Origin: Bacteroidota bacterium
Lineage (GTDB): Bacteria; Bacteroidota; Ignavibacteria; UBA10030; BY39
DNA: 35,884 nucleotides
Reading direction: 5' to 3'
Assembly (NCBI GenBank): GCA_030682385.1
Contig: JAUXOG010000113.1
Location: 1-35,884, forward strand
The translations under genes were made by a program, and so were the position numbers. Positions 1-35,884 of this stretch are shown here, one piece after another (within the stretch, counting starts at the first letter, position 1; every line of letters begins with the position of its first letter). The notes below the pieces were generated by a model. It was not told where the DNA came from. It saw only the letters and a program-made list of their open reading frames with translations, and searched no databases.

Positions 1-1962
1 CGTAATAAAAAATTGTGACCCTTCAGTATCTTTTCCTGAACTTGCCATACCTACAGAACCGGTTTCGTAAGTTATTGGTGAAAATTCAGAGCGAATCGAA
101 TACCCCGGTACTCCCCATCCCGTTCCTTCAGGATCACCCCCTTGAATTACAAAGTTCGGGACGATGCGATGGAAAACTGTTCCGCGGAAAAAACCTTTTT
201 CAACTAATCGAACAAAACTCAATACCGTAAAAGGCGCCGCATCGACATTAAGTTCTATCCGTATATCACCACGTATAGTTTCAATTTTAACAATCGGATG
301 TTTTCGGATTGAATCTAAATATTTATAATCATAATCTACATAGATCGGCTGCATGTGTAATTGAACATCTTTCGAGTAATCTTTGCCGGTAATCGACTTC
401 AACGCCAAGGCAGCTTCGTTTGCGATTGTCCGTTCCGGAACTTGCAACAGTCGGCGTAAACTTTTTAATGCTTTTTCGTCTTTCAGCAATCCTAATGTTG
501 TAATTATCTCCTGTATAGCATCTGTGTCTTGTGGAATCCTCAAGCGGTTCAAAGCATTCAATAACGGGTCAACCGATTCTTTTCTTAAAAATATAGAATC
601 GCGTAAAATAGTTGCTGCTGTAGAAACAACAGCAATCTCACGACTCTCAAGCCCGCTAATTATTTTGTTGTATGAATTTTCAATCAACTCTTTTTTATTA
701 ATTTGTCTTTTACACAACTGTTGCAACCCCTCTAATGCTGCCGCAGCGGTTAATGGGTCTTTGTGATCGCTAAATTTCAATAAATCATCAGCCACTTCAA
801 ATGAACCGGTTTGAGCCAATGCTTCTACAATTTTGGGAAGAAGTTGCCGTGAGGCATTCAGATTTTTGCGAAGAATATCGACAGCATTTTTTTTTACCAA
901 TTTTGCATAAGTAATGGATGCCTGCCCCTGATATTGCCAACGGTATGCGTCATCTGGATTTTCGACAATTCTTCGCAGCCATCGGAAAGTTTCTTGAATA
1001 GTCTTATTACCATTCTCCTCTTTTAAATTCGTGTTTGCAAAAGCTGATAATGCTGTTAAAGCGATGTGCATATTTTCATCATAGAACGCCCGCTTAAAAG
1101 TTTCTACTGCATTCTCGTTATTTTTCAAATCAAAATTTGCAAGTGCCCGAATAGCATTCACTCGCACGCGCCAATCACGATCATAATTTGCCATCCGTTG
1201 AAGCGGATCGAGACAATATTTTTCGTCCTTCAACCGTCCTAACAAAGTTGCCAAATTCATTCTCACAATCGGGTCGCCACTTTTATACATAGGGGCGATG
1301 TTATGAATCTCATTCAGAACCTCTTTATGACTTTCAGGTATTGAGCTGATTCGCATCAGTGCATACATTGTTCGCCAGTTCACCGGCGTTTCAGGATTGA
1401 TGAATGTAATTAAATACTTGATTGCATCGGAGTTATAAATATTTCGAATCGCAAATCGTGCAACCGACATAGTTAATCCGTTTACATAAACGCGCGGATA
1501 TAGAGTTCCATAACGAATCATCAGCTGATTGAGCGCCTCATCGGTTCCAAATTTACCAAGTTCTTCAATTAGCCGCTCATCAACTAATGTATTTCCTAAC
1601 TCCTTCCATATCAATTGAGTTTCTAAATCTACCTTCCCTTTCGGACTGAGCATAGTTCCGGTTTGCCCCAATGCAAAAGCAGCAGCGGTTTGAACTGCTC
1701 CACTTTGGTCCCTTAAATTTCTTACTAAAAGGTGTAGAACTGTTGTATCCTGAATGCTTCCGAAAGCATACGTTGCCTTTTCACGCACTAGCTCGTCGGT
1801 ATCAGAGAGAAAGCTGACCAACTTGCCGTCGTGAACTGTGCGTAAATCCTGCATCTTGAGAATAAGTTCAATCTTACTGCGTCTGATTTGCTCCTTCTCC
1901 TCTTCAGTTTGAGTAAAACTAACTGCGGAAATCAGAATGAATAAAAGAAATAATGTTTTCAT
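1..1962 (-). CDS. HEAT-repeat protein with C-terminal cyclophilin-type peptidyl-prolyl isomerase (3' end beyond window)
   Basis: Open from an ATG at 1962 to the window edge (654 codons, no stop), so the C-terminus is missing. Residues 1-18 look like a Sec signal peptide (MKTLFLLFILISAVSFTQ), implying a periplasmic or envelope location. Residues about 20-550 are helical HEAT-type repeats, for example SFLSDTDELVREKATYAFG followed by further units ending in AFALG. From about residue 555 a cyclophilin domain begins (HPIVKIETIRGDIRIEL), with the catalytic signature VFHRIVPNFVIQGGDP and GMASSGKDTEGSQFFIT. Cyclophilins isomerise prolyl peptide bonds, and HEAT arrays usually bind protein partners, so a chaperone scaffold is an inference. 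The start lies 10 bp after the stop of the TatD/radical SAM gene, suggesting co-transcription. The domain calls are firm; the client proteins are unknown. Confidence 0.9.
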   Translation of the reverse strand, partial: MKTLFLLFILISAVSFTQTEEEKEQIRRSKIELILKMQDLRTVHDGKLVSFLSDTDELVREKATYAFGSIQDTTVLHLLVRNLRDQSGAVQTAAAFALGQTGTMLSPKGKVDLETQLIWKELGNTLVDERLIEELGKFGTDEALNQLMIRYGTLYPRVYVNGLTMSVARFAIRNIYNSDAIKYLITFINPETPVNWRTMYALMRISSIPESHKEVLNEIHNIAPMYKSGDPIVRMNLATLLGRLKDEKYCLDPLQRMANYDRDWRVRVNAIRALANFDLKNNENAVETFKRAFYDENMHIALTALSAFANTNLKEENGNKTIQETFRWLRRIVENPDDAYRWQYQGQASITYAKLVKKNAVDILRKNLNASRQLLPKIVEALAQTGSFEVADDLLKFSDHKDPLTAAAALEGLQQLCKRQINKKELIENSYNKIISGLESREIAVVSTAATILRDSIFLRKESVDPLLNALNRLRIPQDTDAIQEIITTLGLLKDEKALKSLRRLLQVPERTIANEAALALKSITGKDYSKDVQLHMQPIYVDYDYKYLDSIRKHPIVKIETIRGDIRIELNVDAAPFTVLSFVRLVEKGFFRGTVFHRIVPNFVIQGGDPEGTGWGVPGYSIRSEFSPITYETGSVGMASSGKDTEGSQFFIT

Positions 1963-1972
1963 TTTTCCCTCT

Positions 1973-3385
1973 CTAAAAATATGGACGGTTTTTAAATTTT
2001 GCTCCAATTTTATTCTCTACAAATAAGCGTGCTTTTTTTTCATCTCCACCTGTAAGGTCAACAATCGTCATTGTTACATCACCGATAAGATTCACGGCTT
2101 CTTTTGCAAAATCTATCATTGCCGGAAAATATTTCTCACCGTCGATCCTCATCATCTCACCATATTGGGTGGGATCAGTGGAGTTTAAACTAATAGACAC
2201 CGAATCTACAACGCCAACAAGGTCGGGAACAATGTTGCGATGGTTGATGACATTGCCGTGACCATCTGTATTCAAACGGACTTTCCCGCCATTTTGTTTT
2301 ATCCACTTTCCAACTTCTTTTACAACATCAAGACGGATTGTCGGCTCGCCGAAACCACAGAAGACGACCTCATCATATTTCTTCGGGTCGCCGATAGCTT
2401 CAATAACTTCTGCCGAAGTTGGTTCTTTTTTGATTTTTAGATTATGACCTTTTACGAGAGCTTCCCCTTTTCGGTCGCAGAACCAACAATCTGCATCACA
2501 CCGGAGTGTGATGTTTAAATAAAGTGAGTTCTTAATTTTGTATGAGATGGTTGGCTCAGGAAATTTTCCAATACCGAATAATTTATAAATACCAAGATTG
2601 GATGTACGGCAAATATCCTCGACAGAAAGTTTTTGAATCTCGGCAACTTTTTCTGCAACATATTTTACGTAGGCGGGTTCATTCCTTTTGCCACGATGAG
2701 GAACCGGAGTTAAGTACGGACTGTCAGTCTCTAACAAAATGTGTTCGATGGAAACGTTTTCAACAACTTCAACGATTTTGGATTTTTGAGGGACCTTCGG
2801 CTTGAATGTAACAACACCCGGTACCGAGATATAAAATCCTAAATTGATAACTTTCCAAGCCAAACTCGAATCTCCGGCAAAAGAATGGAAAACACCTTTT
2901 GGTGCCGGATAACGATTCTTAGGGATGCTGCTGCGCCAGTTCGGTGCTTTTCGGACTTCTTCTTTCACGATTGAGATTGTGTCGGATTCTGCTTCCCGCA
3001 TGTGCACGATGATTGGCAGGTCGCGCCGCTGGGCTATCTCGATTTGCTTGGTAAATACTTTACGCTGGATTTCCTGTGGCGAATAGTTGTAGTGATAATC
3101 CAAACCTATTTCACCGATGGCAACAACTTTCGGGTGGTGGCTTAATTTTTCGATTTCTTCGAGGAGTTTGTCGCTTGCTTTTGCAGCATCGTGAGGATGA
3201 AAACCGACTGCTGCATAAATGAGGTCATATTTCTCGGCTAACTCAATTGCTTCCCTGCTCGTTTCGAGGTCGGTGCCGGGATTTATGATATACTCAACAC
3301 CAGCATCTTGAGCGCGTTTAACGACCTCGTTGATGTCGTTTTTATAATCGGCTGAATTTAAGTGTGCGTGTGAATCTATAAACAT
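1973..3385 (-). CDS. TatD-family metal-dependent hydrolase fused to a radical SAM domain
   Basis: 470 residues in two parts. Residues 1-265 are a TatD-type amidohydrolase: DSHAHL with metal ligands H6 and H8, GEIGLDYH with E92, IVHMR with H128, FHSF with H167 and ETDSP with D221. TatD enzymes are metal-dependent DNases/phosphodiesterases. Residues about 285-470 are a radical SAM domain with the iron-sulfur motif C296-x3-C300-x2-C303 (LRCDADCWFC) and a glycine-rich GFGEP element at 344-348 that fits SAM binding. I recall a radical SAM family described as TatD-associated, sometimes a separate gene and sometimes fused; the substrate is unknown to me. The radical SAM part is short (about 185 residues) and ends at FKNRPYF, so it is a minimal version. 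No clear Shine-Dalgarno precedes the ATG. The gene is followed after 10 bp by the HEAT/cyclophilin gene. Confidence 0.92.
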   Translation of the reverse strand: MFIDSHAHLNSADYKNDINEVVKRAQDAGVEYIINPGTDLETSREAIELAEKYDLIYAAVGFHPHDAAKASDKLLEEIEKLSHHPKVVAIGEIGLDYHYNYSPQEIQRKVFTKQIEIAQRRDLPIIVHMREAESDTISIVKEEVRKAPNWRSSIPKNRYPAPKGVFHSFAGDSSLAWKVINLGFYISVPGVVTFKPKVPQKSKIVEVVENVSIEHILLETDSPYLTPVPHRGKRNEPAYVKYVAEKVAEIQKLSVEDICRTSNLGIYKLFGIGKFPEPTISYKIKNSLYLNITLRCDADCWFCDRKGEALVKGHNLKIKKEPTSAEVIEAIGDPKKYDEVVFCGFGEPTIRLDVVKEVGKWIKQNGGKVRLNTDGHGNVINHRNIVPDLVGVVDSVSISLNSTDPTQYGEMMRIDGEKYFPAMIDFAKEAVNLIGDVTMTIVDLTGGDEKKARLFVENKIGAKFKNRPYF

Positions 3386-3460
3386 ATTTTTTCATTAATC
3401 AATTTGGATAAATATAGGATAAAAACGGTGAATTGGCAAAAGAGGAAAAGGGGGGAAGGG

Positions 3461-3500
3461 AAAAATGGATTGTTGGAATGATGGAATAATGGAGGGATGG
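3461..3500. repeat. Octamer tandem array (NNNNNTGG, 5 units)
   Basis: Five consecutive 8-bp units in register: AAAAATGG, ATTGTTGG, AATGATGG, AATAATGG, AGGGATGG. The last three bases are constant while the first five drift. The array sits in the roughly 200-bp non-coding stretch between the RelE-toxin remnant and the TatD/radical SAM gene. A 63-codon open frame across it is low-complexity and looks spurious. Confidence 0.7.
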
Positions 3501-3513
3501 AGGATTTATGATT

Positions 3514-3541
3514 CCCGCCTTTGCCGATGCTTCGGCGGGCA
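3514..3541. repeat. GC-rich palindrome (CCCGCC...GGCGGG family)
   Basis: CCCGCC at 3514-3519 pairs with GGCGGG at 3534-3539; an inner GCCGA/TCGGC alternative stem is also possible. The element is much more GC-rich than its surroundings. Related elements occur at 9037-9056, 13301-13336 and 13462-13498, so it belongs to a dispersed REP-like family in this genome. The rest of the 3386-3592 gap holds the octamer array and nothing else I can identify. Confidence 0.75.
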
Positions 3542-3592
3542 GGTTGGATTTTAGATTTGATTCACCCGACAGAGTCATTCTGACTCTCAATT

Positions 3593-3746
3593 TTATTTAT
3601 AGACATCACCGCGCCAATCAATCGCCTCAATATAAGCTTGACGGAGTTCAAAATTGAATTCGACAATAATTCTCAACTTACCGGAACGAATACGATAAAA
3701 TCCTCTCCCTGAAATTTTTTCAAAGCCGGCCCACTCGCCAACTCAT
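3593..3746 (-). pseudogene. RelE/ParE-type toxin remnant (deleted and frameshifted)
   Basis: An ATG at 3746 overlaps the antitoxin stop as ATGA, the usual antitoxin-toxin arrangement, and reads MSWRVGRL before a stop. A different frame from 3742 to 3593 encodes the C-terminal half of a RelE-like toxin: GFEKISGRGFYRIRSGKLRI, then IVEFNFELRQAYIEAIDWRG and DVYK. GFYRIRSGKLRI and the final WRGDVYK match the central strands and C-terminus of RelE/ParE toxins. Compared with the usual 85-95 residues, about 35-40 residues between the first strand and the GFYRIR strand are missing and the frame is broken, so it should be inactive. RelE toxins normally cleave ribosome-bound mRNA. The family call is fairly secure; the deletion is inferred from length and frame. 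Confidence 0.7.
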
Positions 3747-3940
3747 ACTCGGATTCTTCTACTATTGGCTACTTTGCGAGATGGTTTTCCATAGTGCTTC
3801 TCGATGTCGCCCTGTTCTTTTTCCGAGATAAAAGGTATAATTAGCGATCTCAGACTCATCATTTCCAGAGCAAGAACCTCGCGAACACTCTCTTTTACAG
3901 TCTCTTTTAACTCTTTTTTTGAAATGGTTATCGATGGCAT
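3743..3940 (-). CDS. Small antitoxin-like protein partnered with the broken RelE-type toxin
   Basis: 65 residues starting MPSITISKKELKETVKESV. The N-terminal two thirds are predicted helical and charged. The C-terminal part (SEKEQGDIEKHYGKPSRKVA, then the basic tail NSRRIRV) resembles antitoxins that sit directly upstream of RelE/ParE toxins. Its stop TGA overlaps the ATG of the toxin remnant by the ATGA arrangement. No DNA-binding fold is obvious from sequence alone. With the toxin eroded, this is an orphan antitoxin that may still be expressed. Confidence 0.65.
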   Translation of the reverse strand: MPSITISKKELKETVKESVREVLALEMMSLRSLIIPFISEKEQGDIEKHYGKPSRKVANSRRIRV

Positions 3941-3961
3941 TTTTTTGACTTAGTAATGGAT

Positions 3962-4324
3962 TTAAATTGGAAGATTTCGTAATCGTATTCTTCCCTTTTC
4001 AATAACGACAACTGATTTATACAAGTTCTGGTTTGGAGTTAATTCAAAAACTCGCTCTAATCGCTCAATACATTCTCGCTCGTTAAAATTTGCACCCCTG
4101 AAGAGAATTAATCCGGTTTCTTCGATTCTTAACAATGCAAACAAACGGGTAAAATCTAAATCAGCCGTAACTACTATACGATTCTCTTGAACGGCTCTTT
4201 TTAATATTTCATTATCCGGAGCAGACGATAACCCTATCTGGCTTGCATGTAAAGCATCATGACCTTGTTGACTTAACCATCTCGCCAAGTTAGGTGATAA
4301 AGGCATATCAACAAGAAATTTCAT
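3962..4324 (-). CDS. DUF5615-family PIN-like protein (putative toxin)
   Basis: 120 residues. The start MKFLVDMPLSPNLARWLSQQ with D6, and VVTADLDFTRL with an acidic pair near residue 55, are typical of the DUF5615/Mut7-C-like branch of PIN-fold nucleases. PIN domains use clustered acidic residues and a metal ion to cut RNA. The gene overlaps the upstream DUF433 gene by 4 bp (ATGA). DUF433 with DUF5615 is a recurrent presumed type II toxin-antitoxin pair. RNase activity is inferred from family membership. The length is normal and no damage is visible, so the module looks intact. Confidence 0.82.
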   Translation of the reverse strand: MKFLVDMPLSPNLARWLSQQGHDALHASQIGLSSAPDNEILKRAVQENRIVVTADLDFTRLFALLRIEETGLILFRGANFNERECIERLERVFELTPNQNLYKSVVVIEKGRIRLRNLPI

Positions 4325-4545
4325 TTTGAAAATTCTAATGTTTCTTCTTCAGCAAGAAAGGCGGCATATAATAAAGCCTCGTCTATATCTTCTGGTGCAA
4401 GGTAGGGATATGCGATTAAAATAGTGTCTTTAGTTTCACCTGAAGCTAACAAACCTAATAGGCGTGAAACTGGAAATCTCAAATCGCGTATGCAGGCTTT
4501 ACCTGTGCAAACGTTTGGATCGATTGTAATTCTTTTGAAATTCAT
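4321..4545 (-). CDS. DUF433-family protein (putative antitoxin)
   Basis: 74 residues from the ATG at 4545. I prefer this start to the in-frame one at 4569 because family members begin near RITIDPNVC and an AGAG purine stretch lies about 8-10 bases upstream. The signature is RITIDPNVCTGKACIRDLRF followed by PVSRLLGLLASG and YPYLAPEDIDEALLYAA, the small helix-turn-helix fold of DUF433. These proteins usually pair with DUF5615 PIN-like partners, as here with a 4-bp overlap, and probably bind DNA to autoregulate and neutralise the partner; that role is inferred. Confidence 0.85.
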   Translation of the reverse strand: MNFKRITIDPNVCTGKACIRDLRFPVSRLLGLLASGETKDTILIAYPYLAPEDIDEALLYAAFLAEEETLEFSK

Positions 4546-4612
4546 ATTTTTTTCTCTTTGCAATTTCAATACTAATTTAATTAATTTCGATTAGCATAGC
4601 AAGTTAAAGAAA

Positions 4613-4648
4613 CCAAAAACCCCACCAAGAATATGATGGGGTTTGGAT
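4613..4648 (-). terminator. Rho-independent terminator of the T9SS protease gene
   Basis: AAACCCCA at 4617-4624 pairs perfectly with TGGGGTTT at 4637-4644 around a 12-nt loop; outer CCAA/TTGG can extend it. On the minus strand the stem begins 9 nt after the protease stop and is followed by a T-rich run (TTTTTGGTTTCTTT). Confidence 0.8.
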
Positions 4649-4653
4649 TGGAC

Positions 4654-7600
4654 TTATCGGAGTAAAATCATTTTCTTCACTTGCACAAACGATTTACTTG
4701 GATCGTTTACACTTGTTGCTTCAAGTCTGTAAAAATAAACACCTGATGCAACTGCATTTCCGACATTATTCCTTGAATCCCATTGTGCTGTTTGATATCC
4801 TGCAACTTGAATATCATCCACAAGCGTCTTTACTTCTTGACCAAGTACGTTGTAAATTCTAATCGCGACTTTACTCTCAACTGGTAACTGATAATGAATA
4901 ACGGTTGTTGGATTGAAGGGATTGGGATAGTTTTGTTCGAGTGCAAAGGTTTTGGGTAAATCAACAAAACCACTCAGCTTAAGAACAATGTGCGATGTGC
5001 GATGTGCGATTTGAGAATTGCCACTTGAGCGCAAAGGAATTTCCTTATCATCAATTCTCAGATAAGCTGTAATATCCTTCTGTTTCAGTTCCCAATGTAT
5101 TTTTATTGGATATTCTGGTGAAGATAAACTAATAGGATATTCCTGTGTCTTTCCGCTGTCGACTGCTTCTAACATCCGATTTGAAGCAAAGCGTGCATCG
5201 AAGATACCAACAGGAGACAAAGGTGGCATTTCATAAAAATCTAATGAGAAATCTCCATTTGGTTTCTTTCCAAAAAATAATTTCTGCTCATTACCATTTG
5301 CATCAATTATGGTTAATGAATTGAATTCATTTAATAAATTTTCAGATGCAATTAGCTTTGCTGTCTTACCAACTCCATCCGAATATAAAAACAATTTACC
5401 ATCCAGATTTACTTTTATCCAGTAACCTTTACCGGGTTGGATTGTATCAGTTATAAAGTATCCTGACTTATAACCATAAAATTGCGACCTAATAATACCA
5501 GGAGGTTCCGTTGTAATTGATGAAGTGGCTACTGGATTGCTTATTGAGCCAATCATATTCCAACCAGATGAAACATTTATGCTATCTTCCGAAATAATCA
5601 AGCCATCCATTGGGATCGATTGGGAAGAGGAAAACTTCAACCAATAACCAACGCCATTTTTGAGTGTATCTCTAATAACATAGCTCCCTTGATAAGTAAA
5701 GGCGCTCGATTGAGCCGTTGGAAAAAGAGAAGTCTTTCTATAATCCGAAACCACTAATGGCACGGATATCATATTCCAGCCTTTGAAATAACTAAATGAG
5801 TCTACCTTTGTACTATGTATCGGACAAACCGGCATGCTTTCGACCATTGCATCAATCAAATGCATTCCTGTTGTCGCCGGGTCTGCCTCCCACTCATACA
5901 TCACCTCGGACATCCACGGACAATCGGCCATTAACGGAGTTGAATCTAATACGCAAACCGGTCGATTGCCATTCGGGTCCAGTGTAAGAAAATGGAAGTC
6001 ATCACCACCTAATCCAAAACTATTTGTCCACCCTGCAATCGCATACCCGCCATTAAATGTTTGAATCATTGGATAAGCTTCTTCAGATTTTGCACCTGGT
6101 ATACTCGGATGAACTCTTGACCATATAACTGAACCATTAGAACTGTTCAGTTTCATAATCAAGAAATTGGGATTTTGCGGCGCTCCAGGACCTCTACTAT
6201 AAGTCCATCCAGAAACCGCATAATTACCATCATTCGTCACAATCAGAGATTTATCATCCATAACTTTTTCTTCTTTCTCCCAACCATAAACATTGCTCCA
6301 AATTGGGGGGCCGGGTGTAGATGGAAATTTTGCGACGAAAATATTGGCAGTATCAAGCGCACCTGGACCATAAGTTCCAGTCCAACCCGCGACTTCAATG
6401 TTTCCATCAAAAGTGACCGAATAGGCCTCGTCATCTTTTGGTCCATACAAAACTTGGGTCCCAAGAAGATTGCCCATCGTATCTAAATACATTAGGAAGG
6501 CATCCCAATTGGGATCATACGTACAATAAAACCTTCCAACCACCGCATAGCCTCCTGGAATCTCAATTATACCGTACCCTTCATCTATGTGTGAGAGGAC
6601 TTGCCGGGCGTACGCTTTTGCCCACTGAACATCACCATTTGAGAATAATTTTATGACAATAATATTGGGAAATGGTTCCTCACCAAAACTATTGGTCCAA
6701 CCGGTCAGTGCATAACCGCCATCGCCCGTTTGAATTATTGAATATGCTTGATCATCTTGCAATCCACTATAGACTCTTCCCCATTGGAGATTTAAATTTA
6801 CATCCAGTTTTAGCACAAAAATGTCTGAACCACCGGCTCCATAACTTCTGGTCCAACCAGTTACGGCATACCCACCATCGGTAGTTGTAACCATTGAATA
6901 GGCTTGATCTGCCAGACCCCCAACTGAAATCTTTGCTGGACTCACTAGATTACCAGCACTGTCAATTCTAACGATTAGAACATTTGTGTTACCCGGCGTT
7001 GTAAAAGCAGTTGTCCAACCTGCAAGAACATATCCAAAGTCGGACGATTGAACTAAGGCAAAAGCCCGTTCTGACAAGTCTGTGCCATAAGTTCGACAAG
7101 GTAGATTCGCTCCGGGTTGTGGTGCAAACTGTAGAGCGCTTTGGACGTTTGGAAGCGGACCGATATTCTGGGTAGCTGGATACGTTCCCGATTGCTGCGG
7201 TGAGCCAGTATTATTTAGAATCGAGCGCATAGTTAGCGGTGATATTGTCTGACTCGGATAGAGATATTCAAAGCGGCTTTCAACGAGAGCAACTGCAGCA
7301 GCAACAATTGGCGAAGCACTTGATGTACCACCAAAAGTATCGGTATACCTGAGATTAATTCCTTCAGCGTTATAAAGGTCCTCATACCCGGTCGTCCTCA
7401 CGCATTCACCCCACCCTTGAAGGTCAACACGTGAACCATAGTTAGAAAACCAAAGCCGCGAGCGGTTCGTATCGCTACCACCAAATGCAGCTGGTGCAGC
7501 ACCTGCCCCTACAATGATTGCTCCGGAATTGTTTTGAGGCAAGAAGGGCCAATTACCATTATTACCTGTGCTATAAATTGGGTCATCCAAATTTTGCTCA

Positions 7601-8766
7601 CCATTGCCCGCTGCCGCAACTACATGAATACCATTACCTACTGCAGTAAGGATGACATTATACCATGATTGCCACCATTCAACTGGAATGCAGCCAAACT
7701 GCGAAGTGCCGCCTGGCCATCTTGGTCCACCGAACTGTTGCTCAATTAGAATAACATCACCCGGAACCATATTAGATATAGCATAAGTCATCGCTGTGCC
7801 CAAACTCCAAACGTTATTCAAGTATGTTGGTGCTACTGTCGCTGTCGCCCCATAAACTGCACCAGTAGTACCCCAACCGTTATTGAGACTTACAATTTGT
7901 CCAAGTACTGCGGTGCCATGATTATTGTCATTATATGGATCAGAAGCTGTATAACCAGACGGTATCCATGTGGCGATATTAGTAGGCAAATCTTGATGAT
8001 TCAAATTCCAGGAATATTCTAGGTCGCATATCGTCGTGTTTGTACCGGTTCCCCCAGGCAATGTCCAAGCATAAGAAGCGTCAATACCATCAGTAGCTGG
8101 ATTCAAATAACCTTGAAGACCTTGGTAATTAGGAGGGAGAGGAGGTGGCGTGGGAAGAGGTAACGGCAGTGCTATTTCTACCTCAGGCAGAGCATTCAGT
8201 TTGTCAATCCATACCTTGATACTCACTCCCTTTGGCACAGTGAGTATAAAATAGTTATTTAAGTTCGCTATTGCCCGTCCTAATTTCATCTCCGCAACTG
8301 CGCGTAGTGAATTTATTTTTTCCTCAGGTGCGCCAGCCATACGTTTCCATCTCCCTCCAGCTTGAGAAATGTTTTCAAAAAGAGAAATTACTTGGTTGAA
8401 TTTTAGAGATTTTGCCATTCGATCTACAGGGTAACCCTTAGTACCTATTTCGATACTGAGATTATCCAGAAACTTTACCTCAATGGCGTTAGGGTCGTCT
8501 CCGGGTTTAATAGAATACGATTTAGGTTTTTGGGGCAACTCCCGTGGTGTAATTGTTAGGGGTGTTCGATCTGGATTTGTTACACCATGTAACTGTGTAA
8601 AAGTTTCATTAAGTGGAAGCAATCCTTTTGCTTTTAGTTCCTGATACTTTTCTTCGCCGAGCCTAGCAGGAGATTGATCTGATTGTGCCATCATGATTCC
8701 GGTAGATGTTACAATCATGGTAAGCGGTAATACAATTGCTAAAATTTTTAATCTAAGATTTTTCAT
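4654..8766 (-). CDS. T9SS-exported subtilisin-like (S8) serine protease with seven-bladed propeller region
   Basis: 1370 residues. Signal peptide about 1-28 (MKNLRLKILAIVLPLTMIVT, ending near MMAQ). Residues about 30-200 resemble a propeptide. The peptidase S8 domain (about 225-530) has catalytic D248 (ICDLEYSW), H283 (NNHGTAVLG), oxyanion N388 (AAAGNGE) and S482 (GGTSSASP). Residues about 560-930 contain seven repeats of 50-59 residues, six with a GWT core (G583, G637, G689, G794, G853, G912) and one degenerate (G744, GRFY), predicting a seven-bladed beta-propeller. Two GWNM...GYWIK modules follow (about 996-1048 and 1068-1120). The tail, FALEQNYPNPFNPTTVIHYQ onward (1274-1370), is a type A T9SS sorting domain. 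The start is supported by GGAGG at 8771-8775. The gene should be secreted or surface-attached; its protein substrate is unknown. A 7-bp repeat lies inside the coding region (4988-5010). Confidence 0.95.
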   Translation of the reverse strand: MKNLRLKILAIVLPLTMIVTSTGIMMAQSDQSPARLGEEKYQELKAKGLLPLNETFTQLHGVTNPDRTPLTITPRELPQKPKSYSIKPGDDPNAIEVKFLDNLSIEIGTKGYPVDRMAKSLKFNQVISLFENISQAGGRWKRMAGAPEEKINSLRAVAEMKLGRAIANLNNYFILTVPKGVSIKVWIDKLNALPEVEIALPLPLPTPPPLPPNYQGLQGYLNPATDGIDASYAWTLPGGTGTNTTICDLEYSWNLNHQDLPTNIATWIPSGYTASDPYNDNNHGTAVLGQIVSLNNGWGTTGAVYGATATVAPTYLNNVWSLGTAMTYAISNMVPGDVILIEQQFGGPRWPGGTSQFGCIPVEWWQSWYNVILTAVGNGIHVVAAAGNGEQNLDDPIYSTGNNGNWPFLPQNNSGAIIVGAGAAPAAFGGSDTNRSRLWFSNYGSRVDLQGWGECVRTTGYEDLYNAEGINLRYTDTFGGTSSASPIVAAAVALVESRFEYLYPSQTISPLTMRSILNNTGSPQQSGTYPATQNIGPLPNVQSALQFAPQPGANLPCRTYGTDLSERAFALVQSSDFGYVLAGWTTAFTTPGNTNVLIVRIDSAGNLVSPAKISVGGLADQAYSMVTTTDGGYAVTGWTRSYGAGGSDIFVLKLDVNLNLQWGRVYSGLQDDQAYSIIQTGDGGYALTGWTNSFGEEPFPNIIVIKLFSNGDVQWAKAYARQVLSHIDEGYGIIEIPGGYAVVGRFYCTYDPNWDAFLMYLDTMGNLLGTQVLYGPKDDEAYSVTFDGNIEVAGWTGTYGPGALDTANIFVAKFPSTPGPPIWSNVYGWEKEEKVMDDKSLIVTNDGNYAVSGWTYSRGPGAPQNPNFLIMKLNSSNGSVIWSRVHPSIPGAKSEEAYPMIQTFNGGYAIAGWTNSFGLGGDDFHFLTLDPNGNRPVCVLDSTPLMADCPWMSEVMYEWEADPATTGMHLIDAMVESMPVCPIHSTKVDSFSYFKGWNMISVPLVVSDYRKTSLFPTAQSSAFTYQGSYVIRDTLKNGVGYWLKFSSSQSIPMDGLIISEDSINVSSGWNMIGSISNPVATSSITTEPPGIIRSQFYGYKSGYFITDTIQPGKGYWIKVNLDGKLFLYSDGVGKTAKLIASENLLNEFNSLTIIDANGNEQKLFFGKKPNGDFSLDFYEMPPLSPVGIFDARFASNRMLEAVDSGKTQEYPISLSSPEYPIKIHWELKQKDITAYLRIDDKEIPLRSSGNSQIAHRTSHIVLKLSGFVDLPKTFALEQNYPNPFNPTTVIHYQLPVESKVAIRIYNVLGQEVKTLVDDIQVAGYQTAQWDSRNNVGNAVASGVYFYRLEATSVNDPSKSFVQVKKMILLR
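4988..5010. repeat. In-gene heptamer repeat (ATGTGCG x3.3)
   Basis: Three consecutive perfect copies of ATGTGCG plus AT, inside the protease coding region near residues 1253-1260 (IAHRTSHI), between the second GWNM module and the sorting domain. The unit is not a multiple of three, so gain or loss of one copy would shift the frame before the sorting signal. Confidence 0.8.
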
Positions 8767-8960
8767 AAAACCTCCATTGATTAATTGTTGATTGTTATGT
8801 CATAAATCCAAACTTAAATAAATTTTTTGTTCTACATCCACAATGCACCCCTGCGGCTTGGTAGTAATGTCTGCGAGAAAAGAAATTCCATTCTTTTAAT
8901 CAATGATCAAGTTACAGAGAGCACATCAACCATCGGCTTCAAAACTAATGAGTTTTGGTT
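8767..8960 (-). other. Predicted 5' leader of the protease mRNA (about 195 nt)
   Basis: Between the predicted promoter (8967-8995) and the protease ATG lies about 195 nt without a convincing gene. It ends in the Shine-Dalgarno GGAGG at 8771-8775. I recognise no known riboswitch or leader peptide. The remainder of the 8767-9093 gap holds the promoter and the palindromes at 9037-9074. Confidence 0.4.
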
Positions 8961-8966
8961 AGGGAT

Positions 8967-8995
8967 AATATACACTATAAAATTCGTATTGTCAA
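8967..8995 (-). promoter_or_regulatory. Sigma70-like promoter for the T9SS protease
   Basis: On the minus strand a perfect -35 box TTGACA (8990-8995) and a -10 box TATATT (8967-8972) are separated by exactly 17 bp. It faces the protease gene and predicts a start near 8960. Confidence 0.7.
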
Positions 8996-9036
8996 ATAGG
9001 AAAAACCATTGAGCCATTGATTTGTGCCAAAGGCCT

Positions 9037-9074
9037 GCCCGTCCGGTCAGGCGGGCACATCAGCCTTCGGCTGA
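9037..9074. repeat. Palindromes between the TonB receptor and protease genes
   Basis: Two adjacent hairpins: GCCCG...CGGGC at 9037-9056, related to the CCCGCC/GGCGGG family, and a perfect 6-bp stem TCAGCC TTC GGCTGA at 9060-9074. The second lies 19 nt after the TonB receptor stop on the minus strand and could help end transcription, but no T-run follows. Confidence 0.6.
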
Positions 9075-9093
9075 CAATTATCCAGTGATTCAA

Positions 9094-11319
9094 TTATAAC
9101 GTTGTTTCTAATCTCAATACAAAGTTTCTAATCGGTGCAATATTACCAATCAACTCAACGTAATTGTACTGCAGCAAGTTATTAATATGAAACGAAGTTC
9201 TCAACGGAACATTACCAAGTTTAAATATTGAGCTAATGTGTGTATCAACTACATAAGTTGGAACACGCTTTTCGGCATCTACGATATATATCGCAAATTC
9301 TTTATCAATCCGCTCAATCCGGCTTATGTAACGGAAATCAATTCCTAACTCAATATTCGAGTAACTCAAAACTGTATTCACATAAAACAGATGTTTCGAC
9401 CGGAACCTCAAGATATCTTTCTCCTCTCGATCTTTTGGGTTCAGGTAAGTGTATGACAAATCGAGCAAGAATAATTTTTCGAAAAATGAAGTTTTTGCAG
9501 ATACCTCTAAACCTTGTATCCGTGCCCGTGTTACATTTATAAACTGTCCGGTGAACGGTGAAACAAATTTCGCTTCTATCAAATTATCATACTCACTCTG
9601 GAATACTGATGCATCAACATTAATATTATCAGAAACAATTCGGTTTATCCCAGCTTCAAAGCTCCAGCTTTTTTCAGGTTTTAAATTGGGATTTGGAATA
9701 ACCGTGATACTGCTTGCAGTTGTTGAAGTAAATGCTTCGCCAACCGAAGGCGAACGAAAAGCACGACCGACCGAAAATCTGAGACTTGTCAACGGATCGT
9801 ATGAATATGCGACTCCTAATTTAGGATTGATTTGAAATTGACTTTTGAGTGAATCGAGTTTTGAATAATCGAAGCGAGTGCCGAGTGTGAATCTCAAATC
9901 ATCAAGCATTTTATATTCATCCTGTAAATAGAAAGCTGTATTTAATCCGGTACGTCTTCCAAAAATGTCCGACCTGACACGATTGTAATTCCCATGCACA
10001 CCTAACGTAAAAATATGTTCTGCAAACATCTGATAATTGAACTGAACTTCGGCATCCATAAAATTGGATATAGAACGATCGCCCAGAACTTCCACGTCGT
10101 TTCGCCAATCTGTGTGATACCAAATGCCTTTTATCGAATATGTAAATCTATCGGTAACAATGTTTGTAAAAAGGGATGAAGCAGAGAAACGCTTCGAGAT
10201 AACTCTGTCGCCTAATTGGTCGGCACGCGGAATCAGAGCACTATCGAGATTTCTCCAATAGAGAAAATTGTTCCGCCGCTGTTCAAGATAATTAAGCGAT
10301 AGCTTTAAATTTTTTGATGGAGTAAATTGATATTGGTTTTTTGAATAAAAATTCCATCTCTGCCAGCGACTGTTTTGGCGATAACCATCATCTTCAGTCC
10401 GGCTGATAGCAAGCAAAGTTTTAAAGTCGGCAAACTTTTGTGAGTGCGACACATAAAAACCATTAATGAATTGCGTTTTAGAACTCCACTTCCATTCAGG
10501 ATAATATGGTTTATCATAAAATCCACCATAAATCCTCAGATACGTTTTCGGAACATCAGGAATTTCTTTCGTAAGCACATTCACGACTCCACCCATTGCA
10601 CCCGAACCATACAGCGCCGAGGCAGCCCCCTTTAAAATTTCAATTCTATCGACATTAAAAGTCGGCACTGATTCAAAAACTAACTCACCCGTATCACCTG
10701 TAAGTAAAGGAATACCATCCACCAACATCAAAGTCCGGCTGCCGACTCCTTTACTGTAACCACTCGAACCGCGGATACTCACCTGCGATTCAATCAAGCT
10801 TACACCGCCGACTTGCCGCAGCGCATCGTCGATTGTAATTGCATTACGTCGTTGTAACGTTTGCGGGTCAATAACGCTAACCGATGCCGGAACTTCGGCA
10901 AAACTTTGCTCACGTTTTCCTGCTGTGATAACTACCTGTCCGACTTGAACTGCCGCGGGTTCAAGACTTATGTTCAATATATTTTCCTTGCCTGCCTCGA
11001 TAACTACGCTGGAGATTTCTTCTTTACGAAATCCGATCATCGAAACAACGAGAATGTATTTACCCGGACGAATTTTTTGTATCGAATATTTACCGTTATA
11101 ATCGGTATTCGTTCCGATGAGTGTTCCCTTAATCATAACGTTCGCTGATGGAAGCGGCTGATTGTTTTCTTTATTGGTTACTGTTCCTTTTAATATCCCA
11201 TATTGTTGTGCATACGTAAGTGAACATGCAATAATTAAAAGTGATATTTGTATTTTGAATTTGTTTCGAATTTCGAATTTTGTCCGCCATAGGCGGATTC
11301 GAATTTTTATAAAATTCAT
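9094..11319 (-). CDS. TonB-dependent outer-membrane receptor with carboxypeptidase-regulatory-like domain
   Basis: 741 residues. A lysine/arginine-rich N-region precedes the hydrophobic core ISLLIIACSLTYAQ (cleavage near 37-38). Residues about 42-120 form a carboxypeptidase-regulatory-like beta-sandwich (GILKGTVTNKENNQPLPSAN). About 135-250 is the plug (VSIRGSSGYSKGVGSRTLML, VDGIPLL, GAASALYGSGAMGGVVNV). The rest is a TonB-type beta-barrel, with LRFSVGRAFRSPSVGEAF and a final aromatic strand ending VLRLETTL. Such receptors import siderophores, vitamins or oligomers using TonB energy; the ligand cannot be read here. The start is secure: ATG overlaps the lipoprotein stop (ATGA) and a purine-rich GGGAGGGG lies just upstream. 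Residues 1-24 are encoded by a palindromic repeat (11250-11319), which is unusual. The gene is co-transcribed with the lipoprotein gene. Confidence 0.93.
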   Translation of the reverse strand: MNFIKIRIRLWRTKFEIRNKFKIQISLLIIACSLTYAQQYGILKGTVTNKENNQPLPSANVMIKGTLIGTNTDYNGKYSIQKIRPGKYILVVSMIGFRKEEISSVVIEAGKENILNISLEPAAVQVGQVVITAGKREQSFAEVPASVSVIDPQTLQRRNAITIDDALRQVGGVSLIESQVSIRGSSGYSKGVGSRTLMLVDGIPLLTGDTGELVFESVPTFNVDRIEILKGAASALYGSGAMGGVVNVLTKEIPDVPKTYLRIYGGFYDKPYYPEWKWSSKTQFINGFYVSHSQKFADFKTLLAISRTEDDGYRQNSRWQRWNFYSKNQYQFTPSKNLKLSLNYLEQRRNNFLYWRNLDSALIPRADQLGDRVISKRFSASSLFTNIVTDRFTYSIKGIWYHTDWRNDVEVLGDRSISNFMDAEVQFNYQMFAEHIFTLGVHGNYNRVRSDIFGRRTGLNTAFYLQDEYKMLDDLRFTLGTRFDYSKLDSLKSQFQINPKLGVAYSYDPLTSLRFSVGRAFRSPSVGEAFTSTTASSITVIPNPNLKPEKSWSFEAGINRIVSDNINVDASVFQSEYDNLIEAKFVSPFTGQFINVTRARIQGLEVSAKTSFFEKLFLLDLSYTYLNPKDREEKDILRFRSKHLFYVNTVLSYSNIELGIDFRYISRIERIDKEFAIYIVDAEKRVPTYVVDTHISSIFKLGNVPLRTSFHINNLLQYNYVELIGNIAPIRNFVLRLETTL
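11250..11319. repeat. Palindromic repeat supplying the signal-peptide N-region of the TonB receptor
   Basis: The core is a perfect inverted repeat TCCGCC TAT GGCGGA (11283-11297), flanked on both sides by TTCGAA-type AT-rich segments that are themselves partly repeated. It covers codons 1-24 of the TonB receptor and is read in frame. Confidence 0.65.
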
Positions 11320-11849
11320 CGTCCCCTCCCTGCGATACCAAATGGTTGTGGCGGTGGATTATTGTAATCGACTGTAATGTTGATACTGTCAACGAACTCA
11401 CCGCTTCCAATGAGGATTGGACGTGGAACCCAGTTTATTGAATCCAAGCTATAGACACCTACAATTTTCCATTGGCTTGAGTCGAAGATCGCCCCCGTTG
11501 TTTGTGCCACTGCTAAGTATTTATATAATGCCGGTGGGAGGACAAATCTAAATTTTATTGAATCTTCTTTTGTAAGAGATAAGGGTGATTGAAGAATGGA
11601 AGGATAAATCTGAATTGAATCGGAACCGGATAAAATTAACGTCATAATTTCGTTCATACTCCGGAATTTCCGGTCCATTTTGGCTGCAAATAGCCGGTGT
11701 TCTTTTAATGAATCGGGAAATGCGCCCCTGTAATAAATTGTGCCACTTATTCCCTGTTCAATTTTTTCTTTTGGCGGCGGAGCTAATCCGTGATCGCAGG
11801 AGATAATTGCAAAAGAAAACAGAAAAAGAACTATGATAATATGTTTCAT
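11316..11849 (-). CDS. Predicted lipoprotein upstream of the TonB receptor
   Basis: 177 residues. MKHIIIVLFLFSFAIISC is a lipoprotein signal with the likely lipidated cysteine at 18, followed by DHGLAPPPKEK. The mature part is short and beta-rich (GISGTIYYRGAFP) with no family I can name. It ends in a basic GIAGRGR tail and overlaps the TonB receptor start by 4 bp, so the two are translationally coupled. By analogy with other receptor/lipoprotein pairs it may help the receptor bind or handle its ligand; this is inference from position only. No Shine-Dalgarno is visible. Confidence 0.8.
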   Translation of the reverse strand: MKHIIIVLFLFSFAIISCDHGLAPPPKEKIEQGISGTIYYRGAFPDSLKEHRLFAAKMDRKFRSMNEIMTLILSGSDSIQIYPSILQSPLSLTKEDSIKFRFVLPPALYKYLAVAQTTGAIFDSSQWKIVGVYSLDSINWVPRPILIGSGEFVDSINITVDYNNPPPQPFGIAGRGR

Positions 11850-11877
11850 AATGATAGAATATTGACTTTTGGCTATT

Positions 11878-11905
11878 AATATAGACTTTTATATATAAAA
11901 GGCAA
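11878..11905 (-). promoter_or_regulatory. Candidate promoter for the lipoprotein-TonB receptor operon
   Basis: On the minus strand TTGCCT (11900-11905) and TATATT (11878-11883) are 16 bp apart. A perfect 16-bp palindrome, CTTTTATATATAAAAG (11886-11901), spans the spacer and the edge of the -35 box and could be an operator or chance AT-rich symmetry. Confidence 0.35.
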
Positions 11906-11907
11906 AA

Positions 11908-13188
11908 TCAATTATTACCACCATCAAGTTCTGCAACAACACTCCTCGCTACGTTTTTTAATTCAGCCCTGCTCGAATAATAGTATATTTTAACAAATTC
12001 TAATTCCGATAAAACATTTTCACCGTCTGCGGAACTCAAACCAAGATTTCGGTTTACTATCAAAATTAAATTTCTATCTCTGAGCAGTTTTATCTTCTCA
12101 ATTTTCCTTTGCAAGTATTCTTCACGCCAATATCCTACGATTTCAATTAATATTTGTTCTTGTTTATTTCGGTTTTGTAGTACAAAATCGGGTATGAAAA
12201 AACCGTTATGCTTCCCTACTTCCGACTTTAACGGAATAATTGTCCCCTCGTAACTTACATCCAGATCAGAACTGTATTTTGTTATGTAACGCATAAATGC
12301 TTCTTCGTCGGAAGACTTAAACTGCTCGGTAACATCCCGCTTACTAGCGAATAACTCACTCATCGAATTGTCGAGTAAAACTGTTTCGATATTCTCACTC
12401 TTCGTTTTCGCTAACTTTTGATTGAGAATATCAACATGGACTTTCCAAGAACACAAAGTTTCCTGAACGAGCATCTCAATTAACTGTGCTAATCGATTTC
12501 CATAAATCGTAGTGTGCATAAACAAACCATAAGGACCTGTAACATTAAAGACAATATCATTACCAATTTGCACCGCATCATACATTAAATGGCATTTCTT
12601 GAGCGACCATATTATACTTGTATATGGTGAATTCTTTTCAGTAAAAACAGGAATGATTAATTTCAATCCGATGGATTTTCGTAACTTCCACTTTAACCGC
12701 CGGCTGTTGATCGCCCTGATTATGCTGCCCGGATCAGCCGCATTTAACTCCGGTTTTATCTTTAGCAATTTTTCTTCCGGAATATCGGCAAAAAATAATT
12801 TCTCAACAATTTTAGGTTCAAGATTGAAATAATTTTCGGCATTGCCGAATATTTCATCTGAAGTCGGCATAAACAACCCACTCGCGGATGTAATAAAACC
12901 CTGTCCTTTATCCCATAAAGATGAGAAAATATATTTCCGAATATCTGCGGGTGATAAGTTATTCGGTAACTCATTTTCAAAACTTTCTGATATATATTCA
13001 GCAATTTCACGGCGCAACTTCCGTATAGATTCTTTCTTTTCGGAAATATTTATCCCCTCAATCTCCTCGGTTACTTCACGTAGGGGTTTGCCGACAAAGT
13101 CTTTTAGCTCCCGGAAAATTTGATCAACTTCCTCACACAACTGTTGATCGTTCGGGTCTAAAATCCATTTAGGTATTTTTTGTTTCAT
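11908..13188 (-). CDS. DUF790/Bax1-like nuclease, partner of the XPB-like helicase
   Basis: 426 residues from the ATG at 13188 (MKQKIPKWILDP); an in-frame ATG at 13209 would add seven residues (MLAIKLI), and neither start has a Shine-Dalgarno. The C-terminal part carries a PD-(D/E)xK-like nuclease core: FFIPDFVLQNR, then ILIEIVGYWREEYLQRKIEK with a lysine about eight residues on. The EIVGYW...Y...K pattern is characteristic of DUF790, whose archaeal members are Bax1, a nuclease that binds the helicase XPB. The N-terminal and middle regions (IRKYIFSSLWDKGQGFITSA, GPYGLF) fit the family more loosely. The XPB-like helicase lies immediately upstream on the same strand. A DNA-repair role by cutting DNA opened by the helicase is inferred from the archaeal system. 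A repeat element now separates the two genes. Confidence 0.8.
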   Translation of the reverse strand: MKQKIPKWILDPNDQQLCEEVDQIFRELKDFVGKPLREVTEEIEGINISEKKESIRKLRREIAEYISESFENELPNNLSPADIRKYIFSSLWDKGQGFITSASGLFMPTSDEIFGNAENYFNLEPKIVEKLFFADIPEEKLLKIKPELNAADPGSIIRAINSRRLKWKLRKSIGLKLIIPVFTEKNSPYTSIIWSLKKCHLMYDAVQIGNDIVFNVTGPYGLFMHTTIYGNRLAQLIEMLVQETLCSWKVHVDILNQKLAKTKSENIETVLLDNSMSELFASKRDVTEQFKSSDEEAFMRYITKYSSDLDVSYEGTIIPLKSEVGKHNGFFIPDFVLQNRNKQEQILIEIVGYWREEYLQRKIEKIKLLRDRNLILIVNRNLGLSSADGENVLSELEFVKIYYYSSRAELKNVARSVVAELDGGNN

Positions 13189-13300
13189 TATTAATTTAAT
13201 TGCTAACAAAAACCGTTGAAACAGTTAACCGCATCATGTTTGTTGTTTATCGTCCCACGACTGAAGAAGCTGCGTGATAATACCGAACTCACCCTAAATC

Positions 13301-13336
13301 CCCGCCTGCTTCAGCGAATTCGCAGAGGCGGGCAGG
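13301..13336. repeat. GC-rich palindrome, CCCGCC/GGCGGG family, copy 1 in the element
   Basis: CCCGCCTGC at 13301-13309 faces GGCGGGCAGG at 13327-13336. It seems to interrupt an otherwise continuous CCCTAAATCCC...CTCTCTTA sequence, suggesting a nested insertion. Confidence 0.7.
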
Positions 13337-13461
13337 CCTCTCTTACAAAGAGAGGGACTTGCTGAATCTGCGACTAATTTTCCCGAGGTTGACTAATAAG
13401 TTCTCTCGTTACTCGATTTCTACGAAATCGAACTCGAGAACCTGCTTATTTAGCCGGTTTT

Positions 13462-13498
13462 CCCGCCTGCTTTAATGCTTCTAACTTCGGCGGGCAGG
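13462..13498. repeat. GC-rich palindrome, CCCGCC/GGCGGG family, copy 2 in the element
   Basis: CCCGCCTGC at 13462-13470 faces GGCGGGCAGG at 13489-13498, with the same ends as the copy at 13301-13336 but a different loop. Confidence 0.7.
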
Positions 13499-13577
13499 CG
13501 AGTGTTCGAGAAGCGAACGTATCGAGAAAACCTACTTTTGAGACAGCCCCGGTCTGGGGGATGAGTTCCGATAGTTA

Positions 13578-14957
13578 TCACGACCTCTGAAGTCGTGGGT
13601 TAAATTTAGTCGGAAGTGCAAAAGATATTTCGTAAACTAATGCTTGCTTACCTTTCCGTTTACGCAACACACGTCCACGCCGCTGTATATAGCTGATCGT
13701 TTCCACCTTACTGCTTTTTCTTCCAGCAATAATAACAGCGATATTTGCTTCTGGCAGGTCGATGCCTTCTTCCAACGCTTTGGCAGTAACAAGTGCCTTG
13801 CATCTGCCTTTGGTAAAAGCATCAAGATAAAATGTACGTTCATCCGATTCTATATCTGCTGTAATGGCTGGTATTAAAAAGCGTTTTGAAATTTCGTAAG
13901 CTGCGGAACGGCTTTCAGTAAAAATTAAAATCCTGTCGTCTTGGTGTTTTTGTAAAATTTCTTCTAACCGTGCAAGGCGGCTCGGTATTGATTGCCAATA
14001 TCTGTAAGCACGCAACAGAGACCTTTGGGCAAGGTCAACATCGTCCGGATAATAATGGCGTTCACGAACAAGCCAACTGCTGTCCTGTATTCTGTGTTCT
14101 GCTTTTGCACGATACCAAACTTTTTCAATCGGTTTACGAATGTCATAGTAAGTTTCAATTTCATTTTTCGTCGACTTTAAATGAACGGATATTCTCCGGT
14201 AAACAGATAATATTTCATTTTCAATCATCTCATCAGTAGCTTTTTCATAAACTATTGGACCGATTAAATCACTTAGCAGATCAAGCGCACTGCTGACCGG
14301 AGTTGCTGTTAGTGCAAGTCGATACGGCGAAATACAGAACCTCGCCGCATTAGCTGATTTACCTTCAGATAATTTCTTATGAATCTCGTCGAACACAACA
14401 AGTTTCCACCGGTTGCCGAAACTCGCCATATAAATCTGGGCGCTTTTATAAGTTGTAACCGTGATAGGTTTAGGATTAAAAATATCGTCGCCGATAATTC
14501 CGATGTCCTGCTGAAAAGCAGTCCGCAATTGTTCATACCATTGATAAACTAGTACTCTTGTCGGTACGACTACAAGAACAGAACACTTTGCATCTTCGAT
14601 AGCTAAACGAGCTATCAATAAACGAGTCATAAAACTTTTGCCGGCACCCGTTGGTAAGACAACCATTCCTCTCTTATCGGTTTTTTCCCAAGCTTCGATT
14701 GCTTGTATTTGGAAATCGAATGGGTCAAGCGGCTCGCTGTGAATAAAATTTGGGATTTCATAATATTGTGCTGCCTTGTCCTCAATAGCTATCCCGTTTT
14801 CTTCGCAATATTTTAAAACTTCAGAATATTTATATGCGGGCGAGATGAAATAATTAAGCGGGTGCTGTTTAAAGAATTTAGATATTAAATCTTTATCTGC
14901 TTCTCCTCTTAGTTGAAGCATTCCTTCGTAGAATGTAAGTGTGGGGAGATTATTCAT
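13578..14957 (-). CDS. XPB/Rad25-like superfamily 2 DNA helicase
   Basis: 459 residues. An N-terminal damage-recognition-like region (about 1-70) is followed by the helicase core. Q-motif-like PFDFQIQAIEAW is at 79-90. Walker A is PTGAGKS (102-108), motif Ia VVVPTRVLVYQWYEQL, motif II DEIH (190-193), motif III LTATP (216-220), motif IV-like ILIFTESRSAAYEI (343-356), motif V TAKALEEGIDLPEA, and motif VI YIQRRGRVLRKRKGK (423-437). This matches the short archaeal/bacterial XPB helicases, 3'-5' DNA translocases in repair. The adjacent DUF790/Bax1-like gene strengthens the call. The last ten residues (TKFNPRLQRS) and the stop are encoded by a hairpin repeat (13579-13597), so the natural C-terminus has been replaced or extended. 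The start is 55 bp after the TPR gene. Biochemical function is inferred. Confidence 0.88.
   Translation of the reverse strand: MNNLPTLTFYEGMLQLRGEADKDLISKFFKQHPLNYFISPAYKYSEVLKYCEENGIAIEDKAAQYYEIPNFIHSEPLDPFDFQIQAIEAWEKTDKRGMVVLPTGAGKSFMTRLLIARLAIEDAKCSVLVVVPTRVLVYQWYEQLRTAFQQDIGIIGDDIFNPKPITVTTYKSAQIYMASFGNRWKLVVFDEIHKKLSEGKSANAARFCISPYRLALTATPVSSALDLLSDLIGPIVYEKATDEMIENEILSVYRRISVHLKSTKNEIETYYDIRKPIEKVWYRAKAEHRIQDSSWLVRERHYYPDDVDLAQRSLLRAYRYWQSIPSRLARLEEILQKHQDDRILIFTESRSAAYEISKRFLIPAITADIESDERTFYLDAFTKGRCKALVTAKALEEGIDLPEANIAVIIAGRKSSKVETISYIQRRGRVLRKRKGKQALVYEISFALPTKFNPRLQRS
13579..13597 (-). repeat. Hairpin encoding the helicase C-terminus
   Basis: CACGAC at 13579-13584 pairs with GTCGTG at 13592-13597. 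It lies in the right terminus of the composite element and overlaps the last codons and stop of the helicase gene. No T-run follows on the minus strand, so it is not a classical terminator. Confidence 0.7.
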
Positions 14958-15012
14958 TATAACTTCATGGCAATTACATCGATACTTTTTTGAATTTTAG
15001 AAAGGCAATCAA

Positions 15013-15585
15013 TCAACCTTTCATAAACGATTCATACGTGCTTCTTATAAACTCGTTCTGTGGGTTGAGTTCTAACGCTTTTTCGAACCAATGTTTAGCT
15101 TTTTGTGGCGACTTAACTTTGCTTACCACGTAACTTACAGCCATATCGTTGTACGCAAGACTGTTAGTCGGGTCTATCTTTATTGCTTTGTTTAAAAATT
15201 TTCTGCCTTTAGCTAATTCGCCAATCATACAAAGCATCCAGCCAAGATTACGGTTAATTTCCGTGTGATTAGGTTCCAACTTGTCGGCAATTTTTAAATG
15301 GTGGATAGCACGCTGGAAGTTCATCGTTCTTCCTAAGGCGCAGCCGAGCAAGTAATAGCTTTGGTAAAAATCAGGTTTATAGTTTACAGCTTTTTCGAGC
15401 GGGTCGATTGCCAAAACAGGCGAACCGAGATGCAAGTACATATCTCCGATAAAACAAAGAACTGGAACAAAATCAGGATATTCCTTTATCAATTCCTCCG
15501 CCATTTCCACAGCCCCTATAAAATCACCGCTATCGGCAAGCGATGCGGCTTTCATCATTACATCATTTATTTTTTCTTGAGACAT
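15013..15585 (-). CDS. TPR-repeat protein
   Basis: 190 residues from the ATG at 15585 (MSQEKINDVMMKAASLADSG). The longer frame to 15633 would overlap the upstream gene by 41 bp and adds an unlikely leader. About four to five tetratricopeptide repeats follow, for example YLHLGSPVLAIDPLEKAVNY, GRTMNFQRAIHHLKIADKLE and NKAIKIDPTNSLAYNDMAVS, each with the usual small and aromatic positions. There is no signal peptide, so it is cytoplasmic. TPRs mediate protein-protein contacts. Its position, 7 bp after the Myb-repeat gene and 55 bp before the XPB-like helicase, suggests an adaptor role in that cluster, but no partner can be named. Confidence 0.88.
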   Translation of the reverse strand: MSQEKINDVMMKAASLADSGDFIGAVEMAEELIKEYPDFVPVLCFIGDMYLHLGSPVLAIDPLEKAVNYKPDFYQSYYLLGCALGRTMNFQRAIHHLKIADKLEPNHTEINRNLGWMLCMIGELAKGRKFLNKAIKIDPTNSLAYNDMAVSYVVSKVKSPQKAKHWFEKALELNPQNEFIRSTYESFMKG

Positions 15586-15592
15586 AAGATAT

Positions 15593-16330
15593 TTAATTTT
15601 TGTTTCCTTTATGGAAGCCGTGCCTGTTTGCATAATGTTGGACCGAACTTTCAGTAACGTCTAATTTTTGTGCGATATCTTTGTACGACATTTTTTTATA
15701 ATTCTTTTTCAAAAAAGCGTGCATCTCATTTGTCCATTTATTGAGCCATGGTCTCTTTAATTTTAACTTGAAAGCTTTCTTCCAAATACTCAGCTCCGAT
15801 CGGTTCAGAATCTTTTCTATCTCTTTCACCGATACATTAGGATCCTGAAACATCTTGATTAATGTTTGAGTCTCCTCCTCCGTCCAACGTGCCGCCGCTG
15901 GTTTTGTAATACCTAATTTTTGAGCTTTAATGAGGACGCCATCTTTTGACCGACTGAGAGTACGACTTATTGAAACATTTGATTTTTTTCCATGATGTCG
16001 AATAAGGTAACGTATTTCCCAATCAGCCCACTTGCGAAAGTCATCCCTTCTCAAACCTAAGCGGATTGCTTTAGTGCGTACACTATCTTGCGTGCGATTA
16101 ACTCGAGCCGCGATATACGGAGAACCTCGCTTCGGGTAATATTTTTTTAGAAGCAATAACTCTTCTTCCGACCAACTATCCGGTTTCGAGAATTTAATTT
16201 GAAGCTGCATCGCTTTCATTCTGACAGCGTGCACAGAGCGACTAATATTTTGTGCGACGAAAGTTGCGCCGTTTTTAGGATAATTCGCTTTCAGAAACTC
16301 AATCTGTGAATCAGTCCAAATATTTTTCAT
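15593..16330 (-). CDS. Protein of five tandem Myb/SANT-like repeats
   Basis: 245 residues from the ATG at 16330, which overlaps the permease stop by ATGA. It is made almost entirely of five units of about 45-50 residues, each opening with a tryptophan and an acidic/polar stretch and closing with an S(V/I)..KA..L.L recognition-helix-like segment: IWTDSQIEFLKANYPKNG, SWSEEELLLLKKYYPKRG, KWADWEIRYLIRHHGKKS, RWTEEETQTLIKMFQDPN and KWTNEMHAFLKKNYKKMS. The second half of each (for example YIAARVNRTQDSVRTKAIRL) has helix-turn-helix spacing. The protein is very basic, with no signal peptide or other domain. Sequence-specific DNA binding is the likely role; the target is unknown. Single and double Myb-like units are common in bacteria, five in tandem are not. 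Confidence 0.82.
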   Translation of the reverse strand: MKNIWTDSQIEFLKANYPKNGATFVAQNISRSVHAVRMKAMQLQIKFSKPDSWSEEELLLLKKYYPKRGSPYIAARVNRTQDSVRTKAIRLGLRRDDFRKWADWEIRYLIRHHGKKSNVSISRTLSRSKDGVLIKAQKLGITKPAAARWTEEETQTLIKMFQDPNVSVKEIEKILNRSELSIWKKAFKLKLKRPWLNKWTNEMHAFLKKNYKKMSYKDIAQKLDVTESSVQHYANRHGFHKGNKN

Positions 16331-17085
16331 AACCATAAATCCTTAATTATTTTTAAACCTGCAATTAATAATACTGCACCTAACATTCTTTGCAAAACAT
16401 CGGGTTGAAATTTAAACGCACCTAAACGTGAACCGATTTGCCCGGCTATTAATACCACAATACCGAAAATCAAAGCTATATCGAAATGAATAGGAGCGCT
16501 GAGTGATTTTGCCACTAAGGCGCTTAACGAATTCAAAATAATAAATGCCGCCGATACAGCAGCGGTTTTTTTAGCATCCGCCCAACCGGTAAGCAAGAGG
16601 AACGGACTTAAAAATATTCCACCTCCGACACCTGTAATACCCGAAAGAATTCCGATTACAAAACCAATGGGAATTCCCCAGTAAAATGCCTTGCCCGAAT
16701 ATTCCTGCCAACGCGTTCCGATCCTGTTTTTCACAAACAACAATCGTCCTGCCGCTAATAATAATACCGACCCTAATATAATTGTAAACGCAAGCGATGA
16801 AACTTTCAAAAGTCCACCGACAAAAGCCGCCGGTATAGAGCTAATTATAAAAGGAATTAAAAGCTGATACGAAAAATGTTTTGCCCGATAATAATTTATA
16901 AAACTACTGCCGGCTACTAAAATATTTAACACTAAAACAACGGGGGCAATCTCGGAACGGGCAACACCGGCAAGGGCAAACAACGCCAGATAACCCGATG
17001 CACCACCATGACCGACGCTCGAATATAAAAACGCCATCAAAAAAAATAATGGGATTATTTCCCAAGGAATTTGTAACTCAACCAA
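16327..17085 (-). CDS. TSUP-family permease (TauE/SafE-like)
   Basis: 252 residues, about eight predicted membrane segments in two related halves, each opening with a glycine-rich motif: YSSVGHGGASGYLALFAL near residues 21-38 and ILSGITGVGGGIFLSPFLLL near 146-165. This is the TauE/SafE (DUF81) signature of permeases for sulfite, organosulfonates or other small anions across the inner membrane; the substrate is not readable. The start is TTG at 17085, since the first in-frame ATG would cut into the first membrane segment. The stop overlaps the Myb-repeat ATG (ATGA), so the two are co-translated. The functional link to that neighbour is unclear. Confidence 0.88.
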   Translation of the reverse strand: MVELQIPWEIIPLFFLMAFLYSSVGHGGASGYLALFALAGVARSEIAPVVLVLNILVAGSSFINYYRAKHFSYQLLIPFIISSIPAAFVGGLLKVSSLAFTIILGSVLLLAAGRLLFVKNRIGTRWQEYSGKAFYWGIPIGFVIGILSGITGVGGGIFLSPFLLLTGWADAKKTAAVSAAFIILNSLSALVAKSLSAPIHFDIALIFGIVVLIAGQIGSRLGAFKFQPDVLQRMLGAVLLIAGLKIIKDLWL

Positions 17086-17132
17086 TTCTACATTCTCTCT
17101 ATTACTAATTGCTATTGGAATTGACCATTAGA

Positions 17133-17807
17133 TCACCATCCTGTTCCAAAACTCAATGATATACTAAAACCACCGAAATCTTTTTTCTTCACAAATTGCA
17201 AACTTTCAATACCTGATTTGTAGGGAATAAAGTAATAACGAATATTCACACCTAATATGTTTTTTTGTTCTGAACCGAAGAAAGCACCGAAACCGACATA
17301 ACCACCAACAGTGTAGTGCGACCTTCCATACTTCAAAGATTCAAAAAATTCAATCTCATAAGGAGTCGAAAATATTAAGGTCGGTCCTGCCATCGCCGAA
17401 ACATAAGGACGGAAATTATCAACTATTTCATCTTTAAAAAGTCGATATTCAGCTCCAAATAGAAGCGGAAAAACTATGAATCTGTTTACTTTATTAGGTG
17501 TAAACAGCGCCCCCGTGTAAGGATTATAAACTTCCATTTCCCTTTCATCTTTTGATTCGGCTATCGATAAATTTACTTTCCCTGTGAACTCGTCAGAAAA
17601 ATTATAACCATAAAAATTACCTAAACCAAAACCATTTGTCGAAATAATTAAATCCATCCCCCAACTATTTTTTACTAAATAGGATTGAGGTTTACCGAAT
17701 AATAAATTTCCCTGCCTTAGCATCATAGTATCAGTTTTCTTGTGTTGAGCGAAACTGAATGCTACAGCGATAAATGATAATATAATTATGTAGTGCGATT
17801 TTTTCAT
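17133..17807 (-). CDS. Predicted outer-membrane beta-barrel protein
   Basis: 224 residues with signal peptide MKKSHYIIILSFIAVAFSFA (cleavage before QHKK). The mature protein alternates hydrophobic and polar residues with many glycine and aromatic positions (YTVGGYVGFGAFFGS, LGVNIRYYFIPYKSG) and ends FGGFSISLSFGTGW, a strand of the kind recognised by the barrel assembly machinery. I cannot assign a named family. It lies 33 bp after the RlmI-like gene and 47 bp before the permease. Confidence 0.75.
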   Translation of the reverse strand: MKKSHYIIILSFIAVAFSFAQHKKTDTMMLRQGNLLFGKPQSYLVKNSWGMDLIISTNGFGLGNFYGYNFSDEFTGKVNLSIAESKDEREMEVYNPYTGALFTPNKVNRFIVFPLLFGAEYRLFKDEIVDNFRPYVSAMAGPTLIFSTPYEIEFFESLKYGRSHYTVGGYVGFGAFFGSEQKNILGVNIRYYFIPYKSGIESLQFVKKKDFGGFSISLSFGTGW

Positions 17808-17840
17808 TTCAGTAATATTTTATAAAAATATAATGCTTTT

Positions 17841-19004
17841 TTAAAACACTTCAAATATTCCGAACTTCAGGTATTTTGTTTCAGGCATGGCGGGCAAAAC
17901 AGGATGGTCGGGTGATGCACCTCGCCATTCTAATAGTCGGATTTTTTTTCCGGCTTCCTTGGCACTTTTAATAATGACTTCCATGAAGAGTGCTTCATCG
18001 ATATGATGAGAACAGGAAGCAGTTGCCAATATTCCGCCGCTGTTCAATGACCGGATTGCATTTGAATTAATTTGCTTATACCCAAGCTTGGCAGTAGTTA
18101 TGGTTTTTTTACTTTTTGTAAATGAGGGTGGGTCGAGAATAACGACATCGTATTTTTTGTCAGTGCTTTTTAAAAAATCGAAAACATCACTCTTTTGAAA
18201 TTTGCATACATCGGCAAGTTGATTTAGCTCGGCATTTTGTTGTGCACGCTTTACCGCGGATTCGGAGATATCGATACCGAACACATTTGCTGCACCGGCA
18301 AAACCGGCATTAAGCGCAAAACCGCCGTCGTTACAAAAACAATCCAACACTTTCGCGTTTTTTACATACCGTCTGATTGCCGAACGGTTTTCTCTTTGAT
18401 CCATGAAGAAACCGGTTTTCTGTCCTTCGGATAAATCGACTTGATACTTAATTTCGTTCTCGGTGATGATAGTAGGATCAATTTTCCCTTGCACTACTTC
18501 TTTAATTTCCGTTAAACCTTCTAACGATCTCAACGGCGATTCATCGCGTCGGATAATTCCTGCCGGTTTGAAAATAGATTCCAAGACATCGCAAATAAGT
18601 GTGATATGCTTATCCATCCCGTAAGAGAAAGTTTGAACTGAAAAGTAGTCGTTGTATTTATCGATTATCAAGCCCGGCAAAAAATCGCTCTCGCCATACA
18701 CGAGGCGAAAACTTTCAGCATTATCGAAAAGCTTTTTCCTAAGCGCCAATGATTTTTCGATTCGGGATTTATAAAACTGAAAATCGATATCTTCATCTTG
18801 GGTTGTTAATAACCTGAATGCAATCAGTGAATTTGGATTGTAGAATCCCTTACCGAGAAACTCGCCTGAATTTTTTCGCAGATCGACAACATCGCCGGCT
18901 TGCAGCCCAGATTGAATTTCTTGAATTTCGTTACTAAAGACCCAGAGATGCCCCAAAAGGATTCGCTTGTCTTCGCCTTTTTTAAGTTTGATGATCTTTT
19001 TCAT
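17841..19004 (-). CDS. rlmI: Class I rRNA large-subunit (cytosine-5) methyltransferase, RlmI-like
   Basis: 387 residues, matching the RlmI/COG1092 layout. An N-terminal PUA domain (about 1-70, GDVVDLRKNSGEFLGKGFYN) is followed by an EEHEE-like linker and a Rossmann methyltransferase domain (about 190-387). GQKTGFFMDQRENR (194-207) and the motif I region LDCFCNDGGFAL (220-231) bind SAM. DPPSF (291-295) is the family motif IV, and TASCSHH (328-334) holds the probable catalytic C331. E. coli RlmI makes m5C1962 in 23S rRNA; the exact base here is inferred. ATG at 19004, no Shine-Dalgarno, 90 bp after comEC. Related enzymes with a different target (RlmK-type) are possible. Confidence 0.88.
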   Translation of the reverse strand: MKKIIKLKKGEDKRILLGHLWVFSNEIQEIQSGLQAGDVVDLRKNSGEFLGKGFYNPNSLIAFRLLTTQDEDIDFQFYKSRIEKSLALRKKLFDNAESFRLVYGESDFLPGLIIDKYNDYFSVQTFSYGMDKHITLICDVLESIFKPAGIIRRDESPLRSLEGLTEIKEVVQGKIDPTIITENEIKYQVDLSEGQKTGFFMDQRENRSAIRRYVKNAKVLDCFCNDGGFALNAGFAGAANVFGIDISESAVKRAQQNAELNQLADVCKFQKSDVFDFLKSTDKKYDVVILDPPSFTKSKKTITTAKLGYKQINSNAIRSLNSGGILATASCSHHIDEALFMEVIIKSAKEAGKKIRLLEWRGASPDHPVLPAMPETKYLKFGIFEVF

Positions 19005-19094
19005 AGTGTGAATAAAATAAAAATAAATTGGATGAGAAACAAAGGAGAGGGGTTTTGTGTAATCGCAATCTTCTTACTTCTTAGCGCCACCCCT

Positions 19095-21497
19095 TTACCT
19101 CCACTCCACTTCTCTCCATTTCAATCCGTTTGATTCCAAAACGATTGCTCCTTGTAAATCTGTTCGATGTACTTTTATGTTCATTCGCTTTAAATAATCT
19201 AAAACATTTTTTGAGGGATGGTTGAACTTGTTTGCATAACCTACTGAAATAACTGACACCAATGGTTTGGTTGATTCTAAAAACTCGAAACTGCTGCTTG
19301 TCGCACTACCGTGGTGTCCGCATTTTAAAATATCAACCTCTAAAAAATCTTTATACTGATTTATTAATTTTGTTTCTGTTGCTTTCTCGGCGTCGCCCGT
19401 CAATATGAGTTCCGTTTTTCCATAAACAATTTTTAGCACAAGTGATTGGTTATTCAGGTCGTGTATATCTGTCGAATCAAATTCTTGATAGGGATGTAAA
19501 ACATACATCCTTACCTCATCCGCAATATCTATTGTTTCACCTCTTTTGATGATTTGATAATTTATTTTGGATGAATCTATGAGATGTTTGTATTCTCTAA
19601 AGATATCTGATTTCTCAAACGACCCCGCATCAATAATTTTACCGATCTTAAAATTACGAATCAAATAAGGAAATCCACCCAGGTGATCGTGATGGGGATG
19701 ACTATTTATAAGAAAATCAATTTGAGAAATACCTTGCCTGTTTAAAAATGGAGTAATAAATCTTTGCCCCGCATCCCGATAAAATGTTCGCGCACCACCA
19801 TCGACAAGCATGTTTTTACCATTCGGGAATTCTAAAAAGATAGCATCCCCCTGACCCACATCTAAAAATGTTGCTCGTAGTTTAGGTTCATCCTTGAAGA
19901 ATATGAGATAGTAAAGAAAAATATTTGATGCGATTAGAAGCATAAATATTATTCTTTTGATAATATATGTTCGTTTCAGAGTGAAAAGAAAAATAACAAA
20001 TCCATAAAAAAATATTCCGGAAAATAATGTAAAATTTGAATGAATAAATGAATGCTTCCAATTTCCGAATACAGCAACCAAATGTAATAATAAACCCGCA
20101 GCAAATTTTGTTGTCTCAGCGAAAATTGATCCAAGCCAACCTGATAGAAACGAAAACAGAGTAGTTATAATACCTAAAGCCAATACAATTCCGGTTAAAG
20201 GAACAACAAGTAAGTTAGCAGCTAAACCGACAATAGAAATTTTGCCAAAGTAATATGATGTAAAAGGAAGAGTCCCGATTGCTGCCGAGAAAGAAACAGC
20301 AGCAAGCCCGATTATAAATTTTGATACATTTAGTTGTCGTATTTTTTGTGGAATAAATTTTTCGATGGAGGAAATTTTTGGATAGAGCAATACTATCGAA
20401 ATGACTGCTGCAAACGAGAGTTGGAATCCAGGATGAAAAAGCTGCTTAGCATCAAAAAAAAGAAGGATAATAGCGGCAACTGCAAGCGAGTTAAAGATAT
20501 CAATCTTGCGTTCAAGTAAAAGCGAACTTAATAGAATCACACCCATTACACTTGCACGAACAACAGAAGGAGATTGTCCCGTGAAGAAAACGAAGGATAT
20601 CAGTATGAAACAAGTTGTAATAATTTTTGGTTTTTCCGGTATACGAAGGGCAGTCAATAATGATATCACGATTAAAATTATCATTCCAACATGCAAACCC
20701 GAAACAGCAAGAATGTGCATTACACCTGAATTGATAAACGCTTCTTTGGTTTCAAATGGGATTTCGCTTCTATCTCCAATTAAAATGCCTTTTAGAAATT
20801 TTGATTCTTCGCCGCCAACGAATGTATCAAAATTATGAGCTATATTTTTTCGCAATGGATAAATGATGTAACTTAAAAACCAGTTTCCTGTTTTTTGTTG
20901 AATCACAATATCTTCTCTCCCGACAAGATATATACGTGCGTAGATATCGTTGACTTCCAAATAACGGCGCATATCGAACTCCCCCGGATTGCGAGTTGTG
21001 CCTGCCAATGCAAGTTGTCCTGATAGCGCCACTCGAACACCGTATTCCAACGAATCTAAAAATTGATAAGATATATTCTCACGCGGAATTGAAACTAATA
21101 CTCCACCGAATACGCCGACTGAATCCTTCTCTGATTTAATCTGTTTAGCTTCAATAACAAATTGAATATTATATGTTTTCTTTTGAGGTGGGTCGGTTAT
21201 GATGCCTTCTATTGATTGAATACCGGACGTTGCAACAAATTTCGATATTTGATTATCGGGAATAAATTTACCATCTATTGTAATTTTGAAAACACCAAGT
21301 GTGAAGAGTAAACTTACTATGATAAATGTATAAATTAATGAATTGTCCTTGTAATAATATAGGATAAGAACTGAAAGAGTAAAAAGGAAAAACAAAAATC
21401 CAAGCAGGTACCAAAATGAAAAAGAAAATTCCCAACCGATAAGAATACCGGCGATAAGAGGGATGACGAATTTTAAGGCAGGTTTTGTTGAAAACAT
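19095..21497 (-). CDS. comEC: ComEC/Rec2 DNA-uptake channel
   Basis: 800 residues in the three-part ComEC order. Residues about 1-200 carry two or three membrane helices and an OB-like DUF4131 region (IEGIITDPPQKKTYNIQFVI). About 230-510 is the polytopic Competence domain (LKGILIGDRSEIP, SGVMHILAVSGLHVGM). About 540-795 is a metallo-beta-lactamase domain: FLDVGQGDAIFLEF (544-557), SHPHHDHLGG (599-608), TGDAEKA (700-706) and GHHGSATSSS (727-736). ComEC is the inner-membrane channel carrying single-stranded DNA into the cytoplasm during transformation, and the hydrolase domain is thought to degrade the other strand. All key metal ligands are present and the length is normal. ATG at 21497, 12 bp after the preceding gene in the same operon. 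Confidence 0.93.
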   Translation of the reverse strand: MFSTKPALKFVIPLIAGILIGWEFSFSFWYLLGFLFFLFTLSVLILYYYKDNSLIYTFIIVSLLFTLGVFKITIDGKFIPDNQISKFVATSGIQSIEGIITDPPQKKTYNIQFVIEAKQIKSEKDSVGVFGGVLVSIPRENISYQFLDSLEYGVRVALSGQLALAGTTRNPGEFDMRRYLEVNDIYARIYLVGREDIVIQQKTGNWFLSYIIYPLRKNIAHNFDTFVGGEESKFLKGILIGDRSEIPFETKEAFINSGVMHILAVSGLHVGMIILIVISLLTALRIPEKPKIITTCFILISFVFFTGQSPSVVRASVMGVILLSSLLLERKIDIFNSLAVAAIILLFFDAKQLFHPGFQLSFAAVISIVLLYPKISSIEKFIPQKIRQLNVSKFIIGLAAVSFSAAIGTLPFTSYYFGKISIVGLAANLLVVPLTGIVLALGIITTLFSFLSGWLGSIFAETTKFAAGLLLHLVAVFGNWKHSFIHSNFTLFSGIFFYGFVIFLFTLKRTYIIKRIIFMLLIASNIFLYYLIFFKDEPKLRATFLDVGQGDAIFLEFPNGKNMLVDGGARTFYRDAGQRFITPFLNRQGISQIDFLINSHPHHDHLGGFPYLIRNFKIGKIIDAGSFEKSDIFREYKHLIDSSKINYQIIKRGETIDIADEVRMYVLHPYQEFDSTDIHDLNNQSLVLKIVYGKTELILTGDAEKATETKLINQYKDFLEVDILKCGHHGSATSSSFEFLESTKPLVSVISVGYANKFNHPSKNVLDYLKRMNIKVHRTDLQGAIVLESNGLKWREVEWR

Positions 21498-21509
21498 TAT
21501 TTTATATTT

Positions 21510-22421
21510 TTAGTATAAACTCACAATTGCCGGCGCTACATGAGCAATGTTTTTCAATTTTCCGGCAAAATGTGCTGCATCTTTTCCATAAACTATTAGA
21601 GGAACAGGATTTCGTGTATGTGTTTTTACTGATAAATCTTCGAAGTTTCCGTGGTCGCTCGTGATAATCATGGTCATCTGCTTTTTATCAAATGACTCAA
21701 TCACCCCTGATAATAATTCATCGATCTTAGTTAACTCTTCTTTGGCTTTTTCCATAGACTGACTATGACCCGCATGGTCGGTATAAAAATATTCATAGAA
21801 CACAAAATCATATTTCTCTAAAAATTTTACCAATCGATGACCGGCTTCTTTCGGAGAGAGAATTGGAACGGCGGGAAAGCCGAGCGCATTCCATTTCTCA
21901 CCTGTTATATCGGCTGAAAGTGCCTCGCCCGCTTGCAACTGCTTGAAATCATTCAACTTAAAGCCCGACATTTCCCAAGCAAGCGCTGTTGCAGTGTGGC
22001 GGGTTTGATGTGCTGCAACATATTCAAAGTAACGTGGCGGATAAGCGTTTACATAAAAAATAGATTTCCGTTTTTGATGGAGTAACTTAAAAATATTTTT
22101 CCCCTCTAATATAATTCGGAGTGTCGAATATGGATAAGGACCGAAATGTTTTCCGATAAATTTAGAAGCATTCATTCCGCATAACAAAGCCGTTTGCCCG
22201 GTGCCGCTTTGTGGCAATCCCTCAATACCAAGCGTTGCATTTATTGGTGAATAAAATGTAGAATCAGAAAAATAACTTTTAAGCCGCAAGTGTGGAATGT
22301 TTCCATCTAACATTTTTTCTACAGCCGGAATTTTGCAAGCATAAAACGGATTTCGAGATTGATCCTTTTTACCGACTCCAACCCCATCAAAAAATAACAT
22401 CAGAACTTTTGGAGTTTTCAT
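21510..22421 (-). CDS. Alkaline-phosphatase-superfamily metalloenzyme, phosphoglycerate-mutase-like
   Basis: 303 residues. Metal-binding motifs of the superfamily are present: FFDGVGVG with D12, the nucleophile region LPQSGTGQTALLCG (69-82), YFYTDHAGH (211-219), SDHGN (255-259) and HTRNPVP (268-274). This fits cofactor-independent phosphoglycerate mutase relatives, but it is much shorter than true iPGM (about 510 residues) because the inserted transferase domain is absent. It is probably a phosphatase or phosphomutase of unknown substrate. No signal peptide, so cytoplasmic. It starts one base after the dtd stop and precedes comEC by 12 bp. Confidence 0.8.
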   Translation of the reverse strand: MKTPKVLMLFFDGVGVGKKDQSRNPFYACKIPAVEKMLDGNIPHLRLKSYFSDSTFYSPINATLGIEGLPQSGTGQTALLCGMNASKFIGKHFGPYPYSTLRIILEGKNIFKLLHQKRKSIFYVNAYPPRYFEYVAAHQTRHTATALAWEMSGFKLNDFKQLQAGEALSADITGEKWNALGFPAVPILSPKEAGHRLVKFLEKYDFVFYEYFYTDHAGHSQSMEKAKEELTKIDELLSGVIESFDKKQMTMIITSDHGNFEDLSVKTHTRNPVPLIVYGKDAAHFAGKLKNIAHVAPAIVSLY

Positions 22422-22422
22422 T

Positions 22423-22884
22423 TTAGTTTCCGTTCTTGGGTTTTGATTCTAACATAATCGTTACAGGACCATCGTTCACTAAACTCACATCCATCATCGC
22501 ACGGAAGACACCTGTTGCTACTTTTTTTTCACCGAGTAAAGCTCGGAGTTGTTCAACAAAAAATTCGTATAATCTCTCCCCTTTCTCGGGTGAGGCTGCT
22601 TCTGTAAAACTTGGCCTATTTCCTCGTCTTGTGTCGGCGTAAAGTGTAAACTGAGAAACTACGAGCGCACTTCCCTCAATATCTTGAACCGATAAATTCA
22701 TTTTCTCCTGACTGTTTTCAAATATTCTTAAGTTGGCACATTTCTCGGCTAAATATTTTGCATCGGACTCATCGTCGTTACCGGAGACACCTATGAATAT
22801 AAGCAATCCTTTGTCAATCTGTCCGGTAATTTTACCATTGACAGTAACATTTGCCTTAGTAACTCGTTGGACTAATGCACGCAT
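22423..22884 (-). CDS. dtd: D-aminoacyl-tRNA deacylase
   Basis: 153 residues from the ATG at 22884 ([20 protein letters not shown]), two bases after the prmC stop with GGAG about 11 bases upstream; an earlier ATG would overlap prmC. The two family motifs are present: SQFTL at 77-81 and the Gly-cisPro motif in NDGPVT (G139-P140). The enzyme hydrolyses D-aminoacyl-tRNA (and glycyl-tRNA-Ala) so that D-residues are not used in translation. It acts as a cytoplasmic dimer. Length and motifs are standard. Confidence 0.95.
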
Positions 22885-22886
22885 AT

Positions 22887-23762
22887 TTATGTACTCCATC
22901 TCGCTTTAATCACTCTATCATTATCGCCGTAATCTTTTATTGTTTCGATTTTATAATAACCGAACTCAGAACAAATTTTGGTTACTTCTGCACTTTGGTT
23001 GTAGGCAATTTCAAGAAACAACCACCCGTTTTCTTTGAAAATATTTCGCGCAACATCCGCTATTCGCCTGTGATAGGTTAAGCCATCGCTGTCGTCAGTC
23101 GTTGCAGAGTGTGGTTCATACAAACGTATTTCTTCTTGAATTCCTAAAAATTCGTTTCTCGAAATATACGGCGGATTAGAAACGATTACATCGTACTTAG
23201 GAAGCCCGGAAACATCGTCGAAAACATTCAGCTGCTTTAAATCGATTCTATCGGAAACTCCATTTGCATCAACATTAGTTTTTGCCACTTCGATTGCCGG
23301 TCTGCTTGCATCAATACCTGTAACATTTGCAGCAGGAATAAATTTTGCCAGGCTTATTGCAATGTTTCCGCTTCCAACACCAATATCGAGAATATCTAAG
23401 CTGTTTGGATAATTCTTACAAGTCTTTATAACTGCCTCTACTAATATTTCGGTTTCGGGACGAGGGATTAAAACACGTTTATCAACTTTGAACTTCAGTC
23501 CCATAAACTCAGCCTCACCAATTATGTATTGCAAAGGCTCGCGATTTAAACGTCGCTTAAATAAAGCTTTGAATGAGTTTAATTCCGACTCGCGCAGCGG
23601 TTTATCATAATGCAAATATAAATCAATTCGATTTTTATAATTAAGCGTGTGGCAAATCAGTAACTCAGCATTCAACCGTGCATCATCGAAGCCTTTTTCC
23701 TTCAGATAATTTGCCGACCAATCTACTAATTTTTTTATTGTCCAAGTATTTTCGCTGCTCAT
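22887..23762 (-). CDS. prmC: Release-factor glutamine N5-methyltransferase
   Basis: 291 residues. An N-terminal helical domain (about 1-85) ends in [15 protein letters not shown]. The catalytic domain contains [13 protein letters not shown] (97-109), SAM-binding [16 protein letters not shown] (124-139) and the substrate motif SNPPYIS (195-201), diagnostic of PrmC/HemK. It methylates the GGQ glutamine of RF1 and RF2, improving termination. ATG at 23762 overlaps the upstream stop by one base (TAATG), and the next gene, dtd, begins two bases after its stop, so it is part of a tight operon. Confidence 0.95.
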
Positions 23763-24676
23763 TATGATGGAAGAGAAATAAAGAAGCTTAAGCTCAGCCT
23801 GATTTGCGTATCTGCTATACCTTTGTAGTTGCTTTGATAACGAATTCCAGTATCAAAAAGGAGCACTTTGGAAACTGCACTCCTGATTCCAACCACCATC
23901 AAACCTCTTTGTTTCGGTACGATGGTTCTATTTTTTGTGTTGACATTAAAATAAGGCATCGTTTGGGCTTCAAACATAAATTGAGTCCTCTCGTTAATCG
24001 TATAAATTAACCCACCGAACACGTAAACCAACTGTTTCTTATTAATTGCACCATCATCGGTGTACTCATACATATACGCCCAACCCAATCGAATATTCCG
24101 ATAACGCAAATCGCTTATACCACCTCCTGCGTGCATTGAAAGATTTTCGTTAGCGTTTTTGCTGAATGCGATGAACGCTGTAGTTATGCGAGCTTCGTAA
24201 TCAACATTACGTAACCCCTCGTTATACAATTCAGGTTCGGAGGCTCGAATACCGGACTCATAAATTTTTGTCCTATCCCAATCGTTCGATGATCGCAAAC
24301 CGACAGCAATTGCCGGATAATTTTCGGTGCCTTTATAAATCTTCCCCTTCAATGTTATTGTGGGGATATTTTGATTGACATTCGCAAGAGCACCCAACAA
24401 AGAACCGGTATTGACTTCAATATCTGCAATACCTCCGAGTCCCAAAGCAACGTTACCAAGAAATGCTGAGCTTTCCTCAAAACCAAATGCACCTCCTAAA
24501 ATAATATTTAAGTCTAACGACTTCAAAACATCGGCGGTCGGGGTTGCAAAAATCCGATTCAGATCATGGGGAAATTGAAATGTTTTTGTCTCCTTATCAT
24601 TATCATCCTGGCTTGCAGATGAGAAACAATAACCGGGGAGGATAAGCATAAACAGAATGACTGATTTCTTTATCAT
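23762..24676 (-). CDS. Predicted outer-membrane beta-barrel protein, first gene of the prmC-comEC operon
   Basis: 304 residues from the ATG at 24676 (MIKKSVILFMLILPGYCFSS, a signal peptide); the in-frame codon at 24694 is TTG and the Shine-Dalgarno-like AGGAG/GAGG lies between. The mature chain has repeated beta-strands rich in glycine and aromatics (LNIILGGAFGFEESSAFLGN, LVYVFGGLIYTINERTQFMF) and ends in a strand-like IRLSLSFFISLPS. No named family recognised. It is expressed from the promoter at 24722-24750 with prmC, dtd, the metalloenzyme gene and comEC. The outer-membrane location is inferred from composition. Confidence 0.75.
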   Translation of the reverse strand: MIKKSVILFMLILPGYCFSSASQDDNDKETKTFQFPHDLNRIFATPTADVLKSLDLNIILGGAFGFEESSAFLGNVALGLGGIADIEVNTGSLLGALANVNQNIPTITLKGKIYKGTENYPAIAVGLRSSNDWDRTKIYESGIRASEPELYNEGLRNVDYEARITTAFIAFSKNANENLSMHAGGGISDLRYRNIRLGWAYMYEYTDDGAINKKQLVYVFGGLIYTINERTQFMFEAQTMPYFNVNTKNRTIVPKQRGLMVVGIRSAVSKVLLFDTGIRYQSNYKGIADTQIRLSLSFFISLPS

Positions 24677-24721
24677 AACCTCAACTCCTTTCAAATAATA
24701 TTGTTTATATAATCTGCGTTA

Positions 24722-24750
24722 ATTATAAAAAATGTTGGAGATAATAACAA
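24722..24750 (-). promoter_or_regulatory. Sigma70-like promoter of the OMP-prmC-dtd-comEC operon
   Basis: On the minus strand TTGTTA (24745-24750) and a perfect TATAAT (24722-24727) are separated by 17 bp, predicting a start near 24715 and a leader of about 40 nt. It fits inside the short gap after the activase gene. Confidence 0.65.
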
Positions 24751-24756
24751 ACAGAG

Positions 24757-27700
24757 CTATACGCAGGTTGATTCTTCAACAAAACTTTGAGTTTGAATTT
24801 GCGGAACGACTGGATTCGCGTTGTGCATTGTCTGCAAATACCTCTTCAGAAAATATGCAATTGTTTCAATACGAATCTTGATTGAACCTTTTGGCTTGTT
24901 CTCATCAATATCTTTGAAACAGAAATACGGTGTCCGGCTTGCTTCAACAATTTCCTGAATCAACGAATAAACCGGGGCATCGTGACCGCAGCGGAAGTTA
25001 GATAATTCGAGTGCTACCAAGTTGGGATGGCGCGCTACAAATTTAGCCCCCCATATTTTGTGATTTGTATTTTCACTATACGAGTTTTTCCAAACATCAT
25101 TTATATCCATCGGGTGAGCATCATCATCGGAAAAAACCTTTTCTAAAATATCATCATCCGTTGGAAGCGAATCCTGTGTAAGAATCGGGTAACCTAATTT
25201 TTGAAATTCTTCAAGTATTCCGTGGCTAATCCCCGGATCGTTGTGATATGGCCTTGCAAGCACGACAATTCCGATTCGATTTTCATACTCAAGCATCTCT
25301 AAAATTTCTCTCCCTTTTTGCTTCAAATCCTTTTGGAAATTTTGCAATGCGGTGTAACCGATTTCAACTGCTCTTGAATTTTCGCTTTTAGTTAAACCTA
25401 AATACATTTCAAGTTCATTGAACATTTGCCGTTTAGTAAGTTCAGGTTCCAGCAAATTCAAGAACGGATTTAAAAATTTAACGCCAAATTCTTCGAATAA
25501 ATCTTTTTCTTTTGTGAATGCGGCTTTTACTGTAAATGGAGTTGCAACTGCCGTCGGACACCCGCGATGGTCAACACAATTTATTATGTCGCTCGGCATC
25601 GAATCGATGCTCGGGAAAAATATGTAATCGAGCTTCTTATTATTATTCTGAACATAAAGCAAATTGTGAACGTGCGGAATGGCAAGTTTACTCGGATAAC
25701 ACGGATCGATATTCCCGCGTTTCGCACCATCTCGATAAAGCTTCTCGGAAGTGAAATCGGAGTAAACAATGTTGCCAGGCAATATTCCTAAACTTTCGAA
25801 ATATGCACTAAAGAACGGATTGAGTGTATATAAATTTAAGAGACGCGGAATTCCGATTACTAATTTCTCACGTTTCAATTTCAGGAAGTTGACTGTCTTT
25901 TGTTTTTTGCTCAGAACAATCTTATGCGGTTTGTCGGCTATTACTTCCGGTTTCACCGGCTGCCATACTTTATATCCTGCATAATCAAGCATATTCGGAT
26001 TAGCTGCTTTTGCTTTTTCAATCTGTTTTTGAATTTCTTTCATTCCATCTAAATTATCAACTGCACCTTTTTCGCACGTTGCTATGATGATTCGTTCTTT
26101 ATGGATGCCCAAAACTTCCTCTGCAAAATCAGGTTCTATCTGTTCCACCCGTCCCGACCGCATCATTTCAGCTCCCTGTTTATAACTGAAAGTGCCATTT
26201 AATTCTGAATCATTAGTCGCTGTTGTGAAAATATCTATGAATGTGCGGAGACATTTATTTTTGCAATAAAGGCATCGTGTTTCTTCGCTGCGTGTAGTTT
26301 GATATTTGATTGAAGCGACTGCATCGAATCCGATGAACCGTGTTTTCATTCCTTCAGAAAATAAACGTGATGCTTCGAGCGCAACACCGATTGCACCGCT
26401 CTCACCGGTGTGCGGATGAACACGCAGTGTCGGTTCACCATTCAAACCGCTATAACGCGATTGGATAAAATCAATTTGTGCTTTTACTGCGGCTAAATTA
26501 TTTTGAGTTCCCCCCTGTAGAACGAAGTGCCGGCCAAACTTTGAAACATTAGGCATTTGTGCGATGTAAAGCCAGATGTTCTTCGGTAAAACTTTAGCAA
26601 GTCCCGCTAAAATTTCTTCCTGCTTCCAACCCTGGCGCTGAAAATCGACTAAGTCGGATTGTAAAAACACTGCACAACCGTAACTGAATTCAGGAACTCG
26701 ACGCGCCTTGAATGCATTCTCGGCATAATCTTCTACATTAAATCCCAAACTCTCTGCCGTTGCCTGCAAAAAATAACCGTTGCCTGCCGAACACTGGGTA
26801 TTGAGTTTGAAATCTATTACTCGTCTATCTTTTAGGATTATAATTTTAATATCCTGTCCGCCAACATCGCAAATTACATCCACTTCATCAAAGTAATGCA
26901 ATGCTGAAATCGTGTGGGCAACAGTTTCTACAAGCGCCACATCAGCTCCGATACAATCTTTTAAAATATCTTTTGCATAACCTGTAACACCAACACCGAG
27001 CACATTTAGCTGAGCGCCTTGCGATTCGATTTTATTTTGTAAATTGAGAAGAATTTCTTTTGTATCTTCGATGGGATTGCCTTTTGATAAACGATACTCT
27101 TTAGCAATTACGTTTTTATTCGTATCCAGAAGAACAGCTTTTGTTGAAGTTGAGCCACCATCCACACCGATAAAAATATTCACGACTTCATTTTTGTAAT
27201 AAAGTGGGGGGATAAATTCAGGTATCCGATATTTTTCTGCAAACATTCTCGCTTCATCTTCACTCTGACACAATCCTGCACTGCTTAATTTACTTTTCAT
27301 GTTTTCGCGATCAGAGTGAACAAATTCGTATAACTTTTGCCAACCTTGATATATTCCAACAGTTGCTGGTTCAGTTTTACCAAACTCAACCGCTCCAATC
27401 GCCGCATATAACTCTGCATTCTGCGGGACTTTTATCAGAGAGGCAGGGTCAATATTATTTGGTATTTCAATATTTCTTTCTTTCCAAATTGCGGGAATAC
27501 TAGCCTGCCAAGCTTCGACCATTCCGGGTAAAAAAGTATTAGGTCCGCCTAAGAGTAAAACTTCAGGTAAGAGAGTATTTCCACGAGTAAGAACAGTTAA
27601 GTTTTGCTGGACAATAGATTCGAATAGCGACGCCATTAATTCGTGAGTGGTTACTCCTTGCTTCTGTAACGAGTTTATATCAGTTTCGGCAAACACTCCA

Positions 27701-28251
27701 CATTTACCTGCAACCGAGTGAATTTTTACATCTTTGTACCGGTAATTGCCTAATTCGGTAGTCGGAATATTTAACTTAGCTGCAATTTTATCAATGACCG
27801 AACCAGTTCCGCCGGCACATTTATCGTTCATCGATGCAATTTTTTTGTTGCCGTTGTATGATTTTTTGAAGATAATAATTTTGGCGTCTTGCCCACCGAG
27901 TTCGATTACTGATTTAACTTTGGGATGATATTTTTCGACTGCAAAGGATAGTGCGTTAACTTCTTGCACGAACTTACCGCCGATTAATTCAGCTAAATCG
28001 TGGGCACCGCTGCCTGTAACAAATATTCTGAATTCTCCCGGCTTTAAGTTTAGTTCGTTCTCGATTCTCTGCAAAAACTCGAGCACTTTTTCGGAAAGAC
28101 GGGTTTCATGCCGCCTGTAGTCGCTCCAGATTATTTTATCTGTTCGCAAATCAACCACGACACCTTTAACTGTGGTAGAACCGATATCAAGTCCGACTGC
28201 GAGTGTGTAGTTACTGTTGGATTTTGTTTCGTATGTATTTTCAATTCTCAT
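24757..28251 (-). CDS. Double-module 2-hydroxyacyl-CoA-dehydratase-type activase (BadF/BcrA ATPase) with DUF2229 region
   Basis: 1164 residues. First ASKHA ATPase module (about 14-295): GLDIGSTTVKG, ELGGQDAKIIIF, and cluster cysteines C145 (NDKCAGGTG) and C184 (AGKCGVFAE). Second module (about 357-630): GVDGGSTSTKAVLLD, DVGGQDIKIII, C487 (NTQCSAGNG) and C526 (YGCAVFLQSD). A small cysteine cluster C660/C663/C667 (CLYCKNKC) follows. The rest (about 795-1140) resembles DUF2229, with IGIPRLLNLYTLNPFF, C851, C892, C898 and C1088 (FRCGHDAP). Known activases use ATP to push a low-potential electron from a [4Fe-4S] cluster into a dehydratase or reductase. The likely partner is the HgdB-like gene upstream at 28909-30498. 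The substrate of this large type is not known to me, and the chemistry here is inferred. Confidence 0.9.
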   Translation of the reverse strand: MRIENTYETKSNSNYTLAVGLDIGSTTVKGVVVDLRTDKIIWSDYRRHETRLSEKVLEFLQRIENELNLKPGEFRIFVTGSGAHDLAELIGGKFVQEVNALSFAVEKYHPKVKSVIELGGQDAKIIIFKKSYNGNKKIASMNDKCAGGTGSVIDKIAAKLNIPTTELGNYRYKDVKIHSVAGKCGVFAETDINSLQKQGVTTHELMASLFESIVQQNLTVLTRGNTLLPEVLLLGGPNTFLPGMVEAWQASIPAIWKERNIEIPNNIDPASLIKVPQNAELYAAIGAVEFGKTEPATVGIYQGWQKLYEFVHSDRENMKSKLSSAGLCQSEDEARMFAEKYRIPEFIPPLYYKNEVVNIFIGVDGGSTSTKAVLLDTNKNVIAKEYRLSKGNPIEDTKEILLNLQNKIESQGAQLNVLGVGVTGYAKDILKDCIGADVALVETVAHTISALHYFDEVDVICDVGGQDIKIIILKDRRVIDFKLNTQCSAGNGYFLQATAESLGFNVEDYAENAFKARRVPEFSYGCAVFLQSDLVDFQRQGWKQEEILAGLAKVLPKNIWLYIAQMPNVSKFGRHFVLQGGTQNNLAAVKAQIDFIQSRYSGLNGEPTLRVHPHTGESGAIGVALEASRLFSEGMKTRFIGFDAVASIKYQTTRSEETRCLYCKNKCLRTFIDIFTTATNDSELNGTFSYKQGAEMMRSGRVEQIEPDFAEEVLGIHKERIIIATCEKGAVDNLDGMKEIQKQIEKAKAANPNMLDYAGYKVWQPVKPEVIADKPHKIVLSKKQKTVNFLKLKREKLVIGIPRLLNLYTLNPFFSAYFESLGILPGNIVYSDFTSEKLYRDGAKRGNIDPCYPSKLAIPHVHNLLYVQNNNKKLDYIFFPSIDSMPSDIINCVDHRGCPTAVATPFTVKAAFTKEKDLFEEFGVKFLNPFLNLLEPELTKRQMFNELEMYLGLTKSENSRAVEIGYTALQNFQKDLKQKGREILEMLEYENRIGIVVLARPYHNDPGISHGILEEFQKLGYPILTQDSLPTDDDILEKVFSDDDAHPMDINDVWKNSYSENTNHKIWGAKFVARHPNLVALELSNFRCGHDAPVYSLIQEIVEASRTPYFCFKDIDENKPKGSIKIRIETIAYFLKRYLQTMHNANPVVPQIQTQSFVEESTCV

Positions 28252-28263
28252 TTATTTTTAGTC

Positions 28264-28305
28264 CAGTTGGCGATTGACAGTTGGCAGTTTGCAGTTGGCA
28301 ATATA
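28264..28305. repeat. Heptamer tandem array (CAGTTGG-type, 6 units)
   Basis: Units in strict 7-bp register: CAGTTGG, CGATTGA, CAGTTGG, CAGTTTG, CAGTTGG, CAATATA. The array lies just upstream of the activase start. The rest of the 28252-28416 gap contains an octamer block and nothing else recognisable. Confidence 0.75.
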
Positions 28306-28364
28306 ATATGTGTGAAGTTCAATTCTCATCATGAATGTAATTATTTTACACAGGGTTTTCGAAT

Positions 28365-28396
28365 CGGTGAAACGGGGATATAGCGAAACGGCGATA
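28365..28396. repeat. Octamer tandem block, left of the S23-type gene
   Basis: Four units of 8 bp: CGGTGAAA, CGGGGATA, TAGCGAAA, CGGCGATA. Read on the minus strand they are TATCGCCG, TTTCGCTA, TATCCCCG and TTTCACCG, the same unit type as the 28827-28906 array but in the opposite orientation. Confidence 0.75.
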
Positions 28397-28416
28397 TTTT
28401 TGAATAATTAAATTCA

Positions 28417-28818
28417 TTACTTGTGATTATTCATTTTTGATTTGATAAACCATTTATCTGGATCGTTTATTATACAAATAATTTGAGAGATAATTTTTTC
28501 ATATTTAGCATATAATTTATTTAAAATACTTTCATCAATGTATTTACATTTGTATGAAAATTCTAACCAAATTTGGGTTTCACAAGCCTCAGTTTCAGCA
28601 TCCGACAACTTTGAAATGAATGCTGCTTTGTATCGCCGTTTTCTCCAGAATTCACCCAAATTAGAACAGACAGATCTAGACGATTTTCGTATTTGATCAA
28701 CCAGAGAATATCTTTCTTCGATGGGGAATTTTTTTGTAATTTCAAAAATCTCCATTGCTGCTTCGAAAGCTTCTTGATACACTCGCAATTCTTTGTATGT
28801 ATTAATCCTTTCTGCCAT
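28417..28818 (-). CDS. Four-helix-bundle protein of the 23S rRNA intervening-sequence (S23) type
   Basis: 133 residues from the ATG at 28818 (MAERINTYKELRVYQEAFEA); a GTG at 28824 is a less likely start. The pattern YKELRVYQEA, then ITKKFPIEERYSLVDQIRKS, then SVCSNLGEFWRKRR and a final long helix is that of the S23/IVP four-helix-bundle family (usually about 115-125 residues). The usual ANIAEG motif is changed to SNLGEF. These proteins are often encoded in rRNA intervening sequences or scattered as solo genes; molecular function is not established. Here it splits the activase gene from its partner and is bracketed by inverted octamer arrays, which suggests a mobile cassette. Confidence 0.85.
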   Translation of the reverse strand: MAERINTYKELRVYQEAFEAAMEIFEITKKFPIEERYSLVDQIRKSSRSVCSNLGEFWRKRRYKAAFISKLSDAETEACETQIWLEFSYKCKYIDESILNKLYAKYEKIISQIICIINDPDKWFIKSKMNNHK

Positions 28819-28826
28819 ATTCACAC

Positions 28827-28906
28827 ATTCACCGTTTCACCGCATCGCCGTTTCACCGGCTCACCGCATCACCGCTACACCGATTCGCCGATTCGCAGTT
28901 TCACAA
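28827..28906. repeat. Octamer tandem array, right of the S23-type gene (10 units)
   Basis: Ten 8-bp units without interruption: ATTCACCG, TTTCACCG, CATCGCCG, TTTCACCG, GCTCACCG, CATCACCG, CTACACCG, ATTCGCCG, ATTCGCAG, TTTCACAA. The array fills nearly the whole gap between the S23-type start and the stop of the HgdB-like gene. Confidence 0.85.
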
Positions 28907-28908
28907 TA

Positions 28909-30498
28909 TCATCTATTCTTATCAATCTGTTTATTAACAAAATATACCATCGTTGCTGCTCTCGAAACCACTCCTTCAACTTTCGGAATTTCAAAGAATG
29001 GATTTTGCATTTTTGGATTTTTTAAGATGAACTTTCTCACTTTTTCTTCAGTTAAACCGGTTTCATCCAAAGATTTTTCGTACTCTAATTTACAGCGGAT
29101 ACGCGCCTCGGTCAGACCCATCTGCACACGACTGTATGCGTTTATTTCCCCTTCAGCTGAAGTTTCAATCGGTAAAAACAACATATCGGGATGATGCGAA
29201 GTTACTACCGAATGAACACCATCACTTTGCGTGCTCGGTAAACATCCGAACGGTTTAAGCGATAGCACCATATCTGCTGATTTGTTTTTAGTATAATAAA
29301 TACTTTTCGATACTTCTAAATGCCCTTCGCCCCCTTTTGCACGTGTGTTGTAATATTTATGAGCAAGTTGCTCCATTTTGTATTGGCTGCTTAATGATTG
29401 TGGCAGATTGCTCAACGATTTTCGGAAACGATTATATTCTTTCTTTAAAATAAATTCTCCTAGCTTTATTAAAAGCTTCGAACGAAGATATTTGTTTCCC
29501 AATTCTTTTCTATCCGATATAAACTGATTGCCGTCGTATAGAAGATACAACAACCAATTTGTAATTGGTTCTTTTATAATCTCCGCACCTTCGTTTTCTA
29601 AATATCTGAACATCTTAAAGTTACCATCGCCTTCGGTAGTTTGCGCCCAAAACTCACCTGTGATTTTTATCTTGGGAACTACTCTAAGCGGATCGACCAC
29701 TACAGCTTTTAATTTTTCGCGAATTGCGCGTAACGCATCAGGATATACATTGCTTAATATCTGGTCGGCCAGAAGAGCATACAAACTTTTCAATTTTGTG
29801 CTTGATAATTTTTGAAATAGCTTAATAATTTTTGATTCATCGAGTCGCGATTGTTTCGTTTTAATAGTTTGATAAATTTCCTCTGTTGCAGCAGCTAAAA
29901 TTGTATCCGTTTCACCTTTATTAATTTCATACGGTCGAATTTTATTACCGATATCGTTAATAACATCAGCAAGCACGATACCATTAACGATACCGAGAAA
30001 AAATTCCTCGTTCATGAGGAGACCGTTTCCTTGTTTCGATTGATCGAAACCTTGCAATTGTTGAAATACTAAAACACGGAAACTTCCAAATCCTGAGTTC
30101 CTCAAAGCTAATCTAAATTCATTCTCATACATACCAAACCTACACGGACCGCAAGCGCCCGCTGTGAAGAATGTATAGTTTTTCATAATATCAGATTTTG
30201 TCATTCCGCTTGCTTCTAACTTTTTCAGATAATTAACGAGGTTACCGACTGTGAAATAAGCGGGGTTGCACATTCCATTATTGCAATACTCACGACCGAC
30301 GTGATATGCTTCAATATTTGGAGTTGGAAGGTGTTGAACTTTGTAGCCCAGCCCTTCAATACCAGCTCGCACAAAATAATCGTGGCGCGATGTGAAGCCA
30401 CCGAGTAAGATAGTGGTACTATCTTTTTCACCGGCTAAAATGGGTAACTCTTCAAAACGTTTGTAATGTTGAATAATATTTATTTGTGAATTTTTCAT
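28909..30498 (-). CDS. HgdB-like (2-hydroxyacyl-CoA dehydratase D-component-related) protein, COG3581 type
   Basis: 529 residues, no signal peptide. Conserved cysteines lie in YCNNGMCNPAYFTVGNLVNY (C72, C77) and GACGPCRFGMYENEFRLAL (C116, C119), with a later FGCLPSTQSDGV. These are iron-sulfur or substrate-site positions in proteins related to the 2-hydroxyglutaryl-CoA dehydratase beta subunit, of the type that accompanies large DUF2229 activases. It is expected to receive electrons from the activase downstream on the same strand, perhaps for a difficult reduction or dehydration; the substrate is unknown. The start ATG at 30498 has a weak AGGCGGG upstream. Cluster type and reaction are inferred from the family. 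Confidence 0.8.
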   Translation of the reverse strand: MKNSQINIIQHYKRFEELPILAGEKDSTTILLGGFTSRHDYFVRAGIEGLGYKVQHLPTPNIEAYHVGREYCNNGMCNPAYFTVGNLVNYLKKLEASGMTKSDIMKNYTFFTAGACGPCRFGMYENEFRLALRNSGFGSFRVLVFQQLQGFDQSKQGNGLLMNEEFFLGIVNGIVLADVINDIGNKIRPYEINKGETDTILAAATEEIYQTIKTKQSRLDESKIIKLFQKLSSTKLKSLYALLADQILSNVYPDALRAIREKLKAVVVDPLRVVPKIKITGEFWAQTTEGDGNFKMFRYLENEGAEIIKEPITNWLLYLLYDGNQFISDRKELGNKYLRSKLLIKLGEFILKKEYNRFRKSLSNLPQSLSSQYKMEQLAHKYYNTRAKGGEGHLEVSKSIYYTKNKSADMVLSLKPFGCLPSTQSDGVHSVVTSHHPDMLFLPIETSAEGEINAYSRVQMGLTEARIRCKLEYEKSLDETGLTEEKVRKFILKNPKMQNPFFEIPKVEGVVSRAATMVYFVNKQIDKNR

Positions 30499-30536
30499 CC
30501 CGCCTTTTAATTAATAAAAATTATTATAGAAACAAT

Positions 30537-30559
30537 ACACAGCTCAAAATATGCTGTGT
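30537..30559 (-). terminator. Hairpin, probable terminator of the small membrane-protein gene
   Basis: ACACAGC at 30537-30543 pairs perfectly with GCTGTGT at 30553-30559 over a 9-nt loop. On the minus strand it lies just after the 30569 stop and is followed by ATTGTTTCT. Confidence 0.6.
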
Positions 30560-30568
30560 TACGCAGGA

Positions 30569-30892
30569 CTAATTACGGAGGACCGGGCAGAGATGATTGT
30601 CTTCTGAAGAAGGTGAAAAAAGGTGAGTAGTTATAACCATCGAAACGGTTAAATAAGAAATCATTTTCTGAATTTGTTCGAAGGTAAGATAGATTTGATT
30701 TCTTCGATCATAATTTAGCAGTTGCTTTTTACGACGGACTAATTTATATCCCTCGGAATCGAGAACAACGGAATAGCCAAACAATGCAAAGATAGAAATA
30801 AAAATAAGCAACAAGCGAATATGATACGACGGTTGTTTAGCTGAGAGCTTCTGCCAATAAAGTTTATCGCATATTTTTCTGTAGAATTTCAT
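30569..30892 (-). CDS. Small single-pass membrane protein, possibly FtsB/DivIC-like
   Basis: 107 residues from the ATG at 30892 (MKFYRKICDKLYWQK); the in-frame codon at 30928 is TTG. One membrane helix (about 28-44, LLLIFISIFALFGYSVV) is followed by SEGYKLVRRKKQLLNYDRRN, similar in layout to septum-initiator proteins (short cytoplasmic start, one helix, then a coiled coil). The coiled coil is short, and the C-terminus after LTFEQIQK (VITTHLFSPSSEDNHLCPVL) is unusual. Another frame over the last third also reads protein-like, so a frameshift is possible. Transcribed divergently from glnA. The family assignment is tentative. Confidence 0.5.
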   Translation of the reverse strand: MKFYRKICDKLYWQKLSAKQPSYHIRLLLIFISIFALFGYSVVLDSEGYKLVRRKKQLLNYDRRNQIYLTFEQIQKMISYLTVSMVITTHLFSPSSEDNHLCPVLRN

Positions 30893-30953
30893 ATCAATGA
30901 TTTCATTTCCATTATAATTTACAGCCAAATTGATTAGAAGTCAAGTAACCGAA

Positions 30954-30982
30954 TTGTTTTTCAAATTCAATTTACTTATATT
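30954..30982 (+). promoter_or_regulatory. Candidate promoter of glnA
   Basis: TTGTTT (30954-30959) and TATATT (30977-30982) with 17 bp between, about 44 bp upstream of the glnA ATG. The -10 is good; the -35 matches only the TTG half. Confidence 0.45.
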
Positions 30983-31025
30983 TTTTCACCAATTTGGGCA
31001 ATATCAACTAAAAAGTATATGAAAT

Positions 31026-32402
31026 ATGGAAACAAAAATAATTCATAAAATTGAACAAATCATAAAACAAAACAACATTAATTTTATAGATTTAAAAACC
31101 ATCGATTTAATTGGAAGATTGCATCATATCAGCGTTCCGTATGAGGCAGGAATTCTTGAGAGCTTGTTGAAAGAAGGAATAGGATTCGATGGCTCAAGCT
31201 ACGGTTTTTCGAAAGTCGAACAAAGCGATATGATTTTAATTCCCGATTTTTCATCGGCAGTGGTTGACCCATTCAGAACTGCTCCTACTCTGAGCGTCCT
31301 GACCGAAATACATCTGACTGATTCTAATAAAACACGATTCAGTCAAGATGGAAGATTTGTCGCTAAAAAAGCAGAAAAATATTTGTCCGATACTGGCATC
31401 GCTGATAGCTCATTATGGGGACCTGAATTTGAATTTTATATTTTCTCGAAGGTTGAGTTCGATACACGAACAGCTTTATCATATTATAAAATTGAACATC
31501 AAGAAGAATTTTTCGCTAATGCTTACCATGCGGCAAATCCGTTTGATATATACGATGATTTCCGGGATGAAGCTTCGTTACTTTTTAAACAAATGGGTAT
31601 AGATGTAAAATACCACCATCACGAAGTTGGTGAACGGGGGCAGCAAGAAATCGAAATACAATTCGATAATTTGTTAGCCATCAGCGATAAGATTGTTTTA
31701 GCAAAATATTTGTTGTTTAATCTTGCACGCAAGCACAACATATTCATCACGTTTATGCCGAAACCGATGTTCCAGCAAGCCGGTAACGGACTACACGCAC
31801 ATCAATACTTACTAAAGAAAGGTAAAAATATTTTTTACGGAAAAGGTAAGTATGGAAACTTAAACGAATTGGCTCTCTCGTATATCGGAGGTTTATTAAA
31901 GCACGCACCCGCCTTGTGTGCATTCACGAATCCAAGTACAAATTCCTACAAACGATTAGTACCGGGATTTGAAGCGCCGGTAGCAATAACATTCGGTAAA
32001 GCAAACCGATCAGCAGCTATCAGAATTCCGTCGTATGTAAAAAATCCGGACGAAACTCGTTTCGAATACCGCCCGCCGGATGCCACCGCAAATCCCTATC
32101 TGTTAATGAGTGCAATGTTGATGGCAGGTTTGGATGGAATTAAAAATAAAATTGATCCTATAAAAGAGGGATTAGGTCCGATTGATACAAATGTTTATGA
32201 CAACAAACACAACGTCAAGTTCCTTCCAAAAAATTTAGAAGAAGCTTTAGATGCGTTAGAAGCGGATAATGAATTCTTAAAACAAGGTGATGTTTTTACA
32301 GACGATTTGATTCAACAATGGATAAAGACAAAACAGCACGATATAAAATCGATAGCGACCATGCCCCATCCGTACGAATATAAGATGTATTTTAATTTGT
32401 AG
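31026..32402 (+). CDS. glnA: Glutamine synthetase, type I
   Basis: 458 residues. Beta-grasp region with GIGFDGSSYGFSKVEQSDM (51-69). The catalytic domain contains WGPEFEFYIF (131-140, glutamate metal ligands), HHHEVGERGQQEIE (197-210), NGLHAHQYL (254-262), NPSTNSYKRLVPGFEAP (302-318) and FEYRPPDATANPYL (346-359). The enzyme condenses glutamate and ammonia with ATP. The length is nearer the shorter alpha-type GSI (about 440-450) than the adenylylated beta type; a tyrosine (Y391, TNVYDNK) sits where beta enzymes are adenylylated, so that control cannot be excluded. First gene of a two-gene plus-strand operon, the only plus-strand genes here. Confidence 0.93.
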   Translation: METKIIHKIEQIIKQNNINFIDLKTIDLIGRLHHISVPYEAGILESLLKEGIGFDGSSYGFSKVEQSDMILIPDFSSAVVDPFRTAPTLSVLTEIHLTDSNKTRFSQDGRFVAKKAEKYLSDTGIADSSLWGPEFEFYIFSKVEFDTRTALSYYKIEHQEEFFANAYHAANPFDIYDDFRDEASLLFKQMGIDVKYHHHEVGERGQQEIEIQFDNLLAISDKIVLAKYLLFNLARKHNIFITFMPKPMFQQAGNGLHAHQYLLKKGKNIFYGKGKYGNLNELALSYIGGLLKHAPALCAFTNPSTNSYKRLVPGFEAPVAITFGKANRSAAIRIPSYVKNPDETRFEYRPPDATANPYLLMSAMLMAGLDGIKNKIDPIKEGLGPIDTNVYDNKHNVKFLPKNLEEALDALEADNEFLKQGDVFTDDLIQQWIKTKQHDIKSIATMPHPYEYKMYFNL

Positions 32403-32407
32403 AGATA

Positions 32408-32734
32408 ATGAAAAACTTCCAATTTACCGGTTACGTTATTTTATTTTTAATAATAGGATGCAGTAGCTCTGAAAAAAAAGAAGTCCCACTTCACAAATTC
32501 ACCGACTTGTATATTGATTTGGTATTAACAGAAGGGACGCGTGAGCCAATCGATTCACTTATTCTAAAAAGTAATGAGGCAGTGGCCGATAGCATTTTCC
32601 AGAAGCACAAAGTAACCGTAGAACAAATTAAATTAACTATCGATAATTACAATAAGGACATTAACAAGTGGAAAGAATTCTACAAGATAGTCATTGAAAA
32701 GTTAAAACGACTCAAGCCCACTGAACCGGATTAA
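32408..32734 (+). CDS. Small lipoprotein, DUF4296-like
   Basis: 108 residues. Lipoprotein signal MKNFQFTGYVILFLIIGC with the lipidated cysteine at 18 followed by SSSEKKEVP. The mature part is helical: VPLHKFTDLYIDLVLTEGTR, IFQKHKVTVEQIKLTIDNYN and YKIVIEKLKRLK, the layout of DUF4296 lipoproteins of Bacteroidota (function unknown). It starts 5 bp after glnA, so the two are co-transcribed. Confidence 0.7.
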   Translation: MKNFQFTGYVILFLIIGCSSSEKKEVPLHKFTDLYIDLVLTEGTREPIDSLILKSNEAVADSIFQKHKVTVEQIKLTIDNYNKDINKWKEFYKIVIEKLKRLKPTEPD

Positions 32735-32763
32735 TTATCAGATTTTTTGATAGGAATAAAAAA

Positions 32764-32800
32764 CCTCCGGGCTCAACTAAAAGAACACGGAGGTAACACA
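32764..32800 (-). terminator. Rho-independent terminator of the T9SS-sorted pseudogene
   Basis: On the minus strand CCTCCG (32788-32793) pairs with CGGAGG (32764-32769), directly followed by TTTTTTATTCC. It lies 25 nt beyond the stop at 32819. In the plus direction the run of T is missing, so it mainly serves the minus strand. Confidence 0.75.
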
Positions 32801-32818
32801 GTTTGATGTTCTGAAGAT

Positions 32819-34603
32819 TTACTTTGCTAACAGCATTTTACGAACGCTTGTGTAATTTCCTGCGGCAAGTTTATAGATATATACTCCACTTGATAAACTT
32901 GAAGCATCAAACTCAACTTCATAATACCCGGCTTCTTTGAACTCATTCACAAGCACAGCTACTTCACGACCGAGAACATCGTAAATTTTAAGCGTTACAT
33001 ATCCAGCATCGGGCAGTGAGTAGTTTATTTGTGTTACTGGATTAAACGGATTTGGGTGATTCTGCTCTAATACATATTCGGTCGGAATGTTAGTATAACT
33101 ATCTTCCGAAACTTCTTCACCCATTTTATAAACTTCACAAGGTCTTGGCAATGCAGCTTGTGCCTCTACAAAAAGAACATCGTTTTGTGAACCTCCGATA
33201 GACAGATTACCATTGCCGGTTAATAAAACTTTATCTTCTCCGCTACCAGGCCTTGTTAACCAATATTTTGTATTATTCTGCCACTTAATATTCCAACTTA
33301 TATTTATAGGATATTGTGCATCTTTAATAACTATCGGCATTCTTTTTATTTTCTGATTCGGCAGGATAGTTTCAATAAATTTATTAGATTGAAAACGCAC
33401 GTTGAACAATCCTTTCGGAGGAATTGGCGGCGCTTCAAAATCGCTGATTCCTAAATTTACTGCACGACCAGCATTTCGTGTATACATTGATTGAGAATTG
33501 CCGTTTGCATCTGTGATTGTAAAATTATCGAGTGTTGAAAGTGAGGCAACAGGATCACAAGGGTTCGGCGGCTGCGGTGCCGATTGAGTAGTAAATACCC
33601 AAGTATTAGACCAGTTACTCGGCACAATACCGTTATAAGCATTCACTCGCCAGAAATATTTTTTGCCGTACGATAAACTTACTTGTTTTAATGTATCGGT
33701 TATTGTAGGATAATCAAAAAAGAGATTTGTAAAACAGTTATTAGTAGAAATTTGTAAATGATATGACTCTGCATCCTCTGACGGCCTCCAGCGGAAAGTT
33801 TGATATATAGATGTTCCTGTCGCGCCGCTATCTGGTTTAACAAGCTTAGGAATTGCAGGTGCTCCTGGCGGATTCGCGGATGGTTGATCTGCACAGAATA
33901 CTGGTTGATTTAACGATGCAGTTGAATTTACGTTCAATATTATTTTTCCATCTTGATTAGCTTTTACCCAGTAACCTTGACCAGGTCTTAGGGTATCAGC
34001 AATATGATATGCACCATTTCTGAAACCATAAAGATATGAACTAATTATTCCAGGTGGTTCAGAAGTCACTTTTGATTTCAATAAATTTAACGAGATAGAA
34101 CCCATCATATTTCAACCAGCAACAACATTAATTTTCCGATTTAAAATTGGTGGGCCTGCATAGTCATAAGTGTGACTTCGGTTAAACTTTACCCAATAAC
34201 CTTTACCATTTTCAAGTGTACTTTTCGTGACGTATCCGCCGTCCTCAGAAGTGTAAGCAGCAGTTATCGCATCGGGCCAAACTATGGGTTTTTCGTAAAT
34301 ACTAACTATGTTCGGCACGCTTAACATATTCCAACCGCTTGGAATTTTTGATGTTACTTTAAAATTACCATTTACGATTAATTGAGAGTTGGTACCAAAA
34401 CTCCAATTAGAGTTTGCATCTATAAAAAGATTTCCAAGTGGATTTATATTGATTATGGAGTTGGTACCAAGTGATATCTCAGCTCCATCGCCAACTATTA
34501 ATGCAGATCTCTGTTGGGCAGTTAATGTGATATTATCTGCAATTGTTAGTTTCAAATCTTTTAGTTTAGATGGTTCGGGATAATAAGACGGATCGATAAT
34601 TAT
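32819..34603 (-). pseudogene. T9SS-sorted secreted protein, disrupted by an in-frame TGA and a 5' IS insertion
   Basis: Two open frames in the same register (34112-34555 and 32819-34108) are separated by one TGA at 34109-34114, in KINVVAG-stop-NMMGSIS. The paralogous site in the protease reads SSGWNMIGSIS, so the stop replaces the tryptophan of a GWNM module (TGG to TGA). Upstream, the frame continues to IIDPSYYPEPSKLKDL and then meets the IS1380-type element, so the 5' end including the signal peptide is missing. Remaining parts: beta-rich ISLGTNSIININPLGNLFID region, two GWNM...GYWVK modules, a fibronectin-III-like domain (about 33550-33850), and the sorting domain YVLEQNHPNPFNPVTQINYS to the end. 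With stop and truncation it should not yield an exported protein. Confidence 0.85.
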
Positions 34604-35884
34604 CCCTAATCATGCATTAGAAAATGTAATTGGTGGAGAAAAGTCAGTAATATTTTTGAATAAACCGACAATCCATTCTCGTTTTTTATCTGGAGCTGAC
34701 AACTTTAATACAGTTTTACGATGTTTCGATATTGTCCAACTTCCTAATGCAATGCATTTCAAATATAAGGTTGCCATCCTGCGAGCTTTCTTATCTTTTA
34801 AGGCTATTAACCTGAATAATGCCATCACATTATATGCTACCAACGCAAACCGAAATGCTGCCTCTGTCGCATAAAACTTCTGCGAACTAAATCCTCGGAT
34901 CGCAAAATCATATTTCAATTCTTTGATCCTATTTTCAGAATCACTTCGCTTTCGATACATCTCCCATATGTGAACTGCAGGCAATTCCAAATTAGTAACA
35001 ACTATACTGTATCGGTATGTTATTCGTTCTACCTCTTCAGGAAACAATACCAATTCTTTTCCCGTTGCTTTGGGATATAATTCAATATTCTTTCTCACTA
35101 CAGTAAACCTTCGTGCCCGCTGCCATCCCATTGCTTTATATGAAAACTCTGCAATTTCTATCCCTGCTTGTATAGGTACGAATCGTAACCCTCTCACAAG
35201 AATTTTCTTAATGCGGTTTGTAAACTTCGCAGCTACTATATATGACAATTCCTTCTCCTCGAAGAAATTCAAGCATTTTTCACCGAAAAACCCATTGTCT
35301 GCTCGTATCAACCCTACTTCCATCCTACCTAACAGAGAAAAGGTCTCCTCTAAAAAGTTTGCCATATTGTTGGACGAAGATGTATTTCCAGGTCGAAGCC
35401 AACCGTTGGCAACAACTTTCAATTCGGCAATAAAGGCGATGAGTGGATGTTGACTCGGACGTCCGGGTTTACGCGGATTATATCCTCGCCGACTCCCTTC
35501 TTGTTCTCCATAACGCTCAATGACTGTGCTGTCTAAATCAAGCGTCACTTTCATCGGTCCATATAAACCCAGTGTCCATCGCTGAAGTGATGGGAATATT
35601 TCATTGTTCTTCTGCAAACTGAACTTCCGAAAAAATCGACTGAACGTGCTTTCTGAACCAACTTCTTTCCAACCAAAAATCTTTTTGAGAACTTCGTCAT
35701 ATCTCAATAACGCACAATGTGCAAATCGATTTCCACCTACCCAAATGCTCACTAAAAAACTCATAACGATATCCACAGGATTGTATCCTCGATTTGATCC
35801 CGGTTGCGGAAGATCTTGGATATCAAGCAGTTCACGTAGTCCAATGCGTTCCACTAGCTCTTGAACAATACGCATCCCTCCCCA
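34604..35884 (-). mobile_element. IS1380-family insertion sequence, one end in the window
   Basis: The transposase gene nearly fills the element. Its 3' end lies inside the T9SS-sorted pseudogene. I place the tip near 34604, where the pseudogene frame stops and a CCCTAATC sequence begins, but the exact terminal inverted repeat and target duplication need the other end, beyond 35884. Confidence 0.7.
34610..35884 (-). CDS. IS1380-family DDE transposase (5' end beyond window)
   Basis: 425 codons remain. The frame is open to the window edge (WGG before MRIVQELVERIGLRELLD), and relatives carry residues upstream of that GG motif, so the methionine at 35875 is probably internal. Catalytic positions: first Asp in VTLDLDSTVIERYGEQEGSR, second in LIRADNGFFGEKCLNF, and the Glu in SDSENRIKELKYDF. 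GYNPRKPGRPSQHPL is a clear IS1380 signature. The C-terminus (SPPITFSNA) ends 6 bp from the inferred IS tip. The visible part has no frameshift, so the enzyme could be active. Confidence 0.92.
   Translation of the reverse strand, partial: WGGMRIVQELVERIGLRELLDIQDLPQPGSNRGYNPVDIVMSFLVSIWVGGNRFAHCALLRYDEVLKKIFGWKEVGSESTFSRFFRKFSLQKNNEIFPSLQRWTLGLYGPMKVTLDLDSTVIERYGEQEGSRRGYNPRKPGRPSQHPLIAFIAELKVVANGWLRPGNTSSSNNMANFLEETFSLLGRMEVGLIRADNGFFGEKCLNFFEEKELSYIVAAKFTNRIKKILVRGLRFVPIQAGIEIAEFSYKAMGWQRARRFTVVRKNIELYPKATGKELVLFPEEVERITYRYSIVVTNLELPAVHIWEMYRKRSDSENRIKELKYDFAIRGFSSQKFYATEAAFRFALVAYNVMALFRLIALKDKKARRMATLYLKCIALGSWTISKHRKTVLKLSAPDKKREWIVGLFKNITDFSPPITFSNA

Follow-up and report, generated by a model that had tools for sequence, protein, structure and literature searches.

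An XPB-like helicase and Bax1-type nuclease gene pair from a bacterium, compared with archaeal XPB-Bax1

The window (the whole 35,884-nucleotide stretch of DNA analyzed here) carries adjacent genes for a helicase and a nuclease that probably, at roughly two chances in three, make up a two-gene complex of the XPB-Bax1 type with an accessory, structure-specific role in DNA repair. This reading is based on the predicted fold, the catalytic residues, the co-occurrence of the two genes, purifying selection on both, and the shared ancestry of the branch to which they belong.

The helicase and nuclease genes

A first-pass annotation of this DNA had described a cluster of four genes, for a Myb-like protein, a TPR protein, an SF2 helicase and a DUF790 protein. 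The ORF list of the window has all four on the minus strand and in that order. Features are listed below (positions in the window).

15593-16336, minus strand: Myb-like protein of five repeats (Pfam Myb/HTH); a neighbor, outside the pair
15013-15585, minus strand: TPR protein (Pfam TPR); a neighbor, outside the pair
13578-14957, minus strand: XPB-like SF2 helicase, 459 aa (Pfam ResIII, Helicase_C, ERCC3_RAD25_C, XPB_DRD)
14634-14654, minus strand: Walker A, PTGAGKS, helicase residues 102-108 (P102-G104, G106 and K107 invariant in the helicase alignment)
14379-14390, minus strand: Walker B, DEIH, residues 190-193 (D190, E191 and H193 invariant in the helicase alignment)
14283-14300, minus strand: PVSSAL, at the place of the RED motif after LTAT; motif absent and residues deleted in the alignment with AfXPB; LTATFEREDGRH
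13671-13685, minus strand: motif VI, QRRGR, residues 425-429 (sequence and helicase alignment)
13246-13580, strand not assigned: dispersed composite repeat between the helicase and nuclease genes (repeat copies in the genome)
11908-13188, minus strand: Bax1/DUF790 nuclease, 426 aa from the ATG at 13188 (Pfam DUF790, PDB, model)
12304-12306, minus strand: catalytic E295 (E275 of AfBax1), invariant in 16 members
12187-12189, minus strand: catalytic D334 of the PDF motif (D305 of AfBax1), invariant in 16 members
12142-12144, minus strand: catalytic E349 of EIVGYW (E318 of AfBax1), invariant in 16 members

The helicase motifs PTGAGKS, DEIH and QRRGR on which the annotation had relied are all located, and the Pfam matches agree with the assignment of an SF2 helicase and a same-strand DUF790 protein (XPB_DRD, 2.3e-6; ERCC3_RAD25_C, 3.2e-9; both above cut-off). 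The best PDB match of the helicase is archaeal XPB (AfXPB, 6p66_A/2fwr; about 4e-66, more exactly 3.9e-66, over residues 12-444). The protein is called XPB-like because the RED motif is missing after LTAT, where the window sequence reads PVS----SALDLL and AfXPB reads FEREDGRHE. The NCBIfam XPB equivalog gives 109 bits, below its cut-off of 610; the NCBIfam phosphorothioation restriction helicase scores slightly higher (121 bits), and both lie far below cut-off.

The DUF790 ORF is open from a TTG at 13209 (11908-13209), with the ATG at 13188 the more likely start. Its product matches Pfam DUF790 (PF05626) at 3.8e-50 (171 bits; cut-off 28.8), and in the PDB it matches Bax1 entries alone (the best being 6p66, 4.3e-18). 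The AlphaFold model (mean pLDDT 78) aligns over its full length with five solved Bax1 entries (Z 19.4-22.2; 357-362 residues aligned), 6p4w/6p4f leading at Z 22.2 and the next non-Bax1 structure following at Z 9.6. Profile and fold searches thus both bear out the nuclease assignment. The metal-binding acids of AfBax1 are E275, D305 and E318 (PMC7293015, in which D305A is the AfBax1 mutation). Besides their counterparts listed above, Y358 and K362, which follow E349, are invariant in the 16-member Bax1 alignment. Of the N-terminal residues of the second AfBax1 active site, D133 and N156 are kept by alignment, E135 is replaced by P, Y131 by F and Y155 by I. On sequence and model, then, the window Bax1 is a predicted nuclease with an intact catalytic core.

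The closest known system is archaeal XPB-Bax1 (A. fulgidus, 6p66; S. tokodaii, 6p4f/6p4w/6p4o; P. furiosus Bax1, 8gy8), which has a like gene pair, an SF2 helicase with damage-recognition and thumb regions, and a Bax1 with a helical N-terminal domain, a Cas2-like central domain, a VRR-Nuc-like PD-(D/E)XK domain and the catalytic E/D/E. The window pair differs in being bacterial, in having a helicase without the RED motif, and in having a Bax1 (20-25% identical) without the N-terminal β-hairpin and the long C-terminal domain.

DUF790 occurs in 4/294 genomes of the class, and the helicase profile selects exactly the same four: those of the window, its sister species (G141), G223 and G004. The two genes are adjacent in every one. 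This makes helicase and nuclease a true gene pair, and the XPB-Bax1-like pair of the first-pass annotation holds on Pfam, PDB and fold matches as well as on this perfect co-occurrence. Between the window species and G141, dN/dS is 0.12 for the helicase and 0.20 for Bax1 (an average between species, blind to any recent change), values that point to purifying selection on each of the two genes.

A contig scan gave 15 loci with an alignment as query and none with a single window protein. Beyond the class, the two genes adjoin or overlap on two Deinococcus plasmids, in two Anaerolineae and in one Polyangiaceae (Myxococcota) genome; they lie near each other in one Verrucomicrobia genome, in Natrinema and in Hermodarchaeota. 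(In one bacterial genome a deoxyhypusine synthase family gene, L007:3405-4514, adjoins XPB-Bax1.) No XPB-like gene was found beside cyanobacterial DUF790 genes in the five stretches read. The COG3372-COG1061 linkage was noted in 2005, when the family was known almost exclusively from archaea and cyanobacteria (PMC1189080).

Fork-contacting elements, repair and defense

In the ternary structure from archaea, the fork junction is contacted by the RED motif, and the hairpins have the 5' overhang between them; when alanines replace the RED motif, the archaeal complex binds DNA less well and has lower ATPase activity (PMC7672443). The four class members, which constitute a single clade with 100/100 support in both the helicase and the Bax1 tree, jointly lack both elements in sequence, an observation new here. 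The RED motif is absent in all four helicases. The N-terminal β-hairpin is absent from all four Bax1 proteins (residue 1 of the model aligns at chain residue 12), and no coding segment matching it was found in the frame upstream of the branch Bax1 genes.

The hairpin segment is present in archaeal, Deinococcus and cyanobacterial Bax1 members; at the RED position the helicase alignment has R-S-D in Deinococcus and R-P-D in Natrinema, and the helicases of Anaerolineae and Polyangiaceae, too, diverge from the motif in some positions. The Deinococcus plasmid pairs (DEAD/DEAH helicase plus DUF790; for example NZ_CP092192.1 and NZ_CP034187.1) belong to the same families, with 31-33% identity to the window helicase and about 21% to the nuclease, and their genes overlap; they differ in the R-S-D sequence, in an N-terminal MLPTELL segment and in being plasmid-borne.

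Since the branch is without RED motif and Bax1 hairpin, fork recognition by its complex should differ from that of the archaeal enzyme. A further step, that this is a distinct bacterial branch in which both fork-gripping elements were lost together and which serves on another substrate or in defense, not in excision repair of the archaeal type, is conceivable and is put forward tentatively.

The physical complex, its polarity, its substrate and its repair role we infer by analogy with the archaeal enzymes (PMC7293015, PMC7672443). The helicase would move 3' to 5', its thumb wedging open forked or bubbled DNA; Bax1 would dock on the thumb and the second motor domain, and its PD-(D/E)XK domain (E295, D334, E349) would nick an arm at the double-strand/single-strand junction. 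UvrB is present in the window bacterium, and the pair is read as accessory because UvrB is kept: its most likely role is that of a repair nuclease working alongside UvrABC, a structure-specific repair nuclease being, we infer, the most economical explanation. Against this, core repair genes do not usually have so patchy a distribution (4/294), two elements of the archaeal complex are missing, and the NCBIfam helicase scores, both far below cut-off, slightly favor the phosphorothioation restriction helicase over XPB.

The main rival, an anti-phage or anti-plasmid defense system in which a helicase-nuclease effector attacks foreign DNA, is unlikely. It owes its rank to the patchy spread in the class, to its presence on plasmids of Deinococcus (in one case close to restriction-subunit-S and N6-methylase genes) and to a genome of a sister genus in the same family (G591), which has no DUF790. 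There TauE is followed directly by a TPR gene 85% identical to that of the window, and downstream, where the window has XPB-Bax1, lies an Eco57I-family type IIG restriction-methylase (L057:60-3659, G591:C278). (The position of this restriction-methylase makes the site a possible hot spot.) Loss of the RED motif and hairpin may also signal a changed target.

The helicase core is, moreover, similar to those of the Pbe/Dnd phosphorothioation restriction helicases (PbeA, 6.9e-47, PADLOC; dnd_restrict_1, 5.6e-35, NCBIfam), but the dnd_restrict_1 match is far below the curated cut-off, the helicase's partner here is DUF790, and no phosphorothioation genes were seen near the pair. These helicase matches are generic, and PADLOC yields no credible match to Bax1. 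At none of its four loci in the class (window, G141, G223, G004) is the pair accompanied by a modification gene, a companion of a known defense system or another evident defense gene; searches of phages and of IMG/VR contigs found no copy; and the branching order of the helicase tree within the class agrees with host taxonomy.

The dispersed repeat and the neighboring genes

The annotation's account of the spacing needs one correction: in the window a dispersed repeat separates the helicase gene from the nuclease gene and widens the gap to 389 bp, against -1, 7 or 105 bp in relatives (7 bp in G141). The ~335 bp segment between the helicase stop and Bax1 has 26 matches within this genome, partial or whole, is absent at the same place in G141, and substitutes for the helicase's final residues. 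Its insertion may uncouple Bax1 translation. That the pair is decaying or non-functional, disrupted by this insertion, is nevertheless most improbable: the replaced helicase tail varies between species anyway, both ORFs are open, the catalytic residues are kept, and dN/dS is low (0.12-0.20).

Scarcely any likelihood attaches to the four-gene module, in which the Myb-like protein would find the sequence, the TPR protein act as adaptor, and helicase and nuclease process the DNA; synteny across genera refutes it as a conserved unit. The annotation's description of the two proteins preceding the helicase was accurate. ORFs and Pfam support both, and the Myb-like protein has, by eye, five Trp-anchored repeats of ~48 residues, modeled by AlphaFold as five helical repeats (mean pLDDT 84); a fold search with this model gives weak matches (the best being SNAPc, a spliceosome subunit and Reb1), which do not warrant a specific assignment. 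The four genes do stand in tight same-strand order in both the window and G141, an arrangement stable in the genus (2 genomes), and all four are under purifying selection. The whole stretch, however, is one long minus-strand gene run, which includes TauE and a TonB receptor, so that adjacency says little. (Elsewhere in the window, at 4654-8766, is a 1370-aa secreted subtilisin-like protein with repeats and, by eye, a C-terminal sorting-type domain.)

Outside this one genus the linkage disappears, the Myb-like and TPR genes being placed independently of XPB and occurring without XPB-Bax1, as the annotation's own proposal for refuting the link had envisaged. G223 and G004 lack a Myb gene beside their pair, and in G223 the best Myb relative is found on a separate contig, flanked by a MacB-like permease and uvrB. 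The Myb profile finds nothing near the ten pair loci read outside the genus, 8 of them outside the class; in the lineages read outside the genus, XPB-Bax1 has neither a Myb relative nor a TPR orthologue next to it. G591 carries TauE-TPR but neither Myb nor Bax1. In G121 and G154 the flanking anchors are retained (TauE on one side, a 177-aa lipoprotein and the TonB receptor on the other), with ~16 kb of unrelated genes between them. A TPR protein near XPB-Bax1 in G223, considered as a second instance, was left uncounted because it carries a DUF6398 domain and its TPR similarity is no more than generic, and because TPR candidates are abundant in every genome (11-54 per genome of the order on a first look, 4 in one genome). 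Multi-repeat Myb-like proteins are themselves multi-copy in the order; in three genomes one copy lies between the MacB-like permease and uvrB, and in the window genome it follows the permease.

The locus thus differs in content from one sister genus to another. Most simply, an older TauE-TPR neighborhood would have come to be flanked by Myb and XPB-Bax1; alternatively, Myb and XPB-Bax1 may have been lost in relatives. The Myb and TPR genes are unrelated neighbors, outside the XPB-Bax1 system, and the tempting four-gene module is a local neighborhood rather than a conserved system.

The bacterial pair and the XPB-Bax1 family

The biochemistry of XPB-Bax1 is archaeal; bacterial copies are known by sequence and are unstudied in searchable papers, where no repair or defense function for them was found. 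A bacterial pair without RED motif and hairpin amounts to a natural experiment that bears on what fork recognition and cutting require of the complex.
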